A stretch of 64,000 nt of DNA, from assembly GCF_002973535.1 (NCBI RefSeq), contig NZ_PVEP01000002.1, forward strand, positions 310,001 through 374,000. Direction: 5' to 3'. Shown in pieces: positions 1 through 64,000 of this stretch. This DNA is from Albidovulum denitrificans. GTDB lineage: Bacteria; Pseudomonadota; Alphaproteobacteria; Rhodobacterales; Rhodobacteraceae. The notes under the pieces were generated by a model, which saw only the letters and a program-made list of their open reading frames with translations, did no database searches and had not been told where the DNA came from. Position 1 is the first letter of the stretch; the number at the start of each line of letters is the position of its first letter. Both the position numbers and the translations under genes were made by a program.

Positions 1-1
1 C

Positions 2-598
2 ATCGCACGGGCGGGCGTGATCGAGGCGCATCGGCGCATCTATGCCTCCCCCCGGATCGCCGCCCCGGCGCTGGGCTTTGTCTTCTACACGCTGATGTTC
101 GTGGCTTTCCTCACGCTCTTGCCCGATGTGATCGCGCCCGAATGGCGCTATCTGACGGCGACGGTGATGCCCTTGGCCTCCATCGTCGTGTCGCTGGCCG
201 TCGGCGTGCCGCTGACCCGGCGGCTGGGCGCGGTGGAGACGGTCCAGATCGGCCTTGCCGCCGGGGCGCTGGCGCTGATCGCCTTCACGCTGAGCGGTGG
301 GGCGGGGCTGCTGGCGCTGATCTCGGTCATGGCGGTGTCGGGCGCGCTGGGCCTTGTGCAGGGGGGCAGTTTCGCGGCGATTTCGGAACTGAACCAGACC
401 GGCGCCGCGCGGGCCGAGGCGGCGGGCGCCATCGCGCAACTGGGCAATGTCGGCACCACGTTGGGGACGCCGGTCCTGTTGCGCATGACCGATCTTTGGG
501 GGCTGCCCGCGGTGCTGTGGTTCGGCCTGCCGCTGTGCCTTGGCGGCATCGCCACCCATGCCTGGCTGGCGCGACGCCGGGCGCGGATCAGCGCGTGA
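2..598 (+). CDS. MFS transporter, C-terminal part (5' end outside window)
   Basis: The reading frame is open to the left edge, so only about the last 199 codons are present and the GTG at 17 is unlikely to be the true start. The protein is a run of hydrophobic helices separated by short basic loops (for example TRR, ARRRAR at the C-terminus). Glycine-rich segments and a long hydrophobic stretch around FVFYTLMFVAFLTLLP fit helices 7-12 of a major facilitator superfamily permease. It therefore sits in the inner membrane. The substrate cannot be inferred. The last 11 bases overlap the 3' end of the convergent rhodanese gene. Confidence 0.7.
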   Translation: MARAGVIEAHRRIYASPRIAAPALGFVFYTLMFVAFLTLLPDVIAPEWRYLTATVMPLASIVVSLAVGVPLTRRLGAVETVQIGLAAGALALIAFTLSGGAGLLALISVMAVSGALGLVQGGSFAAISELNQTGAARAEAAGAIAQLGNVGTTLGTPVLLRMTDLWGLPAVLWFGLPLCLGGIATHAWLARRRARISA

Positions 599-953
599 TC
601 TCGCCGCCCGCCGCGTGCCAGTCGTAAAGCCCGCCGAGGTTATAGACCTCCTTGTAGCCCATCTGCGCCATCATCTGCGCGGCCATCTGGCTGCGCGCGC
701 CCGAAGCGCAGTAAAGCGCGACCGGCTTTTCCAGCGACAGTTCGGCAAGGCATTCGGGGCTGGACGGATCGCAGCGCATCCTGAACGCGGCCAGCGGCAC
801 ATGGAGCGCCCCCTTGGCCTTGCCCGAGGCGGCAATCTCGCTCCCCTCGCGGATGTCGATCACCAGAAGCTCCCCCCTTGCGGCACGCGCGATGGCGTCC
901 TTCGCGGCGATGCGGGACACGGAACTGCCGCCGGGGCGGAGGAAGGAAAGCAT
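588..953 (-). CDS. Single-domain rhodanese-like sulfurtransferase
   Basis: A 121-residue protein made almost entirely of one rhodanese fold. The active-site loop reads CASGARS, with the catalytic cysteine that would carry a persulfide. The substrate-strand motif VIDIREGSE and the C-terminal motif YNLGGLYDWHAAGG are typical of the family. No signal peptide is visible, so it is probably cytoplasmic. A YgaP-like DUF2892 membrane protein, the usual fusion partner of such domains, is encoded 3.5 kb away next to a Crp/Fnr regulator; a link is only inference. Start ATG at 953, downstream of an AAGG-type site. Convergent overlap of 11 bp with the MFS gene. Confidence 0.85.
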   Translation of the reverse strand: MLSFLRPGGSSVSRIAAKDAIARAARGELLVIDIREGSEIAASGKAKGALHVPLAAFRMRCDPSSPECLAELSLEKPVALYCASGARSQMAAQMMAQMGYKEVYNLGGLYDWHAAGGEITR

Positions 954-1104
954 GGAGGGCGCCTTTCGTTGCGGGTTGCGCCGATGATCTGGCGCGCGGG
1001 CCGGGGTGATTCAAGTGCTGCCGGGCAGTTAAATTCAAAAGAGTGAATTTGTATAGCGTCCTGATGCCGCAGAGATGGGCTGAACCGGAACAGAGGGTGA
1101 AAAT

Positions 1105-1119
1105 GTTCCGCTATTGTTC
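1105..1119 (+). promoter_or_regulatory. SOS (LexA) box upstream of uvrA
   Basis: GTTC-CGCTATT-GTTC matches exactly the direct-repeat GTTC-N7-GTTC LexA operator described for Rhodobacter and other alphaproteobacteria. It lies 66 bp upstream of the uvrA start, where repressor would block the promoter. An AT-rich inverted repeat (AAATTCA at 1031-1037, TGAATTT at 1044-1050) lies further upstream in the same 232-bp gap and may belong to the divergent rhodanese gene. Confidence 0.85.
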
Positions 1120-1185
1120 TCGATTTGAGGTTGGAGACTCATCGCCCATGCACTATCTGTTAATTTCTGATCCCCGGGGGCGTTC

Positions 1186-4044
1186 ATGGCCGAGCAGAAG
1201 TTCATCGAGGTGCGCGGTGCGCGCGAGCATAACCTCAAGTCCATCGACGTGGATATTCCGCGCGACCAGTTGACGGTCATCACCGGGCTGTCCGGCTCGG
1301 GCAAGTCCAGCCTCGCCTTCGACACGATCTATGCGGAAGGGCAGCGGCGCTATGTCGAAAGCCTGTCGGCCTATGCGCGGCAGTTCCTTGACATGATGGG
1401 CAAGCCGGACGTGGACCACATCACCGGCCTGTCGCCCGCGATTTCCATCGAGCAGAAGACGACGTCGAAGAACCCGCGCTCCACCGTCGGCACCGTCACC
1501 GAAATCTACGATTACCTCCGCCTTCTCTTCGCCCGCGTCGGCACGCCCTATTCCCCCGCCACCGGCAAGCCGATCGAGGCGCAGCAGGTGCAGGACATGG
1601 TCGATGCCGTCATGGCGATGGAGGAGGGGGGGCGCGGCTATCTGCTCGCCCCCGTGATCCGCGACCGCAAGGGCGAATACCGCAAGGAATTCCTGGAATG
1701 GCGCAAGCAGGGCTTTCAGCGCGTCAAGGTGGACGGGCAGTTTTACGATCTTGAGGAACCGCCCACGCTCGACAAGAAATACCGCCATGACATCGACGTG
1801 GTGGTCGACCGCATCGTCGTGCGCGAGGGGCTTGAAACACGGCTGGCCGACAGTTTCCGCACCGCGCTGAACCTCGCCGACGGGATCGCGGTGCTTGAAA
1901 CCGCGCCGACCGAGGGCGACCCCGACCGCATCACCTTCAGCGAGAATTTCGCCTGTCCCGTCAGTGGCTTCACCATACCCGAGATCGAGCCGAGGCTGTT
2001 TTCCTTCAACGCCCCCTTCGGTGCCTGCCCGAAATGCGACGGCCTTGGGGTGGAGCTGTTCTTCGACGAACGGCTGATCGTGCCGGACGTGACGCTGAAG
2101 CTGAAGGATGGCGCCATCGCGGCCTGGTCGAAATCGAAAACCCCCTATTTCCTGCAAACCATCGACTCGCTGGCCAAGCATTACGGCTTCGACGCCCGCA
2201 AGCCGTGGAAGGACCTGCCGGAGAAGGTGCAAAACCTGTTCCTGCGCGGATCGGGCGAGGAGGAGATCAAGTTCCGCTTCGACGAGGGCGGCCGCGTCTA
2301 TGAGATCAGCCGCACGTTCGAGGGCGTGATCCCCAACATGGAACGCCGCTACCGCGAAACCGACAGCGCCTGGAGCCGGGAAGAGATGGAACGGTTCCAG
2401 AACAACCGCCCCTGCCATGTCTGCGAAGGCTATCGCCTGCGGCCCGAGGCGCTGGCGGTGAAGATCGCGGGCCTGCATGTCGGCCAGGTGGTGCAGATGT
2501 CGATCAAGGAGGCCTATGACTGGATCGACACCGTCCCCGCGAAGCTGACCAGGCAGAAGAACGAAATCGCGCGGCTGATCCTGAAGGAGATCCGTGAAAG
2601 GTTGGGTTTCCTGAACAATGTCGGCCTTGAATACCTGACCCTGTCGCGGAATGCCGGGACGTTGTCGGGCGGCGAAAGCCAGCGGATCCGGTTGGCAAGC
2701 CAGATCGGGTCGGGCCTGACGGGGGTGCTTTACGTTCTCGACGAACCCTCTATCGGGCTCCATCAGCGCGACAATGACCGGCTGCTCGGCACGCTGAAAA
2801 ACCTGCGCGATCAGGGCAATACCGTGCTGGTGGTCGAACATGACGAAGAGGCGATCCGCGAGGCGGATTACGTTTTCGACATCGGCCCCGGCGCGGGCGT
2901 CCATGGCGGGCAGGTCGTCAGCCACGGCACGCCGGAGGAGATCGCCACCGATGCCGCCTCACTCACCGGGCAATACCTGTCCGGCGCGCGCGAAATCGCG
3001 GTGCCGCGCCACCGGCGCGACGGCAATGGCAAGAAGCTGACCGTCGTGAAGGCCACGGGCAACAACCTGAAGGACATGACGGCGGAGTTCCCGCTGGGCA
3101 AGTTCGTCTGCGTCACCGGCGTGTCGGGCGGCGGCAAGTCCACCCTGACGATCGAGACGCTTTACAAGAACGCCGCCCTGCGCCTGAACGGCGCGCGGGA
3201 AACCCCCGCGCCCTGTGAGACGATCAAGGGGTTCGAACATCTCGACAAGGTGATCGACATCGACCAGCGTCCCATCGGTCGCACCCCGCGCAGTAACCCC
3301 GCGACCTATACCGGCGCCTTCACGCCCATTCGTGACTGGTTCGCCGGTCTGCCCGAGGCCAAGGCGCGTGGCTATGCGCCGGGGCGGTTTTCCTTCAACG
3401 TCAAGGGCGGCCGGTGCGAGGCCTGCCAGGGCGACGGCGTCATCAAGATCGAGATGCACTTTCTGCCCGATGTCTATGTCACCTGCGAAACCTGCAAGGG
3501 CCACCGCTATAACCGTGAGACGCTTGAGATCACCTTCAAGGGCAAGTCCATCGCCGATGTGCTGGACATGACCGTTGAGGATGCGCAGGGCTTCTTCTCG
3601 GCCGTTCCCGCGATCCGCGAAAAGATGGACGCGCTGGTGAAGGTCGGCCTTGGCTATATCAAGGTCGGCCAGCAGGCGACGACCCTGTCGGGCGGCGAGG
3701 CGCAGCGGGTGAAGCTGTCCAAGGAACTGTCGCGCAGGTCCACAGGTCGGACTTTGTACATTCTGGATGAGCCTACGACCGGTTTGCATTTCGAAGATGT
3801 TCGAAAACTGCTAGAGGTACTGCACGAGCTGGTGGAGCAGGGCAATACGGTCGTGGTCATCGAACACAACCTTGACGTCATCAAGACCGCCGACTGGCTG
3901 ATCGACATAGGGCCCGAGGGTGGCGATGGCGGCGGGCGGATCGTGGCGACCGGCACGCCCGAAGACGTGGCGAAGGTCGAGGCAAGCCATACCGGCCGCT
4001 ACCTTGCCCCGATGCTGAAACCGCGCCGGGTGGCGGCGGAGTGA
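1186..4044 (+). CDS. uvrA: Excinuclease ABC subunit A
   Basis: A full-length 952-residue UvrA, the damage-recognition ATPase of nucleotide excision repair that loads UvrB. Two ABC cassettes are visible: Walker A motifs GLSGSGKSS (about residue 34) and GVSGGGKST (about 644), with signature motifs LSGGESQRI (about 492) and LSGGEAQRV (about 834). Each is followed by a Walker B ending LDEPS or LDEPT. Zinc-binding cysteines appear in GACPKCDG and in the second module as CEACQGDG and CETCKGH. The ATG at 1186 follows a GGGGGCG stretch and gives the standard N-terminus. Regulation by LexA is expected from the box at 1105-1119. It is monocistronic, with a convergent gene starting 5 bp after the stop. 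Confidence 0.98.
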
Positions 4045-4048
4045 CCCG

Positions 4049-4363
4049 TCACCGCCGGGGCGGGTTTCGGATCACCTCAAGCACCTTGTAGCCCTTGGTG
4101 GAGACCCGGTAGATGTCCGGTCCCGACATGTAATAGCGCCACGGCCCGTCCACGGGATCAAGCCCGTAGCGGTCGATATTCATGATCATGGAATGATCGT
4201 AGACCGGAAACTCATCCCCCACGGTGAAGTCGGGCGGCGTGCGTTGCGACAGCGGCACGAAGATACACTTCCGCGTCGTCCGGTCGATCCGGCAATTGTC
4301 GGCCAGAGCAGGCCCTGCCAGCGGTGCGGCCGACAGGGCGAAGATCAGTACCAGTCTCATCAT
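4049..4363 (-). CDS. Small exported protein, paralog of the 5444-5830 product
   Basis: A 104-residue protein with a clear signal peptide (LIFALSAAPLAGPALA, cleavage expected before DNCR). The mature part has two cysteines (C, RKCIF) that may form a disulfide in the periplasm. Its C-terminal half, DRYGLDP ... RYYMSGPDIYRVSTKGYKVLEVIR, matches the end of the protein encoded at 5444-5830 in order and spacing. The layout resembles RcnB-type or SH3-like small periplasmic proteins, but I do not recognise a named family. It lies downstream of the DUF2892 and Crp/Fnr genes on the same strand, 83 bp after DUF2892, so it could be part of that transcription unit. Confidence 0.75.
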   Translation of the reverse strand: MMRLVLIFALSAAPLAGPALADNCRIDRTTRKCIFVPLSQRTPPDFTVGDEFPVYDHSMIMNIDRYGLDPVDGPWRYYMSGPDIYRVSTKGYKVLEVIRNPPRR

Positions 4364-4446
4364 CGCGCGTTCCTTCTACCCTGACACGAACCCGCAACCA
4401 AGCGGATGGTTCCGAAAAAGGGGAAGGGCCGCGATGCCTGGGCCGG

Positions 4447-4656
4447 TCAGCTTTTCTTCATCGGGCAGGTGTTCAGCCCGATCAGGGAATATAGCGGGCA
4501 GGTGGACATGAGGCCGGTCCCAAGCGCGACGATGCCCAGCACCAGCGGCAGCCAGCGCAGGCCCATGCCGGGCGCGAAATACCACCACGCGATCAGCGCA
4601 AGGCCGACGACGATCCGCAGCACGCGGTCGATGCCGCCAACATTGGTCTTGAACAT
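4447..4656 (-). CDS. YgaP-like inner-membrane protein (DUF2892 family)
   Basis: A 69-residue protein with two membrane helices (VLRIVVGLALIAWWYF and WLPLVLGIVALGTGLMSTC) and the family signature N-terminus KTNVGGIDRVLRI and C-terminus CPLYSLIGLNTCPMKK. This is the membrane part of YgaP-type proteins, which in other bacteria is fused to a rhodanese. Here it stands alone. The ATG at 4656 follows a strong AGGAGAG site. It sits 93 bp downstream of a Crp/Fnr-type regulator gene, and a perfect dyad that such a regulator could bind lies in that gap. Confidence 0.88.
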   Translation of the reverse strand: MFKTNVGGIDRVLRIVVGLALIAWWYFAPGMGLRWLPLVLGIVALGTGLMSTCPLYSLIGLNTCPMKKS

Positions 4657-4734
4657 GCTCTCTCTCCTGTCTGAAGGGCAGGGCGATGGCGCCCCGCCTG
4701 CCAGCCAAGAATGAACCCTGCCGCCGCGAATGTC

Positions 4735-4749
4735 TGTGACGGAGTCACA
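4735..4749. promoter_or_regulatory. Perfect Crp/Fnr-like palindrome TGTGAC-N3-GTCACA
   Basis: The 15-bp sequence TGTGACGGAGTCACA is a perfect 6-bp inverted repeat around GGA. The half site TGTGA is the classic CRP half site, but here the arms are one base closer than in the 16-bp E. coli arrangement (N5 instead of N6 between TGTGA and TCACA). It directly abuts the stop codon of the Crp/Fnr-family gene and lies 79 bp upstream of the DUF2892 start, so it is a good candidate operator for that gene. Confidence 0.55.
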
Positions 4750-5406
4750 TTACTCTGCCGCCGCGGCCAGCCGTCGCAGCGCGGACATGTCGGTCAGCGT
4801 CACCGCCCCGCGTTCGGTCGTGACCCAGCCCGCGCGCGCGAAGGCCTCCAACCGGCGGGAAATCACCTCTCGGGCCGAGCCGATGGCGGTGGCGAGGTCC
4901 TGATGCGTGGCCGCGACCCGGCCCGCTTCGGCGCGGTCGAGAAGGGCGGCGGCAAGACGGCTTTCGACGCGCTGAAAGGCAACCCGTTCAAGGACATGCA
5001 TCATGCCCTGCATCCGTTGCGCGAAGGCTGAAAAGACAAAGGCGCGGAACGGGGCGGAGCGGTCCATGAGGGTCAGGAACTCCCCCTTCGGGATCAGGAC
5101 AACGCGGCACTCGCTGGCCGTCACCGCCTCACCCGAATACTCCTCGCCGCCCAGAAGGCCCAGCGTCGTCTGGATGCAGGTACCGCCGGGTTCGACCGCG
5201 TAAAGCAGGATGTCGCGGCCCGACGACCCGGTCAGGAAGACCTCCACCCGCCCCGCCAGCACGATCACGAAGCCCTTGGCGGTGTCGCCCGGATGGAACA
5301 GCGGCGCGCCGCGCGGCAGGGCCATGGGCGCCAGCCGGTCAAGCGCCGCGCGCGCCTCTGCGTCCAGTGCGCCCAACCCGCGCGCCTGCCCCACCCAGCC
5401 GGTCAT
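4750..5406 (-). CDS. Crp/Fnr-family transcriptional regulator
   Basis: A 218-residue regulator. Residues about 20-120 form a cyclic-nucleotide-binding-like beta barrel (GAPLFHPGDTAKGFVIVLAGR ... VFLTGSSGRDILLYAVEPGG) and residues about 150-205 a winged helix-turn-helix. The recognition helix reads SAREVISRRLEAF and combines the Arg-Glu of CRP (RE) with the Ser-Arg of FNR (SR). There is no N-terminal FNR-type cysteine cluster, so oxygen sensing through an Fe-S cluster is unlikely. The effector cannot be named. The likely target is the palindrome immediately after its own stop codon, in front of the YgaP-like gene. Confidence 0.88.
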   Translation of the reverse strand: MTGWVGQARGLGALDAEARAALDRLAPMALPRGAPLFHPGDTAKGFVIVLAGRVEVFLTGSSGRDILLYAVEPGGTCIQTTLGLLGGEEYSGEAVTASECRVVLIPKGEFLTLMDRSAPFRAFVFSAFAQRMQGMMHVLERVAFQRVESRLAAALLDRAEAGRVAATHQDLATAIGSAREVISRRLEAFARAGWVTTERGAVTLTDMSALRRLAAAAE

Positions 5407-5443
5407 TGCGTCAAGTCCAAGGGCAGGGGCAGCTCCGTTCCAG

Positions 5444-5830
5444 TCAGTCGAGAAGCGCCGAGACCGCGCGGATCACGTCCAGCACCTCATAGGTGTCACG
5501 ATCGACGCGCAGGATCTGCCCGTCCACGACATAGTAACGCTCACCCGTGCGCAGCGGGTCAAGCCCGTAGCGGTCGGGATAGCGGATCAGGTGATAGTCA
5601 TAGTCGCGGATATGGTCGCCGCGACGAATGCGCTCATGCTCCTCGCGGTGGAATTTCTTGGCCTGTCCGGGCGGCACGCAAGGCACCGCCTTCTTGGCCA
5701 GCCCCGGCGGGCAGCCGCCCGCGCTGGACATACCCGGCGTGGCGGCGACCAGTGCCGCCAGCAGCGCCGGCAGGAGGAGGCGGTTTGATCCCTTGCCCTT
5801 GATGCGCATGGTACGGTCCTTCGGATTCAT
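5444..5830 (-). CDS. Small exported protein, excalibur/RcnB-like C-terminus, paralog of the 4049-4363 product
   Basis: 128 residues from the ATG at 5830, chosen because GGGAGA lies upstream; an internal ATG at 5809 (MRIKGKG) is also possible and gives 121 residues. A basic N-region and hydrophobic core (LLLPALLAALVAA) mark a signal peptide. The mature protein begins GGCPPGLAKKAVPCVPPGQAKK, a two-cysteine motif common in short periplasmic proteins with RcnB-like tails. The end, DRYGLDPLRTGERYYVVDG ... RVDRDTYEVLDVIR, is shared with the small exported protein 1.1 kb away. Function unknown; periplasmic location inferred. Confidence 0.78.
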   Translation of the reverse strand: MNPKDRTMRIKGKGSNRLLLPALLAALVAATPGMSSAGGCPPGLAKKAVPCVPPGQAKKFHREEHERIRRGDHIRDYDYHLIRYPDRYGLDPLRTGERYYVVDGQILRVDRDTYEVLDVIRAVSALLD

Positions 5831-5909
5831 CGTCTGTCTCCCGTCATATAGGCAAGCCCAACGGGAAATGCGCGCCGATGTTCCGAACCGGACCGTCCGT
5901 CGGCAAGGA

Positions 5910-6782
5910 TCAGCCGCGATGGCGTTTTTCGAACCGCGGCAGCATGGCCGAGAAATCCATGCCGCGCCCGTCCTCCGCCTCCACGAAGGTTTCGTAAAGC
6001 GCTGCCGCCAACTGGCCCATGGGCGTGTCGGCATCGGCCGTTTCCGCCGCCTGCTGCGACAGGCGCAGGTCCTTCAACATCAGTTCGGCCGCGAAGCCCG
6101 GCTTGTAGCCGTTGTCGGCGGGCGATGTCGGGCCGACGCCGGGGGCCGGGCAATAGGCGTTCATCGTCCAGCTATAGCCGGAGGAGGTCGAGACGACATC
6201 GAACATCTTCTGCCGGTCAAGGCCCAGCTTGTCGGCCAGCGCGAAGGCCTCGCAGGTGGCGATCATGGTGACGCCAAGGATCATGTTGTTGCAGATCTTC
6301 GCCGCCTGCCCGTTGCCCGAGGGGCCGCAATGGACCGCCTTCTGGCCCATGACGTTAAAGAGCGGCTGGACGATCGCAAAGGCCTTGTCCGATCCGCCGG
6401 CCATAAAGGTCAGCGTCCCCGCCGCCGCCCCGCCGACACCGCCCGAGACCGGGGCATCGACGGCCAGAAGCCCGGCCTTCACCGCCTGATCGGCGACCGC
6501 GCGGGCGCTGTCCACATCGACGGTGGAACAATCGCACAGGACCGCGCCCGGCTGCATCGAGGGGATCACCTGTTCGGCGACCGCGCGCAGGATGGCGCCG
6601 TTCGGCAGCATGGTGATGACGACGCCCGCGCCCGCGACCGCCCCGGCGGCGCTGGTCGCGGCTGTGACGCCATCCGGCATCGGGGCGGCGGTGTCAAAGC
6701 CCGTCACCTCATGCCCCGCCTTGACGAGGTTGGCCGCCATCGGCGCGCCCATGTTGCCAAGTCCGATGAATGCGATCTTCAT
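5910..6782 (-). CDS. mmsB: 3-hydroxyisobutyrate dehydrogenase
   Basis: Oxidises 3-hydroxyisobutyrate to methylmalonate semialdehyde with NAD+ in valine catabolism. The 290-residue length is standard. The N-terminal Rossmann motif is FIGLGNMGAPMAANL; the substrate motif is DAPVSGGVGGAAAGTLTFM; the catalytic lysine lies in GNGQAAKICNNM (about residue 170), followed by the helical C-terminal domain with GYSWTMNAYCPAPG. It overlaps the upstream hydrolase gene by 4 bp (ATGA), so the two are translationally coupled. The whole set acyl-CoA dehydrogenase - hydrolase - mmsB forms one leftward operon. The product is the substrate of MmsA, encoded 5.6 kb away. Confidence 0.95.
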   Translation of the reverse strand: MKIAFIGLGNMGAPMAANLVKAGHEVTGFDTAAPMPDGVTAATSAAGAVAGAGVVITMLPNGAILRAVAEQVIPSMQPGAVLCDCSTVDVDSARAVADQAVKAGLLAVDAPVSGGVGGAAAGTLTFMAGGSDKAFAIVQPLFNVMGQKAVHCGPSGNGQAAKICNNMILGVTMIATCEAFALADKLGLDRQKMFDVVSTSSGYSWTMNAYCPAPGVGPTSPADNGYKPGFAAELMLKDLRLSQQAAETADADTPMGQLAAALYETFVEAEDGRGMDFSAMLPRFEKRHRG

Positions 6783-7825
6783 GGGGTCTCCTCCGCGAAT
6801 GAAAGTTCGTCCGGCCCGAGAGGGGCGAGCATCCTTGCGACATCCCCCTCCGGCACGGCATCAAGCCCGCCATGCCGCCACTGCGGATTGCGGTCCTTGT
6901 CGATGATCTGCGCGCGGATGCCTTCCAGGAAATCCGCGTGTTCCATCGACCGGAAGGTAAAGCGGTATTCCTGCATCAGCGCCGCGTGCAACGAGGCGTT
7001 CCCCCGCAGGGCGCGGATCATGGCAATGGTGCAGGCGGCCGACAAGGGGGCGGCACGGCCAAGCGCGCGCAGCGCCTGCGTGGCAAAGTCGCTGTCATCG
7101 CCTTGCAGCGACCGGGCGATCCCGGCCAGCGTCGGCTGGCCGAAATGACGGTCGATCTGGCCCTGAAGCGCGGCGAAGGTGCCGTCCGGGGCAGGGCGCA
7201 TGGCGGCCGCGATCGCCGTCGCCTCACCCGTTTCGATCAGCCGCGCCTTCAGCGCGCCCCAGTCCGCCTCCGGCACGAAGCTGTCGGCAAAGCCGGTCAG
7301 GATCGCGTCTGCCGGTCCCATTCGCGCGCCGGTGGTGCCGACATAGTCGCCCAGATGCCCCGGCGCGGTGGCCAGGATAAAGCTGCCGCCCACGTCCGGC
7401 ACAAGGCCGATCCCGCATTCCGGCATCGCGATAAGGGAGCTTTCGCCAACGATCCGGTGGCTGCCATGACAGCCAAGGCCAACCCCGCCGCCCATGGTGA
7501 AGCCCTGAAGGAAGCTGACCACCGGCCTGGCATAATCCGCGATCCGCGCGTTCATCCGGTATTCGTCGAACCAGAACTTGCGGCCGTAGCCATAATCGCC
7601 TTGCGTCCCGGTCGCATACATCTCGGCGATGTCGCCGCCCGCGCAAAAGGCGCGCTCGCCCTCGGCGTCGATCAGGACCAGCGCGACATCGGGGTCACTG
7701 GCCCAGCCGATCAGCGCCGCATCGACCTCAAGGCACATCGCATAGCTTAGCGCGTTCAGCGCCTTGGGCCGGGTCAGCGTGATGCGCCCGGCGCGGCCTT
7801 CCTTGCGGATATGAATATCGGCCAT
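6779..7825 (-). CDS. 3-hydroxyisobutyryl-CoA hydrolase (enoyl-CoA hydratase/isomerase superfamily)
   Basis: 348 residues, the size of 3-hydroxyisobutyryl-CoA hydrolases rather than of short enoyl-CoA hydratases. The crotonase-fold oxyanion motif FTMGGGVGLGCHGSHR (about 100-115) is followed by PECGIGLVPDVGGSF, containing the Glu typical of the hydrolase subfamily. The extended C-terminus (HADFLEGIRAQIIDKDRNPQW) is also characteristic. It hydrolyses 3-hydroxyisobutyryl-CoA, the step between the acyl-CoA dehydrogenase/hydratase reactions and MmsB. Start and stop overlap both neighbours (1 bp with the dehydrogenase, 4 bp with mmsB), showing tight coupling. Confidence 0.93.
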   Translation of the reverse strand: MADIHIRKEGRAGRITLTRPKALNALSYAMCLEVDAALIGWASDPDVALVLIDAEGERAFCAGGDIAEMYATGTQGDYGYGRKFWFDEYRMNARIADYARPVVSFLQGFTMGGGVGLGCHGSHRIVGESSLIAMPECGIGLVPDVGGSFILATAPGHLGDYVGTTGARMGPADAILTGFADSFVPEADWGALKARLIETGEATAIAAAMRPAPDGTFAALQGQIDRHFGQPTLAGIARSLQGDDSDFATQALRALGRAAPLSAACTIAMIRALRGNASLHAALMQEYRFTFRSMEHADFLEGIRAQIIDKDRNPQWRHGGLDAVPEGDVARMLAPLGPDELSFAEETP

Positions 7826-8970
7826 CAGCCCCTCTCGGCCAGCAGGGTGCGCGCCACGATCAGGCGCATGATCTCATTCGTGCCTTCAAGGATCTGGTGA
7901 ACCCGCAGGTCGCGCACGATCTTTTCCACCCCGTAATCGGCAAGATAGCCGTAGCCGCCATGAAGTTGCAGGCACTGGTTGGCGACGTCGAAGGCGTTGT
8001 CGGTGACCAGCAGTTTCGCCATCGCGCAGAATTTTGTGGCATCCGGCGCCTTCATGTCCAGCTTCCACGCCGCCTGGCGCAGGAAGGTGCGGGCCGATTG
8101 CAGCTTTACCTCCAGCTCCGCCACGCGGAATTGGAGGGCCTGAAACTGATCGAGCGACCTGCCAAAGGCCTTGCGTTCCCCCATATAGCCCAGCGTCGCG
8201 TCCAGCGCCGCCTGCGCGCCGCCAAGGGCCGATGCCGCGATGTTCAGCCGCCCGCCGTCAAGCCCGGCCATGGCATAGGCAAAGCCCTTGCCCTCCTCGC
8301 CCAGCAGGTTTTCCGCCGGGATCGCGCAATCGTCGAACTGCACCTGCGCGGTGGGCTGTGCGCGCCAGCCCATCTTGTCCTCCAGCCCGCCGAAGGACAG
8401 ACCCTTTGCCCCGTCCTCCACGATCACGGTAGAGATGCCCTTTGGCCCGTCCTCACCCGTCCTGACCATCGTGACATAGACGTCCGAATAGCCGCCGCCG
8501 GAGATGAAGGCCTTGGTGCCGTTCAGCACCCAGCCCTCGTTCGTCCGCTCCGCCCGCGTCCGCAGCGCGGCGGCGTCCGAGCCGGAGCCGGGTTCGGTCA
8601 GGCAATAGGAAAAGACCTTTTCCATCGAGGTCAGCGCGGGCAGCCATTTCGCCTTCGTCTCCTCGGACCCGAACTTGTCGATCATGCCGCCGCACATGTT
8701 GTGGATCGACAGGAAGGACCCGACCGCCGGGCAGGACATCGCCAGCGCCTCGAAGACCAGGGTCGCGTCAAGACGCGACAGGCCGGACCCGCCATGGTCC
8801 TCGCTGACATAGATGCCGCCCAGCCCAAGCTCTGCCACCTTGGGCCAAAGGGCCTTCGGGATCGTTCCCTCCCGCTCCCACTCCCGCGCGAAGGGGGCGA
8901 TATGCTCGCGCCCGAAGGCCAGAGCCATGTCGAAGATCGCCTGCTGTTCCTCGGTCAGCGCGAAGTCCAT
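7825..8970 (-). CDS. Acyl-CoA dehydrogenase, probably isobutyryl-CoA dehydrogenase
   Basis: 381 residues from ATG 8970, preceded by AAGGGGGGATTTG; an upstream ATG at 8991 would add seven residues but lacks a good site. FAD-binding signature CLTEPGSGSDAAAL and the C-terminal motif HGGYGYLADYGVEKIVRDLRVHQILEGTNEI are clear; the catalytic base is the Glu in EGTNEIM (about residue 360). Context (3-hydroxyisobutyryl-CoA hydrolase and mmsB downstream) points to isobutyryl-CoA to methacrylyl-CoA oxidation in valine breakdown, though acyl-chain preference cannot be read from sequence. It is the first gene of its operon. Confidence 0.92.
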   Translation of the reverse strand: MDFALTEEQQAIFDMALAFGREHIAPFAREWEREGTIPKALWPKVAELGLGGIYVSEDHGGSGLSRLDATLVFEALAMSCPAVGSFLSIHNMCGGMIDKFGSEETKAKWLPALTSMEKVFSYCLTEPGSGSDAAALRTRAERTNEGWVLNGTKAFISGGGYSDVYVTMVRTGEDGPKGISTVIVEDGAKGLSFGGLEDKMGWRAQPTAQVQFDDCAIPAENLLGEEGKGFAYAMAGLDGGRLNIAASALGGAQAALDATLGYMGERKAFGRSLDQFQALQFRVAELEVKLQSARTFLRQAAWKLDMKAPDATKFCAMAKLLVTDNAFDVANQCLQLHGGYGYLADYGVEKIVRDLRVHQILEGTNEIMRLIVARTLLAERG

Positions 8971-9266
8971 CAAATCCCCCCTTTGCGGCATCGAATTGAA
9001 CGAGTGTTAAATTCGAACTGTTTCAGGAGTTTTGCAAGATCGGCTGTCAGGGATATGCGCGGACGGCACGGCTGATTCGTGCCATTCTGTCAGGAAAACG
9101 ATGAAAGACCCGGCAACAATCGTGAACTTGGAAACCCAAGGTTGAACGGAGCGAAACGCGCCCCGCACCCCCGGCAACCTGCGGGTGAATATGGCGAGAC
9201 GGTGTTGGAAGGGCTCAAATATGGCGGTATTGTGGCGTCGGTGGCTTTAATTCTTGGGTGTTTCTG

Positions 9267-9902
9267 ATGACTATGAAGTTTTCGATCAAGGCTTTTGCCT
9301 TGTCCGCGGCGTTCGCCGTATCGGCCATTGTGGGTGGGACCGCGGCGCAGGCGGCGTCCTGCCAGTTTGGCGATCAGTCGCAATTCTGGCTTCAGGCTGA
9401 TGTCTGGACCTCGACCGCCTGTGTCAGCCAGATTGCTGGCAATGACAGTGACACGTCGGCGGGCAACAATATCGTCAACGTGAATACGGTCGGCGGGACC
9501 GGCCTGTTCGGGACGAATAGCTGGACGCTCGATTCCCGCTATGACGCCAATGGCTCTTACGGGCCGAGCGGCATCCTTTCGATCAGCAATGTCAGCACCG
9601 ACATGCTGATGGGCGACTGGGCGGTGTCAAGCTGGTCCGGCGTCACCTCGGCGATGCTGGTCCTGAAGGCCGGGAATGGCTTTGCGTCCTACCTGCTTGA
9701 TCTGACGGCGGGGACGATCGGCCAGTGGACAACCTTCGCGCTGACCAACAACGGCAGTCAAACGCCGGGCATCTCGCATATCTCGCTTTACACGACCTCC
9801 TCGACGCCGCCGGCGCCGGTTCCGGTTCCGGCTGCGGGCCTTCTTCTGATGGGCGCGCTTGGTGTGCTGACGGTCGCGCGGCGCCGCCGCAAGATGATGT
9901 GA
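9267..9902 (+). CDS. VPxPA-CTERM (PEP-CTERM-like) sorted surface protein
   Basis: About 211 residues with a signal peptide (KAFALSAAFAVSAIVGGTAAQA) and a C-terminal sorting signal: PVPVPAAGLLLMGALGVL followed by ARRRRK. VPVPA fits the VPLPA-CTERM variant of PEP-CTERM found in Rhodobacterales and handled by an exosortase/archaeosortase-type enzyme, encoded outside this window. The body is Gly/Ser/Thr/Asn-rich with two cysteines, fitting a secreted surface or biofilm-matrix protein. The start is uncertain: GTG 9258, ATG 9267 and ATG 9273 are all in frame and none has a strong ribosome site. A strong terminator follows. Confidence 0.85.
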   Translation: MTMKFSIKAFALSAAFAVSAIVGGTAAQAASCQFGDQSQFWLQADVWTSTACVSQIAGNDSDTSAGNNIVNVNTVGGTGLFGTNSWTLDSRYDANGSYGPSGILSISNVSTDMLMGDWAVSSWSGVTSAMLVLKAGNGFASYLLDLTAGTIGQWTTFALTNNGSQTPGISHISLYTTSSTPPAPVPVPAAGLLLMGALGVLTVARRRRKMM

Positions 9903-9935
9903 CATCCGCAAGCCACATCGCGAACGCATGAGAGA

Positions 9936-9958
9936 AGAGGGGGCGACCCCTCTTTTTT
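9936..9958 (+). terminator. Intrinsic terminator of the VPxPA-CTERM gene
   Basis: Stem AGAGGGG / CCCCTCT with a GCGA tetraloop followed by a run of six T, 33 bp after the stop codon. Confidence 0.85.
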
Positions 9959-9974
9959 CGTTTCGGGGCGGGCA

Positions 9975-11099
9975 TCACAGATCGGCGTGGTATTCCTCGA
10001 TCAGGCTTTGCACCACCGCCCGCATCGCCGCGTCATGGCCGCCACCCTCGACCGCGCTGGCATAGACCGCGCGCTGACGATCCGCGCTGGTCCCGCTCGT
10101 GATTACCCCGCGCAGGCCCTCGATCTCGGCCATGCAGCCCAGCGCCTCGGCATCCTCGGCCACTAGCGCGATCATCTCCTCAAGCAGCTGCGCGAAGTCG
10201 ACGACCGCCAGCTTGCCGAAGTCGATCAGCCCGCCGCCGGTCCCGTAGCGCTGCGCGCGCCAGCGGTTTTCGCCAATCAGGAAGTTGTCATAAAGCCGCC
10301 AGCGCTGGTTGCCCCGTTGCAGCCGCCAGAGCATCCGCGTCAGGCATTGCGTCATCGCCGCCAGCGACAGCGCCATCTCAAGCCGGGGGGAGACGTCGCA
10401 GATCCGGCTTTCGATGGTCGGGAAGCGGGCCGAGGGGCGCAGGTCCCACCAGATCTTCGACGAATCCTCGATCAGCTTCATGCTGACCAGCGCGCCCACC
10501 GCCCGCTCATAGGCGCCCCAGCTGTCGAATTTCGGCGGCAGGCCGGTGCGGGGCAGGTTGTCAAAGACCGTGAGGCGATAGCTGGCAAGCCCGGTATCCT
10601 CGCCCTGCCAGAAGGGTGACGACGCCGACATCGCCAGAAGATGCGGCAGGAAGTAGGAGAGCTGGTTCACAAGGTCGATGCGCATATCCTCGGACGGGAT
10701 GCCGACATGGACATGCATCCCGCAGATCAGCATCCGCCGCGCCACCCCGCCCAGATCGCGGCGCAGGTCGTTGTAACGCTCCTTGTCGGTGTGGTGCTGG
10801 TCCTTCCAGTCCGCGAACGGGTGGCAGGAGACGGCGATCGGGATCAGGCCGAAGCGCGCGGCGTTGCGCGACACGCAGGCGCGCAGGCGGCGCAGATCGT
10901 CGCGCGCCTCGGCCACGTCCTTGCAGACGCGGGTGCCGACCTCGATCTGGCATTGCAGGAATTCGGGGCTGACCTGGCCCTCCATCTCGGCCTTGCAATG
11001 CTCCACCAGGTCGCCCGGAGCGGTGGCAAGCGCCAGCGTCTCGCGGTCGACCAGCAGGTATTCTTCCTCGACCCCGATGGTGAAATCCGGCGCGGCCAT
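9975..11099 (-). CDS. YbdK-type carboxylate-amine ligase (GCS2 family)
   Basis: 374 residues from ATG 11099, which follows a GGGGGG tract; the longer upstream reading frame has no family similarity. The N-terminus [13 protein letters not shown] is the hallmark of the YbdK/EgtA-like glutamate-cysteine ligase 2 family. HVHVGI and the region [19 protein letters not shown] carry the expected ATP/metal-binding acidic residues. Such proteins form an ATP-dependent amide bond between a carboxylate and an amine; E. coli YbdK has only weak glutamate-cysteine ligase activity, so the physiological substrate here is unknown. Cytoplasmic. Divergent from the FGE-like gene. Confidence 0.88.
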
Positions 11100-11272
11100 C
11101 GTATCCCCCCGTTTTTTGGTCAAGTTGAGCAAAGAGGGGCGTGTTGGGCAAGCGCGCAGCGACCTTGCGGGCAAAACGCCGCAGGTGGGGGCAGCGCGAC
11201 CCGCAACCGTGGATTGCGTCCCGCGAGGCTGGCCGTTAGTCTCGCGACAACTTTGACAAGCAATATGGTTGT

Positions 11273-12292
11273 GTGGTGCGCAGGCGTTTTTCAGCAGGTC
11301 TTTTGCTTTGCGGTTTCCTTCCCCTCGGCGTCGCGGCGCAAGAGCCACCGTCCTACCGGCTTGCGGACGGTCGCCCGGTCACGACGCTTGAGGCGTTCCA
11401 GGACTGCGATCTCTGTCCCGAGATGATTGTCATGCCGACCGGGTCTTTCATGATGGGCGCGATACCCGGCGAGTCGCGCAATCCATTCGATATCACAGGC
11501 CCCGTTGATCAAAAGGGAAAGGTTCCGCGGGTGCGGGCCCCCGACGAGATCAACATCATTCCTAACGAGCATCCCCGCCATCACGTTGACATGGACATCC
11601 GCTATGCCATCGCCAGAAACGAAACCACGCATGCTGAGTGGATGGCCTGCGTTGACGATGGCGGCTGTACCCATGTGCCCGACCATCGGGTCCTGATGCC
11701 GGGCGGATACAAGCCGCTGGGGCCTGATCATCCGGTGATCAACGTTTCTTATCTCGATACGCTGGAATATGTGGCCTGGCTCAATCTGAAGGCCGGTGAA
11801 GACGTATACCGCCTGCCGACGGAAGCGGAATGGGAATACGCGGCCCGCGCCGGAACCGAGACCCCGTTTGCGCAAGGCGAAGACCTGACAGCGGATCAGG
11901 CGAATTTCTCACGCAGGTCAACAGAACATGTGCTGAGTCGAGGAAAGCGCCCTGGTGTTTCGCTGCCGGAGCTTGTCAACCGATATAGTCCGGTTCCTGT
12001 CCAAGATCTCGACGCGGCGAATGGATGGGGCGTCCGACACATGTCGGGAAACGTCTATGAACTGACTCTGTCGTGCTGGTCGGACGAGCATTTGGGCCTG
12101 TCGAGTGACAGCGCCTATTTGGCCAACGGAGACATGAGCCGCTCCTGTCGGCGCGTTGCCAAGGGTGGAGCGTTTACGACGGCGATGGATGGCCTCCGTC
12201 CTGCAGCGCGTGTGCGACCGACTGAGGACTATAGACGGGACTTCCTGGGATTCCGCGTGGTGCGGGAACTCGGCGCGGTGGTCGCGGAATAG
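11273..12292 (+). CDS. Exported formylglycine-generating-enzyme (SUMF1)-like protein
   Basis: 339 residues starting at one of two tandem GTG codons (11273 or 11276), with weak ribosome-site support. A signal peptide ([21 protein letters not shown]) is followed by an FGE-sulfatase domain: [62 protein letters not shown] and a C-terminal [17 protein letters not shown]. In catalytic FGEs the last motif is usually RGGSW/F and the copper-binding cysteines are strict; here RGGS is changed to KGGA, so catalysis is doubtful. Many family members are non-catalytic periplasmic proteins. Codon use is less GC-rich than in its neighbours, which hints at acquisition. No sulfatase gene is adjacent. Confidence 0.8.
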
Positions 12293-12337
12293 GTCCCCCC
12301 CTCGCGCCGTCTGCCCCTGCCGTCGGCGAACCCACTG

Positions 12338-12371
12338 AAAAAAGGGCCGGAGGCGGTTTCACCCCCGGCCC
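12338..12371 (-). terminator. Intrinsic terminator downstream of mmsA
   Basis: Read leftward: stem GGGCCGG / CCGGCCC with a 14-nt loop followed by TTTTTT. It lies 57 bp after the mmsA stop codon and 46 bp after the stop of the convergent FGE-like gene. Confidence 0.8.
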
Positions 12372-12427
12372 ATGTGATCGCGGGATCGTCCGGGGGGCGG
12401 ATGACACCGCCCGCCTGAACGCGCCCC

Positions 12428-13927
12428 TCAGTCCATCGCCTTGAACGCGAACTCCCCGCCTTCCTTGATGCCGGAAAACCAGCGCGCCGTGACGGTCTTG
12501 GTCTTGGTGTAGAACTTGAAGGCGTCGGGGCCGTATTGGTTGAGATCGCCAAAGGCCGATTTCTTCCAGCCACCGAAGGAGAAATAGGACAGCGGCACCG
12601 GGATCGGGAAGTTGATGCCGACCATGCCGACATTCACCCGGTTCGCGAAGTCGCGCGCCGTGTCGCCATCGGCGGTGAAGATCGAGGTGCCGTTGCCATA
12701 GGGGTTGTCCATGGTCAGCTTCAGCGCCTCCTCGTAAGACCCGGCGCGGACCTGGCTGAGGACGGGGCCGAAGATTTCCTCCTTGTAGATGTCCATCTCC
12801 GGCGTGACCCGGTCGAAGAGCGAGGGGCCGACGAAATAGCCGTTCTCATAGCCCTGAAGCTTGAACCCGCGCCCGTCGACGACAAGCTCCGCCCCCTGCT
12901 TGACGCCCGACTCGATCAGGCCGCGGATGCGCTGTTCGGCCTGGCTGGTGATGACGGGGCCATAGTCCACGTCCTCGCCCGCCGTATAGGGGCCGACCTT
13001 CAGCTTTTCGATCCGCGGGACCAGCCGTTCGATCAGCGCGTCGGCGGTTTTCTCGCCCACCGGCACCGCGACCGAGATCGCCATGCAGCGTTCGCCCGCC
13101 GCGCCGAAGCCCGCACCGACCAGCGCGTCGGCGGCCTTGTCCATGTCGGCATCCGGCATGATGATCATGTGGTTCTTCGCGCCGCCAAAGCACTGCGCGC
13201 GCTTGCCGTTCGAACAGGCGCGGCCGTAGATATATTGCGCGATCGGGGTCGATCCGACGAAGCCGACGGCCTGCACCGTGTCGTTGTCAAGGATCGCGTC
13301 CACCGCTTCCTTGTCGCCGTTCACGACCTGAAGCACACCGTCCGGCAGCCCGGCCTCTTGCAGCAGTTCGGCCAGCCGCAGCGCGGTCGAAGGGCAGCGC
13401 TCGGACGGTTTCAGGACCATCGCGTTGCCGGAGGCGAGCGCCGGCCCCATCTTCCAGAGCGGGATCATGGCGGGGAAGTTGAAGGGCGTGATGCCCGCGA
13501 CGACGCCCAGCGGCTGGCGCATCGCGTAAAGGTCGATGCCGGGGCCGCCGTCGTTCATGTACTCGCCCTTGAGCATGTGGGGCGCGCCCATGCAGACCTC
13601 GATCACCTCAAGGCCGCGCTGCACGTCGCCGCGCCCGTCGGGCAGGGTCTTGCCATGTTCGCGGCTGACCAGTTCGGCCAGCTCGTCCATGTGTTCGTTG
13701 ATGAGGGCGGCGAATTTCATCATCACCCGCGCCCGACGTTGCGGGTTGGTCGCGCCCCAGGCAGGCTGGGCCTTGGCGGCCTCGGCCACGGCGGCGTCAA
13801 GCTCGGCCACGGTGGCCAGCGGGACCTTCGCCTGCACCTCGCCCGTGGCCGGGTTCATCACGTCCGAGAAGCGGCCCGACGTGCCTTTGACGTGCTTGCC
13901 GTTGATCCAATGCGTCAGTTCGTTCAT
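12428..13927 (-). CDS. mmsA: Methylmalonate-semialdehyde dehydrogenase (CoA-acylating)
   Basis: 499 residues from ATG 13927 with a strong GGGAGG site. Aldehyde dehydrogenase fold: cofactor segment ITPFNFPAMIPLWK, Rossmann region AVGFVGSTPIAQYIY, and the catalytic cysteine in GAAGERCMAISVAVPVG (about residue 280). The motif CFGGAKNHMIIMPDADMD is specific for MmsA, which uses NAD+ and CoA to convert methylmalonate semialdehyde to propionyl-CoA in valine (and thymine) catabolism. The divergently transcribed LysR gene 103 bp away and a shared dyad between them suggest direct control. It is the final step after MmsB but is not contiguous with the rest of the pathway. Confidence 0.97.
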   Translation of the reverse strand: MNELTHWINGKHVKGTSGRFSDVMNPATGEVQAKVPLATVAELDAAVAEAAKAQPAWGATNPQRRARVMMKFAALINEHMDELAELVSREHGKTLPDGRGDVQRGLEVIEVCMGAPHMLKGEYMNDGGPGIDLYAMRQPLGVVAGITPFNFPAMIPLWKMGPALASGNAMVLKPSERCPSTALRLAELLQEAGLPDGVLQVVNGDKEAVDAILDNDTVQAVGFVGSTPIAQYIYGRACSNGKRAQCFGGAKNHMIIMPDADMDKAADALVGAGFGAAGERCMAISVAVPVGEKTADALIERLVPRIEKLKVGPYTAGEDVDYGPVITSQAEQRIRGLIESGVKQGAELVVDGRGFKLQGYENGYFVGPSLFDRVTPEMDIYKEEIFGPVLSQVRAGSYEEALKLTMDNPYGNGTSIFTADGDTARDFANRVNVGMVGINFPIPVPLSYFSFGGWKKSAFGDLNQYGPDAFKFYTKTKTVTARWFSGIKEGGEFAFKAMD

Positions 13928-13964
13928 GGAAAACCTCCCTGGGAATGTTCCCTGCCATCCTAGT

Positions 13965-14022
13965 CTTGCAGAGTTGCATTCAAAAGGGGCAGTATCCCAA
14001 AAGGGTTTTGCATTTCTGCAAG
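13965..14022. promoter_or_regulatory. Dyad in the mmsA-lysR divergent promoter region
   Basis: CTTGCAGAGTTGCA (13965-13978) and TGCATTTCTGCAAG (14009-14022) are inverted copies matching at 12 of 14 positions, separated by 30 bp. The arms start 38 bp upstream of mmsA and end 8 bp before the lysR start, covering its ribosome site. This layout fits binding by a LysR-type regulator with autorepression and control of mmsA. Confidence 0.6.
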
Positions 14023-14030
14023 GGGTCGGG

Positions 14031-14921
14031 ATGGCCGACTGGGACGATCTGAAAGTGTTTCTGGCCGTGGCGCGCAGCGAAAGCCTGTCGGGCGCGGGCA
14101 AGGCGCTGCGGCTTGATCCGGCGACGGTGGGGCGGCGGATTTCAAAGCTGGAAGACGCCATGGCGGCGCGTCTTTTTGCCCGCTCGCCGCAGGGCTACGC
14201 GCTGACCGAAGAGGGCGGGCGGCTTCTGACCCATGCGGTGCGCGTCGAACAGGCCGTCGCCGAGGCGATGGAAGAGGTGAAGGGCGAAGGGGGGCTGACC
14301 GGGCAGGTCAGAATCGGGGCGCCGGACGGGGCGGCAAACTATCTGCTGCCGCAGGTGGTTGCCCGCATATGCGACGACAATCCGGGGCTGGAGGTGCAGA
14401 TTGTTGCGCTGCCCCGCGTGTTCAACCTGTCCAAACGCGAGGCCGACATGGCCATCGCCGTCAGCCGGCCCGAGGCCGGGCGCCTGACCGTGCAGAAGAT
14501 CGCCGACTATCGGCTAAGCCTTGCCGCCGCTCAGGACTACCTCGACCGGCACCCGCCGATCCGCACGCTGGCCGACCTGCGCGGGCATCGGATGATCGGC
14601 TATATCCCCGACCTGATCTTCGACAAGGAACTTGATTATCTGGCCGAAGCGGGGGTCGAGACGGTCGCGCTCGCCTCGAACTCTGTCTCGGTCCAGTTCA
14701 ACTGGGTGCGCACCGGGGCCGGGCTGGCCATCGTCCACGATTTCGCGCTGCCCTCGGCGCCGGGCGTCGTGCGCATCCTGCCGGGCAAGCTTTCCCTGAC
14801 GCGCAGCTTCTACCTGATCCGCCATGCCGACGACCGGCGCGTCGAACGCCTGAACCGTTTCGCCGCCCTTCTGGCCGAGGCGGTCGGGCAGGAAGTGCAT
14901 CATCTGGAAACGCTGGCTTGA
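14031..14921 (+). CDS. LysR-family regulator, divergent from mmsA
   Basis: 296 residues from ATG 14031 (AGGGGTCGGG site). The N-terminal winged helix-turn-helix is WDDLKVFLAVARSESLSGAGKALRLDPATVGRRISKLE (in parts), followed by a linker helix and a periplasmic-binding-protein-like effector domain ending about residue 290. Serine/leucine-rich HTH with ATVGRRI places it among CrgA-like LysR proteins. Divergence from mmsA and the dyad between the two genes suggest that it regulates methylmalonate-semialdehyde dehydrogenase, perhaps with a valine-pathway intermediate as effector; the effector is a guess. Confidence 0.9.
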   Translation: MADWDDLKVFLAVARSESLSGAGKALRLDPATVGRRISKLEDAMAARLFARSPQGYALTEEGGRLLTHAVRVEQAVAEAMEEVKGEGGLTGQVRIGAPDGAANYLLPQVVARICDDNPGLEVQIVALPRVFNLSKREADMAIAVSRPEAGRLTVQKIADYRLSLAAAQDYLDRHPPIRTLADLRGHRMIGYIPDLIFDKELDYLAEAGVETVALASNSVSVQFNWVRTGAGLAIVHDFALPSAPGVVRILPGKLSLTRSFYLIRHADDRRVERLNRFAALLAEAVGQEVHHLETLA

Positions 14922-14975
14922 CAGACGGGCAGGGAGCGGCAACGCTGAAAACACCCTGAATGTCGGGAGGTTACC

Positions 14976-15410
14976 ATGCAGGTTCACCAGATTCTCCGTT
15001 CCAAGCCCAAGGCAAGCGTCATTACCGTCGCGCCGGGCGCCACCGTGGCCGAGGCCGCGCGCCTTCTGGCGGAAAGGCGGATCGGGGCGGTCGTGGTGTC
15101 CCGCGACGGCGAGACGCCGGACGGCATCCTGTCGGAACGCGACATCGTTCGCGACCTTGGCCGTCGCGGCGAAAGCTGCCTGTCGGAAAAGATCGAATCC
15201 CTGATGACGCGGAACCTGATTTCCTGCGCGCCGGGCGACAGCACCGATGTGGTGCTGGAAAAGATGACCGCCGGGCGTTTCCGCCACATGCCGGTGATGG
15301 ACGATGGCAAGATGGTCGGCATCATCTCCATCGGTGACGTGGTGGCGGCCCATATCTCGGAACTGGCGATGGAGAAGGATGCGCTGGCCGGGATGATCAT
15401 GGGCAACTGA
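14976..15410 (+). CDS. Tandem CBS-domain protein
   Basis: 144 residues consisting of two CBS motifs (a Bateman module): ITVAPGATVAEAARLLAERRIGAVVV and ISCAPGDSTDVVLEKMTAGRFRHMPVM (cited in parts), each followed by a GILSERDIVRDL or VGIISIGDVV tail. Such stand-alone modules bind adenosine nucleotides and regulate partner proteins. The start has GGGAGG 6 bp upstream. It lies 81 bp before coaD on the same strand, so possibly co-transcribed; its partner is not apparent. Confidence 0.9.
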   Translation: MQVHQILRSKPKASVITVAPGATVAEAARLLAERRIGAVVVSRDGETPDGILSERDIVRDLGRRGESCLSEKIESLMTRNLISCAPGDSTDVVLEKMTAGRFRHMPVMDDGKMVGIISIGDVVAAHISELAMEKDALAGMIMGN

Positions 15411-15491
15411 TCCGCGTCATTCTGCACTTGCATTCTGCGGCGCAATATTGTTGCGTGCCCGTGACTTCGGACCTGAAAGGGGAGCCAGGCC

Positions 15492-15983
15492 ATGCGCATC
15501 GGACTTTATCCGGGGACCTTCGACCCGGTCACGCTTGGCCATACCGACATCATCCAGCGCGCGCTGGCGCTGGTCGACCGACTGGTGATCGGCGTCGCCA
15601 TCAACCGCGACAAGGGGCCGCTTTTCACGCTGGAGGAACGGGTGGCGATGCTGCAATCGGAATGCGCCGCGATCACCGCCCGTTGCGGCGGTGAGATCGT
15701 CGTCCACCCGTTCGAAAACCTGCTGATCGACTGCGCCCGCGATGTCGGTGCCGGGGTCATCATCCGCGGCCTGCGCGCCGTGGCCGATTTCGAATACGAA
15801 TTCCAGATGGTCGGCATGAACCGCGCGCTCGACGCCTCGATCGAGACGGTGTTCCTGATGGCCGATGCGCGGCGCCAGGCGATCGCCTCGAAGCTGGTCA
15901 AGGAAATCGCCCGGCTGGGCGGGGACGTCGGCAAGTTTGTACCACCCAGCGTCAAGGCGGCGTTGGACGAAAAGCTTCGTTAG
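15492..15983 (+). CDS. coaD: Phosphopantetheine adenylyltransferase
   Basis: 163 residues, standard CoaD. The nucleotidyltransferase motif is GTFDPVTLGHTDII (T/HxGH class), followed by PFENLLIDCARDVGAGVIIRGLR and the C-terminal IASKLVKEIARLGGDVGKFVPP. Transfers AMP from ATP to 4'-phosphopantetheine to give dephospho-CoA, the penultimate step of coenzyme A synthesis. Good GGGGAG ribosome site. The stop overlaps the convergent lipoprotein gene by 4 bp. Confidence 0.97.
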   Translation: MRIGLYPGTFDPVTLGHTDIIQRALALVDRLVIGVAINRDKGPLFTLEERVAMLQSECAAITARCGGEIVVHPFENLLIDCARDVGAGVIIRGLRAVADFEYEFQMVGMNRALDASIETVFLMADARRQAIASKLVKEIARLGGDVGKFVPPSVKAALDEKLR

Positions 15984-16339
15984 GCGGAGCACATGAACTG
16001 CATCACCTGATTTTCAGCCGGAAAGGTCCTGCGCTGGATCATGGTGCCAGTTTGTATGTTCTCAGTTATCATGCGCCGGTTCGATGATTGCACATCGAGA
16101 ATGGTCACGTTGCCCTTGCCGCAGCGGTTCGCGGCGCTGACCTCGCAGCTGCCATGCAGCGGGATGGTTCCTGTGTTGAACAGCCCCTTCCGACCAGCCG
16201 TCGAAAGGTCCACGGTGCAACTTGTCTTATAGACGGCCTTCCCATCGCGGCTGCCGATCTGTTCGCCGTCACCGTATATGGCGCCGATGCACCCTGCGAG
16301 GGAGCCTGAGACCAGAAGCGGAAAAGCAATTCTTTTCAT
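15980..16339 (-). CDS. Putative lipoprotein, unknown function
   Basis: 119 residues with a lipobox: signal FPLLVSGSLAGC, modified cysteine about residue 17. The mature part has four further cysteines (SCTVDL, GSCEVS, NRCGKG, FMCSA) that could form two disulfides, and a motif YKTSCTVDLSTAGRKGLFNTG. I do not recognise the family. Base composition is lower in GC than the neighbours. Membrane-anchored location in the periplasm or outer membrane is inferred. Confidence 0.7.
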   Translation of the reverse strand: MKRIAFPLLVSGSLAGCIGAIYGDGEQIGSRDGKAVYKTSCTVDLSTAGRKGLFNTGTIPLHGSCEVSAANRCGKGNVTILDVQSSNRRMITENIQTGTMIQRRTFPAENQVMQFMCSA

Positions 16340-16401
16340 GATGTTCTATCCTGATCTTAATAATTTACTGCCGGGTAGCGCATCAGTTCATCCGAGACAA
16401 T

Positions 16402-16430
16402 AAAAAAAGGACCCTGGTCGGGTCCTTTTT
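16402..16430 (-). terminator. Bidirectional-type intrinsic terminator downstream of gap
   Basis: Perfect stem AAAAAGGACCC (16404-16414) / GGGTCCTTTTT (16420-16430) with a TGGTC loop and a seven-T run in the leftward direction. It lies 22 bp after the stop codon of the first gap gene. Confidence 0.9.
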
Positions 16431-16452
16431 CCGTGCCGGTCTGGGGGGCGCC

Positions 16453-17454
16453 TCAGATCAACTTGCCCATCGCCACGGCGGTATCCGCCATGCGGTTGGA
16501 AAAGCCCCATTCGTTGTCATACCAGCTCAGCACCGACACGAAGGTGCCGTCCATGACCTTGGTCTGATCCATGTGGAAGACCGAGGAATGCGGGTCATGG
16601 TTGAAGTCGGATGAAACATTCTTGAACAGCGTATAGCCAAGGATGCCCTTCAGCGGCCCGTCGGCGGCGGCCTTGATGGCGGCGTTGACCTCTTCCACAC
16701 TGGTTTCGCGCTTGGCGATGAATTTCAGGTCCACGACCGAGACATTCGGCGTCGGCACCCGGATCGCGAAGCCGTCCAGCTTGCCCTTCAACTCCGGCAG
16801 CACGAGGCCCACCGCCTTCGCCGCCCCGGTCGAGGTCGGGATCATGGACAGCGCCGCCGCGCGGGCGCGGTAAAGATCCTTGTGCATGGTGTCCAGCGTC
16901 GGCTGGTCGCCGGTATAGGAATGGATGGTGGTCATCATCCCCTTCTCGATCCCGATCGCGTCGTTCAGGACCTTGGCGACGGGGGAAAGGCAGTTCGTCG
17001 TGCAAGAGGCGTTGGACACGACGATGTCGTCCTTGGTCAGCGTGTCATGGTTGACGCCGTAGACGATGGTCTTGTCCGCGTCCTGGCCGGGGGCGGAGAT
17101 CAGCACCCGCTTCGACCCGTTTTCCAGATGCGCGGCGCATTTTTCCTTCGAGGTGAAGATGCCGGTGCATTCCATCACGATATCGACATGGCCCCAGGGC
17201 AGGTCGGCGGGATTGCGGATCGCCGTCACCTGCATCGGGCCACGCCCGACGTCGATGGTGTTCTCGGTCGTCGTCACCTCGGCCGGGAAACGGCCATGCA
17301 CACTGTCGAAGCGCAAGAGGTGGGCGTTGGTCTCGACCGGGCCAAGGTCGTTGATCGCCACGACCTCGATATCGGTACGACCGGATTCGATGATCCCGCG
17401 CAGCACGTTGCGGCCGATCCGGCCGAAGCCGTTGATGGCTACCTTCACAGTCAT
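16453..17454 (-). CDS. gap: Glyceraldehyde-3-phosphate dehydrogenase, predicted NAD-type
   Basis: 333 residues. NAD-binding [10 protein letters not shown] at the N-terminus, catalytic [10 protein letters not shown] (Cys about 152), and phosphate-site motif [14 protein letters not shown]. After the second strand the sequence is AINDLGP: Asp36 corresponds to the Asp that contacts the adenosine ribose in NAD-dependent enzymes. Interconverts glyceraldehyde 3-phosphate and 1,3-bisphosphoglycerate. It ends with a strong terminator and has a TGTTGGCGCTAACA operator 41 bp upstream of the start. The paralog next door differs at the cofactor-specifying residues. Confidence 0.96.
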
Positions 17455-17494
17455 GGTATCTCCTTCCCGCTGGGTATCGCCCGCAGGCGGGCGA

Positions 17495-17508
17495 TGTTGG
17501 CGCTAACA
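17495..17508. promoter_or_regulatory. LacI-type (CceR-like) operator upstream of gap
   Basis: TGTTGGCGCTAACA, one mismatch from the palindrome TGTTAGCGCTAACA, embedded in the longer dyad GATGTTgGCGCtAACATC (17493-17510). It centres about 47 bp upstream of the gap start. Closely related sites precede the second gap gene and edd. The shape matches the operator I recall for CceR, the LacI-family regulator of central carbon metabolism in Rhodobacter. Confidence 0.65.
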
Positions 17509-17548
17509 TCGACAAAACGGCCGAAAGGTCAACCGCAGAGTAGCGATC

Positions 17549-17692
17549 CTAGCGCCAGAAGGCGAGATAATCGACGAAGTCGGCGAATTGACGCGCGAGG
17601 AACAGCGCCGCCCCCAGATGAAGGACAAGCGCATCGGCCACGAAGAAGGCCGCGATCAGAAGCACGATCGCAAGGGCGATTCGGTTCGTCAT
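17549..17692 (-). CDS. 47-residue membrane protein between the two gap genes
   Basis: A short frame starting at ATG 17692: TNRIALAIVLLIAAFFVADA, then LVLHLGAALFLARQFADFVDYLAFWR. One strong hydrophobic helix is followed by an amphipathic tail. Its start is 28 bp from the stop of the second gap gene, on the same strand. A GGGGGG stretch lies about 14 bp upstream of the start, which is rather far. It could be part of the gap operon. No function known; a real gene is probable because the helix and the spacing look non-random, but it is short. Confidence 0.55.
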   Translation of the reverse strand: MTNRIALAIVLLIAAFFVADALVLHLGAALFLARQFADFVDYLAFWR

Positions 17693-17720
17693 GGGCGGGG
17701 GCGGGACCCCCCGAAGCTCC

Positions 17721-18725
17721 TTATTGCAGGAGCCGCCCCATCGCACCGGCCACATCGGCCATCCGGCAGGAGAAGCCCCATTCGTTGTCGTACCAGGCCA
17801 GAACCCGAACCGTCCGCTTGCCGACGACCTTGGTTTGGTCGGGCGCGAAGATAGAGGAATGGGTGGTGTGGTTGAAGTCGATCGACACCTTCGGTTCGGG
17901 ATCATAGGCCAGGACCATGCCCATGTAGCCTGCCGCAGCTTCCCTTACCACTTCGTTGACATCGGCCACCGTCACGTCCCTGGACGCGATAAAGGTCAGG
18001 TCCACGGCCGAAACGTTCGGCGTCGGCACCCGCATCGCGGTGCCGTCAAGCTTGCCGGTCAGTTCCGGCAGCACCTCACCCAGCGCCTTCGCGGCGCCGG
18101 TGGAGGTCGGGATCATCGCCATCGCGGCGGACCGCGCGCGGTAAAGGTCGTTGTGGCGGCGGTCCAGCGTCGGCTGGTCGCCGGTATAGGAATGGATCGT
18201 CGTCATGATGCCGGACTCGATCCCGATCGTGTCGTTCAGCACCTTGGCCAGCGGCGCGAGGCAGTTTGTCGTGCAGGAGCCGTTGGAGACGACGTGATGG
18301 TCGATCTTCAGGTCGCGGTGGTTGACGCCGTAGACCACCGTCTTGTCGGCGCGCTTGGCGGGGGCAGAGACCAGCACCCGCTTGGCGCCGCGCGTCAGGT
18401 GGACGGCGGCCTTGTCGCGGTCGTTGAACTTGCCGGTGCATTCAAGGACGACATCGACGCCGTCCCAGTCCAGCTCATCAGGGTTGTAGGTCGACATCAC
18501 CTCAATCGGGCCACGGCCAAGGTCGATGGAATTGCCCGCGACCTTCACCGGCCCGGCGAAACGGCCATGGACCGAATCGTATTTCAGGAGATGGGCGTTG
18601 GTCTCGATCGGACCCGTCGCGTTGATCTTGACCACCTGCACGTCATTGCGCGCGGCTTCGGCGATATGGGCCAGCGTGCAGCGCCCGATGCGGCCAAAGC
18701 CGTTGATGCCGATAGTGACGGTCAT
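17721..18725 (-). CDS. Second glyceraldehyde-3-phosphate dehydrogenase, predicted NADP-preferring
   Basis: 334 residues, full catalytic set: [10 protein letters not shown], active site SNGSCTTNCLAP, TGAAKALGEVLPEL. At the cofactor position the sequence is KINATGP: the Asp that selects NAD is Ala36, followed by Thr37, and the loop corresponding to B. stearothermophilus residues 187-188 reads LDRRH where the first paralog has LDTMH. Loss of Asp plus added Arg residues is what is expected for an enzyme that binds the 2'-phosphate of NADP. This suggests a gluconeogenic or anabolic role, complementary to the neighbouring enzyme. Two operator-like sequences lie upstream. Confidence 0.94.
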   Translation of the reverse strand: MTVTIGINGFGRIGRCTLAHIAEAARNDVQVVKINATGPIETNAHLLKYDSVHGRFAGPVKVAGNSIDLGRGPIEVMSTYNPDELDWDGVDVVLECTGKFNDRDKAAVHLTRGAKRVLVSAPAKRADKTVVYGVNHRDLKIDHHVVSNGSCTTNCLAPLAKVLNDTIGIESGIMTTIHSYTGDQPTLDRRHNDLYRARSAAMAMIPTSTGAAKALGEVLPELTGKLDGTAMRVPTPNVSAVDLTFIASRDVTVADVNEVVREAAAGYMGMVLAYDPEPKVSIDFNHTTHSSIFAPDQTKVVGKRTVRVLAWYDNEWGFSCRMADVAGAMGRLLQ

Positions 18726-18801
18726 GCGGTCTCTCCTTCAACCTGTCGCTTGTAAAGGGTTTAGCAAAGGTTATGCGTCGGGAAAATACGCGATTTCAAT
18801 G

Positions 18802-18835
18802 TGTTAGCGGAAACAGCCCTTTGTTAGCGACAACA
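18802..18835. promoter_or_regulatory. Two TGTTAGCG-N2-AACA operators upstream of the second gap gene
   Basis: TGTTAGCGGAAACA (18802-18815) and TGTTAGCGACAACA (18822-18835) are direct repeats 20 bp apart, about two helix turns, 77-110 bp upstream of the gap start. Each is an imperfect version of TGTTAGCGCTAACA. The spacing would put two LacI-type dimers on the same face. DUF808 is transcribed divergently from 18940. Confidence 0.6.
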
Positions 18836-18939
18836 GGGCGAACAATGCCCGCCACGCTGCGCCCACTGTGGCGCCGCACGCCCTTGTCACGGCGGGGCAA
18901 ACCTCTACCTTTGGGCGGGCAGGAACGGTGAGGGCGGGT

Positions 18940-19917
18940 ATGAGCGGGCTTCTGGCACTTCTGGACGATGTCGCGGCGATTGCGAAGGTGGCGGCGGCGT
19001 CGGTCGATGACATCGCGGGCGCGGCGGCCAAGGTCGGTGGCAAGACCATGGGCATCCTGATCGACGACACCGCCGTGACGCCGAAATATGTCAGCGGCTT
19101 TTCGGCGGAACGGGAACTGCCGATCATCTGGAAGATCTCCAAGGGGTCGATCCGCAACAAGATCGTGATCCTCCTGCCGGGGCTTCTGCTCCTGTCGGCC
19201 TTCCTGCCCGCGGCGATCCCGATCCTTCTGATGATGGGCGGGCTCTATCTCTGTTTCGAGGGGGCGGAGAAGATCTACCACCACCTCGCCCCCCATCCCG
19301 ATGCCGCGGTCGAGGCCGATTTCGACATCAAGGACCCGACCCATCTGGAACAGCAGAAGGTGGAAGGCGCGATCAAGACCGACTTCATCCTGTCGGCCGA
19401 GATCATGACCATCGCGCTGGCCTCGGTGCCGTCGCAGATCGACACGGTCTGGGGGCAGGCGGGGACGCTGGCGCTGGTGGCCATCGGGGTGACGGCGCTG
19501 GTCTATGGTTCGGTGGCGCTTCTGGTGAAGATGGACGATGTCGGGCTGGTCATGGCCTCGAAGGGGCGGCTCGGCGCCACGCGGGCGCTGGGCCGGTCTC
19601 TGGTGCGCCTCATGCCGCGCCTGATGACGATCCTGTCGACGGTCGGCACGGCGGCGATGCTTTGGGTCGGTGGCAATATCGTGGCGCATGGGCTGGCCGA
19701 GATGGGCTGGCCCTGGCTTTACGACCAGATCCACCACATTGCCGAGCTTGCGACCCACGGGCTGACGACCGGGCAGGGCTTTGCCGCCTGGGCGGTGACG
19801 GCGACGCTGGACGGTATCTTCGGCCTCGCCCTCGGCCTTCTCCTGATCCCCGTCGGAACCCGGATCGTCGGCCCGCTCTGGGGCAAGCTGACGGGCAAGG
19901 CAAGCGCCGCGCATTAA
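18940..19917 (+). CDS. DUF808 (YedI-like) inner-membrane protein
   Basis: 325 residues from ATG 18940, giving the family N-terminus SGLLALLDDVAAIAKVAAAS. Other family motifs: DDTAVTPKYVSGFSAERELPI, KGSIRNKI, LYLCFEGAEKI (with KIYHHL). Several hydrophobic helices follow (LLPGLLLLSAFLPAAIPILL, a helix near ALVAIGVTALVYGSVALL, and two more), so it is polytopic. The family is widespread in proteobacteria without an assigned function. Its 3' end overlaps the convergent monooxygenase-like gene by 4 bp. Confidence 0.92.
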   Translation: MSGLLALLDDVAAIAKVAAASVDDIAGAAAKVGGKTMGILIDDTAVTPKYVSGFSAERELPIIWKISKGSIRNKIVILLPGLLLLSAFLPAAIPILLMMGGLYLCFEGAEKIYHHLAPHPDAAVEADFDIKDPTHLEQQKVEGAIKTDFILSAEIMTIALASVPSQIDTVWGQAGTLALVAIGVTALVYGSVALLVKMDDVGLVMASKGRLGATRALGRSLVRLMPRLMTILSTVGTAAMLWVGGNIVAHGLAEMGWPWLYDQIHHIAELATHGLTTGQGFAAWAVTATLDGIFGLALGLLLIPVGTRIVGPLWGKLTGKASAAH

Positions 19918-20270
19918 CCGCCGTCGCGACCATGGGCAGCCTTGCTGTCGGGTGGCGCCCCGGCGCGGTCGTTCAGACCGTAGTCGCGCAGGACTTCGGC
20001 CACGCGCAGCCGGTAGTCGCGGAACAGGCCACCCCGTCCCTTTGTCTGCGCGCCGCGATGGCGGGGCAGGCTGCGCCAGCGCGCCACCGCCGCCTCGTCC
20101 TCGAAAAAGGACAGTGACAGAAGCTTGCGCGGGTCGGTCAGGCTTTGGAAGCGTTCGACCGAGATGAAGCCATCGACCTCTTCCAGCGCCGGGCGCAGCC
20201 CGGCCGCGATGTCGAGATAGCCCTCCATGCCGCCTTCGGCCGGTTCGACCTCGAAGATGACGGCGATCAT
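19914..20270 (-). CDS. ABM-superfamily (antibiotic biosynthesis monooxygenase-like) protein
   Basis: 118 residues with the dimeric alpha/beta-barrel pattern of small monooxygenase-like proteins: AVIFEVEPAEGGMEGYLDIA, VDGFISVERFQSLTDPRKLLSLSFFEDEAAVARWR (in parts), then AQTKGRGGLFRDYRLRVAEVLRDYG. The last motif resembles that of small heme- or quinol-oxidising enzymes, but many members bind no cofactor. It overlaps the upstream NIPSNAP gene by 4 bp, so the two ferredoxin-fold proteins are produced together. Confidence 0.85.
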   Translation of the reverse strand: MIAVIFEVEPAEGGMEGYLDIAAGLRPALEEVDGFISVERFQSLTDPRKLLSLSFFEDEAAVARWRSLPRHRGAQTKGRGGLFRDYRLRVAEVLRDYGLNDRAGAPPDSKAAHGRDGG

Positions 20271-20611
20271 GCGGGGACACCGGGTGCGTGCGGTGCCGAG
20301 ACGAGCCTGAGGAAGGTCCGGTCCTCGCGCAGCAGGAATTTCTCCCGTTGCGCGAACAGGTAGTTCTCGCGACCCAGCGGGTCGGCGGCGAGTTTGGCGC
20401 GGTAAGCCTCATACGCGGAAAGGCTGGCGATCGTGTAGATGCCGTAGGCGAGGGTGCTGGACCCTTCATGCGGCGCGAAATAGCCCACCAGATCGGCCCC
20501 GCAGCGCGGGATGGCCTGACCCCAGTTGCGGGCGTATTCCGCGAACTGGGCGGTCTTCGTCGGGTCGATATGATAGCGGATCACACAGGTCAGCACGGCG
20601 GTCTCCTTCAT
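20267..20611 (-). CDS. NIPSNAP-family protein
   Basis: 114 residues: CVIRYHIDPTKTAQFAEYAR, a central LVGYFAPHEGSSTLAYGIYT and ADPLGRENYLFAQREKFLLREDRTFL (in parts), typical of the NIPSNAP ferredoxin-like fold. Bacterial NIPSNAP proteins have no firmly assigned function. ATG 20611 follows GGAGAC. Coupled by a 4-bp overlap to the ABM-type gene downstream. Confidence 0.87.
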   Translation of the reverse strand: MKETAVLTCVIRYHIDPTKTAQFAEYARNWGQAIPRCGADLVGYFAPHEGSSTLAYGIYTIASLSAYEAYRAKLAADPLGRENYLFAQREKFLLREDRTFLRLVSAPHAPGVPA

Positions 20612-20714
20612 CGGGTGTCCGGGTACAGACTACTGCCGGTGTCGGTCTGGATGTTTTGGTCCGGGCCGAACTGTCGCCGATCCGCCTGTCCGCTGACCGC
20701 GCCGTTGGCGGCAA

Positions 20715-20744
20715 GAAAAAACCGCGCGGGGCTGGCCCGCGCGG
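20715..20744 (-). terminator. Intrinsic terminator downstream of tkt
   Basis: Leftward: perfect 9-bp stem CCGCGCGGG / CCCGCGCGG around a 5-nt loop, followed by a run of T (A7 on the given strand, 20715-20721). It lies 26 bp after the tkt stop codon. Confidence 0.88.
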
Positions 20745-20770
20745 CTTTCTTTTCGACCACGAAGGCAGGG

Positions 20771-22789
20771 TCAGAGCAGCGCCTGAACCTTGTCCGCCAC
20801 GGCCTCGGCCGTGATGCCGAATTCCTTGTAGAGCGTTTCCGCCGGGGCCGAGGCGCCAAAGCCCTCCATCCCCACGAAGCCCGCCTTCTTCTCGCTCCCG
20901 CGTTCGCCCATCAGGAAGCGATCCCAGGGCTGGCGCACGGCGGCCTCGACGGCGACGCGGACCGGACCGGCGGGCAGCACCTTCTTGCGATAGGCCTCAT
21001 CCTGCGCGGCGAACAGTTCCATGCAGGGGACCGAGACGACACGGGTGCCGATGCCCTTGCCCTCAAGGATTTCCCGCGCCGCCAGCGCGATCTCGACCTC
21101 GGACCCGGTCGCCATCAGGATCGCCCGGCGCCGCGCCTCGGACTCGCGCAGGATATAGGCGCCCTGCGCGGTCAGGTTCTTGGCCGTGTGCTTGGTCCGC
21201 ACCGTGGGCAGGTTCTGGCGCGACAGCGTCAGGACCGAAGGCGTCTTGTCCGACGTCAGCGCCAGTTCCCAGGCTTCCGCCGTCTCGATCAGGTCGGCGG
21301 GACGGAAGGTCCAGGTGTTCGGCGTCGCGCGGCAGATGGCAAGGTGTTCGACCGGCTGGTGGGTGGGGCCGTCTTCGCCCAGACCGATGCTGTCATGCGT
21401 CATCACATAGACGGTCGGCACGCCCATCAGCGCCGAAAGGCGCATCGCGCCGCGCGCGTAATCGGTAAAGCACATGAAGGTGCCGCCATAGGGGCGCACG
21501 CCGCCATGCAGCACCATGCCGTTCATCGCCGCCGCCATGCCGTGTTCGCGGATGCCGTAATGGACATAGCGGCCCTTGCGGTTCTCCGGGTTGAAGATGC
21601 CCAGATCGCCGGTCTTGGTGTTGTTCGACCCGGTCAGGTCGGCCGAACCGCCGATCGTCTCCGGCATCGCCGGGTTCACGACCTCAAGCACCATTTCGGA
21701 TGCCTTGCGGGTCGCGACCTTGGGCGCGAGTTCGGAGTTCTGCTTTTTCAGCGCCCGGATCGTCGCGGCCAGCTTTTTCGGCGCCTCAAGGCCCATCTGA
21801 CGCTCGAACTCCGCCTTCTTCGTGGCGGAGAGGCCGTTCAGGCGGTCTTCCCACTCCTTGCGCTCCGCCGCGCCCCGCGCGCCGGTCTTGCGCCAGGCGT
21901 CGAGGATGTCGGCGGGGATGTCGAAGGCGCCATGCGGCCAGCCATAGATCTCCTTCACCGCCTTGATTTCATCCGCGCCGAGGGGGGAGCCATGGGCGCC
22001 CGCCGTGTCCTGCTTTTTCGGGCTGCCGAAACCGATATGGGTCTTGCAGTCGATCATCACCGGGCCGTCGGCGGATTTCGCCTCTGTCATGGCGCGGTCG
22101 ATATCCTCGGGGTCGTGGCCGTCGCAATGCAGCACGGTCCAGCCGGCGGCGCGGAACCGCTCCCGCTGGTCGGTGATGTCCGACATGCTGATCTTGCCGT
22201 CGATGGAAATGTCGTTGTTGTCCCAAAGCACGATCAGCTTCGAAAGCCGCTGCATCCCGGCAAGGCCGATCGCCTCATGGCTGATGCCTTCCATCAGGCA
22301 GCCGTCACCGGCGATGACCCAGGTGTGGTGATCGACCACCTTCTTGCCAAAGCGCGCGCGCAGGCTTTCCTCGGCGATGGCGAAGCCGACGGAATTGGCG
22401 ATGCCCTGACCCAGCGGGCCGGTCGTCGTCTCGATCCCCTTGGCGTGGCCATATTCCGGGTGGCCGGCGGTCCTGGCGCCCCACTGGCGGAAATTGCGGA
22501 TCTCTTCCAGCGTCATGTCCTTGTAGCCGGTGAGGTAAAGCAGCGCGTAAAGCAGCATCGACCCGTGACCGGCCGACAGGATGAAACGGTCGCGGTCGGC
22601 CCAGTCGGGCGCGGCGGCGTCGAATTTCAGGTGTTTGGAGAAGAGGACGGTCGCGACATCGGCCATCCCCATTGGCATGCCGGGGTGGCCGGAATTGGCG
22701 GCCTGCACGGCGTCCATGGCAAGCGCGCGGATCGCGGTGGCCTTCGCCCAGTGTTCGGGATGCTTGTCACGCAGCGTCGCAATGTCCAT
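20771..22789 (-). CDS. tkt: Transketolase
   Basis: 672 residues. The thiamine-diphosphate-binding motif is [18 protein letters not shown] ... [14 protein letters not shown]; the substrate histidines appear in [10 protein letters not shown] and [13 protein letters not shown]; the pyrimidine domain has [19 protein letters not shown]. Transfers two-carbon ketol units in the non-oxidative pentose phosphate pathway (and in the Calvin cycle where present). Start ATG 22789 follows AGGAAGGACCCCC. Divergent from the zauP-like/zapA operon, an arrangement repeated in other alphaproteobacteria. Confidence 0.97.
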
Positions 22790-23013
22790 CGGGGGTCCTT
22801 CCTTCGTGTCTCGGTTGGCGCGGTGATAGCAGTAACAGGGGCAAGATCAAGCGCACTGGCTAAGCCTCTGGCGCGAAAGGGGGCAGAATTCCCCGTCCGC
22901 TTTGGTCTACACTCGCCGCAGGCACATCCCGTGCGATTCGCCTGTCTCAAGAGGGCGGCGCGGGGCGTGGTATGAGTGCAAGGGTTCGTGACGGCAATGC
23001 AGGGGGCTGAGCA

Positions 23014-23520
23014 ATGAACGACATCGCAGGGCTGGAACAGCGTATCAACCTGGCGCTGGAACGGATCGGGGCGGGGCTTGACGCGCTGGACGCGGGTGCC
23101 ATGGCGCCGGTCGCGGCGGCCGGGGGCGGCGACAGCGCCGCCGAGGCACATCTGGCCGAGGTGCAGGAGGCGCTTGAGGCGGAACGCACGACCAATGCGC
23201 AACTGACCGAACGGGTCCGCGCCATCCGCGAAAAGCAGGAAACCATGGTCGGCGCGCTGGAAAAGAAGGTCGCCTACCTCACCGAACAGGTCGACACGCT
23301 GACGCAGGACCTTCAATTGATGAAGAAGGTGAATGACGAACTTGCCGACGCCAACCACGCGCTCAGCACCGCGGCCGCCGAAGGCATCGCCGACCCTGAG
23401 CTTCTGAACGCCGCGATCCTGACCGAGTTGCAGGCGCTGCGCGCCGCGCGGGCCGCCGACGTGGCCGAGATGGACGATATCCTGTCCGAACTGAAACCCC
23501 TGATCGGAGAGGTCGCCTGA
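23014..23520 (+). CDS. Coiled-coil protein upstream of zapA, ZauP-like candidate
   Basis: 168 residues, acidic, almost entirely helical. A long heptad-rich region runs from about residue 45 to 115 (EVQEALEAERTTNAQLTERV ... ALEKKVAYLTEQVDTL) and a shorter helical segment ends in MDDILSELKPLIGEVA. No enzyme motif and no membrane helix. In Caulobacter the coiled-coil protein ZauP is encoded directly before zapA and works with it to focus the Z-ring; gene position and architecture here match. The stop overlaps the zapA start by 1 bp (TGATG). The ZauP assignment is by context, not by sequence comparison. Confidence 0.82.
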   Translation: MNDIAGLEQRINLALERIGAGLDALDAGAMAPVAAAGGGDSAAEAHLAEVQEALEAERTTNAQLTERVRAIREKQETMVGALEKKVAYLTEQVDTLTQDLQLMKKVNDELADANHALSTAAAEGIADPELLNAAILTELQALRAARAADVAEMDDILSELKPLIGEVA

Positions 23521-23900
23521 TGCCCGAAGTCAAAGTCACCATCGGCGGTCGCGAATTCGAGGTCGCCTGCCAGGAGGGGGAGGAGCATTTCCTGCGCTCC
23601 GCCGCGAAGCTTCTGGATAACGAAGCGCAGGTGCTGGTCAGCCAGATCGGCCGGATGCCCGAAACGCGGATGCTTCTGATGGCGGGGCTGATGCTGGCCG
23701 ACAAGGCGGCCGGGCTTGACGATCAACTGCGCATGGCCGAGGAACGCGCGGCGGTGGCCGAGCGTGTCGCGGCCGATGCCCGCGCCCATCCCGAACGGAT
23801 CGAGGTGCCGGTGATCCCGGACATCGTGACCGACACTTTCGGCGAGATCGCCGCACGGGCCGAGGCGCTGGCCGCCCGGCTTGAGGACCGGCTTCAGTGA
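23520..23900 (+). CDS. zapA: Cell division protein ZapA
   Basis: 126 residues: VKVTIGGREFEVACQEGEE, then HFLRSAAKLLDNEAQVL, the conserved ZapA globular head, followed by ETRMLLMAGLMLADKAAGLD and a coiled-coil tail rich in Ala/Glu. It crosslinks FtsZ filaments at mid-cell. The tail is longer than in short ZapA proteins and ends IAARAEALAARLEDRLQ. It lies between a coiled-coil partner and a lysozyme-inhibitor-like gene with overlapping start/stop codons on both sides, so all three are one operon. Confidence 0.93.
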   Translation: MPEVKVTIGGREFEVACQEGEEHFLRSAAKLLDNEAQVLVSQIGRMPETRMLLMAGLMLADKAAGLDDQLRMAEERAAVAERVAADARAHPERIEVPVIPDIVTDTFGEIAARAEALAARLEDRLQ

Positions 23901-24238
23901 CAGCGCCGCGCCTGGCCGCCGCGCTGGCCCTGCTTCTCGCCGCGCCCGCCCATGCGGAACTGGACCACTTTGGTGGCACCTATCTCTGCGACCGGGGCGT
24001 GACGCTGCCTGCCTCCTACATCAACGCCAGCGACGGGTCGGTCGCGGTGCTCTATGTCGAGGGGCGGCTTGTCACCCTGCCCGAGGCGCCCTCCGCCTCC
24101 GGCGCGCGCTATGCCTGGCCATCGGACGGGTCCGGTTATGTCTGGTGGACCAAGGGCGACACCGCGACGCTTTACTGGCGCGACCTCGCGACGGGGGACG
24201 AACAGGCGGTCTACGCCACCTGCACGATGCAGGAATAG
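23897..24238 (+). CDS. MliC-like periplasmic lysozyme inhibitor
   Basis: 113 residues from GTG 23897, overlapping the zapA stop by 4 bp. A signal peptide (LAAALALLLAAPAHAEL) is followed by TYLCDRGVTLPASYIN, VAVLYVEGRLVTLPEAPSAS and SGARYAWPSDGSGYVWWTKGD. The SGxxY motif with the preceding PxxxS is the signature of MliC/PliC inhibitors of c-type lysozyme, and two cysteines (YLCD, ATCTM) would form the conserved disulfide. No lipobox is present, so it should be a soluble periplasmic (PliC-like) version. Placement in a division operon could tie it to septal peptidoglycan protection; that is inference. Confidence 0.82.
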   Translation: MTAPRLAAALALLLAAPAHAELDHFGGTYLCDRGVTLPASYINASDGSVAVLYVEGRLVTLPEAPSASGARYAWPSDGSGYVWWTKGDTATLYWRDLATGDEQAVYATCTMQE

Positions 24239-24247
24239 GGCGGGCGT

Positions 24248-24676
24248 CTAACGGTCCAGCACCACATGGGGCTGGCCGTCCGATGTCCTCTCCCGCGTCC
24301 TGCCGGATGGCCCGACAACGCAGTGAACGCGCTTGCGGAAGTTCGAAAAGCTTTCGAAACTGACCACATCGACCGCCTCGTCAAGCTCAAGGGACAGGCG
24401 GAACCATCCGTCGCCCAGCATGGTGGCGGCAACGACCGTCGCCCGGAAAGGCTGCGACAGGTAGCTGCCCTGCACCCGCCCGCCCGGCGTCCAGTCTGCG
24501 GGCGGGCGGTTGCCGATCGCGGCGTGAAAGGCGTTCCAGTCGCGAAACCCGTGCTGATGCGCCACAAGTTCCAGCGCGCGCGCATGGCCGATCTCTGTCC
24601 CCTGTCTGGCGAGGTCCTGCCGCAGGCTTGCGGCCTGCGCCTTGGCCTCGGCGATGCTGGGCAATTGCAGGGTCAT
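24248..24676 (-). CDS. Glyoxalase-superfamily-related small protein
   Basis: 142 residues from ATG 24676. The N-terminal half is helical with the motif LARQGTEIGHARALELVAHQHGFRDWNAFHA, cited here as GHARALELVAHQHGFRDWNA, which recurs in glyoxalase-related and toxin-like proteins; the C-terminal half (VQGSYLSQPFRATVVAA ... YLSFNF-like strands) is a beta-rich domain. No metal triad can be assigned with confidence. It overlaps the MATE gene by 4 bp and is probably co-translated with it. Function unknown. Confidence 0.75.
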   Translation of the reverse strand: MTLQLPSIAEAKAQAASLRQDLARQGTEIGHARALELVAHQHGFRDWNAFHAAIGNRPPADWTPGGRVQGSYLSQPFRATVVAATMLGDGWFRLSLELDEAVDVVSFESFSNFRKRVHCVVGPSGRTRERTSDGQPHVVLDR

Positions 24677-26064
24677 CGGATCTCTCCCCCAACGGTGTCG
24701 AACAGCCCCCAGCGCCGCGCGCCCCGCCGCGCGGTGACGGCCAGAACGGCGGCTGTCAGCGCCAGAAGGCAAAGCTCCGCCACCGGCCCGGCGGCCCAGA
24801 TGCCCGCCTCGCCGAACAGGTCCGCCAGAAGGAAGGTCAGCGGCAGGGCGAAAAGATAGGGCTTGGCAAGGCCCAGCAGCCCCGCGCGCCTTGCGTCCCC
24901 GATGGCCTGAAAATGCATCGCGATCATCATCAGGGGGCCGGACAGCACGAAGAAAAGCACCATGACCGGCAGGATACGCGCCACTTCGGCGATGGTCACG
25001 GCATCCTCGACAAAGGCCCCGCCGATCCGCGCGGGCGCCGCTGTCAGGGCGACCTGCACCAGCGCGCAATAGATCAGCGCCGCCCCCAGCGCAAAGCGCA
25101 GGCTGCCATCCGACCGCCGCCAAAGTGCCGCGCCGTAGTTGTTGCCGGTGATCGTCTGCATCGCGTGGGACAGGCCCAGAAGCGGCAGGAAGGCGAAGGT
25201 CATCACGCGGGTGATGATCCCGTAGGCCGAAACCGTGTGGTCATAGCGCGGGCTTTCCACCATTTGCAGCGCGGCAAGGATCGCGGCGGAACCAAGAGAG
25301 AGGCCGATGAAGTTCAGGCTTTGCGGCGCGCCAAGGGCAAGGATCGGCCGCCATGACCGCGAAAGCCCGTGGGTTTTCAGGGCGGAAAGGCGCAGATGCG
25401 TCGGGCCGCGAAGGCGAAAGGCAAGGATGATCGCGAAGGCCAGCGCCTGCGCCAGAACCGTGCCATAGGCCGACCCGGCAACGCCAAGGCCCAGACGCGC
25501 GATCAGCAGGTAATTGAACCCGATATTGGCGGTTGAGACCAGAAGGCTCATCCCCGCCATGAAGCCCACGCGCCCCTCGTTGCGCAGCGCGTCCGAATTG
25601 ACCGACATGAGGAAGAGGAGGGGGGAAAAGAGGACCACGATGCGCAGATAGGTCAGGCCCATCCCGGCAAGCTCTGCCGAGCCCGCCGCGGCGAGCAGGG
25701 TGACCGGACGCCCGGCCAGAAGGAAAAGCGCGATCAGCCCCCCGCCCGCCAGCAGCGCCAGACCATGCGCCCCGGCAAAGGCCGCCTGCGCTTCGGCCAG
25801 TCGGTTGGCGCCCAGATGGCGGGCCAGAACGCTTGACATGCCGCTCGACACCAGCGTCGCCAGCGCCACGACCAGCATGTAGAGCGGGAAGATCAGCGTC
25901 ACCGCCGCCAGCGCCTGCGGTCCCACATAATGCCCCAGAAACAGGGCGTCGGCCACGGCAAGCAGCCCGTTCATCCCCATGACGAAGATGATCGGCAGCG
26001 CGGTTTTCGCGTAGGTCAGCCCAAGGGGCGCCTCAAGATAGGAGTTTTCCGGGATGTCGGACAT
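24673..26064 (-). CDS. MATE-family efflux transporter
   Basis: 463 residues with about twelve hydrophobic helices. N-terminal MATE features: IIFVMGMNGLLAVADALFLGHYVGPQALAAVTLIFPL (in parts), with the usual acidic residue in helix 1 (ADAL). The internal repeat begins around GAPQSLNFIGLSLGSAAILA. An inner-membrane cation-coupled exporter of drugs or metabolites; substrate not predictable. It is the upstream gene of a two-gene leftward unit with the glyoxalase-related protein; the 5' side faces a 0.9 kb repeat region. Confidence 0.93.
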   Translation of the reverse strand: MSDIPENSYLEAPLGLTYAKTALPIIFVMGMNGLLAVADALFLGHYVGPQALAAVTLIFPLYMLVVALATLVSSGMSSVLARHLGANRLAEAQAAFAGAHGLALLAGGGLIALFLLAGRPVTLLAAAGSAELAGMGLTYLRIVVLFSPLLFLMSVNSDALRNEGRVGFMAGMSLLVSTANIGFNYLLIARLGLGVAGSAYGTVLAQALAFAIILAFRLRGPTHLRLSALKTHGLSRSWRPILALGAPQSLNFIGLSLGSAAILAALQMVESPRYDHTVSAYGIITRVMTFAFLPLLGLSHAMQTITGNNYGAALWRRSDGSLRFALGAALIYCALVQVALTAAPARIGGAFVEDAVTIAEVARILPVMVLFFVLSGPLMMIAMHFQAIGDARRAGLLGLAKPYLFALPLTFLLADLFGEAGIWAAGPVAELCLLALTAAVLAVTARRGARRWGLFDTVGGEIR

Positions 26065-26309
26065 GCCCTGTCACCCTCTTGCAAGGATCGCGCCGTTTCA
26101 GGATGGGAACCCGCGCTGCCATCCGCGCGATCTGCGTGGAGGAAAACAAGGAAAGCGGTCTGCCGAACTTCACCAGGACATCTGTCTGCGGGTGGCAGGC
26201 GTCAGCGGCCTGACCCCGCAGGTAGAGGATGCGGGGCGGGTCGTCAAGGTTTGTGGGGCTGTGGTGCAGGGTTCCGCGCGGCGGTGAGGGGGAAGGCCCG
26301 TGCCTCTCC

Positions 26310-26330
26310 GTCCCGGACCCGATCCGGGAC
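26310..26330. repeat. Single GTCCCGG...CCGGGAC palindrome in a degenerate repeat copy
   Basis: GTCCCGGACCCGATCCGGGAC is one arm of the 62-bp doublet seen further right. Flanks GGAAGGCCCGTGCCT upstream and GCTGCCGCCTT, CTCATCTTCTATTCTGCGCG downstream match the 218-bp tandem units, so 26281-26378 is a partial, degenerate third copy that has kept only one palindrome. Confidence 0.7.
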
Positions 26331-26398
26331 GCTGCCGCCTTCCGTCCCGCCTCATCTTCTATTCTGCGCGAAATAGCGGCGCCCCCGCGCCGCCGCGC

Positions 26399-26427
26399 AT
26401 CGCCGGGCCACCCCCCGGCCCGGCGAT
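26399..26427. repeat. Long perfect GC hairpin
   Basis: ATCGCCGGGCC (26399-26409) pairs perfectly with GGCCCGGCGAT (26417-26427) around a seven-base loop. No T-run follows on either strand, so it is not a standard terminator. It lies exactly where the degenerate repeat copy loses similarity to the 218-bp unit. Confidence 0.6.
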
Positions 26428-26559
26428 TGGCTGATGTCGTGCGAAACACCGCTGTCGGAGGCACTTTGCCGGGATAAAACACGATGCCGAAAGGTCGGTT
26501 CGCCGCGCCGTGGCCCGGCACTTGCTGACGGTGGTGAGGGGGAGGGCGCGTGCCTTGCC

Positions 26560-26621
26560 GTCCCGGACCCGATCCGGGACCTCTTCCTCCGGTGGTGGAG
26601 GTCCCGGATCAAGTCCGGGAC
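26560..26621 (+). repeat. 62-bp REPIN-like palindrome doublet, copy 1
   Basis: Two palindromes, GTCCCGGACCCGATCCGGGAC and GTCCCGGATCAAGTCCGGGAC, flank the 20-bp spacer CTCTTCCTCCGGTGGTGGAG. Left flank CCTTGCC, right flank GCTGCCG. Same size and design as the elements at 26778-26839 and 35283-35344. Confidence 0.8.
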
Positions 26622-26777
26622 GCTGCCGCCTTTCGCCCCGCCTCGTCTTCTATTCTGCGCGAAACACCGCTGTCGGAGGCACTTTGCCGGGATAAAGCAC
26701 GATGCCGAAAGGTCGGTTCGCCGCGCCGTGGCCCGGCACTTGCTGACGGCGGTGGAGGGGAAGGCCCGTGCCTCGCC

Positions 26778-26839
26778 GTCCCGGACCCGATCCGGGACCT
26801 CTTCTTCCGGTGGTGGGGGTCCCGGATCAAGTCCGGGAC
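26778..26839 (+). repeat. 62-bp REPIN-like palindrome doublet, copy 2
   Basis: Same structure as copy 1, 218 bp further on; spacer CTCTTCTTCCGGTGGTGGGG differs at two positions. Part of the second tandem unit. Confidence 0.8.
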
Positions 26840-26931
26840 GCTGCCGCCTTTCCCCGGCGTCCCCCCGCGGTCGGCCGCCGTCCCGGCTTCTTGCCCCCCT
26901 GAGTGCCGTCACAACGCCCCTTGCCCCGCGC

Positions 26932-26960
26932 AAAGCAAAAGGGGGCCGCGAAGGCCCCCC
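26932..26960 (-). terminator. Intrinsic terminator downstream of grxD
   Basis: Leftward: stem GGGGGCC / GGCCCCC with a TTCGC loop, then TTTTGCTTTG. It lies 27 bp after the glutaredoxin stop codon and ends the bolA-grxD unit. Confidence 0.78.
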
Positions 26961-26986
26961 TTGATCGTCCCGCCCGTTTCGTCGCC

Positions 26987-27349
26987 TCAGGCGTTGGCGG
27001 CGCGGATCTGGTCGGCGGCGTCCTTGTTGTAGGACACGCCCTTGTCGTCGAAAAGCTGGTCCAGCTCACCCGAGAGCGTCATCTCGGTGATGATGTCGCA
27101 GCCGCCAACGAATTCGCCCTTGACGTAAAGCTGCGGGATCGTCGGCCAGTCGGAGAAGTCCTTGATGCCCTGGCGGATCTCGGCATCCTCAAGCACGTTC
27201 ACGTCCTTGTAGTCGACCCCCATGAAGTTCAGCACCCCGGCCACGCGGCTGGAGAAGCCGCATTGCGGCATGGTCTTGGTGCCTTTCATGTAAAGCACGA
27301 CGTCATTGGCGGCGACGGTGTCGCGGATCTGGTCGGTTGCGGTGGTCAT
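26987..27349 (-). CDS. grxD: Monothiol glutaredoxin (Grx4 type)
   Basis: 120 residues. The monothiol active site is PQCGFSSR (CGFS), preceded by [11 protein letters not shown] and followed by the glutathione-binding [24 protein letters not shown] glutaredoxins bind a [2Fe-2S] cluster with glutathione, deliver clusters to acceptor proteins and pair with BolA proteins. The bolA gene lies 6 bp upstream on the same strand, which strongly supports a Grx4-BolA heterodimer. ATG 27349 follows AAAGGCCC. Confidence 0.96.
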
Positions 27350-27355
27350 GGGCCT

Positions 27356-27592
27356 TTACTCCGGTGCCTTTGTGGTCAGCGCGAGGGCGTGAAGTTCCCC
27401 CGCCGCGCCGTCCATCTTCCCTTTAAGCGCGGCATAGACCGCGCGCTGCTGTTGAACGCGGTTCTGTCCGCGGAAGCTTTCATCCTCCACGAAGGCCGCG
27501 AAATGCTGGCCGTCATCGCCCTGCACCTCGATCCGGGCCTTGGGGAAGGCCTCGCGGATCATGTGTTCGATGTCTTCGGCGCTGATCGGCAT
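27356..27592 (-). CDS. BolA-family protein
   Basis: 78 residues: ISAEDIEHMIREAFPKARIEVQGDDGQHFAAFVEDESFRGQNRVQQQRAVYAAL (in parts) with the BolA helix-turn-helix-like core and the invariant His in GDDGQHF, a cluster ligand in Grx-BolA complexes. Short members like this are usually the IbaG/BolA2 partners of CGFS glutaredoxins, and grxD follows after 6 bp. Role in iron-sulfur trafficking is inferred from family and pairing. ATG 27592 follows GGAGAGTTTC. Confidence 0.93.
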   Translation of the reverse strand: MPISAEDIEHMIREAFPKARIEVQGDDGQHFAAFVEDESFRGQNRVQQQRAVYAALKGKMDGAAGELHALALTTKAPE

Positions 27593-27678
27593 GAAACTCT
27601 CCTGTCCTTCGGGCGAATGTAAGCGGGCCGGTGCGCCGCCGCAAGGTGGCGCCGGTGGCGAAGGGCCGCCTCCGGCGG

Positions 27679-27702
27679 GAGTATTTGGGCAACGAAGAAG
27701 CC
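27679..27702 (+). repeat. 24-bp dispersed motif GAGTATTT...CAACGAAGAAGCC, copy 1
   Basis: GAGTATTTGGGCAACGAAGAAGCC lies 7 bp from the purL stop codon. The reverse complement of a near-identical sequence (22 of 24) occurs at 56199-56222. A CG-rich hairpin-like stretch CCGCCTCCGGCGG precedes it. Confidence 0.6.
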
Positions 27703-27708
27703 GGGGCC

Positions 27709-29868
<2,160 letters not shown>

Positions 29869-29933
29869 GGCACCCTGTCCTTGTTCGGTTCGCGCGACTC
29901 TTTAGGGCATGGGGCAGGCGGTGGGAAGGGCCG

Positions 29934-30512
29934 TTACGGCGCCTTTGGCGGGCGTGCGGCGTTGCGTTCGGCCAGCGTCAGGATGCGGGGCGTGACGGTG
30001 GGGGCGCCTGCGGCGTCGAAGAACGGGCTCGGGCGGTGCCGCCCGGTCAGCCGCGCGCCCGCCGCGCGCAGAAGAAGGCCCGCAATCGCGCGGCCCTTGC
30101 CGAAGCCCCGGACCGGCCGGCGCGCGGCGCCGGTGTTGGCCTTGGTGACCAGGGGGCCGAACCCCGCCTGACCGGGCCGCAGGACCAGCCCGACGAAGGG
30201 CAGGCGGGGGGTGGCGAGCGTATTGGCGACGGGCGTATCGCAGCAGCCCGCATACCAGCGGATCAACCCCTTCGGGCCAAGCCTGAGGGCGCGAAGGTTC
30301 TCTTGCCCCGCCGTGAACCGGACGTGACGGGGCAGGGTATGGAAGGATTCGGTACCGCCATCGGGGTCAAGCCAGAGGTCATCGGCCCGCAGATGGCGGG
30401 CGAAGCTTTGGCAATCGGCGCAGTAGCATTCGACATGGCACCCCGGCGCATTTGCAGCGACGGACCAGCGCGTCGCGCCGCAACGGCAGGAAAGATCACG
30501 GTTTTCCGGCAT
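29934..30512 (-). CDS. DUF6151-like cysteine-rich (GFA-related) protein
   Basis: 192 residues from ATG 30512, behind AGGAAGGGGG. Zinc-binding-type cysteine motifs: LSCRCGATRW near the N-terminus, HVECYCADCQSF, and YAGCCDTPVANT. The order CxC ... CxxC ... CC is that of the glutathione-dependent formaldehyde-activating (GFA) superfamily, but the C-terminal half is unlike classical GFA and looks like the DUF6151 group. Function unknown; cytoplasmic. It precedes purL by 65 bp on the same strand and may be transcribed into it. Confidence 0.78.
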   Translation of the reverse strand: MPENRDLSCRCGATRWSVAANAPGCHVECYCADCQSFARHLRADDLWLDPDGGTESFHTLPRHVRFTAGQENLRALRLGPKGLIRWYAGCCDTPVANTLATPRLPFVGLVLRPGQAGFGPLVTKANTGAARRPVRGFGKGRAIAGLLLRAAGARLTGRHRPSPFFDAAGAPTVTPRILTLAERNAARPPKAP

Positions 30513-30584
30513 GGCGCCCCCTTCCTTTGAGGCAGAGCATAGCCGACATCGCCGCCGCGCGGGGGGACAAGATTGGCCCGGCGC

Positions 30585-30613
30585 AAAAAAAAAGGCCGAG
30601 ACAAAGCTCGGCC
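30585..30613 (-). terminator. Strong intrinsic terminator
   Basis: Leftward: stem GGCCGAG / CTCGGCC around a six-base loop, followed by nine T (A9 on the given strand, 30585-30593). It lies 163 bp after the LysR gene and 72 bp before the DUF6151-like start, so it may end either the LysR transcript or a separate small RNA. Confidence 0.9.
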
Positions 30614-30665
30614 CAAGTCCAACAGGGAGGTAGAAAACGAAGCGAGTTGCCTCAGCCATCGTCTT
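30585..30665 (-). ncRNA. Candidate small RNA ending at the 30585-30613 terminator
   Basis: A possible promoter reads leftward: TTGAAC (30701-30696), 17-bp spacer, TAAATC (30678-30673). The predicted transcript of about 80 nt carries the single-stranded-looking segment CUACCUCCC (30633-30625), which contains the anti-Shine-Dalgarno core ACCUCC, and ends in a strong terminator. Anti-SD-bearing small RNAs are known in Rhodobacter (CcsR/cuckoo type); similarity to them is only conceptual. Alternative: the 3' end of the LysR mRNA. Confidence 0.35.
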
Positions 30666-30776
30666 CAAGCCCGATTTATGTGCGCTGTGCGAACGGTTCA
30701 AGGAAAAACATGCCGCAACTGCAACATGGCCGCTATGCGTTGCGGACATGCCTCACCTCAACTTCCGGTTGTTGCC

Positions 30777-31682
30777 TCAGTTGGGCTCGTCCTCAACCTT
30801 GCGTTTGCGGTAGGCCATGATCTCTTCCATGACAAACTCGCGGAAGGCCGCGACGCGCTTGGACTGCCGCAATTCCTCGGGATAGGCGAGGAAAACCGGC
30901 ACCTCGGCCGATTCCACATCCGGCAGCACGCGGACCAGATGGGGGAAGTCCTCGGCCAGGTAATCGGGCAGCACGCCGATGCCCAGATGGCAGAGAACCG
31001 CCTGAAGGACGCCGTAATAGTTGTTCACCGTCAGGGTGGAGCGGATTTCCTGATTGAGCAGGCTTTGCACAAGGAAGGCCCCTGCGGCGACCTGCGCCGT
31101 GGTCGGGTTCTGGCTGATGAGGCGATGGTCGGAAATATCCTCGATCGAGGACAGCTCGCCCGCCGCGTCAAGGTAATCGCGCGTCGCGTAAAGCCGCATG
31201 CGGATCGTCATCAGGCGGCGGCGGATCAGGTCGGCCTGGCTCGGTTCCTTCATGCGGATCGCCACGTCGGCCTCGCGCATCGGCAGGTCCAGCACGCGCT
31301 CTTCAAGCATCAGGTCGATCTTGAGGTCGGGGTAGCGTTCGTAAAGCTTGCCGAGACGGGGGGCGAGCCAGAGCGTGCCAAAGCCCGTCGTCGTGGTGAC
31401 GCGCAATTCGCCAAAGACCTCATCCTCGCTGTCGCGGATCCGCGCGGCGGCGGTTTCCAGCCGCTTGTTCATCGAGCTTGTCGCGTCGAACAGCAATTCC
31501 CCCTGTTCGGTAAGAATCAGTCCCCGCGCATGGCGGTGGAAAAGCGTGGTGTTCAGGCTTTCCTCAAGCGCGCGGATCTGCCGGGAGACCGCGGACTGGG
31601 ACAGATGAAGGCTGTCGCCCGCATGGGTCAGACTGCCCGCATCGGCAACCGCATGAAAGATTCTAAGCTTGTCCCAATCCAT
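30777..31682 (-). CDS. LysR-family regulator divergent from the indolepyruvate oxidoreductase
   Basis: 301 residues from ATG 31682 (MDWDKLRIFHAVADAG). The helix-turn-helix region includes LTHAGDSLHLSQSAVSRQIRALE (in parts) and is followed by LFHRHARGLILTEQGELL and a substrate-binding domain. A cluster of Lys/Arg residues ends the protein. An upstream ATG at 31748 is in frame but adds a tail unrelated to LysR proteins. The neighbouring oxidoreductase gene is divergent, 169 bp away, so regulation of it is plausible but no clear LysR dyad stood out in that gap. Confidence 0.9.
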   Translation of the reverse strand: MDWDKLRIFHAVADAGSLTHAGDSLHLSQSAVSRQIRALEESLNTTLFHRHARGLILTEQGELLFDATSSMNKRLETAAARIRDSEDEVFGELRVTTTTGFGTLWLAPRLGKLYERYPDLKIDLMLEERVLDLPMREADVAIRMKEPSQADLIRRRLMTIRMRLYATRDYLDAAGELSSIEDISDHRLISQNPTTAQVAAGAFLVQSLLNQEIRSTLTVNNYYGVLQAVLCHLGIGVLPDYLAEDFPHLVRVLPDVESAEVPVFLAYPEELRQSKRVAAFREFVMEEIMAYRKRKVEDEPN

Positions 31683-31851
31683 TCCGACACATTCACTCAA
31701 ATTAACATCGCGGGTGTTATGCAGGATTTCACCAAATGGACAAAGCAAAAGCGCCCCGACCTTCGACCAAATCGTGAAGGGTTGCCCAAAATTCGCGCTT
31801 TGTAGGTCAGCATTTTTGACCTATAATGGGCGAAGGTGAGGGAGGCCGCCG

Positions 31852-34800
31852 ATGACCAAGCACCAGATTTCGCTGAACGACCGCTACGATCTTGACCGCT
31901 CGCCGGTCCTGTTGAACGGGACCCAGGCGCTTGTGCGGCTGATGTTGATGCAGAAGGCGCGGGACGCGAGGGCCGGGCTGAACACTGCCGGTTACGTCAC
32001 AGGCTATCGCGGATCGCCGCTGGGCGGGGTCGATCTGAACATGGCGAAGGCAGGCAAGCTGCTTGACGCGAACGATATCCGCTTTCAGCCGGGCCTGAAC
32101 GAAGACCTTGCTGCGACCGCGATCTGGGGCAGCCAGCAGGCGGAATTGCGGGGCGAGGGCAAATATGACGGTGTCTTCGCGCTCTGGTACGGCAAGGGGC
32201 CGGGGGTGGACCGTTCCGGCGACGTGATGCGCCATGCCAACATGGCAGGCACCTCGCCCCATGGCGGCGTGTTGATGGCGATGGGGGACGACCACACCGG
32301 CGAAAGCTCTACCGTGCTGCATCAGTCCGACTGGGCGATGATCGACGCCTATATGCCCGTCGTCAGCCCCGCCGGTGTGCAGGAGATCATGGATTACGGC
32401 CTTTACGGCTGGGCGCTCAGCCGTTTTGCCGGGGTCTGGGTCGGCCTCAAGACGATGAAGGACACGGTTGAGGCGACGGCGGTCGTCGATGGCGATCCCT
32501 TCCGGCTTGCCTTCAAGACGCCGGACTTCCCGATGCCGGACGGCGGGCTGAACATTCGCCTGTCCGACACGCCCGTCGCGCAGGAAGCGCGGATGATCGA
32601 CTTCAAGCGGTTCGCGGCCGAGGCGTTTTCCCACGCCAACCGCATGGACCGCCGCGTCTGGGGCAAGCCGGGCGCCAGGATCGGCTTCGTCGCGGCGGGG
32701 AAGAACTGGCTCGACCTCGTCCATGCGCTGAACCTTCTGGGAATTGATGAGGGCGAGGCAGAGCGCCTTGGCATTACCACCTACAAGGTCGGCCAGACCT
32801 TCCCGCTGGACATGAAGGGGTTCCACGACTGGGCCGAGGGCCTCGACCTGATCGTGGTGGTCGAGGAAAAGCGCAAGCTGATCGAGGTGCAGATCAAGGA
32901 GGCGATCTTTGACGACCGTCAGGGGCGGCGCGTCTATGGCTGGTACAAGGGCGGCGCGGGCGCCATGCACCGGGAGGAGTTGTTCCCCACCCGCTACGCG
33001 CTTGACCCGACCTATATCGCCGAGAAACTGGGCGGCATCCTGATCGAGGAAGGGCGCGGCACCGATGAGGTCAAGGCCCGCCTTGCCGCCATCGCCGAGG
33101 CGCGCCGCGCCGACAACGCGCCCGAGATTGCGGCCCGGCTGCCCTATTACTGCTCCGGTTGCCCGCACAACACCTCTACCAAGGTCCCCGAGGGCAGCCG
33201 CGCCTATGCCGGGATCGGCTGTCACTACATGGTGCAGTGGATGGATCGTTCGACCCTCGGCTTTACCCAGATGGGCGGCGAAGGCGCGAACTGGGTCGGT
33301 GAGGCGCCGTTTTCGACGCGCGGCCATGTGTTCCAGAACCTGGGCGACGGCACCTATAACCACTCGGGCGTGCAGGCGATCCGCGCAGCCCTCGCCGCAG
33401 GCACGACGATCACCTACAAGATACTCTTCAACGACGCCGTCGCCATGACCGGGGGCCAGACGAACGAAGGCGGCCTGACCGCCGGGCGCATCGCGCAGGA
33501 AGTGGCGGCGATGGGGGTGAAGAACATCTTCGTCGTCTATGACGAGAAGGAAGAGGTCGACCGCGCAGAGTTCCCGGCAGGGCTAGCCTTCCATGAACGC
33601 CGCGAGATGCCTCTGGTGCAGAAGAAATGCACCGAAATCAATGGCGTGTCGGTCATTCTTTACGTCCAGACCTGCGCTGCCGAAAAGCGTCGCCGCCGCA
33701 AGCGCGGGCAGTTCCCCGACCCTGACAGGCGGGTCTTCATCAATACCGAGGTCTGTGAGGGCTGCGGCGATTGCGGGGTGCAGTCGAACTGCGTCTCCAT
33801 CGTGCCGGTCGAGACGGAACTGGGCCGCAAGCGCGCCATCGACCAATCGTCATGCAACAAGGATTTCTCCTGCCTCGACGGGTTCTGCCCGTCCTTCGTG
33901 ACGCTGGAAGGGGCCAAGGTGAAAAAGGCCTCGGCGGCGGAGTTTGACCTGCCGGAATTGCCGGACCCGGCACTGCCCGCGATTGACGGCACCTTCAACG
34001 TCATCATCACCGGGGTCGGCGGCACCGGCGTCGTGACCATCGGCGCGGTGATGGCGCAGGCGGCGCAGATCGACGGCAAGGGCGCGGGCATGATGGAGAT
34101 GGCGGGCCTCGCCCAGAAGGGCGGCGCGGTCCATATCCACCTGCGGCTGGCAAACCGGCCCGAGGATATCAGCGCGATCCGCGTCGCGGTGGGTGAGGCG
34201 GACTGCCTGATCGGCGGTGACCTCGTCGTCAGCGGCGGCGCCAAGACGCTGGGCCTGATGACGACGGGGCGCACCGGCGCGGTCGTCAACAGCCATGAGA
34301 TCATCACCGGCGCCTTCACCCGCGACCGGGATTTTCACTTGCCCTCCGATGCCTTGCGCGTCTCTCTTCAGGCGCGGCTGAAGGATCGGGTCAGCTTCGT
34401 CGATGCCTCCGAGGTCGCGCGCAAGCTGATGGGGGATTCGATCTTTTCCAACATGCTGCTTCTGGGGGCCGCCTGGCAGAAGGGCCATGTCCCGCTCTCG
34501 GCCGATGCGATCCGTCAGGCGATCACCCTGAACGGCGCGGCGGTGGAGCGTAACCTGCGCGCCTTCGAGATCGGGCGCTGGGTTGCCCTGCACCCGGAAG
34601 AGGTTGAGAAACTGGTTGAAGAACCGGCGGCAACGCCCATGGATGAAAAAGAAAAGATCGACCGCCTTGCCGCCCGTCTGACCGACTATCAGAACGCCGC
34701 CTATGCCGACCGTTTCCGCACGCTGGTGGCCGGAGCGCCCGAGGATCTGCGCCTTGCCGTGGCCGAAAGCTATTACAAGCTCCTCGCCTACAAGGACGAA

Positions 34801-35265
34801 TATGAGGTCGCGCGCCTGCATCTGGAAACGGCGGAGAAGGCCAGGGCCGCGTTCGATGGCGATTTCCGTATGACCTTCCACCTCGCGCCCCCGATGCTGG
34901 CGAAGACGGGGCCGGGCGGGCGGCCCCGGAAGAAGGCCTATGGTCCGTGGATGCTGCATGTCTTCCGCCTTCTCGCCCGGATGAAGGGCCTGCGCGGCAC
35001 CGCCTTCGACCCCTTCGGCCGCGCCGCCGAACGGCGGATGGAACGCGCGCTGATCGCGCAGTTCGAGGGCGACATGGCCGAGGTGCTGCCAAAGCTGACG
35101 CCCGACACCGCCCCCGCCATCCGGGCGCTGGTGGAGCTGCCAAAGTCGATCCTCGGCTATGGCCCGGTCAAGGAAGCGGCGGAGCGCAAGGCCGCCAAGC
35201 GGCGGGAAGAGCTTCTGGCCACGATCCGCACGGGCGGTACGCCTCTGAAGGCGGCGGCGGAGTAG
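31852..35265 (+). CDS. Indolepyruvate ferredoxin oxidoreductase family protein (fused subunits)
   Basis: 1137 residues, a fused enzyme oxidising aryl or branched 2-oxo acids to acyl-CoA with ferredoxin as acceptor. The N-terminal TPP domain starts about residue 20 (LNGTQALVRLMLMQKARD, GYRGSPLGGVDLNM). YYCSGCPHNTSTKVPEG lies at about 431, TPP motif GGEGANWVGEAPF about 485, a [4Fe-4S] motif CEGCGDCGVQSNCVSI about 635, and the gamma-domain Rossmann motif GVGGTGVVTIGAVMAQ about 721. A C-terminal DUF6537 domain occupies the last 240 or so residues. The second half of a standard ferredoxin motif is shortened. ATG 31852 follows GGGAGGCCGCCG. Probably aromatic amino-acid catabolism. Confidence 0.95.
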   Translation: MTKHQISLNDRYDLDRSPVLLNGTQALVRLMLMQKARDARAGLNTAGYVTGYRGSPLGGVDLNMAKAGKLLDANDIRFQPGLNEDLAATAIWGSQQAELRGEGKYDGVFALWYGKGPGVDRSGDVMRHANMAGTSPHGGVLMAMGDDHTGESSTVLHQSDWAMIDAYMPVVSPAGVQEIMDYGLYGWALSRFAGVWVGLKTMKDTVEATAVVDGDPFRLAFKTPDFPMPDGGLNIRLSDTPVAQEARMIDFKRFAAEAFSHANRMDRRVWGKPGARIGFVAAGKNWLDLVHALNLLGIDEGEAERLGITTYKVGQTFPLDMKGFHDWAEGLDLIVVVEEKRKLIEVQIKEAIFDDRQGRRVYGWYKGGAGAMHREELFPTRYALDPTYIAEKLGGILIEEGRGTDEVKARLAAIAEARRADNAPEIAARLPYYCSGCPHNTSTKVPEGSRAYAGIGCHYMVQWMDRSTLGFTQMGGEGANWVGEAPFSTRGHVFQNLGDGTYNHSGVQAIRAALAAGTTITYKILFNDAVAMTGGQTNEGGLTAGRIAQEVAAMGVKNIFVVYDEKEEVDRAEFPAGLAFHERREMPLVQKKCTEINGVSVILYVQTCAAEKRRRRKRGQFPDPDRRVFINTEVCEGCGDCGVQSNCVSIVPVETELGRKRAIDQSSCNKDFSCLDGFCPSFVTLEGAKVKKASAAEFDLPELPDPALPAIDGTFNVIITGVGGTGVVTIGAVMAQAAQIDGKGAGMMEMAGLAQKGGAVHIHLRLANRPEDISAIRVAVGEADCLIGGDLVVSGGAKTLGLMTTGRTGAVVNSHEIITGAFTRDRDFHLPSDALRVSLQARLKDRVSFVDASEVARKLMGDSIFSNMLLLGAAWQKGHVPLSADAIRQAITLNGAAVERNLRAFEIGRWVALHPEEVEKLVEEPAATPMDEKEKIDRLAARLTDYQNAAYADRFRTLVAGAPEDLRLAVAESYYKLLAYKDEYEVARLHLETAEKARAAFDGDFRMTFHLAPPMLAKTGPGGRPRKKAYGPWMLHVFRLLARMKGLRGTAFDPFGRAAERRMERALIAQFEGDMAEVLPKLTPDTAPAIRALVELPKSILGYGPVKEAAERKAAKRREELLATIRTGGTPLKAAAE

Positions 35266-35282
35266 GGCCGCATGGCCTTGCC

Positions 35283-35344
35283 GTCCCGGATCAGGTCCGG
35301 GACCTCCGCCACCGGAGAAAGAGGTCCCGGATCAGGTCCGGGAC
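35283..35344 (-). repeat. 62-bp REPIN-like palindrome doublet, copy 3, spacer inverted
   Basis: Two copies of GTCCCGGATCAGGTCCGGGAC around the 20-bp spacer CTCCGCCACCGGAGAAAGAG. The reverse complement of this spacer matches the spacers at 26 kb at 18 of 20 positions, while the outside flanks (CCTTGCC left, GCTGCCG right) have the same orientation as at 26 kb. It lies 17 bp after the oxidoreductase stop, ahead of the acyltransferase gene. Confidence 0.8.
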
Positions 35345-35455
35345 GCTGCCGTTATCACCCATTGCGCCAATCCCCTCGCGCGACTGCGCGGCGTCACGGA
35401 ACTGTCGCCTTCGCGCGCCATCATCGCCTGTCAGGTGAACCCTGGGAGGGCGAGA

Positions 35456-36328
35456 GTGGCAAAAGACATCGCGCGAGAGATTTCCTATGCCGCCTCGGCC
35501 CGGTCGCGCGGCGGGCGGGCCCTTGTCCGGCTTCTGGAAAACGCGACCGGGCGGATCGGTCTGATCCGCCGGGCGAAGGGGTATGAGGATGAGGTCGCGC
35601 GCGGGCGCGATTTCTGGCAGGTGATCGTCGAACGCTACGGGCTTCGCCTTGATATCGTGGGCGGCAGCCTGTCCAGCATCCCGGCCAACGGCCCGCTGAT
35701 CCTGATCGCCAACCATCCCTACGGCATCCTCGACGGGCTGATGATGGGCTATATCCTGTCCGCCCTGCGTGGCGATTTCCGCATCATCGCGCATCAGGTC
35801 TTTCGCAAGGCGCGCGAGCTTGACCGCGTGATCCTGCCCATCGACTTCGATGAGACGGAGGCCGCGCTGAAGCGCAACCTTGAAACGCGGGCCGGGGCGC
35901 TGGCCTATCTCAAATCCGGGGGCGCCATCGGCATCTTTCCCGGCGGCACGGTCGCCACCGCGCCCACGCCCTTCGCCCGGCCCATGGACCCGGTCTGGCG
36001 CAACTTCACCGCCCGCATGATCGCGCGGTCGGGGGCGACGGTGGTGCCGATCTATTTCGACGGCCAGACCTCGCGCCTCTTCCAGCTTGCCAGCCACCTG
36101 CATTACACGCTGCGCCTTGGCCTTCTCATCAACGAATTCCGCGCGCGGATCGGCGAACCCGTGCGCATCGTCGTCGGCGATCCGATCCCGCGCGGCGAAA
36201 TCGCGGCGCGGGCAGGGGATGCGAAAGCCATGATGGATTTCCTGCGCCGGACGACGTATGAATTATCCCCGAAGCCGCTGCCATCCCTGGCATACGGGTT
36301 TGAATTCGAAGAGAAATACCGCGCCTGA
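35456..36328 (+). CDS. Lysophospholipid acyltransferase family protein (PlsC-like)
   Basis: 290 residues from GTG 35456, chosen because CTGGGAGGGCGAGA lies just upstream; GTG 35435 would add seven residues. Acyltransferase motif I is [10 protein letters not shown] (His and Asp separated by five residues, a variant seen in the hemolysin/OlsA-like group), motif III is [13 protein letters not shown], and motif IV is VVPIYFDGQ. It should acylate a lysophospholipid or lyso-ornithine lipid at the inner membrane; the exact acceptor cannot be fixed. murI follows after 34 bp on the same strand. Confidence 0.87.
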
Positions 36329-36362
36329 GGCCACGCGCCCCGGCGGCGGAGGGGGTCTGGCG

Positions 36363-37175
36363 ATGGCGGTCGGCATATTCGATTCGGGGCTTGGCGGGCT
36401 GACGGTCTATGACGCGGTCGCCAGGGCGCTGCCCGATCTGGCCTTCGTCTATTACGGCGACAACGCCCACGCGCCCTACGGTGTGCGCGATGCCGACGAC
36501 ATCTTCAACCTGACCTGCGCCGGGGTGGAGCGTCTTTGGGCCGAAGGCTGCGATCTGGTGATCCTTGCCTGCAACACCGCCGCCGCCGTGGCGCTGAAAC
36601 GGATGCAGGAGACGTGGGTCCCGGCCGACAAGCGCGTCCTTGGCGTCTTCGTTCCGATGATCGAGGCGCTGACCGAACGGCAATGGGGCGACAACTCCCC
36701 CCCGCGCGAAGTGGCGGTGAAACATGTCGCGCTTTTTGCCACGCCCGCCACCGTCGCCAGCCGCGCCTTTCAGCGCGAGCTTGCCTTCCGCGCCATCGGG
36801 GTCGATGTCGAGGCGCAGCCCTGTGGCGGCGTCGTCGATGCGATCGAGGACGGGGATGAAATATTGGCCGAAGCGCTGGTGCGATCCCATGTCGAGGCGC
36901 TGAAACGCCGGATGCCAAAGCCCGAGGCGGCGATCCTGGGCTGCACCCACTACCCGCTGATGGAATCCACCTTCGAGGATGCGCTGGGCGCGGGCGTGAC
37001 CGTCTATTCGCAGGCAAACCTCGTGGCCGAAAGCCTGAAGGACTACCTTGTCCGGCGGCCGGACTTCATCGGCTCCGGCACGACATCGCGCTTCCTGACC
37101 ACCGGCGACCCGGCGCGGGTCAGCAGCAAGGCCACGCAATTCCTGCGCCGCAAGATCGCGTTCGAGGCGGCCTGA
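36363..37175 (+). CDS. murI: Glutamate racemase
   Basis: 270 residues from ATG 36363 behind GGAGGGGG; a longer frame from 36258 has no family similarity at its start. Motifs: [26 protein letters not shown], catalytic Cys in LACNTAAAV (about residue 70) and the second catalytic Cys in [12 protein letters not shown] (about 195). Makes D-glutamate for peptidoglycan. Its stop codon is followed after 3 bp by the 94-bp convergent-junction element. Confidence 0.96.
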
Positions 37176-37178
37176 GCG

Positions 37179-37272
37179 CTATAACATTTCGGGTTTGCCC
37201 TGACGCAGAATTTGAACTTATTTCGTTCGAATTCAGATACTTGCTTTCTCAACGCAAACCCGAAACGCGTTA
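37179..37272 (+). repeat. 94-bp convergent-junction palindromic element, copy 1
   Basis: Begins CTATAACATTTCGGGTTTGC and ends GCAAACCCGAAACGCGTTA, imperfect terminal inverted repeats, with an inner hairpin GAATTTGAAC / GTTCGAATTC. It starts 3 bp after the murI stop and its last three bases (TTA, read leftward TAA) are the ybaK stop codon. Same length as the copies at 47337-47430 and 55059-55152; six mismatches to the 47 kb copy by eye. Confidence 0.9.
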
Positions 37273-37740
37273 TTCCGTGAAATCGGCCCGTTCCGCCCCG
37301 GTCGCGGCCAGAAGGGCGGCGGGGGCGGCGGCGAAGACGTGGCGCGGCGTCCCGGCGGCGGCCCAGACCACGTCGAAATCCAGAAGACGCGGATCGTAAT
37401 AGCTGCGGATCGGGGTCAGGTGACCAAGGGGCGCCACGCCGCCGATGGCAAATCCCGTCTCGGCCCGGATCAGGTCGGCATCGGCCTTGCCCAGCGGCTG
37501 ACCGGCGACGGCGCTGGCCTTTTCCGCGCTGACCCGGTTGCCGCCCGCGGTCAGGAAGAGGACGACATGGCCGCTTTCCTCGCCCCGGAAGATGATCGAC
37601 TTCATGATCTGATCGACCTCGCACCGCGCGGCGCGGGCGGCATCTTCGGCCGTGCGGGTGCCCTCAGTCATCTCAAGGATCTCTGTCTCAAGCCCCGCCG
37701 CCTCGATGGCGGCTTTGACGCGCTTCAGGCTCTTGCTCAT
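37270..37740 (-). CDS. YbaK/prolyl-tRNA editing-domain protein
   Basis: 156 residues from ATG 37740 (KSLKRVKAAIEAAG); the longer frame to 37803 adds an unrelated tail. The YbaK fold is seen in MKSIIFRGEESGHVVLFLTAG, then the conserved Lys-containing loop NRVSAEKASAVAG, LIRAETGFAIGGVAPLGH and YYDPRLLDFDVVWAAAGTP. Such free-standing editing proteins deacylate mischarged tRNA (Cys- or Ala-tRNA-Pro). The family has several substrate classes, so specificity is open. Its TAA stop codon is formed by the end of the 94-bp repeat. Confidence 0.92.
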   Translation of the reverse strand: MSKSLKRVKAAIEAAGLETEILEMTEGTRTAEDAARAARCEVDQIMKSIIFRGEESGHVVLFLTAGGNRVSAEKASAVAGQPLGKADADLIRAETGFAIGGVAPLGHLTPIRSYYDPRLLDFDVVWAAAGTPRHVFAAAPAALLAATGAERADFTE

Positions 37741-37858
37741 CGCCCCTGTCCTTTCCCTTGTCCCGGCGGGGCGCAGGTAGCCATGGGGCGCGGCGAACTG
37801 CAAGGGCCGGGCGCGCGTGGGCCGTTGACGCCCGCCCGCGCGTCGCTACTGTCGCGCC

Positions 37859-40654
37859 ATGACATTCGCCGCCCGTCTCACCCGCTCTCCGATCCCCTAT
37901 GAGGATACCCGCACCGCAGAGGTGCAGGCCCGCTTTGCCGCGCAACCGCCTGAAATCCGCGCGCTTCTTGACGGAACGGCGGGGTGCAGCCCCTATCTGG
38001 CCGGGCTGATGGAGCGTGAGGCCGACTGGCTTGACGCTGCCCTTGCCGGAGCGCCGGAGGACGCGCTGGCAGGGGTGCTGGCCGCGACCGAGGGGCTGGC
38101 AAGCGACGCGCTGGGCGCCGCGCTGCGTCAGGCCAAGCGGCGCGTGGCGCTTCTGGCGGGGCTTTGCGATCTGGGCGGCGTCTGGCGGCTTGAGGAGGTG
38201 ACAGGCGCGCTGACCACGCTGGCCGACCGCGCGACCCACGCGGCGCTGGTGGCCCTGACCGCCGATGAGATCCGGCGCGGCAAGGTGCCGGGTGCTGCGG
38301 CCGAAGATGCCGAAACCGCCGCCGGGATCGTGGCGCTTGCCATGGGCAAGATGGGCGCGGGGGAGCTGAACTATTCCTCCGACATCGACCTGATCTGCCT
38401 TTTCGACGAAACCCGCTATGACCCTGACGACGCGCAAGAGGCGCGGGCCTCGTTCATCCGCGTCGTGCGGCGGATGACGGCGATGCTGTCGGACCTGACG
38501 GCCGAGGGCTATGTCTTCCGCACTGACCTGCGATTGCGCCCCGATGCCTCGGTCACGCCGGTCTGCATCTCCATGGCGGCGGCGGAGCAGTATTACGAGG
38601 CGCAGGGCCGGACGTGGGAACGCGCGGCCTTCATCAAGGCGCGCGCCTGCGCGGGCGACATCACGGCGGGGGAACGGTTCCTGAAGACCCTGACCCCCTT
38701 CGTCTGGCGCAGGCATCTGGACTTTGCCGCCATTCAGGACGCGCATGACATGCGCCTGCGCATCCGCGACCACAAGGGGCTGCACGGGCCAATCGTGCTG
38801 GAAGGCCATAACATGAAGCTTGGCGTTGGCGGGATACGGGAGATCGAGTTCTTCACCCAGACCCGCCAGTTGATCGCGGGCGGGCGCGACCCGGACCTGC
38901 GCGACCGGCGCACGGTTCAGGGGCTGGCGGCGCTGGCGGCAAAAGGCTGGGTGCCAAGCGCGGATGCGGCGGAACTGACCGACCTTTACCGCGCCCATCG
39001 TGAGGTGGAGCACCGCATCCAGATGGTTGGCGATGCCCAGACCCATGACCTGCCCACCAATGCCGAGGGGATCGACCGCCTTGCCCGGATGATGGGTGAA
39101 GGCGACACCGCGCGCTGGCGCGAGGGGCTTCGCGCGCGGCTGATGCGGGTCAGCGAATTGACCGAGGGCTTTTTCGCCCCCGGCGAAACCGGCGACCTGC
39201 CGGAGATGAGCGCCGAGGCGCGCGCCATCGTCGAGGGCTGGCGCGGCTATCCGGCGCTGCGCTCGGAACGCGCGGTCACGATTTTCAAGCGGGTGCAGCC
39301 GGAGATCCTGCGCCGCCTCGACCGCGCCGCCAACCCCGATGAGGCGCTGCGTCAGTTCGACGGCTTCCTGTCGGGCCTGCCCGCCGGGGTGCAGCTTTTT
39401 TCACTTTTCGACGCCAATCCGCAGTTGATCGACCTGATTGTTGATATTTGTTCAACGGCGCCGGGGCTTGCGGCCTATCTGTCGCGCAATTCCGCCGTGC
39501 TGGATGCGGTCATCGGCGGCGGGTTCTTCAGCGAATGGCCGGGGACAGGCGCGCTGGCCGAGGAACTGGCCGGGAAGCTCGCCGAGGTCCCGGATTATGA
39601 GGGCAAGCTGACCACCGCGCGGCACTGGCAGCGGGAATGGCATTTCCGCATCGGCGTTCACCACCTGCGCGGGCTGATCGACGCCGCGCAAGCGGGGCGC
39701 GAATATGCCGATCTGGCCGGGGCGGTGTTGCAGGCGCTCTGGCCCGCCGTGGTCGCCGATTTCTCAGCCAAGCACGGCACGCCGCCGGGGCGGGGGGCGG
39801 TGGTCCTTGGCATGGGCTCACTCGGGGCGGAGCGGTTGAACGCGGCTTCGGACCTCGACCTGATCGTGGTCTATGACGCGGCGGGGGTGGAGGCGTCGGA
39901 GGGCAAGCGGCCGCTGGCGGCGCGGGCCTATTACGCGCGTCTGACACAGGCGCTGGTGACCGGGCTTTCCGCGCCGATGGCCGAGGGGCGGCTTTACGAG
40001 GTTGACATGCGGCTGCGCCCCTCGGGCCGTCAGGGGCCGGTGGCGACGTCGCTGTCGTCCTTCGAAAGCTACCAGATGGACGAAGCCTGGACATGGGAGC
40101 ATCTGGCCCTGACCCGCGCGCGCGCCGTCGCGGGCGATGCGGCGCTGGCGGAGGAGATCGAGGCGATCCGGCAGAAGGTTCTGGCGGCGAAATCCACCGG
40201 CGACGCGATCCTGACCGATACCGCCGAGATGCGCGCCCGCATCTTCGCCGCCAAGGCGCCGGATGGCGAATGGGAGGCCAAGATCGGGCCGGGGCGGTTG
40301 CAGGATATCGAGTTGCTGGCGCAATCCTCGGCCCTGCGCGCCGCCGCCCCGGTGCGGCGCGTGGAACAGCAGTTGCGCGCCGGAAAGGCCGCCGGGCATT
40401 ACGGCGCGGCCGCGGAACAGGCGCTGCAATCCGCCTATCGCTTCCTCTGGCGGCTTCAGGCCGGGGGGCGGCTGTTAAGCGAACGGCCCCTGGACATGGA
40501 GGCGATCGGCGAGGGCGGGCGCGCCTTTCTCTTGCGTGAAACGGATGCGTCGGAACTTGGCGATCTTGCGTCGCGGCTGGCGGGGCATGTGGCGAAGGCC
40601 GAAGAGATCATGGCGGCGATCCTTGGCGCCCCGTCGGACGGGGCGGTGCAATGA
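37859..40654 (+). CDS. glnE: Bifunctional glutamine synthetase adenylyltransferase/deadenylylase
   Basis: 931 residues with the two nucleotidyltransferase domains of GlnE. The first (deadenylylase) has MGKMGAGELNYSSDIDLICLF about residue 160; the second (adenylylase) has LGMGSLGAERLNAASDLDLIVVYD about 650 (in part). Both keep the GxG...DxD metal-binding pattern. R-domain helices lie between. The enzyme adenylylates and deadenylylates glutamine synthetase under control of PII and glutamine, setting nitrogen assimilation. ATG 37859 follows TGTCGCGCC, with a weak ribosome site. A small gene follows after 31 bp. Confidence 0.96.
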   Translation: MTFAARLTRSPIPYEDTRTAEVQARFAAQPPEIRALLDGTAGCSPYLAGLMEREADWLDAALAGAPEDALAGVLAATEGLASDALGAALRQAKRRVALLAGLCDLGGVWRLEEVTGALTTLADRATHAALVALTADEIRRGKVPGAAAEDAETAAGIVALAMGKMGAGELNYSSDIDLICLFDETRYDPDDAQEARASFIRVVRRMTAMLSDLTAEGYVFRTDLRLRPDASVTPVCISMAAAEQYYEAQGRTWERAAFIKARACAGDITAGERFLKTLTPFVWRRHLDFAAIQDAHDMRLRIRDHKGLHGPIVLEGHNMKLGVGGIREIEFFTQTRQLIAGGRDPDLRDRRTVQGLAALAAKGWVPSADAAELTDLYRAHREVEHRIQMVGDAQTHDLPTNAEGIDRLARMMGEGDTARWREGLRARLMRVSELTEGFFAPGETGDLPEMSAEARAIVEGWRGYPALRSERAVTIFKRVQPEILRRLDRAANPDEALRQFDGFLSGLPAGVQLFSLFDANPQLIDLIVDICSTAPGLAAYLSRNSAVLDAVIGGGFFSEWPGTGALAEELAGKLAEVPDYEGKLTTARHWQREWHFRIGVHHLRGLIDAAQAGREYADLAGAVLQALWPAVVADFSAKHGTPPGRGAVVLGMGSLGAERLNAASDLDLIVVYDAAGVEASEGKRPLAARAYYARLTQALVTGLSAPMAEGRLYEVDMRLRPSGRQGPVATSLSSFESYQMDEAWTWEHLALTRARAVAGDAALAEEIEAIRQKVLAAKSTGDAILTDTAEMRARIFAAKAPDGEWEAKIGPGRLQDIELLAQSSALRAAAPVRRVEQQLRAGKAAGHYGAAAEQALQSAYRFLWRLQAGGRLLSERPLDMEAIGEGGRAFLLRETDASELGDLASRLAGHVAKAEEIMAAILGAPSDGAVQ

Positions 40655-40685
40655 AGGGGCCGTGGACAGGATGGGCAGGAAGGTG

Positions 40686-40955
40686 ATGGACGCGAAACTT
40701 GCCGACCCCAAGGGGCTTGTGCGCGAATCCTACGCGATCGAGGGGATCACGGCGGGCGAATGCCGGTCGATCTACCTTGACTGGGCGCTGAGCCTTGCGG
40801 GCGATACCGACGCACATGAGGCGATGCGCGTGCTGCTGTCGCACTACGCCCCCGCCAACCCCGACCACCCGATGACAAAGGTCCTGACTGACGGCCTCGT
40901 CCCCGGCGACAAGCCGACGCGGCGCGGCGGACGGTCGGCGCGTCTGGGCGGCTGA
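40686..40955 (+). CDS. Small conserved-looking protein downstream of glnE
   Basis: 89 residues from ATG 40686 with AGGAAGG four bases upstream. The sequence MDAKLADPKGLVRESYAIEG, then SIYLDWALSLAGDTDAHEAM and VLLSHYAPANPDHPMTKVL, is soluble and helical, ending in a basic tail RRGGRSARLGG. No cysteine or catalytic motif is evident. Proximity to glnE (31 bp) suggests co-transcription. I recognise no named family. Confidence 0.72.
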   Translation: MDAKLADPKGLVRESYAIEGITAGECRSIYLDWALSLAGDTDAHEAMRVLLSHYAPANPDHPMTKVLTDGLVPGDKPTRRGGRSARLGG

Positions 40956-41067
40956 CGCCCCCGCGCGACAGAAACACACCCGAAAATCGCCCCGAAGGGG
41001 ACAGGCGCGCGCCGCTTCGGCGTCGCGAAGCCGCGTTAATCAGGGGCATTCACGGGAGTTTGTTTCC

Positions 41068-41529
41068 ATGAAGACCTTTGTTAGATCCCTTTACCCGGCG
41101 CTGGCGTTCCTTGCGTTCTACCTGCCCGCCGGGGTCTTTTCCCTGACAGTGACCCGCTGGGCCGGGGTTCATGCGCCCGCGCTCGCGCCAGCGGTGCAAC
41201 TGTTCCTTGGTGCGCTGGCCTTCGCGCTTGCCGTCGTGGCGGCGGCGGAGTGCTGCCTCCTCAGGGGCTATGCCGGGCCGCTGATCCAGCGGCTTTTGCA
41301 CCTGCGCCGCGACCGGATGCGGCTGGCGCTGCTTTTCGCCATCCTCGGCGCGGTTCCGGCCGGTGCGGCGGATCTTTACGGCGCGTCGATGGCCCTTGGC
41401 GCCGGTCCGGGGCGGATCGGGGTGGCGGTCGTGATGCTTTCCCCGCTGGCCTGGCTGATCCTCGGCGCGATCTGCGCGCGCGACGACCTGATGCGCCGGG
41501 CACTGGGCGAGGCGGTGGGGCGGTCCTAA
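41068..41529 (+). CDS. Four-helix membrane protein, unknown function
   Basis: 153 residues with four predicted hydrophobic segments: YPALAFLAFYLPAGVFSL, LFLGALAFALAVVAAAE, LALLFAILGAVPAGAADLYG, and GVAVVMLSPLAWLILGAI. Positive residues between segments 2 and 3 (LLHLRRDRMRL) suggest a cytoplasmic loop. ATG 41068 follows GGGAGTTTGTTTCC. The 3' end overlaps eda by 4 bp in convergent orientation. No family recognised. Confidence 0.7.
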   Translation: MKTFVRSLYPALAFLAFYLPAGVFSLTVTRWAGVHAPALAPAVQLFLGALAFALAVVAAAECCLLRGYAGPLIQRLLHLRRDRMRLALLFAILGAVPAGAADLYGASMALGAGPGRIGVAVVMLSPLAWLILGAICARDDLMRRALGEAVGRS

Positions 41530-42167
41530 CGCGGCAGCGCCGCCGCCGCGCGGGCCAGCGTTTCGATCTGGTCCCAGTCGCCCGCCTGAACCGCGGCCTT
41601 GGGCGCGACCCAGCTTCCGCCGCAGCAAAGGACGTTGGAAAGCTTCAGGTAATCGGCCACGTTCTTCATGCTGACGCCGCCGGTGGGGCAGAATTTCACC
41701 TGCGGGATCGGCGCGCCGATGGCGGCCAGCGCCGGGGCGCCGCCCGAGGCCTCGGCGGGGAAGAACTTCTGCACCGTGAAGCCCTTTTCCAGCAGCACCA
41801 TCACCTCGGTCGCCGTTGCCGCGCCGGGCAGCAGGGGTAGCTCTTCGTCCACACAGGCCGCGATCAGCCGGTCGGTCGCGCCGGGGGAGACGCCGAACCT
41901 CGCGCCCGCTGCCTTGGCGGCCTTCACGTCGGCGGGTGTCAGCAGCGTTCCCGCCCCCACGACGCCGCCCGGCACCTCGGCCATGGCGCGGATCGCGTCG
42001 AGGGCCGAGGGCGTGCGCAGCGTTACCTCAAGCGCGGGCAACCCGCCCTTGACCAGCGCCTGCGCCAGACCCTTCGCCTGCGCGGCATCCTCGATCACAA
42101 GGACCGGGACGACGGGGGCGAGGGCGCAGATCTCGGCGGCTTTTTGGCTTTGTTCGGCGGGGGTCAT
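41526..42167 (-). CDS. eda: 2-dehydro-3-deoxy-phosphogluconate aldolase
   Basis: 213 residues. Class I aldolase motifs: PVLVIEDAAQAKGLAQALVKGGLPALEVTLRT (in parts), GVVGAGTLLTPADVKAAKAAGA with the Glu-containing active site, VKFCPTGGVSMKNVADYL carrying the Schiff-base lysine (KFCPTGG). Cleaves KDPG to pyruvate and glyceraldehyde 3-phosphate, the last step of the Entner-Doudoroff pathway. It follows edd by 24 bp on the same strand. Confidence 0.96.
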   Translation of the reverse strand: MTPAEQSQKAAEICALAPVVPVLVIEDAAQAKGLAQALVKGGLPALEVTLRTPSALDAIRAMAEVPGGVVGAGTLLTPADVKAAKAAGARFGVSPGATDRLIAACVDEELPLLPGAATATEVMVLLEKGFTVQKFFPAEASGGAPALAAIGAPIPQVKFCPTGGVSMKNVADYLKLSNVLCCGGSWVAPKAAVQAGDWDQIETLARAAAALPR

Positions 42168-42191
42168 GGGGCAGTCCTTCGGATCAAGAGG

Positions 42192-43997
42192 TCAGACGAC
42201 GAGTGCGGCACCTTCCGGCGCGGCCCCGACATGGGCGCGGAAACAGGCGAAAAGCTCGCGCCCGGTGCCGTGGGCATTCGCGCCAAGGTCTACCGTGACC
42301 GGCGCGCGGTCCTCAAGGTCCACGCCGGGAACCTCAAGCCGCCCGCTGGCCGCGTCCAGCCGGACGATGTCGCCATCCCTCAGCCGCGCGATGGGACCGC
42401 CACAGGCGGCCTCCGGGCTGACATGGATCGCCGCCGGGACCTTGCCGGAGGCGCCCGACATGCGCCCGTCGGTCACAAGCGCCACCTTCAGCCCCCGGTC
42501 CTGAAGCACCGAAAGCGTGGGGGTCAGCGAATGCAGTTCCGGCATCCCGTTGGCGCGCGGCCCCTGAAAGCGGACGACGACGACCGTATCCTCGGTGAAC
42601 TCACCACGCTTGAAGGCGGCTTTCACCTCTTCCTGATCGTGGAAGATGCGGGCCTTGGCCTCGATCACATGCCGCTCCGGCGCGACGGCGGAAATCTTGA
42701 TGACGCCACGGCCAAGATTGCCGGTCAGTTCCTTCAGCCCGCCGATCGGCTGGAACGGGGCAGAGGCGGGGCGCAGGACCTTGTCGTTCAGGCTTTCCCC
42801 CGCGCCATCCTCCCAACTCAACACGCCACCCTTCAGCTTCGGTTCCTGCGCATAGCGGTAAAGGCCGTCCCCGGCGATGGTCTTGACATCGGGGTGCAGA
42901 AGGCCCGCTGACAGCAATTCGCCGATCATGAAGGGCAGCCCGCCCGCCGCGTGGAAGTGGTTCACATCGGCCAGACCGTTGGGATAGACCCGCGCCATCA
43001 GCGGCACGATGTCCGACAGCGCCGCGAAATCCTCAAGCTCAAGCAGCACACCCGCCGCCCGCGCCATGGCGGGCAGATGCAGGACGAGGTTGGTGGAGCC
43101 CCCCGTCGCCATCAGCCCGACGATGCCGTTGACGATGGCGCGTTCGTCAAGGATCTCGCCCACCGGGCGATAGTCGTTGCCAAGCGCGGTGATCGCACCG
43201 GCGCGGCGCACCGCCTCTTTCGTCAGCGCCTCGCGCAGCGGGGTGCCGGGGTTGACGAAGCTTGCGCCCGGCAGGTGCAGGCCCATGAACTCCATCAGCA
43301 TCTGGTTGGAATTGGCGGTGCCGTAGAAGGTGCAGGTGCCGGGGCCGTGGTAAGAGGCCATCTCCGCCTCCATCAGCTTGTCGCGGCCGACCTCTCCGGC
43401 GGCGAATTGCTGGCGGACCCTGGACTTTTCGTCATTCGGCAGCCCGCTGACCATCGGGCCGGAGGGGACAAAGACGGCAGGCACATTGCCGAAGGTCGCG
43501 GCGGCCATGACAAGGCCCGGCACGATCTTGTCGCAGATGCCAAGGTAAAGCGCCGCGTCGAAACAGTTGTGGCTAAGCGCGACGCCTGCGGCCAGCGCGA
43601 TCACGTCGCGGGAGAAAAGCGACAGTTCCATCCCGTCGCGTCCTTGGGTCACGCCATCGCACATCGCCGGGACGCCACCCGCGACCTGCGCGGTGATGCC
43701 AAGCTCCCGCGCCGTGTCGCGGATGATCTTGGGATAATCCTCATAGGGCTGGTGGGCCGACAGCATGTCATTATAGGCGGTGACCACGCCGATATTGGCG
43801 ACCCGCCCTGCGGCGAGGTTGCCCTTGTCCGCGCCCATCGCGGCATAGGCGTGCGCCTGATTGCCGCAGGACAGGTGGGCGCGTGCCGGGCCTTCCTCGG
43901 CCGCCTTGCGCATCCGGTCAAGATAGGCGCCCCGCGTCCTGGCGGAACGGTCGCGGATACGCGCGGTGATCGCGTCGAGCTGCGGATGGATGGCCAT
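42192..43997 (-). CDS. edd: Phosphogluconate dehydratase
   Basis: 601 residues from ATG 43997 behind CAGGAGGCAC. Dihydroxyacid-dehydratase fold with Fe-S cysteines in [31 protein letters not shown] and [19 protein letters not shown], and the C-terminal [19 protein letters not shown]. Dehydrates 6-phosphogluconate to KDPG. With eda it forms the Entner-Doudoroff operon, expected to be the main sugar-acid route in this group. A perfect GTTAGCGCTAAC operator lies 79 bp upstream. Confidence 0.97.
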
Positions 43998-44074
43998 CTG
44001 TGCCTCCTGATATGCCCGGCGCCAAGGGTGTCGGCGCGGCGGGGCCACTGTTCGGGCCGGGGTGTAGCATGATC

Positions 44075-44088
44075 CGTTAGCGCTAACA
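44075..44088. promoter_or_regulatory. LacI-type (CceR-like) operator upstream of edd-eda
   Basis: CGTTAGCGCTAACA contains a perfect 12-bp palindrome GTTAGCGCTAAC. It is the best match of the four sites of this type in the window. It lies about 84 bp (centre) upstream of the edd start in a 274-bp gap that separates edd from the divergent rRNA methyltransferase gene; nothing else obvious is encoded there. Confidence 0.72.
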
Positions 44089-44271
44089 ACCCTTGCCGGA
44101 TGGCGATCCGACAGGCGGCGGCAGGGGCGCGTTTCGGTTGGGGAAAGTCTGCGCGCCCGTCCGGGCGACGTCAAGGCGGGGCCGGTCACGGGTGCCGCGA
44201 AAGGGCCGGGGGCTTTCGCTTCGCCGCGCTTCGCACTAGGGAAGGGGCCTGTCCAGCCTCCGGGGGTACCC

Positions 44272-45462
44272 ATGACCTATCCCGTTATCCGTCTCAGGCC
44301 CAAGGCCGATGCCCGCGCGGTGCGCCACGGCTTTCCCTGGGTCTATGCGGATGAGCTTGTGACCGACCGGCGGACACAAGGGTTGACCCCCGGCACCATC
44401 GCGGTGCTTGAGGATGCCGAGAGGCGGGCGATGGGTGTGGTCACGATCAACCCGAAATCGAAGATCATCGCCCGGATGCTGGACCGCGACGCCGGGGCCG
44501 TTATCGACCGCGACTGGATCGCCGCGCGTCTGGCCCGCGCGCTGACGCTGCGCGAGACGCTTTTCGACGCGCCCTTCTACCGGCTGGTCCATGCCGAGGC
44601 CGACGGACTGCCCGGCGTCATCATCGACCGCTTCGGCGAGGCGGCGGTGATCCAGCCCAACGCTGCCTGGGCCGAGGCGATGATCGTCGACCTCTCCGCC
44701 GCGCTGGCCGATGTCACCGGCGTCACCGCCATCGTCAAGAACGCCACCGGCCGGGCGCGTGGGCTTGAGGGGCTGGATGAGGAAACCGGCATCCTCGCGG
44801 GCAAGATCGACGGCCCGCTGCCGGTGCCGATGAATGGCGCGACCTATCTGGCGGACCTCATGGGCGGGCAGAAGACCGGGCTTTTCTACGACCAGCGCCC
44901 GAACCACGCCTTCGCCGCCCGGCTGGCCGGGGATGCGCGCGTCCTTGACGTCTTTTCCCATGTCGGGGGCTTTTCGCTGGCGGCCCTTGCGGGCGGGGCC
45001 ACCTCGGCTCTGGCGGTCGACGGATCGACCCCGGCGCTGGAGCTTGCCGAAGGGGGCGCGCGGGCCATGGGCATGGGCGACCGCTTCGCCACCCGCAAGG
45101 GCGACGCCTTCGCGGTGATGGAGGCGCTGCGGGGCGAGGGGGCGCAATTCGACCTCGTCATCTGCGACCCGCCCGCCTTCGCGCCCGCCAAACCGGCGCT
45201 AGAGGCGGGGCTGCGCGCCTATGAGCGCGTCGCGCGCCTTGCCGCGCCTCTGGTCGCGCCGGGGGGCTTTCTGGTGCTTTGCTCCTGCTCCCACGCCGCC
45301 GACCTGACGCAGTTCCGCAATGCCTCGGCCCGTGGCATCGGGCGCGGCGGGCGGCGCTCACAACTGATCCACACCGGCTTTGCCGGGCCGGACCATCCGC
45401 AACTGCCGCAACTGGCGGAGTCGGGTTACCTCAAGGCGCTGTTCTTCCGGCTTGACGGATGA
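44272..45462 (+). CDS. Class I SAM-dependent rRNA methyltransferase (RlmI-like)
   Basis: 396 residues. An N-terminal PUA domain ([24 protein letters not shown], in parts) is followed by an EEHEE-type domain and a Rossmann methyltransferase: [20 protein letters not shown] (SAM motif I) and the catalytic [15 protein letters not shown], then LLVLCSCSH ([12 protein letters not shown]). The family methylates C5 of cytosine in 23S rRNA (position 1962 in E. coli). It overlaps the PIN gene by 4 bp, so the two are translationally coupled. Confidence 0.92.
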
Positions 45463-46019
45463 AGGCGCTGCTGGATGCCTGCGTCCTTTATCCGACGGTG
45501 CTGCGGGAGATCCTGACAGGCGTCGCGCGGGCGGGGCTTTACACCCCGCTCTGGTCCGACCGCATCCTTGAGGAATGGGCGCGCGCGACGGTGAAACTCG
45601 GCCCCGGCGCGGAGGATATCGCGCGGGGGGAAATCGCGGTCCTGCGGGCGGCCTTCCCGGCCGCTTCGGTCCCGCCCAGACCGGGGTTGGAGGTGCGGCT
45701 GCACCTGCCGGACCCGAACGATATCCACGTCCTTGCCGCCGCCATCGCGGGCGGGGCCGATGTGATCGTTACCTTCAACGCGCAGGATTTCCCCCGTCAG
45801 ACGCTGGCGGAGGAAGGGTTGCGCCGGATGGACCCCGACGAATTCCTGCGCGCGCTTCATGCCACCACCCCCGGCCCGGTCGAAACCGTGGTCGAAGAGG
45901 TCCGCGCCCGCGCCGAAGAGCTGTCGGGCGAGGCGCAACCCCTGCGCCCGCTTCTCAAACGCGCGCGGCTGCCGCGTCTGGGCAAGCTTTTGTCGGGCCG
46001 GGCGGCCCCTCACGGGTAG
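45459..46019 (+). CDS. PIN-domain protein of RSP_2614 type
   Basis: 186 residues. The PIN active site is ALLDACVLYPTVLRE (first Asp), with SDRILEEWARA and LPDPNDIHVLAAAIAGGADVIVTFNAQDFP providing the other conserved acidic residues (in parts). PIN domains are Mg-dependent RNases. The C-terminal 60 residues form an extra helical tail. It starts inside the 3' end of an rRNA methyltransferase gene and no antitoxin-sized gene is adjacent, so a classical VapBC pair is unlikely. A role in RNA processing or rRNA quality control is inferred from the coupling. Confidence 0.85.
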   Translation: MKALLDACVLYPTVLREILTGVARAGLYTPLWSDRILEEWARATVKLGPGAEDIARGEIAVLRAAFPAASVPPRPGLEVRLHLPDPNDIHVLAAAIAGGADVIVTFNAQDFPRQTLAEEGLRRMDPDEFLRALHATTPGPVETVVEEVRARAEELSGEAQPLRPLLKRARLPRLGKLLSGRAAPHG

Positions 46020-46116
46020 TTTACTCTTTCACTCAGAAAATCCTTTATCCGACCAAAAGACTGGGTTATGCCGGTCCCGGCCTCACCCGCCAGAACCGAC
46101 TCGCAGGAGAAACCCC

Positions 46117-46464
46117 ATGTCCCGTGCCGCCACCCCCTTTGCCCGCCTCGGCCTTCTGGCCGCCCTGACCGTCGCGGGCGCGGGCGCCGCCAGTGCCGCC
46201 CCCGTCGTGATCGAGTTCAGGGACGGCGTCATCACCCCGCAGGTGGTCGAGATCGCGGCAGGCGAACCGGCGGAACTGCTGATCCGCAACACCGGCACCT
46301 CGGCCGGGGAGTTCGAGAGCAAGGCGCTGAAAAAGGAAACCGTTGTCGGGCCGGGCAAAGAAATGACCGTGAAGCTGCCCGCCCTGCCTGCGGGCGACTA
46401 CGCCTTTGTCGATGAGTTCCATGAACGGCAGGACAGCGCCAGGGGTACCGTCACGGTCAAATAA
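46117..46464 (+). CDS. Periplasmic cupredoxin-domain protein of an iron-uptake pair
   Basis: 115 residues from ATG 46117 with a clear AGGAGA site. A signal peptide (LGLLAALTVAGAGAASAA) is followed by a cupredoxin-1 fold: VIEFRDGVITPQVVEIAAGEPAELLIRNTGTSAGEFES (in parts), EFES, LPAGDYAFVDEFHERQDSA. This corresponds to the EfeO-type cupredoxin module; the conserved Glu and His residues would bind Fe or Cu. The next gene is FTR1, supporting a periplasmic feeder for iron import. Confidence 0.9.
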   Translation: MSRAATPFARLGLLAALTVAGAGAASAAPVVIEFRDGVITPQVVEIAAGEPAELLIRNTGTSAGEFESKALKKETVVGPGKEMTVKLPALPAGDYAFVDEFHERQDSARGTVTVK

Positions 46465-46475
46465 GGGGGGGGGGG
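46465..46475 (+). repeat. G11 homopolymer in the cupredoxin-FTR1 spacer
   Basis: Eleven consecutive G directly after the cupredoxin stop codon, then CGGGG and the FTR1 start at 46483. The tract forms the Shine-Dalgarno area of the permease gene; a change in length by slippage would alter the spacing between purine tract and start codon. Confidence 0.75.
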
Positions 46476-46482
46476 CGGGGTC

Positions 46483-47334
46483 ATGTCCGGGCAGATCATC
46501 TTCGTCATCTGGCGCGAAAGCATCGAGGCGCTTCTGGTCATCGGCATCCTGTCAAGCTGGCTCCGGCGTGAGGCGGCGACAGGGGCGGTCGGCGCGCGGG
46601 CCGGGCGTTACCTTTGGGGCGGTGTCGGCGCCGGGCTTGGCGTGGCGCTGGTCTTCGCGGCGATGGTGCTGGGCTTTGCCGAGATCATGCCGCCAGTCCT
46701 GCGCGATGACATGATGACGGCGATGGTCTTCCTTGCCGCCGGGCTGATCGTGCAGATGGTCCTCTGGATGCGCCGCCACGCCCGGACGCTGAAGCGCGAT
46801 CTGGAATGGGGGCTGAGCGATGCGGCGCGGTCGGGCCATTGGTGGACCGTCTTCATCCTCGCCGCGATTGCCGTGGCGCGCGAGGGCAGCGAAACCGTGG
46901 TCTTCCTTTATGGCATGCTGGCGGGGGCGGCGGGGACCAGCCTTTTGGGCGTCCTTGGCGCCATCGCAGCCGGCTTCGCCATCGCCTTCGCGACCTATGC
47001 GCTGATGCAGCTTGGCAGCCGCCTTCTGCCTTGGGGCCGCTTCTTCCGCATATCCGAGGTCATGCTGCTGCTTCTGGGCTGTGCGCTGTTCACCACCGGG
47101 CTGGAAAAGCTGGTCGGGGCGGGCATCCTGCCGTTCCACGCGCCGCTTTGGGACATGGGTGGCATCCTTGACGACAGCGGCCCGGTGGGCGGTGTGATCG
47201 CCTCCCTGACCGGCTACCGCGCCGCGCCGGACTGGGTGACGCTGGCGGGCTGGGTCGGTTACTGGGCCTTCGTGACGGCGGCGCTGGCCTTCGTGACGCG
47301 GCGTACCCGGCTTGCGGTGCAGCGGGCGGGCTGA
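46483..47334 (+). CDS. FTR1-family high-affinity iron permease
   Basis: 283 residues, seven hydrophobic helices. The two REXXE motifs needed for iron transport are present: WRESIEALLVIG at the start and AVAREGSETVVFLYG about residue 145. The second half has LPWGRFFRISEVMLLLLGC and ends TRRTRLAVQRAG. Inner-membrane import of ferric or ferrous iron, fed by the cupredoxin protein encoded 18 bp upstream. No EfeB-like peroxidase gene is present. ATG 46483 has the G-run as its ribosome site. The stop codon is followed after 2 bp by the 94-bp repeat. Confidence 0.93.
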   Translation: MSGQIIFVIWRESIEALLVIGILSSWLRREAATGAVGARAGRYLWGGVGAGLGVALVFAAMVLGFAEIMPPVLRDDMMTAMVFLAAGLIVQMVLWMRRHARTLKRDLEWGLSDAARSGHWWTVFILAAIAVAREGSETVVFLYGMLAGAAGTSLLGVLGAIAAGFAIAFATYALMQLGSRLLPWGRFFRISEVMLLLLGCALFTTGLEKLVGAGILPFHAPLWDMGGILDDSGPVGGVIASLTGYRAAPDWVTLAGWVGYWAFVTAALAFVTRRTRLAVQRAG

Positions 47335-47336
47335 TC

Positions 47337-47430
47337 CTATAGCATTTCGGGTTTGCACTGACTCAGAATTCGAACTTATTTCGTTCGAATTCTGATACTT
47401 GCTTTCTCAACGCAAACCCGAAACGCTTTA
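47337..47430 (+). repeat. 94-bp convergent-junction palindromic element, copy 2
   Basis: CTATAGCATTTCGGGTTTGC ... GCAAACCCGAAACGCTTTA, with inner perfect hairpin GAATTCGAAC / GTTCGAATTC. It lies entirely between FTR1 (stop 2 bp away) and the M48 protease gene, whose stop codon TAA is the terminal TTA of the element read leftward. Confidence 0.92.
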
Positions 47431-48129
47431 ACGGATGGGCGTGACGTTCACGCCCCACTTCGCCTCGTTCCGCTCAATCGCCGCGATACGTTCGGCGGCC
47501 TTGGGATGGCTCAAGAGCCAGGCGGGCTGACCAACCCCCGCCGCCCCCGTCAACTTCTCCAGCTTGCGGAACAGCGACTTCTGCGGCCCGGTCCCGATCC
47601 CCGCCTTGATGAGCAGGGCAGAGGCCCATTCATCGGCCTCATATTCATCCCGGCGGCTGAGACGCGCGGCCAGAAGCGAGGTGACAAGCCCGGCAAGGAA
47701 GATGCCGACAAACGGGATCAGCCGCCCGAGGAGTGAGGCCAGCGCCACATAGACCGCGTTCTGGCCGGAAAAGTCGATCATCCGCCGCCGGGCATGACCA
47801 TGGGCGATATGGCCCAGCTCATGCGCCACGACGCTGGCCATTTCCGGCCCCGTCACCGTGCCTTCGCGGTATTTCCGCACGAACCCCTCGGTCAGGAAGA
47901 TCCGCCCGTCCGGCGCCGCCAGCCCGTTCACGGGGGCGATGGCGAAGACCCGGACCGGCACATGGGGCAGGTCCAGCGCGCGGGCCAGCCGGTCGATCTC
48001 GGCCTTCAGGCCGGGATCGTCCAGGGGCCGCGACTGCGCGTCCAGCATCTTCTTCGTCCGCCAGGCGGAGAAGTGATACATCAGGACCGCGTAGAGAATG
48101 GCCAGGAGGATCGGGGTCAGCTTCAGCAT
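47428..48129 (-). CDS. M48-family zinc metalloprotease (HtpX-like)
   Basis: 233 residues from ATG 48129 (LKLTPILLAILYAVLMYHF, membrane anchor); the frame extends to 48192 but the added part is arginine-rich and looks unreal, and the chosen start has a weak ribosome site. The active-site motif HELGHIAHGHARRR (HEXXH) and the downstream Glu in RRDEYEADEWA are intact. One more hydrophobic segment is seen (LIPFVGIFLAGLVTSLLAA). It would act on membrane proteins at the cytoplasmic face. Last gene of the leftward MoxR/VWA run. Confidence 0.88.
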   Translation of the reverse strand: MLKLTPILLAILYAVLMYHFSAWRTKKMLDAQSRPLDDPGLKAEIDRLARALDLPHVPVRVFAIAPVNGLAAPDGRIFLTEGFVRKYREGTVTGPEMASVVAHELGHIAHGHARRRMIDFSGQNAVYVALASLLGRLIPFVGIFLAGLVTSLLAARLSRRDEYEADEWASALLIKAGIGTGPQKSLFRKLEKLTGAAGVGQPAWLLSHPKAAERIAAIERNEAKWGVNVTPIR

Positions 48130-48175
48130 GAGGCGAATATGGGGGCGAGGGCGGCGAAGGGGTAGCCCCGTGCGG

Positions 48176-48784
48176 TCACGAGGACGGGCCACGCTTGCCG
48201 CTGCGGCCTAGATGGATCAGCCAAAGCCCCAGCAGGATCACCGCCGCCAGCCCGCCGACAAGGCCAAGGGCGGAGGACAGAAGCTCACTCGCCGCCTCAA
48301 GGTTGCCTGCAAAGCCATAGCCCGCGCCGGTGTAAAGCGTGACCCAGACGGTTTCCCCCGCAAGGCTGCCCAGCGTGAAGGCCCGCCAGCCAAAGCCCGA
48401 GGCCCCGGCGGCGAGGTTGGCCCAGGGGCCGACCGGGCTGAACAGCCAGCGGGTCAGGAAGATCGCGGCGAACCCGCGCCGCAGCATCATCGCCCGCGCG
48501 CGTTCCAGCAGCGCCGCGCGTTGCGGCCGGGCGGACAGACGCGCGACCAGCGGCGGGCCGCCTTGGCGCCCGGCGGCATAGCCGATCTGATCGCCCAGAA
48601 GCGCGCCCGCCAGCGCCGCCCCCGCGACCTGCCACAGCATCAGATCGCCCGAGGCCGCAAACCCGCCCGCCGCCAGCATCAGGATCGAGGACGGCACCGG
48701 CAGCGCCAGGCAGGACAGGAACGTCACCACGGCCACCAGCCAGGTCCCGTAATGCGGCACCAGTTCCAGCAGCCATTCGGTCAT
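48176..48784 (-). CDS. DedA-family membrane protein
   Basis: 202 residues. DedA/VTT-domain features: SCLALPVPSSILMLAAGGFAASG (in parts), ALLGDQIGYAAGRQGGP and FLTRWLFSPVGPWANLAAGASG, with the conserved GxxxG loop and Arg (TRW). Homologs are lipid (undecaprenyl phosphate or phospholipid) flippases of the inner membrane. It overlaps the preceding small gene by 4 bp, and the M48 protease gene follows after 46 bp. Confidence 0.9.
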   Translation of the reverse strand: MTEWLLELVPHYGTWLVAVVTFLSCLALPVPSSILMLAAGGFAASGDLMLWQVAGAALAGALLGDQIGYAAGRQGGPPLVARLSARPQRAALLERARAMMLRRGFAAIFLTRWLFSPVGPWANLAAGASGFGWRAFTLGSLAGETVWVTLYTGAGYGFAGNLEAASELLSSALGLVGGLAAVILLGLWLIHLGRSGKRGPSS

Positions 48785-49134
48785 TCGACCGGGGCCTTCG
48801 CCCTTAGAACGGCGATCGCGGCCGAAACCTCACCCAACACCTGCGACAGCGGCACGCCGCGCGTCTCGGCGATCTCCTCGAACGAATGCGGGCGGTCGGA
48901 TTTCAGCGGCAGGTTCAGTTCGGCCAGCAACGCCCCGCGCGGGATATGCCAGCTTCGCGCCACATAGCCCGGCGTCATCCAGCCTTCCGGCACCTGATTG
49001 CGATGGGCGGGATCGGTCCAGTAGACGGCAAAAAGGACGAAGCGCACGGCGAAGAACAGCGTCACGGCCAGTGCCGCCAGAAAGGCCAGAACCGCGATCC
49101 GGTGATCGCGCCAAAGCCGCGCCAGCGTGGTCAT
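48781..49134 (-). CDS. Single-pass membrane protein, unknown function
   Basis: 117 residues from ATG 49134 (TTLARLWRDHRIAVLAFLAALAVTLFFAVRFVLFAVYW, one long helix). The rest is soluble: HRNQVPEGWMTPGYVARSWHIPRGALLAELNLP, then SFEEIAETRGVPLSQVLGEVSAAI, which has a helix-turn-helix-like look without being a recognised HTH. Overlaps DedA by 4 bp and the VWA gene by 4 bp, so it belongs to the same unit. Family not recognised. Confidence 0.8.
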   Translation of the reverse strand: MTTLARLWRDHRIAVLAFLAALAVTLFFAVRFVLFAVYWTDPAHRNQVPEGWMTPGYVARSWHIPRGALLAELNLPLKSDRPHSFEEIAETRGVPLSQVLGEVSAAIAVLRAKAPVE

Positions 49135-50312
49135 GTCAGCACCTTCATGGCCTGCGTGATCCCCGACAGCGTCAGCGGGAACATCGCCCCTTCGAAAATC
49201 TGCCGGATCATCCCGACCGACTGGGTGTATTGCCAGTGCCGTTCGGGCAGGGGGTTCAGCCAGACGTTGTTCGGCCATTGCGCGCGGGCGCGGTCCAGCC
49301 AGACCTGGCCCGCCTCGGCGTTCCAGTGTTCGTTGGCACCGCCGGGATGGGCGATCTCATAGGGCGACATCGACGCATCGCCGACAAAGATCGCCTTGTA
49401 GTCGCTGCCATAGGTGCGCAGCACCTCATCCGTCGGGGTCTGCCGGTCCCAGCGACGACGGTTGTCGCGCCAGACGCCTTCGTAAAGGCAGTTGTGGAAG
49501 TACAAGGACTCGAGATGCTTGAACTCGCTCCGCGCGGCGCTGAACAGCTCCTCCACCACCTTCACATGCGGGTCCATGGAGCCGCCGACATCGAGGAAGA
49601 GCAGCACCTTCACGGCATTGTGACGCTCGGGCCGGGTCTTGACGTCAAGATAGCCGTGTTCGGCGGTGGCGCGGATCGTGCCGGGCAGGTCCAGTTCCTC
49701 CACCGCGCCCTCGCGCACCCAGCGGCGCAGGCGTTTCAGCGCCACCTTGATGTTGCGGGTGCCAAGCTCCACCTGATCGTCGAAATTGCGGAATTCGCGC
49801 TTGTCCCAGACCTTGACGGCGCGCTGGTGGCGGGACTTCTCCTGCCCGATCCGCACGCCTTCGGGGTTGTAGCCATGCGCGCCGAAAGGGGAGGTGCCGC
49901 CGGTGCCGATCCATTTCGACCCGCCCTGATGGCGGCCCTTCTGCTCCTCAAGCCGCTTCTTGAGCGTCTCCATCAGCTTGTCGAAGCCGCCAAGCGCCTC
50001 GATCTGGGCCTTCTCCTCTGCGCTCAGATGCTTTTCCAGCATCTTCTCCAGCCATTCGCGCGGCAGATCGACCGCCTCGATCACCTGGTCGGCGCTGATC
50101 CCCTCAAGCCCCTTGAAAGCCTCGGCAAAGGCGCGGTCGAAGCGGTCCAGATGGCGTTCGTCCTTCACCATCGCGGTGCGGGCGAAGTAGTAGAACCCGT
50201 CGATGTCATAGGTCACAAGACCCGCCGCCAGCCCTTCCAGAAACCCCAGATATTCGCGCAAGGTGACCGGAACGCCGGTCCTGCGCAGGGTTTCGAAGAA
50301 GCCAAGGAACAT
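49131..50312 (-). CDS. VWA-domain, CoxE-like protein
   Basis: 393 residues. The C-terminal half has a VWA/CoxE domain with a metal-ion-dependent adhesion site of the DxGxS type: LFLDVGGSMDPHVKV; the first Asp, Gly and Ser are all present. N-terminal region: LRRTGVPVTLREYLGFLEGL and helices to about residue 200. CoxE-like proteins work with MoxR AAA ATPases in assembling or activating protein complexes; the MoxR gene is 2 kb upstream in the same unit. ATG 50312 follows the 54-residue gene by 4 bp. Confidence 0.92.
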   Translation of the reverse strand: MFLGFFETLRRTGVPVTLREYLGFLEGLAAGLVTYDIDGFYYFARTAMVKDERHLDRFDRAFAEAFKGLEGISADQVIEAVDLPREWLEKMLEKHLSAEEKAQIEALGGFDKLMETLKKRLEEQKGRHQGGSKWIGTGGTSPFGAHGYNPEGVRIGQEKSRHQRAVKVWDKREFRNFDDQVELGTRNIKVALKRLRRWVREGAVEELDLPGTIRATAEHGYLDVKTRPERHNAVKVLLFLDVGGSMDPHVKVVEELFSAARSEFKHLESLYFHNCLYEGVWRDNRRRWDRQTPTDEVLRTYGSDYKAIFVGDASMSPYEIAHPGGANEHWNAEAGQVWLDRARAQWPNNVWLNPLPERHWQYTQSVGMIRQIFEGAMFPLTLSGITQAMKVLT

Positions 50313-50316
50313 CGGC

Positions 50317-50481
50317 CTAGCTCATGCGCTGGATGAGGATCGTCAGGAAAAGCCCCAGAATTGCGAGGAAAATCGCGTGGACGGCCGCGTATTGCAGCCT
50401 GTCGAACATATTGCCGCCGCGCTTGGTTGCCCGGACATAGCCGATGACGGCGCCGAGCAGGATGGCGGTGTAGAAGATCAT
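50317..50481 (-). CDS. 54-residue membrane protein in the MoxR/VWA unit
   Basis: A short frame between DUF2927 and the VWA gene: MIFYTAILLGAVIGYVRATK, GGNMFDRLQYAAVHAIF, LAILGLFLTILIQRMS. Two hydrophobic segments separated by a basic loop. Its ATG overlaps the DUF2927 stop (ATGA, 4 bp), and its stop lies 4 bp before the VWA start, so both spacings argue for a real, translationally coupled gene. No known function. Confidence 0.8.
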   Translation of the reverse strand: MIFYTAILLGAVIGYVRATKRGGNMFDRLQYAAVHAIFLAILGLFLTILIQRMS

Positions 50482-51851
50482 CTTGGCCTCGATCGGTTGA
50501 GGGGCGAAAGCGCCGCGATCTCATCAATCTGGCGGCGGACTTCCTTGTCCGGGCCGAAGCCATAGCGCGCCCAGCCCAGACTGTCGAGGCGGGTGCTGCG
50601 CGCGGCATCGTCGCGCCCTTGCAGCGTCAGCGCCTCGGCTTTCATGGCGAGAAGCGTGGCGAGAAGGGCGGCGTTCTCGGCCTCGGCGGCATGGGGCAGC
50701 GCGCCGTCGGCCAGTGCGATGGCCAGATCGGCGTCGCCCTGGGTCAGCGCGAAGGCGGCAAGCTGCATGTCGGCATGGGCCGACTGGATCGCCAGAAGCG
50801 GGTCGGCGTGATAGATGCGGCCCGCAGTCATCAGCGCCTCGGCCGCCGCGACCGGATCGTCGGGCAGCGAGAGGCGGCCAAGGATCAGCCAGGCAAAGCC
50901 CGCGCGGGTGTCGCGCCAGCCCATGTCCCCGGCGATATTCACGGCAGAGCGCGCGGCCGCGCGACGTGCGGCGCGCCCCGATCCGTGGCCAAGCGCGGTT
51001 TCGATGGCGCGGGAAAAGGCCACGGGCGTCGGGCCGGGATGGCGGGCGGTGCGCCCCGCACCGGCCGGGTTCAGCCGGGCGAGGATCGCGGGCAGGCGCG
51101 CGGCGACCTCGCCCTTCGTCATGCCGCTGTGAAGCTCGGGCGCATAGGTCGCGCGCAGCATCAGCATGTCGAACCCGGTCAGGACGGTGTGGATATTGTC
51201 GTCGTTGAAGACCGAATCCGGCAGCCGGTAAAGGTCGTTCAGCGGACCCAGCGCCTGGGCCAGTTCCTCATGCAGGCAATCGCGAACCTCCTGCGGGGCG
51301 GTGTCGTTGGGGATGAAGATCGCGGCGGTGCCGCGTTCGGTCAGCGTCGCCCAGTCAAGCTGATCGCGCCCCGCGCGGCGGTAGTCGGTCCAGGACCGGA
51401 CGCGCGGCGCGACAAAGCAGGCCGCCCCCGGCACGATTCCATGCAGGCGTTTGCCGGGCAGGAACTCGATCGTGATCGTGGCCTCGGCGGCGTCTGTGCG
51501 GGTGATGGCAATCCCCGCCTCGGACCGAAGCCGCGCCAGCAGCGCGTCCAGATCGCGGGTCGCGCTTGCCGGGGCGGGGCCGGTGACGCGGAGCGTGATC
51601 GGGCCTTCGTAGCGCGTCAGCACCGGCAGGTCGCGCCCGGTTTCCAGCCGGAAGGACAGGTCGAGGAAATCCTGCGCCATATCCGCATTCGCCCGCTGCG
51701 GCGGCCGCCCGGCATGGGGCGAAAACTGCCGCATCCGGGGCAGGGTGGAGAGGGTCGAGGAAAGCCGCCCGGCCGATGGTGCCTCGACCGTCGGGACGCA
51801 AGCAGCCAGCGCCGCCAGCGCCAGCGTCAGGGACAGGAACGTCCGCCGCAT
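50478..51851 (-). CDS. DUF2927-domain lipoprotein
   Basis: 457 residues with a lipoprotein signal (LSLTLALAALAAC, modified Cys about residue 18). The N-terminal domain, PITLRVTGPAPASATRDLDALL ... ITIEFLPGKR ... CFVAPRVRSW, and the sequence DCLHEELAQALGPLNDLYRLPDSVFNDDN (in parts) fit DUF2927, which resembles zinc-dependent peptidases but lacks the full HEXXH (HEELAQ). The rest is a helical repeat-like domain (AEALMTAGRIYHADPLLAIQ, in part). Start and stop overlap both neighbours (TGATG with GNAT, ATGA with the 54-residue gene). Probably anchored in the outer membrane or periplasmic face. Confidence 0.9.
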   Translation of the reverse strand: MRRTFLSLTLALAALAACVPTVEAPSAGRLSSTLSTLPRMRQFSPHAGRPPQRANADMAQDFLDLSFRLETGRDLPVLTRYEGPITLRVTGPAPASATRDLDALLARLRSEAGIAITRTDAAEATITIEFLPGKRLHGIVPGAACFVAPRVRSWTDYRRAGRDQLDWATLTERGTAAIFIPNDTAPQEVRDCLHEELAQALGPLNDLYRLPDSVFNDDNIHTVLTGFDMLMLRATYAPELHSGMTKGEVAARLPAILARLNPAGAGRTARHPGPTPVAFSRAIETALGHGSGRAARRAAARSAVNIAGDMGWRDTRAGFAWLILGRLSLPDDPVAAAEALMTAGRIYHADPLLAIQSAHADMQLAAFALTQGDADLAIALADGALPHAAEAENAALLATLLAMKAEALTLQGRDDAARSTRLDSLGWARYGFGPDKEVRRQIDEIAALSPLNRSRPR

Positions 51852-52306
51852 CAGGGCCGCTGATACTTGATGAAGGGCGTCAGCGTGGCGATCCGGTCGT
51901 AAAGCTGGCGCGCCGTCGTGTTGAAGTCCTGCGTCATCCAGTAGACGGTCGCGGCCCCGTGGTCGTCGGCGGCGGCATAGACCGCCTCGATCAGCGCGCG
52001 CCCGATGCCTTTGCCGCGCATTTCGGGGTCTGCGTAAAGGTCCTGAAGGTAGCAGGTATCGGCCTCGGCCCAGCAGGTCCGGTGGAAAAGGTAATGCGTC
52101 AGGCCCACGGGGCGCCCGTCAACAAGGGCGATGAAGCCTTTGAATTCGTTTTCTTTTCCCGACAGAAGCCGGGCGAAGGTCGTGGCATAGACCTGCTCTG
52201 GCCGTTCGGTTTTGTAAAACGCCAGATAGGCACGCCAGAGGCGGCGCCACTCGGCTTCGTCCCCGGCCTCGATCGGGCGGATCACGACGGAGGGATGGTT
52301 GGACAT
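51851..52306 (-). CDS. GNAT-family N-acetyltransferase
   Basis: 151 residues from ATG 52306 with a GAGGTG site; the longer frame to 52333 adds nine residues. Acetyl-CoA-binding motif A reads CYLQDLYADPEMRGKGIGRALI (in parts), with RGKGIG forming the pyrophosphate loop. Preceding strands: VVIRPIEAGDEAEWRRLW. Acceptor unknown. It sits between moxR and DUF2927, overlapping the latter by 1 bp. Confidence 0.9.
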   Translation of the reverse strand: MSNHPSVVIRPIEAGDEAEWRRLWRAYLAFYKTERPEQVYATTFARLLSGKENEFKGFIALVDGRPVGLTHYLFHRTCWAEADTCYLQDLYADPEMRGKGIGRALIEAVYAAADDHGAATVYWMTQDFNTTARQLYDRIATLTPFIKYQRP

Positions 52307-52363
52307 CGCACACCTCATCTGTTGCCCGGCCACTCTAGCGGCAGGTCACGCGCCCCGCCAGCG

Positions 52364-53203
52364 CTACCCGCGCCCGCGCGCCAGGAAGGCAAGCCGCTCG
52401 AACAGCGCCACGTCCTGTTCGTTCTTCAAAAGCGCGCCGTGCAGCTTCGGCAAAAGGCTGGACGGATCGCGCCGCAGATCCTCGGGCGCCAGATCCTCGG
52501 CCAGGATCAGTTTCAGCCAGTCCAGCACCTCGGACGTCGAAGGTTTCTTCTTCAGCCCCGGCGTCTCGCGGATTTCGTAGAACTGGGTCAGCGCGGTGGC
52601 CAGAAGCCCCTCCTTGATGCCGGGGAAATGCACGTCCACGATCTGCTTCAGCACCTCCACCTCGGGGAAGCGGATGTAGTGGAAAAAGCAGCGCCGCAGG
52701 AAGGCGTCGGGCAGTTCCTTTTCGTTGTTCGAGGTGATGATGACGATGGGGCGATGCTTCGCGCGGATCGTTTCCCCCGTCTCGTAGACGAAGAATTCCA
52801 TCCGGTCGAGTTCCTGCAACAGGTCGTTCGGGAACTCGATGTCGGCCTTGTCGATCTCATCAATCAGAAGGACCACCTTGCCGTCCGCCTCGAACGCCTG
52901 CCAAAGCTTGCCCTTGCGGATGTAATTGGCGACGTCATGCACCCGTTCGTCGCCCAGCTGGCTGTCGCGCAAGCGGCTGACGGCATCGTATTCGTAAAGC
53001 CCCTGCTGCGCCTTGGTGGTGGATTTCACATGCCATTCCACGATCGGCAGCCCCAGCGCGCCCGCGACCTGGCGCGCAAGCTCTGTCTTGCCGGTGCCGG
53101 GTTCGCCCTTGACCAGAAGCGGACGTTCCAGCGTGACGGCCGCGTTCACCGCGACGGTCAGGTCGTCGGTCGCGACATAGGTTTCGGTTCCGCTAAATTT
53201 CAT
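52364..53203 (-). CDS. MoxR-family AAA+ ATPase
   Basis: 279 residues. Walker A LLVKGEPGTGKTELARQVA, Walker B VVLLIDEIDKADIEFPNDLL (in parts), sensor 1 IVIITSNNEKELPDAFLRR with the Arg finger (FLRRCFFHY). MoxR ATPases act as chaperones for assembling complexes and cofactor insertion, usually with a VWA partner; that partner is encoded at 49131-50312. First gene of the leftward unit; its start is 180 bp from the divergent dksA start. Confidence 0.94.
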   Translation of the reverse strand: MKFSGTETYVATDDLTVAVNAAVTLERPLLVKGEPGTGKTELARQVAGALGLPIVEWHVKSTTKAQQGLYEYDAVSRLRDSQLGDERVHDVANYIRKGKLWQAFEADGKVVLLIDEIDKADIEFPNDLLQELDRMEFFVYETGETIRAKHRPIVIITSNNEKELPDAFLRRCFFHYIRFPEVEVLKQIVDVHFPGIKEGLLATALTQFYEIRETPGLKKKPSTSEVLDWLKLILAEDLAPEDLRRDPSSLLPKLHGALLKNEQDVALFERLAFLARGRG

Positions 53204-53383
53204 GGCCGTGACAACACCTTGGGCAACGGGATCGCCGGACTAGTACCCGCGCCATCAATTTGCCGCAAGAACGGACTAGGGCTAGTGACAACCCCCCCGG
53301 CTTGGGATATGGGAGCGCCCGTGAGGTGCCGGACTATGTTTAACAATGTTGAACCGAAAGCCGGCCGGCAGAAGGAAGCGGAC

Positions 53384-53806
53384 ATGAAGCCAGAGGTCTT
53401 TCTTCCCGACGATTACCGTCCGGCCGAAGACGAACCCTTTATGAACGAACGCCAGCTCGAATATTTCCGCAGGAAATTGCAGGTCTGGAAAGAGGAACTG
53501 CTCGAACAGTCGGCGGAAACGCTTGAGGGTCTGCAAGACAGCGCCCGCAACGTCCCCGACATCGCCGACCGCGCGAGCGAGGAGACAGATCGCGCGCTGG
53601 AACTGCGCACGCGGGACCGTCAGCGCAAGCTGGTCTCGAAGATCGACGCGGCGCTCAGGCGGATCGAAAGCGGCGAATACGGCTATTGCGAGATGACGGG
53701 AGAGCCGATCTCTCTCAAGCGGCTGAACGCGCGGCCGATCGCGACCATGACGCTGGAAGCGCAGGAACGTCACGAACGGCGCGAGCGGGTTCACCGCGAC
53801 GACTGA
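53384..53806 (+). CDS. dksA: RNA polymerase-binding transcription factor DksA
   Basis: 140 residues from ATG 53384, behind AAGGAAG. The coiled-coil region with the tip motif DIADRASEETDRALELRTRDRQRKL (in parts) holds the two conserved Asp/Ala tip residues (DIADRAS). The C-terminal zinc-finger region reads YGYCEMTGEPISLKRLNARP ... ATMTLEAQERHE: only the first of the four zinc cysteines remains (Cys, Thr, Thr, Ala). This single-cysteine form is typical of alphaproteobacterial DksA. It modulates rRNA and amino-acid promoters with ppGpp. A terminator follows immediately. Confidence 0.95.
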   Translation: MKPEVFLPDDYRPAEDEPFMNERQLEYFRRKLQVWKEELLEQSAETLEGLQDSARNVPDIADRASEETDRALELRTRDRQRKLVSKIDAALRRIESGEYGYCEMTGEPISLKRLNARPIATMTLEAQERHERRERVHRDD

Positions 53807-53834
53807 TCCCGGTACGGGGCGCGGCAACGGAACC

Positions 53835-53867
53835 GGCACCGGGCTTGATGGCTCCGGTGCCTTTTTT
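53835..53867 (+). terminator. Intrinsic terminator of dksA
   Basis: Perfect stem GGCACCGG (53835-53842) / CCGGTGCC (53854-53861) with an 11-nt loop, followed by six T. It lies 29 bp after the dksA stop codon and 15 bp before the FAD monooxygenase start. Confidence 0.9.
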
Positions 53868-53882
53868 CTTTCGGGGGATGAC

Positions 53883-55061
53883 ATGCTGAACGACCGCAGG
53901 GTGACGGTTCTCGGCGCCGGGGTCGCGGGGCTGACCGTGGCGCGGGCGCTGGCGCTGAAGGGCGCGCATGTCACCGTGCTGGAACAGGCGCCCGAGATAC
54001 GGGAGGTCGGCGCAGGTCTGCAAATCTCGCCCAACGGCGCGCGGGTCCTGTCCGCCCTGGGCCTTGGCGCGGCGCTGGACGGGATCGGCATCCCGGCAGA
54101 GCGGGTGGACCTGATCGACGGCGAAGGCGGCGGGCGTGTCGTCTCGCTTGACCTTCGCTATGGCGGGCAGGGGGGGCATTTCCGCTTCGTCCACCGCGCC
54201 GACCTGATCTCCATCCTGGCCGAGGCGGCGCGCGCGGCGGGGGCCGAAATCCGGCTTCTGCAGCAGGTCTCCGACGTGACGCTGGGTCAGGGCGCGCCGC
54301 AGCTTCACATGGCCAACGGGGCCGAGGTGGAGGCGGATATCCTGATCGGCGCCGACGGGCTGCATTCGAAGGTGCGTCAGGCCCTGAACGGGCAGGTCGC
54401 GCCCTTCTTCACCGGCCAGGTCGCCTGGCGCGCGACGATCCCGGCCGAGCCGGGCATCGCCCCCGTGGCGCGGGTCTTCATGGGGCCGGGGCGGCATTTG
54501 GTGACCTATCCGCTGCGCGGCGGCAGCCTGCGCAACATCGTCGCGGTCGAGGAGCGGCGCAAATGGGTCGAGGAAAGCTGGAACCTGACCGACGACCCGC
54601 TGGCCCTGCGCATCGCGTTCGAGAATTTCGTGCCGGAACTGCGCGGCTGGCTCGACCGGATCGAGCGGCCAAATCTCTGGGGTCTCTTCCGCCACCCGGT
54701 GGCGGAGAACTGGCACGGCCATGGCGCGGCGATCCTGGGCGATGCCGCCCACCCGACGCTGCCCTTCCTCGCGCAGGGCGCCAACATGGCGCTTGAAGAT
54801 GCCTGGGTGCTGGCCGCCTGCCTGGCGGAACGCGCCCCCGATCAGGCCTTCGCCGCCTATCAGGCGCAGCGTCGCCCGCGTTGCGCGCGCATCGTCGATG
54901 CCGCCACCCGCAACGCCCGCAACTACCACCTGTCGGGCCTGACGCGCGAGGTCGCGCATATGGGCCTGCGCCTTGCCAACCGGCTGGCGCCGAAATCCAT
55001 GCTGCGCCGGTTTGACTGGCTTTACCGCCACGACGTGACCGGCGGGCAGGGCCGGGGCTAA
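53883..55061 (+). CDS. FAD-dependent aromatic monooxygenase (salicylate/3-hydroxybenzoate hydroxylase type)
   Basis: 392 residues. FAD-binding Rossmann motif VTVLGAGVAGLTVARALAL, then the GADGLHSKVR (DG) motif near residue 158 and the ribityl-binding GDAAHPTLPFLAQGANMALED (in parts) near 285: the three hallmarks of class A flavoprotein hydroxylases. NAD(P)H-dependent hydroxylation of an aromatic acid is expected; the substrate cannot be set. No aromatic-degradation genes adjoin it. ATG 53883 follows a TTTCGGGGGATGAC site. Its TAA stop codon is the first three bases of a 94-bp repeat. Confidence 0.88.
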   Translation: MLNDRRVTVLGAGVAGLTVARALALKGAHVTVLEQAPEIREVGAGLQISPNGARVLSALGLGAALDGIGIPAERVDLIDGEGGGRVVSLDLRYGGQGGHFRFVHRADLISILAEAARAAGAEIRLLQQVSDVTLGQGAPQLHMANGAEVEADILIGADGLHSKVRQALNGQVAPFFTGQVAWRATIPAEPGIAPVARVFMGPGRHLVTYPLRGGSLRNIVAVEERRKWVEESWNLTDDPLALRIAFENFVPELRGWLDRIERPNLWGLFRHPVAENWHGHGAAILGDAAHPTLPFLAQGANMALEDAWVLAACLAERAPDQAFAAYQAQRRPRCARIVDAATRNARNYHLSGLTREVAHMGLRLANRLAPKSMLRRFDWLYRHDVTGGQGRG

Positions 55062-55152
55062 AGCGTTTCGGGTTTTCGTTGAGAAGGTAAGTGTCAGAAT
55101 TCGAACGAAACAAGTTCGAATTATGATTCGGTGTACACCCGAAATGCTATAG
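55059..55152 (-). repeat. 94-bp convergent-junction palindromic element, copy 3 (inverted)
   Basis: Reverse complement of copies 1 and 2: starts TAAAGCGTTTCGGGTTTTCG, ends ACACCCGAAATGCTATAG, inner arms AATTCGAAC / GTTCGAATT. The TAA at its start is the stop codon of the FAD monooxygenase; its other end is 5 bp from the xthA stop. About ten mismatches to copy 2 by eye. Confidence 0.9.
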
Positions 55153-55157
55153 AGCGA

Positions 55158-55937
55158 TCAGGCCGCCAGCTCGATCCAGACCGGAACGTGGTCCGATGGC
55201 TTGTCGCGCCCCCGCACCCCCTTGTCGATCCCCGTGCCGGTCAGCAGGTCCGCCGCCTGCGGGCTTAGCAGCAGGTGGTCGATACGGATGCCGTTGTTCT
55301 TCTCCCAGGCGCCCGCCTGATAGTCCCAGAAGGTGTAGACACCAGGGCGCGGATCGGTGGCGCGGATCGCCTCGGTAAAGCCGAGGTTCAGGATCCGGCG
55401 AAACGCCGCGCGGCTGTCAGGCAGGAACAGCGCATCCTCGCGCCAGACCTCGGGCCGTGCCGCATCCTCGGCCTGCGGGATGACGTTGTAATCGCCCGCC
55501 ATCACCACCGGCATCTCACTTTCCAGAAGCGCCCCGGCGCGCGCCTTCATCCGCGCCATCCACGACAGCTTGTAATCGTATTTCGGCCCCGGCGCGGGGT
55601 TGCCGTTGGGCAGGTAAAGCCCGCAAAGCCGCACCGCCGTCGCGCCCACCACCGTCGCCTCGATCCAGCGCGCCTGCTCGTCGGCATCGTCGCCGGGCAG
55701 GCCGCGCATCACATCTTCAAGCGGCAGCTTCGACAGGATCGCGACGCCGTTGAACCCCTTCTGGCCATGGGTCTCGACGTTATAGCCCCGCTCCTCGAAG
55801 ATCTCGCGCGGAAAGCCCTCATCGACCGACTTGATCTCCTGCAAGAGGACCACGTCGGGCGCGGCCTCCTCCAGCCAGGCGGGCAAGGCTTCGATCCGCG
55901 CCTTGATGCCGTTGATGTTGAACGTGGCGATTTTCAT
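55158..55937 (-). CDS. xthA: Exodeoxyribonuclease III (AP endonuclease)
   Basis: 259 residues from ATG 55937 behind CAGGGGGCGCG; the longer open frame to 56240 is unrelated. Family motifs: IATFNINGIKARI, VVLLQEIKSVDEGFP (catalytic Glu), LYLPNGNP, VMAGDYNVIPQ (metal-binding Asp/Asn), and the terminal IRIDHLLLSPQAADL ... SDHVPVWIEL with catalytic Asp-His. Cleaves at abasic sites and removes nucleotides 3' to 5'. Convergent with the FAD monooxygenase across a 94-bp repeat. Confidence 0.96.
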   Translation of the reverse strand: MKIATFNINGIKARIEALPAWLEEAAPDVVLLQEIKSVDEGFPREIFEERGYNVETHGQKGFNGVAILSKLPLEDVMRGLPGDDADEQARWIEATVVGATAVRLCGLYLPNGNPAPGPKYDYKLSWMARMKARAGALLESEMPVVMAGDYNVIPQAEDAARPEVWREDALFLPDSRAAFRRILNLGFTEAIRATDPRPGVYTFWDYQAGAWEKNNGIRIDHLLLSPQAADLLTGTGIDKGVRGRDKPSDHVPVWIELAA

Positions 55938-56265
55938 CACGCGCCCCCTGTTGCCCGGCGGCCATCTTCGCCCGGCGCGCAAGGCTCCGCAACCCGGCTG
56001 CGATGCGGATCGGAAAAATCCACGCGCGCCCTGCCCGGCATCAGGGGGCCTCAAGCCCCGCCGGGCCAGCGGCCGACCGCCCCCCAGGGCGGCCGCTCCT
56101 GCGAGGTTTCCTGCAAAACGGAGGTCCGGGGGGGCGGCACGATAAAGCGATACCCACGACCGGCGCAGCGGCCCCCCGTGGCCGTCCGCCGCCCCGGCGG
56201 CTTCTTCGTTGCAAAAATACTCAATGCGCCCCCCCACCACGGGCGGGACGCCTGAGGTCAGGCGC
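55938..56265. other. Non-coding gap between xthA and the HesB-family gene
   Basis: 328 bp, GC-rich, no convincing gene. It contains short runs of G and C, weak hairpins such as GCGGCCCCCCGTGGCCG and CGCCGCCCCGGCGGC, and the 24-bp dispersed motif at 56199-56222. The only regulatory content expected is the xthA promoter on its left side and the 3' end of the HesB gene on its right; I see no clear T-run terminator. Confidence 0.6.
56199..56222 (-). repeat. 24-bp dispersed motif GAGTATTT...CAACGAAGAAGCC, copy 2
   Basis: GGCTTCTTCGTTGCAAAAATACTC is the reverse complement of GAGTATTTTTGCAACGAAGAAGCC, matching 27679-27702 at 22 of 24 positions. Both lie just outside a 3' gene end and next to a CG-rich hairpin-like sequence. 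Confidence 0.55.
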
Positions 56266-56598
56266 TCAGATCGAAAAACTCGTCCCGCAGCCGCAAGAGG
56301 AGGTCGCGTTCGGGTTCTCCACCACGAAGCGCGCGCCGATCAGCTCATCGGCGAAGTCGATCACCGCATTGGTCAGGAACGGAAGGGAGACGCTGTCGAC
56401 CAGCACCTTCTGTCCGTCCTTCTCCAGCACCAGATCGTCCTCACCCGGATCGTCCAGCCGGATGTCGTATTGAAACCCCGAACAGCCGCCGCCCTCGACC
56501 GCGACGCGCAGCGCCTTGGCCTCTGCGGCGTCCTCGTTGATCTCGGCCAGCCGCGCGAAGGCGCGGTCGGTGACTTTGGGGGGCAGCGTCAGGGTCAT
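56266..56598 (-). CDS. HesB/IscA-family iron-sulfur insertion protein
   Basis: 110 residues from ATG 56598. Three conserved cysteines are seen: VAVEGGGCSGFQYDI and SSCGCGTSF at the C-terminus (CxC). The length and the motif FVVENPNATSSCGCGTSF fit A-type carriers such as ErpA, which receive and deliver Fe-S clusters. Divergent from dgt, with 72 bp between start codons. Confidence 0.94.
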   Translation of the reverse strand: MTLTLPPKVTDRAFARLAEINEDAAEAKALRVAVEGGGCSGFQYDIRLDDPGEDDLVLEKDGQKVLVDSVSLPFLTNAVIDFADELIGARFVVENPNATSSCGCGTSFSI

Positions 56599-56670
56599 GG
56601 CAAAGCCGGTGTCAATTCGTTCACCAACCGAATATATGAAGCCCCGACAGAGGCGACAAGAAGCAGGACC

Positions 56671-57855
56671 ATGACGCTTGCACCCTATGCCTGCCAGCCG
56701 GAAGACAGCCGGGGGCGGCTTTATCCCGAAACCATGTCCACCTTCCGCTCGCCCTTTCAGCGCGACCGGGACCGGATCATCCATTCCTCGGCCTTCCGCA
56801 GGCTGAAACACAAGACCCAGGTCTTCGTGGAGCATGAGGGCGATTATTACCGCACCCGCCTGACCCATACGATCGAGGTAGCGCAGGTCGCGCGCACGAT
56901 CGCCGGGCATCTGGGCCTGAATACCGACCTGGCCGAGGCGGTGGCACTGGCGCATGATCTTGGCCATCCGCCCTTCGGCCATACCGGCGAGGATGCGCTG
57001 GCGGAACTGATGGCCCCTTACGGCGGCTTCGATCACAACGCGCAGGCGATCCGCATCGTCACGAAACTGGAACGCCATTACGCCGATTTCGACGGGCTGA
57101 ACCTGACATGGGAGACGCTGGAAGGCATCGCCAAGCATAACGGCCCGGTGATCGGCCCCCATGCCAGCGGATCGCATTCCGTCGGCGATCCGGCGCTCTT
57201 GCCCTATGCGCTGGCCGAATTCAACGCGGCCTATGACCTTGAACTCCACACCCAGGCCAGTGCCGAGGCGCAGGTGGCGGCGGTGGCCGATGACGTGGCC
57301 TATAACCACCATGACCTGCATGACGGCTTGCGCGCGGGGCTTTTCACCGAAGCCGACCTGATGGAGCTTCCCGTCACCGCCCCCGCGTTCGAGGAGGTGG
57401 ACCGCCTTTACCCCGATCTTGACCCGATGCGGCGGCGGCATGAAGCGCTGCGCCGCGTCTTCGGCGCGATGGTGGAAGATGTGATCGCCGTCGCCCAGAC
57501 CCGCCTTCAGGCCGCCCAACCCCAGTCGGCGGCCGAGATACGCGCCATGCCGGGGACGATCATCCGGTTTTCCAAGCCGCTTTACCAGAACCTCAAGGCG
57601 ATCAAGTCGTTCCTCTTCACCCGCATGTACCGCGCGCCCTCCGTGGTGGAGGAGCGGCAGCGCGTGACGGCGATGATCAACGACCTCTTCCCGCTGTTCC
57701 TGAACGATCCGGGCCTTCTGCCGGACGAATGGCACCCCGATGTGGCCCGCGCGAAGGATCAGACCGACCTGGCCCGCATCGTGCTTGATTACGTCGCGGG
57801 GATGACCGACAGGTTCGCTATACAGGAACACCAGCGGCTTTTTGGCGAAAGCTGA
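56671..57855 (+). CDS. dgt: Deoxyguanosinetriphosphate triphosphohydrolase-like protein
   Basis: 394 residues from ATG 56671 behind AAGCAGGACC. HD-domain motifs: FQRDRDRIIHSSAFRRLKHKTQVF, RTRLTHTIEVAQVARTIAGHL with the first metal His, and ALAHDLGHPPFGHTGEDAL (HD). Removes triphosphate from dGTP or related dNTPs. It is the type-2-like short form. Divergent from the HesB gene. Confidence 0.95.
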   Translation: MTLAPYACQPEDSRGRLYPETMSTFRSPFQRDRDRIIHSSAFRRLKHKTQVFVEHEGDYYRTRLTHTIEVAQVARTIAGHLGLNTDLAEAVALAHDLGHPPFGHTGEDALAELMAPYGGFDHNAQAIRIVTKLERHYADFDGLNLTWETLEGIAKHNGPVIGPHASGSHSVGDPALLPYALAEFNAAYDLELHTQASAEAQVAAVADDVAYNHHDLHDGLRAGLFTEADLMELPVTAPAFEEVDRLYPDLDPMRRRHEALRRVFGAMVEDVIAVAQTRLQAAQPQSAAEIRAMPGTIIRFSKPLYQNLKAIKSFLFTRMYRAPSVVEERQRVTAMINDLFPLFLNDPGLLPDEWHPDVARAKDQTDLARIVLDYVAGMTDRFAIQEHQRLFGES

Positions 57856-57931
57856 CGCGCTGGATTTGGAACCCGGCGCGATTGGCGGCATTGTCGCGTT
57901 GCGGGTTGTGTAAAAAGGGGGCGGGGGGTTC

Positions 57932-59764
57932 ATGGCGGCGGAACAGGTGGCAGGGGCGATGAGCCCGATCATGGCCTTCGCGGTGGTCGGCGTCCTTGGC
58001 GTCGGCAGCCAGTGGCTCGCCTGGCGGCTCAGGCTTCCGGCCATCGTGCTGATGCTGGCGGCGGGCATCCTTGTCGGGCCGGTGCTGGGCCTCTTCGATC
58101 CGGCCCGCGACATCGGGCCGCTGACCGGGCCGCTGATCTCCCTTGCCGTTGCGGTGATCCTGTTCGAGGGCGGGTTGACGCTCGACTTTCACGAACTGCG
58201 CGACGCCCGGCACGGGGTGCGGCGGCTGGTGGTGATCGGCGCGCCGCTGGGCTGGCTTCTGTCCACGCTGACGCTGCGCTACGGCGCGGGGCTTGGCTGG
58301 GAATCCGCAACCGTCTTCGGCGGTATCATGGTTGTGACCGGCCCCACCGTCATCGCGCCGCTGCTGCGTCAGGCGCGGCTGTCGCGGCGGCCCGCGCAGC
58401 TTTTGCAATGGGAGGCGATCGTCAACGACCCGATCGGCGCACTGGCGGCGGTTCTGGCGCTTGAGGTGGTGCTGACGCTGCGCACCTCGGAGCAGCTTGG
58501 CCATGCGCTTTGGACCGTGGCCTTCGGCGTCGCCATCGCGGCGATTATCGGGCTGGGCGTGGGGTTCGCGATCTCGCGCGCCTTCTGGCGCAACCGGGTG
58601 CCGGAATTCATGAAGGTGCCGGTCCTCTTCGTGGCGCTGATCGCGTGCTTCGCGCTGGCCGATACGGTCCTGCATGAAAGCGGCCTTCTGGCGGTCACGG
58701 TGATGGGCCTTGTCATCGCCAATTCCGACCTGCCGAGTTTCGTCGAACTGCGCCGGTTCAAGGAACATGCGACGATCCTTCTGGTCTCGGGCGTGTTCAT
58801 CCTGCTGGCCGCCTCTCTCGATTTCGCGATGGTGCAGAAGCTGAGCTGGCGGACAATCGTCTTTGTCCTGGCCGTGGTGCTGATCGCGCGGCCCTTGACG
58901 GTGCTTTTGTCGCTGGTCGGCACCGACCTGCCGCGCAAGGAACGGCTGTTGATCGCGCTGACCGGGCCGCGGGGCGTGGTTCTGGTCGCCGTCGCGGGCC
59001 TTTTCGGCGGCCGTCTGGCCGAGGCCGGGGTGGCGGACGGCGATCTGGTGGCGCCCCTGGCCTTCGCGCTTGTGGTCTTCACCGTCGTCCTGCACGGCTT
59101 CACCTTCGCGCCGCTGGCCCGCTGGCTTGGCCTCAGCGCCGCCGAGGCGCCGGGGGTGCTGCTGGTGGGCGGCTCGCGGTTCACCACCGGGCTGGCGGAG
59201 GTGTTGAAGAAGGCGGGGGTGGAGGTGCTGATCTCCGACCCGAACCACGCCCATCTGATCCGGCCCCGTGCGCTGGGCATCCGCACCTTCTATGGCGATA
59301 TCCTGTCGGAGGCGGCCGAACATCAGGTGGAACTGCTGAGCTATGAAACCCTTCTGGCCGCGACCGACAACGACGCCTACAACACCCTTGTCGCCACCGA
59401 CTTCGCGCCCGAATTCGGCCGTGACCGGACCTGGCAGATCGGCCGGGCGAAATCGGACAAGTCGCGCCACGCGCTGCCGACGCAACTGGGCGGGCGGCCC
59501 TTCGCGGCCGGGCGCACCCATGATGCGCTCGACGGGCTGATCGAGGAGGGGTGGAGCTTTCGCGCGACAAAGCTCAGCGAGGAATTCGCCATGGCGGACT
59601 GGCGTGAAAAGCGGCCCGACGCGATCCTTCTGGGGACCATCGGGCCGAAGGGAACGCTGCGCCTGCTGGCGGGTGACAAGGACCCCGATGTGGCCGCCGG
59701 GCATCGCCTCGTCTTCCTGCTGCCGCCCGGAACCGCCGTGGAAGAACCCGCGCCCGCCGTCTGA
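57932..59764 (+). CDS. Cation:proton antiporter (CPA family) with C-terminal nucleotide-binding domain
   Basis: 610 residues with about 12 hydrophobic helices. The motif EGGLTLDFHELR and GGIMVVTGPTVIAPLLRQA, then WEAIVNDPIGALAAVLALE, contain the paired acidic residues typical of NhaP-like Na+/H+ or K+/H+ antiporters. The last 200 residues begin GVLLVGGSRFTTGLAEVL, a TrkA-N-like Rossmann fold, followed by a TrkA-C-like region (ATKLSEEFAMADWR). ATG 57932 has a GGGGGG ribosome site. An ion-homeostasis role is expected; ion specificity is unknown. Confidence 0.92.
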   Translation: MAAEQVAGAMSPIMAFAVVGVLGVGSQWLAWRLRLPAIVLMLAAGILVGPVLGLFDPARDIGPLTGPLISLAVAVILFEGGLTLDFHELRDARHGVRRLVVIGAPLGWLLSTLTLRYGAGLGWESATVFGGIMVVTGPTVIAPLLRQARLSRRPAQLLQWEAIVNDPIGALAAVLALEVVLTLRTSEQLGHALWTVAFGVAIAAIIGLGVGFAISRAFWRNRVPEFMKVPVLFVALIACFALADTVLHESGLLAVTVMGLVIANSDLPSFVELRRFKEHATILLVSGVFILLAASLDFAMVQKLSWRTIVFVLAVVLIARPLTVLLSLVGTDLPRKERLLIALTGPRGVVLVAVAGLFGGRLAEAGVADGDLVAPLAFALVVFTVVLHGFTFAPLARWLGLSAAEAPGVLLVGGSRFTTGLAEVLKKAGVEVLISDPNHAHLIRPRALGIRTFYGDILSEAAEHQVELLSYETLLAATDNDAYNTLVATDFAPEFGRDRTWQIGRAKSDKSRHALPTQLGGRPFAAGRTHDALDGLIEEGWSFRATKLSEEFAMADWREKRPDAILLGTIGPKGTLRLLAGDKDPDVAAGHRLVFLLPPGTAVEEPAPAV

Positions 59765-59827
59765 TCGGCCCCCCGGCATTGACGGCGCGGGCGGCCTCTG
59801 GCATTGCCGGGCCGACGTCAGGGATTG

Positions 59828-61579
59828 ATGAAAATGAACCTCTTTGCCGAGATCCGGGCGCTGGTCGTGGCCAGCCTTGATGAAATGGTGGCGGCGGGCG
59901 ACCTGCCTTCCGGCGTCGACTTCGCCGCCGTGGCGGTCGAACCGCCGCGCGACGCCGCGCATGGCGACATGGCGACGAATGCCGCGATGGTGCTGGCCAA
60001 ACCCGCCGGTCAGCCGCCGCGCGCGATCGCCGAAAAGCTGACCGCGCGCTTGCAGGGCAGGGGGGGCATCACCTCGGCCGAGGTCGCGGGGCCGGGCTTT
60101 TTGAACCTGCGCCTTCAGCCGGAAAGCTGGCAGGGCGTCGTCCGTTCCGCGCTGGCCGAGGGGCGGGATTTCGGCCGTTCCGACCTTGGGCGCGGGCGCA
60201 AGGTCAATGTCGAATTCGTCTCGGCCAACCCCACGGGGCCGATGCATGTCGGGCATACCCGTGGCGCGGTCTTCGGCGACGCGCTGGCAAGCTTGCTGGA
60301 TTTCGCGGGCCATGAGGTCACGCGCGAATATTACATCAACGATGGCGGCGCGCAGGTCGATGTGCTGGCGCGGTCGGCCTATGAGCGCTACCGCGAGGCC
60401 TGCGGGCTGGAACCCGAAATCCGCGAAGGGCTTTACCCCGGAGATTACCTGATCCCGGTGGGCGAGGCGCTGAAGGACAAATACGGCGACAGCCTGCTGG
60501 ACAAGCCCGAAGCCGACTGGCTGGCCGATCTGCGCGACTTCGCCACCGCCGCGATGATGCAGATGATCCGCGATGACCTCGCGCTTCTGGGCGTGAAGAT
60601 GGATGTCTATTCGTCCGAAAAGGCGCTTTACGGCACCGGCAAGATCGAGGGCGCCATCGACCGCCTGCGCGGGATGGGCCTGATCTACGAAGGCACGCTG
60701 GAGCCGCCGAAGGGCAAGTTGCCCGAGGACTGGGAGGAACGCGAGCAGACCCTGTTCCGCTCCACCGCGCATGGCGACGATGTGGACCGTCCGGTGAAGA
60801 AATCGGACGGGTCATGGACCTATTTCGCGCCCGACATCGCCTATCACTTCGACAAGGTGACGCGCGGTTTCGATCAGTTGATCGACATCCTCGGCGCCGA
60901 CCATGGCGGCTATGTCAAACGCCTGAAAGCCGTCGTTTCGGCGCTGTCGGACGGGAAAGTACCGCTTGAGGTCAAGCTGATCCAGCTGGTGAAGCTTTTC
61001 AAGAACGGCGAACCCTTCAAGATGTCGAAGCGCGCCGGCACCTTTGTCACGCTCCGCGACGTGGTCGAACAGGCGGGCGCCGATGTGACGCGCTTCGTCA
61101 TGCTGACGCGAAAGAACGACGCGCCCCTCGATTTCGACTTCGACAAGGTGCTGGAACAGTCGAAGGACAACCCGGTCTGGTATGTGCAATACGCCCATGC
61201 CCGCGTCTCATCGGTGATCCGCAAGGCGGGGGAGGCCGGGATCGCCGCCGATGACGCGACGCTTGGCCAGGCCGACCTTGCGAAACTGTCGCATGACAGC
61301 GAACTGGCGCTGGCCCGCAAGATCGCCGAATGGCCGCGTCTGGTTGAGATCGCCGCGCGCGGGCAGGAGCCGCATCGCGTGGCCTTCTACCTTTACGAAC
61401 TGGCCTCTGACCTGCATGCGCATTGGAACCGGGGCAATGACGATACCTCGCTGCGCTTCATCCAGGACGGCGATGCGGCCACAAGTCAGGCGAAAATCGC
61501 CCTCGCGCGGGCCGCAGGCGTTGTTATTTCCGCCGGTCTTGGTATTCTCGGCGTCACTCCGGCGGAAGAAATGCGCTGA
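59828..61579 (+). CDS. argS: Arginyl-tRNA synthetase
   Basis: 583 residues from ATG 59828 (or 59834, [11 protein letters not shown]) behind a CAGGG site. Class I synthetase signature: [21 protein letters not shown] (HVGH), [13 protein letters not shown], and [14 protein letters not shown] with the KMSK loop. Charges tRNA-Arg. First gene of the conserved argS - SPOR - nagZ - scpA run. Confidence 0.98.
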
Positions 61580-61663
61580 TCAAAGGCGCCGCCGTCCGGG
61601 GCGAAGCAGGCAAGAAGCGGAACGGCGTCCCGTCAGGGGCGCGTTCGGCGGGCGAGGCAGAGC

Positions 61664-62680
61664 ATGGCGGACGCGGATTACGACGATTACTATGAGTATG
61701 GCGGTTACACGCCGGGTCATGCTGCCGGGGACGGTGGCGGGCGCTGGCAGCGGCTGATCAATGGCGCCGGGGCGCTGACCTCTCTGGCGCTGATGGCGGG
61801 CATCGCGGTCTGGGGCTACAAGCTGGCGGTGCGCGACGTGAACGGCATCCCGGTGATCCGGGCGCTGGAAGGTCCCGCGCGCGTCGCCCCGGAAAATCCG
61901 GGCGGGGAGCTTGCGCTCCATCAGGGCATGGCGGTGAACCGCATCGCTGCCGAAGGCACCGCCGGGGAACCGGCCGACCGTCTGACGCTGGCCCCCGCGC
62001 CGACAGGGCTGGCCGAGGATGACACCGCGATGGGGACGCTGTCGGGGACCAACCGCGACATGGGCGAGGACGGGGCGAAATTCGTCCGCGTGCCGCAGGG
62101 CGACGAACGCCTGCAACCGGCGGCGATGCGCCCGATCGAACCCTTGCCCGATGGCCCGGCAGAGCCGATCAACACCGAGGATGGCGCGCCCTTCGTCGCG
62201 CCCGACCTGATCCCGGCTTCCGTGCCGGGCGTGTCGCGTTCCCTTCTGCCCGCGCGGAAACCGGCGACGGGGCAGGGCGCGACTGTCAGCGTGCCCGCCT
62301 CTGTGGACGCGACCGAGGCCGGCGCCGCCAGCGATGAATTCGACGCGGTGGCCGAGGCCGCCGCCGCCGCCGTCCTTGCCGCGATGACGCCCGAGGCGGA
62401 GATCGACCTGAACGCCGCCACGCTGGCGCCGGGAACCCGCCTTGTCCAGATCGGCGCCTACCCGAACGAGGCCGAGGCACGGCTGGAATGGGACAAGACC
62501 GCCACCCGCTTCGCCGCCCTGATGCAGGGCAAGCACCGGGTCATCGAAGAGGCGACCAGCGGCGGGCAGACCTTCTACCGACTGCGGGTCGAGGGCTTTG
62601 CGGGGGCCGAGGATGCGCAGGCCTTCTGCGCCGCGCTCAAGGCCGAAAACGCCGTCTGCGTTCCCGCCACGGTGAAGTGA
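61664..62680 (+). CDS. SPOR-domain protein with an N-terminal membrane anchor
   Basis: 338 residues. A short cytoplasmic N-terminus (ADADYDDYYEYGGYTPG) and one membrane helix (LINGAGALTSLALMAGIAVWGY) are followed by a long acidic/proline-alanine linker and a C-terminal SPOR domain: TRLVQIGAYPNEAEARLEWD ... FYRLRVEGFAGAEDAQAFCAAL. SPOR domains bind denuded septal peptidoglycan, so a division-site role is expected. It overlaps nagZ by 1 bp (TGATG). Confidence 0.92.
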   Translation: MADADYDDYYEYGGYTPGHAAGDGGGRWQRLINGAGALTSLALMAGIAVWGYKLAVRDVNGIPVIRALEGPARVAPENPGGELALHQGMAVNRIAAEGTAGEPADRLTLAPAPTGLAEDDTAMGTLSGTNRDMGEDGAKFVRVPQGDERLQPAAMRPIEPLPDGPAEPINTEDGAPFVAPDLIPASVPGVSRSLLPARKPATGQGATVSVPASVDATEAGAASDEFDAVAEAAAAAVLAAMTPEAEIDLNAATLAPGTRLVQIGAYPNEAEARLEWDKTATRFAALMQGKHRVIEEATSGGQTFYRLRVEGFAGAEDAQAFCAALKAENAVCVPATVK

Positions 62681-63687
62681 TGGCCCTCTCGGCGACGGTG
62701 CTGGGCTGCGGCGGGGCGGACCTCTCCGCCGATGAGGCAGCGTTTTTCCGCGACGCCGCGCCCTGGGGTTTTATCCTCTTCGCCCGCAATGTCGAAACGC
62801 CCGACCAGTTGCGCCGCCTGACCGGCGGTCTGCGTGACGCGGTGGGGCGTGACGCGCCGATCCTGATCGACCAGGAAGGTGGCCGGGTGCAGCGCCTGCG
62901 CGCGCCGCATTGGCGCGAATACCTGCCCCCCCTGGATCAGGTCGCCATGACCGGCGCGGCGATGGAACGCGGGATTTACCTGCGCTATCGCCTGATCGCG
63001 GAAGAACTACGCGCCGCTGGCATCGACGTCGATTGCGCCCCTTCGGCGGACCTCGCCACGCCCGGCACGCATCCCTTTCTGCGCAACCGCTGCTTTTCCG
63101 ACGACCCGGAGACGGTGATCCGCGCCGCCCGCGCCGCGGCCGAGGGACTCGCCGATGGTGGCGTGCTGCCGGTCGTCAAGCATATGCCGGGGCACGGCCG
63201 CGCGACGCTGGACAGCCACCATGAGCTGCCCCGCGTCACCGCGCCGCTGGAGGAACTGGAAGCCACCGATTTCCGCTGCTTCGCGGGTCTTGCCGACCTG
63301 CCGATGGCGATGACCGCGCATATCGTGTTTGACGCGCTGGACCAGGACGCGCCCGCGACGGCCTCGCCTGCCGCCATCGCCTATATCCGCGACCGGATCG
63401 GCTTCACCGGGCTGCTTCTGTCCGACGACCTGTCGATGCAGGCGCTGTCCGGCACGCTGGCCGAGCGCGCGGGCCGGGCCATTGCGGCGGGCTGCGACAT
63501 TGCGCTGCACTGCAACGGCAAGATGGACGAGATGGAGGGCGTCGTGGCCGCCGCCGGACCGCTCTCCGGCCCCGCGAAAATCCGCGCGGGGGCCACACTT
63601 GCCAGCCGCCGGGCGCCGTCTGCCATTGACTCAAGGGCGCTTGCCGCCGAACTTGGGGCGCTTTTGGAAACCAGCGCCCATGTCTGA
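62680..63687 (+). CDS. nagZ: Beta-N-acetylhexosaminidase
   Basis: 335 residues from ATG 62680. Glycoside hydrolase 3 motifs: ILIDQEGGRVQRLR, GIDVDCAPSADLATPGTHPFL, VVKHMPGHGRATLDSHHELP (the His-Asp dyad acting as general acid/base in NagZ), and LLLSDDLSMQALSG with the catalytic nucleophile Asp. Hydrolyses GlcNAc-anhydroMurNAc products in the cytoplasm during peptidoglycan recycling. Overlaps scpA by 8 bp. Confidence 0.96.
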   Translation: MALSATVLGCGGADLSADEAAFFRDAAPWGFILFARNVETPDQLRRLTGGLRDAVGRDAPILIDQEGGRVQRLRAPHWREYLPPLDQVAMTGAAMERGIYLRYRLIAEELRAAGIDVDCAPSADLATPGTHPFLRNRCFSDDPETVIRAARAAAEGLADGGVLPVVKHMPGHGRATLDSHHELPRVTAPLEELEATDFRCFAGLADLPMAMTAHIVFDALDQDAPATASPAAIAYIRDRIGFTGLLLSDDLSMQALSGTLAERAGRAIAAGCDIALHCNGKMDEMEGVVAAAGPLSGPAKIRAGATLASRRAPSAIDSRALAAELGALLETSAHV

Positions 63688-64000
63688 CCCCACCGGGTTC
63701 GAGGAAGATCACCAGACCGTCAGCGACCGGCTTGCCGCCGAGGCGCTGATCGTCGATGTCGACGGGTTCGAAGGGCCGCTCGACCTGCTGTTGATGCTGT
63801 CGCGCACCCAGAAGGTCGATCTGCGCAAGATCTCGGTCCTGCAACTGGCCGAGCAATACCTGACCTTCGTCGACAAGGCCAAGGTCCTCAGGATCGAACT
63901 GGCGGCCGATTATCTGGTCATGGCGGCCTGGCTCGCCTTTCTGAAATCGCGCCTGCTGCTGCCGCCCGACCCGCAGGACGAAGGGCCATCGGGCGAAGAA
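63680..64000 (+). CDS. scpA: Segregation and condensation protein A (partial, 3' end outside window)
   Basis: The first 107 codons are present. VDGFEGPLDLLLMLSRTQKVDLRKISVLQLAEQYL (in parts) is the kleisin N-terminal domain, followed by LAADYLVMAAWLAFLKSRLLLPP. ScpA bridges the SMC heads with ScpB in chromosome condensation. It starts inside the end of nagZ. scpB is expected to the right of the window. Confidence 0.93.
   Translation, partial: MSDPTGFEEDHQTVSDRLAAEALIVDVDGFEGPLDLLLMLSRTQKVDLRKISVLQLAEQYLTFVDKAKVLRIELAADYLVMAAWLAFLKSRLLLPPDPQDEGPSGEE

Follow-up and report, generated by a model that had tools for sequence, protein, structure and literature searches.

A CIR-like palindromic repeat of Albidovulum denitrificans at Y-TA-R sites and at the stop codons of convergent genes

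Described TA-ended repeats and three copies of a 94-bp element

The Caulobacter CcrM-associated intergenic repeats (CIRs) of alphaproteobacteria are ~110 bp long, have TA termini and a conserved GANTC, which is the CcrM site, and are absent inside genes (PMC2229807). They consist of two arms and a linker without pairing of their 5' and 3' ends, and a review marks their target duplication '?' (PMC2229807). ERIC, RUP and Correia elements, which belong to other hosts, are small TA-ended MITEs having terminal inverted repeats and a target duplication (PMC2229807) and are present in tens to hundreds of copies (PMC10969869, PMC2229807). RUP, for which an IS630 partner was proposed (PMC2229807), is over-represented between convergent genes (PMC3049150), and half of the counted SPRITE repeats of Streptococcus pneumoniae (15/30) are likewise between convergent genes, near 3' ends. 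SPRITE is terminator-like with AAAA/TTTT ends and its authors suggest co-option as terminators (PMC3049150). Stop-codon regeneration is not described for ERIC, RUP or Correia elements in the available parts of three sources (PMC2229807, PMC3049150, PMC10969869), and these and the available part of PMC1590033 hold no report of it for any such repeat, which is no proof of its absence.

The window, by which we mean the whole 64,000-nucleotide stretch of A. denitrificans DNA that was analysed, contains three copies of a 94-bp palindromic element, the third inverted, as a first-pass annotation had reported. Copy 1 (37179..37272, plus strand; locus L120) begins 3 bp after the TGA of an Asp/Glu racemase-family (MurI-type) gene (36363..37175, plus strand) and provides the TAA (37272-37270, minus strand) of a tRNA-editing-domain (YbaK-type) gene (37270..37803, minus strand); its TA ends are at 37180-37181 (left) and 37271-37272 (right). 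We take these two genes to be murI and ybaK. Copy 2 (47337..47430, plus strand; L080) begins 2 bp after the TGA of an FTR1 family permease gene (46483..47334, plus strand) and provides the TAA (47430-47428, minus strand) of an M48 peptidase gene (47428..48129, minus strand). Copy 3 (55059..55152, minus strand; L061) is separated by 5 bp from the TGA of an exo/endonuclease-family gene (55158..55937, minus strand) and provides the TAA (55059-55061, plus strand) of a FAD monooxygenase-type gene (FAD_binding_3; 53883..55061, plus strand). The six flanking genes all have Pfam matches (Asp_Glu_race, tRNA_edit, FTR1, Peptidase_M48, FAD_binding_3 and Exo_endo_phos). The annotation's reading of both ends agrees with the open reading frames, which stop just outside the left end (37175, 47334 and, on the minus strand, 55158) and, in all three copies, within the right end (37270, 47428 and 55061). 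At the position of a GANTC copy 1 has GACGC, copy 2 GACTC (47360-47364) and copy 3 GAATC (55125-55129, minus strand). Within 3 mismatches the central 25-mer has three matches in the window, with 0 expected.

The palindromic fold that had been noticed is strong: no window copy was equalled by any of its 200 shuffles, whichever strand was folded (z -4.6 to -12.5). The length of 94 bp needs a small correction, as it includes one C of the target; 91 of the 99 copies analysed below measure 93 bp when the body is taken together with its TA at each end. TA termini (at both ends in most copies), a conserved GANTC, the length class and an intergenic location are features shared with CIRs. In contrast, the window element folds end to end around an inner hairpin, whereas CIRs are two-armed and lack end pairing (PMC2229807). 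Hence we would call it CIR-like rather than a CIR, on the basis of the published CIR description. The annotation's statement that it knew of no described element with the stop-codon feature may be too strong given the similarity of CIRs, although the available text of the review draws no connection between CIRs and adjacent stop codons (PMC2229807). Unlike SPRITE, the element is without T-run ends.

Copies across the genome and their target site

With up to 3 mismatches allowed, the central 25-mer has at least 103 matches throughout the genome of the window (G000), 52 of them forward and 51 reverse, and the reversed control has 0. One hundred places were taken with their flanks and the truncated L113 was dropped to give the 99 full-length copies of the detailed set; eight further full-length places are outside it. 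The truncated copy (L113/L176; G000:C1 near 1172491) comprises approximately positions 1-72 and runs into other sequence near a contig end. As in a MITE, the copies are non-coding, small (93-95 bp) and bear terminal inverted repeats, the end arms being paired in 92.5% of cells. They are also A+T-rich relative to the host, as MITEs are, with a GC content of 42.5% against 66.3% in the window; mean divergence is 10.4% (86 columns), and 30 of the 99 have a neighbour copy within 2.4%. Copies also occur in clusters (two 56 bp apart at L068, three within 1.4 kb at L087 and two within ~1.2 kb at L097), and one copy (L089; G000:C6:12887-12981) has its inner hairpin loop in the opposite orientation to the outer arms, as though recombination between the arms of the centre had turned it round.

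A GANTC is present in 84 of the 99 copies. In 82 of them its position is the same, and there the N is A (44 copies), C (36) or T (2); the background is 44 sites in the 64 kb of the window. A connection of CcrM methylation at this site with mobility would be speculative.

Aligned copies have TA at the left end (T 90/99, A 91/99) and at the right end (T 91/99, A 91/99); the base outside the left TA is C or T in 97 copies and that outside the right TA is A or G in 88. A Y-TA-R target, with insertion at the TA such that TA is left on both sides, is well supported. The flank pairs were C-G (36), C-A (28), T-G (17), C-T (8), T-A (5), C-C (3), A-G (1) and G-G (1), and a strictly palindromic target (only CTAG or TTAA) was rejected because the left and right flank bases have no positive link. 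Some copies have CA, TG, TT or TC in place of TA, at one end only. Duplication of TA cannot be told apart from an element that carries its own TA. Three copies (L096, L118 and L128) are at CCTCAG rather than at YTAR, and both flanks of L118 can be read as TC, a hint of a 2-bp duplication that follows the target.

We compared these sites with G014, which together with G010 is the closest other genome of the genus as judged by two proteins. Neither has an element match. About 0.8 Mb of G014 was fetched, and orthologs were accepted at ≥60% identity (observed 72-95%) with alignment near the C-terminus. Both orthologs were within 400 bp of one another at five junctions (L061, L124, L125, L097 and L105). 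At three of these, L061 (copy 3), L124 and L125, a single CA in G014 stands against TA..TA here (alignment by eye, with indels of 1-2 bases), which would correspond to the target-site duplication of a MITE. The G014 alignment is ambiguous at L097, and the pair of orthologs at L105 is separated by 337 bp.

Thirteen genes that end in the right end of a copy have a G014 ortholog, and nine of these end at the same codon, two differ by one codon, one by 3 and one by 5. The tRNA_edit ortholog ends GAA-TAG-CGC, the nine bases predicted for the site of copy 1 before insertion; the FAD_binding_3 ortholog (copy 3) stops at the identical codon, there a TGA, and the M48 peptidase gene (copy 2) is 3 codons longer than its ortholog by tail alignment. 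The G014 stops at the 13 genes are TGA in 9 and TAG in 4, so that TAG is not the rule there. We count the copy 1 site and the shared gene ends in favour of the insertion model, and the prevalence of TGA and the two orthologs that differ by 3 and 5 codons against it.

Gene context, stop codons and competing explanations

The gene calls are those of a home-made finder, for which the window and the fetched loci were used to train a three-periodic Markov model. The copies are at convergent (60), tandem (33) and divergent (5) junctions, with no left gene called at one; a cruder count by codon usage (50, 38 and 11 of 99 in the same order) was superseded by these calls. No called gene spans a copy (0/99), and in three cases (L068, L087 and L122) a called gene starts inside the element. 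The location between convergent genes seen in the window extends to the genome as a whole: 60 of 99 copies are at convergent junctions, and among the 207 junctions that lack the element only 26 are convergent (odds ratio 10.7, p 1e-17). The stop-codon pattern likewise did not vanish with more copies: in 66 of 99 the right end supplies the neighbouring gene with its stop (TAA 55, TGA 6, TAG 5), and one end or the other serves a gene in this way or in frame in 70. The left end is in frame with the left gene in 17 copies, being itself the stop in 8 and adding seven codons up to an internal TGA in 9. Both ends serve in 13 copies, 29 are outside stops and 39 are outside convergent junctions. Ten proteins encoded beside five of the 13 double-stop copies all have Pfam matches at 1e-8 or better, the families including LpxB, tRNA_Me_trans, EamA and Mur_ligase_C. 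Nine unrelated proteins end in an element-encoded C-terminal tail, YSISGLH or a close variant (L073, L128, L131, L133, L134, L135, L137, L142 and L150). A gene for a protein with a Tle1-like phospholipase domain (L105:1543-2733, minus strand) ends in the left end of a copy.

The target motif accounts for much of this pattern. In the 207 element-free junctions YTAR sites are at stops and non-stops in ratios of 11/2 (convergent), 10/23 (tandem) and 0/41 (divergent), and the corresponding ratios for the copies are 53/7, 16/17 and 0/5, with one more at a stop without a left gene. The stop share of each junction class thus roughly follows YTAR availability, and does so closely in convergent spacers, where the match between 53/60 and 11/13 means that no separate preference for stops is needed. 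The earlier proposal of a unit that targets gene ends therefore holds only in part, the stop share in convergent spacers being that of the YTAR background. YTAR availability leaves the bias among junction classes unexplained, and this calls for either targeting or purging at promoters and in operons. Convergent stops with a four-base overlap invariably form a YTAR; such spacers make up 13 of 58 reconstructed convergent spacers versus 4 of 26 element-free ones, and the median reconstructed spacer is 6 bp (58 copies) versus 25 bp in the 26 element-free spacers.

The two ends of the element are not used alike. At single-stop sites the right, TAA-giving end faces the gene in 53 copies and the left end in 4 (p 6e-12). 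The left end is a stop in 8 of the 17 copies in which it serves the left gene versus 5 of the 82 others (p 1e-4), and at double-stop sites it is TAA or TAG instead of TAT in 7 of 13. The right-end stop is kept in 66 of 66 serving copies versus 24 of 33 others, a difference that is partly true by definition. We infer from the 53:4 ratio and the left-end stops that selection keeps the stop, although the ratio could instead come from directional insertion.

Our preferred explanation, which we consider probable, is that the element is a non-autonomous, MITE-like mobile element resembling the CIR repeats, that it encounters stop codons through YTAR and that selection keeps its TAA end. The MITE-like option of the first-pass annotation is supported by the dispersal of ~100 copies over both strands, by their YTAR flanks and the TA at each side, by sites in a relative that lack the element and by patchy spread in the genus. 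Following insertion at the TA, the sequence of events may be as follows. This genome is GC-rich, and nearly all YTAR sites in its short convergent spacers are TAG or TAA stops; because four-base-overlapping convergent stops are always YTAR, insertions there fall into one or both stop codons. The right end has an A after the TA and thus turns TAG or TAA into TAA, so that the gene keeps a stop, whereas the left end starts with T and adds the seven codons of YSISGLH before a TGA. Given that one end keeps the stop and the other extends the protein, copies having the right end towards the gene would be those retained by selection. Purging of copies at promoters, inside genes or in operons would then leave the convergent bias. 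The stop-codon feature is due largely to the YTAR target.

The mobilising enzyme is probably supplied in trans. In the genome of the window, the only one searched for it, DDE_3 was not found, and an IS630-type source such as that proposed for RUP was rejected on this ground; Y1_Tnp (PF01797) gave 0 matches, so that no mobiliser of the DDE_3 or Y1 family was detected in that genome. The absence of Y1 also bears on the idea that these are REP/REPIN-type repeats moved by a RAYT (Y1) transposase. In favour of this, the repeats are palindromic, intergenic and present in ~100 copies, and relatives in 10 genomes among the matches listed have their ends repeated inside in inverted order. However, Y1_Tnp is missing from 25 of the 26 genomes searched and from 11 of 12 element-bearing genomes, the exception (G369) having one short match with an internal stop, and this origin is most improbable.

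It is unlikely, though less so, that the preference for gene ends lies in the mobilising machinery, through collisions of convergent transcription or a terminator-associated DNA structure, for instance, with YTAR being secondary. The numbers of copies relative to background YTAR sites (60/13 convergent, 33/33 tandem, 5/41 divergent) and the short reconstructed spacers are those expected of such targeting, but purifying selection at promoters and operons predicts the same ranking, and the convergent stop share equals the YTAR background. More doubtful still is a selected 3'-end module that includes the stop codon and whose hairpin would terminate or insulate convergent transcription or shield the 3' ends of mRNAs. 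The strong folds, the 60 convergent copies and the full retention of right-end stops (in part definitional) speak for such a module, as do two terminator-like matches that overlap elements, one of them the inner hairpin of copy 2 with its T-rich tail. These, however, are 2 of 13 such matches in the region, where shuffles give 13.0, and the outer ends of the three window copies have no U-run. Compensatory change among copies is weak (21 cells, of which a single pair contributes 13, versus 13.9 in shuffles), so that an RNA function argued from covariation was rejected, and G-U pairs (90) versus C-A (76) indicate little strand preference. The window has 0 Rfam matches at the gathering score. Since G010 and G014 are without a match, the element is not needed at these junctions. 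A bidirectional intrinsic terminator would have a GC-rich stem followed by a U-run on both strands, and the element has no such run at either outer end; it is not a classical intrinsic terminator, and the terminator role offered as the annotation's other option is not supported.

If the MITE-like explanation is correct, there is a concrete reason for small repeats at gene ends, namely that the target motif coincides with stops and the element end restores the stop. The pattern would then be explained without a new targeting rule inside convergent spacers, leaving the convergent bias and the mobiliser to be accounted for, and a target site and duplication would be supplied for repeats with CIR-like features, a point that the review leaves open (PMC2229807). 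Gene finders and evolutionary studies should expect unrelated proteins of such genomes to have a C-terminal tail (YSISGLH) in common. A bolder version, which we hold tentatively and which may or may not prove right, is that these are Rhodobacteraceae-wide mobile repeats whose ends have evolved as portable stop codons, with stops as a safe harbour. Were this so, TA plus A would give TAA and insertion into one stop or two overlapping convergent stops would leave near-native protein lengths; spread of the element could rewrite TAG to TAA at convergent junctions and equip gene ends with a hairpin and a site for CcrM methylation.

Relatives in the genus and the family

The element is patchily distributed in the genus, being found in 10 of 22 genomes, that of the window included, with many copies in G013 and G020. 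We examined 22 copies of G020 and 27 of G013 out of 76 and 114 model matches, in which the palindrome was possibly counted on both strands. The right end serves a stop in 7 (G020) and 8 (G013) copies and the left end is in the same frame in 2 and 4 (the script's left count for G013, 8, includes other frames), giving either end at a stop in 9 and 10 (19/49). Convergent copies number 17 of 49, and one copy in each genome was flagged inside a called gene. The stop-codon pattern thus persists in these genomes but is weaker. GANTC is at the conserved position in 17 of 22 (G020) and 18 of 27 (G013) copies. End motifs with a non-element continuation exceed the reversed control in G013 (23 versus 13), G020 (31 versus 17) and G019 (38 versus 23) and may represent copies in decay or the termini of some longer element; in the genome of the window they are at control level (33 versus 36).

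Related repeats with the same ends are present in other genera of the Rhodobacteraceae. A covariance model built from the 99 copies, with 10 candidates scored per genome, detected relatives in 17 of 394 family genomes (16 of 393 genera), and the pattern TAAAGCGTTT-N66-96-AAAYGCTWTA matched 19 of 394 (18 of 393 genera), the reversed control being 0 in every row. A strict pattern of the element's own form matched 1 of 295 family genomes, that of the window. The element had no match in plasmid or phage records, and none of 80 family loci contained it by nhmmer at E 0.01, a search that would miss divergent relatives. GANTC is present somewhere in 16 of 26 correctly read elements of other genera. 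At 27 distinct loci of other genera the frame set by the boundary TA runs on for ≥120 codons without interruption at 19 of the 54 ends, which belong to 14 loci, compared with 7 of 108 for the other two frames; this count was made by hand, two loci were shifted by one base, and a few of these ends have TAT, not a stop, as their boundary codon.

The relatives have two layouts. The arms co-vary between genera (e.g., CGGG/CCCG, CGCG/CGCG and CCAG/CTGG). In the first layout (93-117 bp, mostly 93-106) end-to-end arms surround an inner hairpin. In the second (114-116 bp, in 10 genomes among the matches listed) each end is repeated inside in inverted order, a layout that suggests the two arms and linker of CIRs; when four of these relatives were folded, one gave two arms and three gave end-to-end pairing. 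One genome of another genus (G264) has both layouts, with elements of 105-106 bp and 115 bp.
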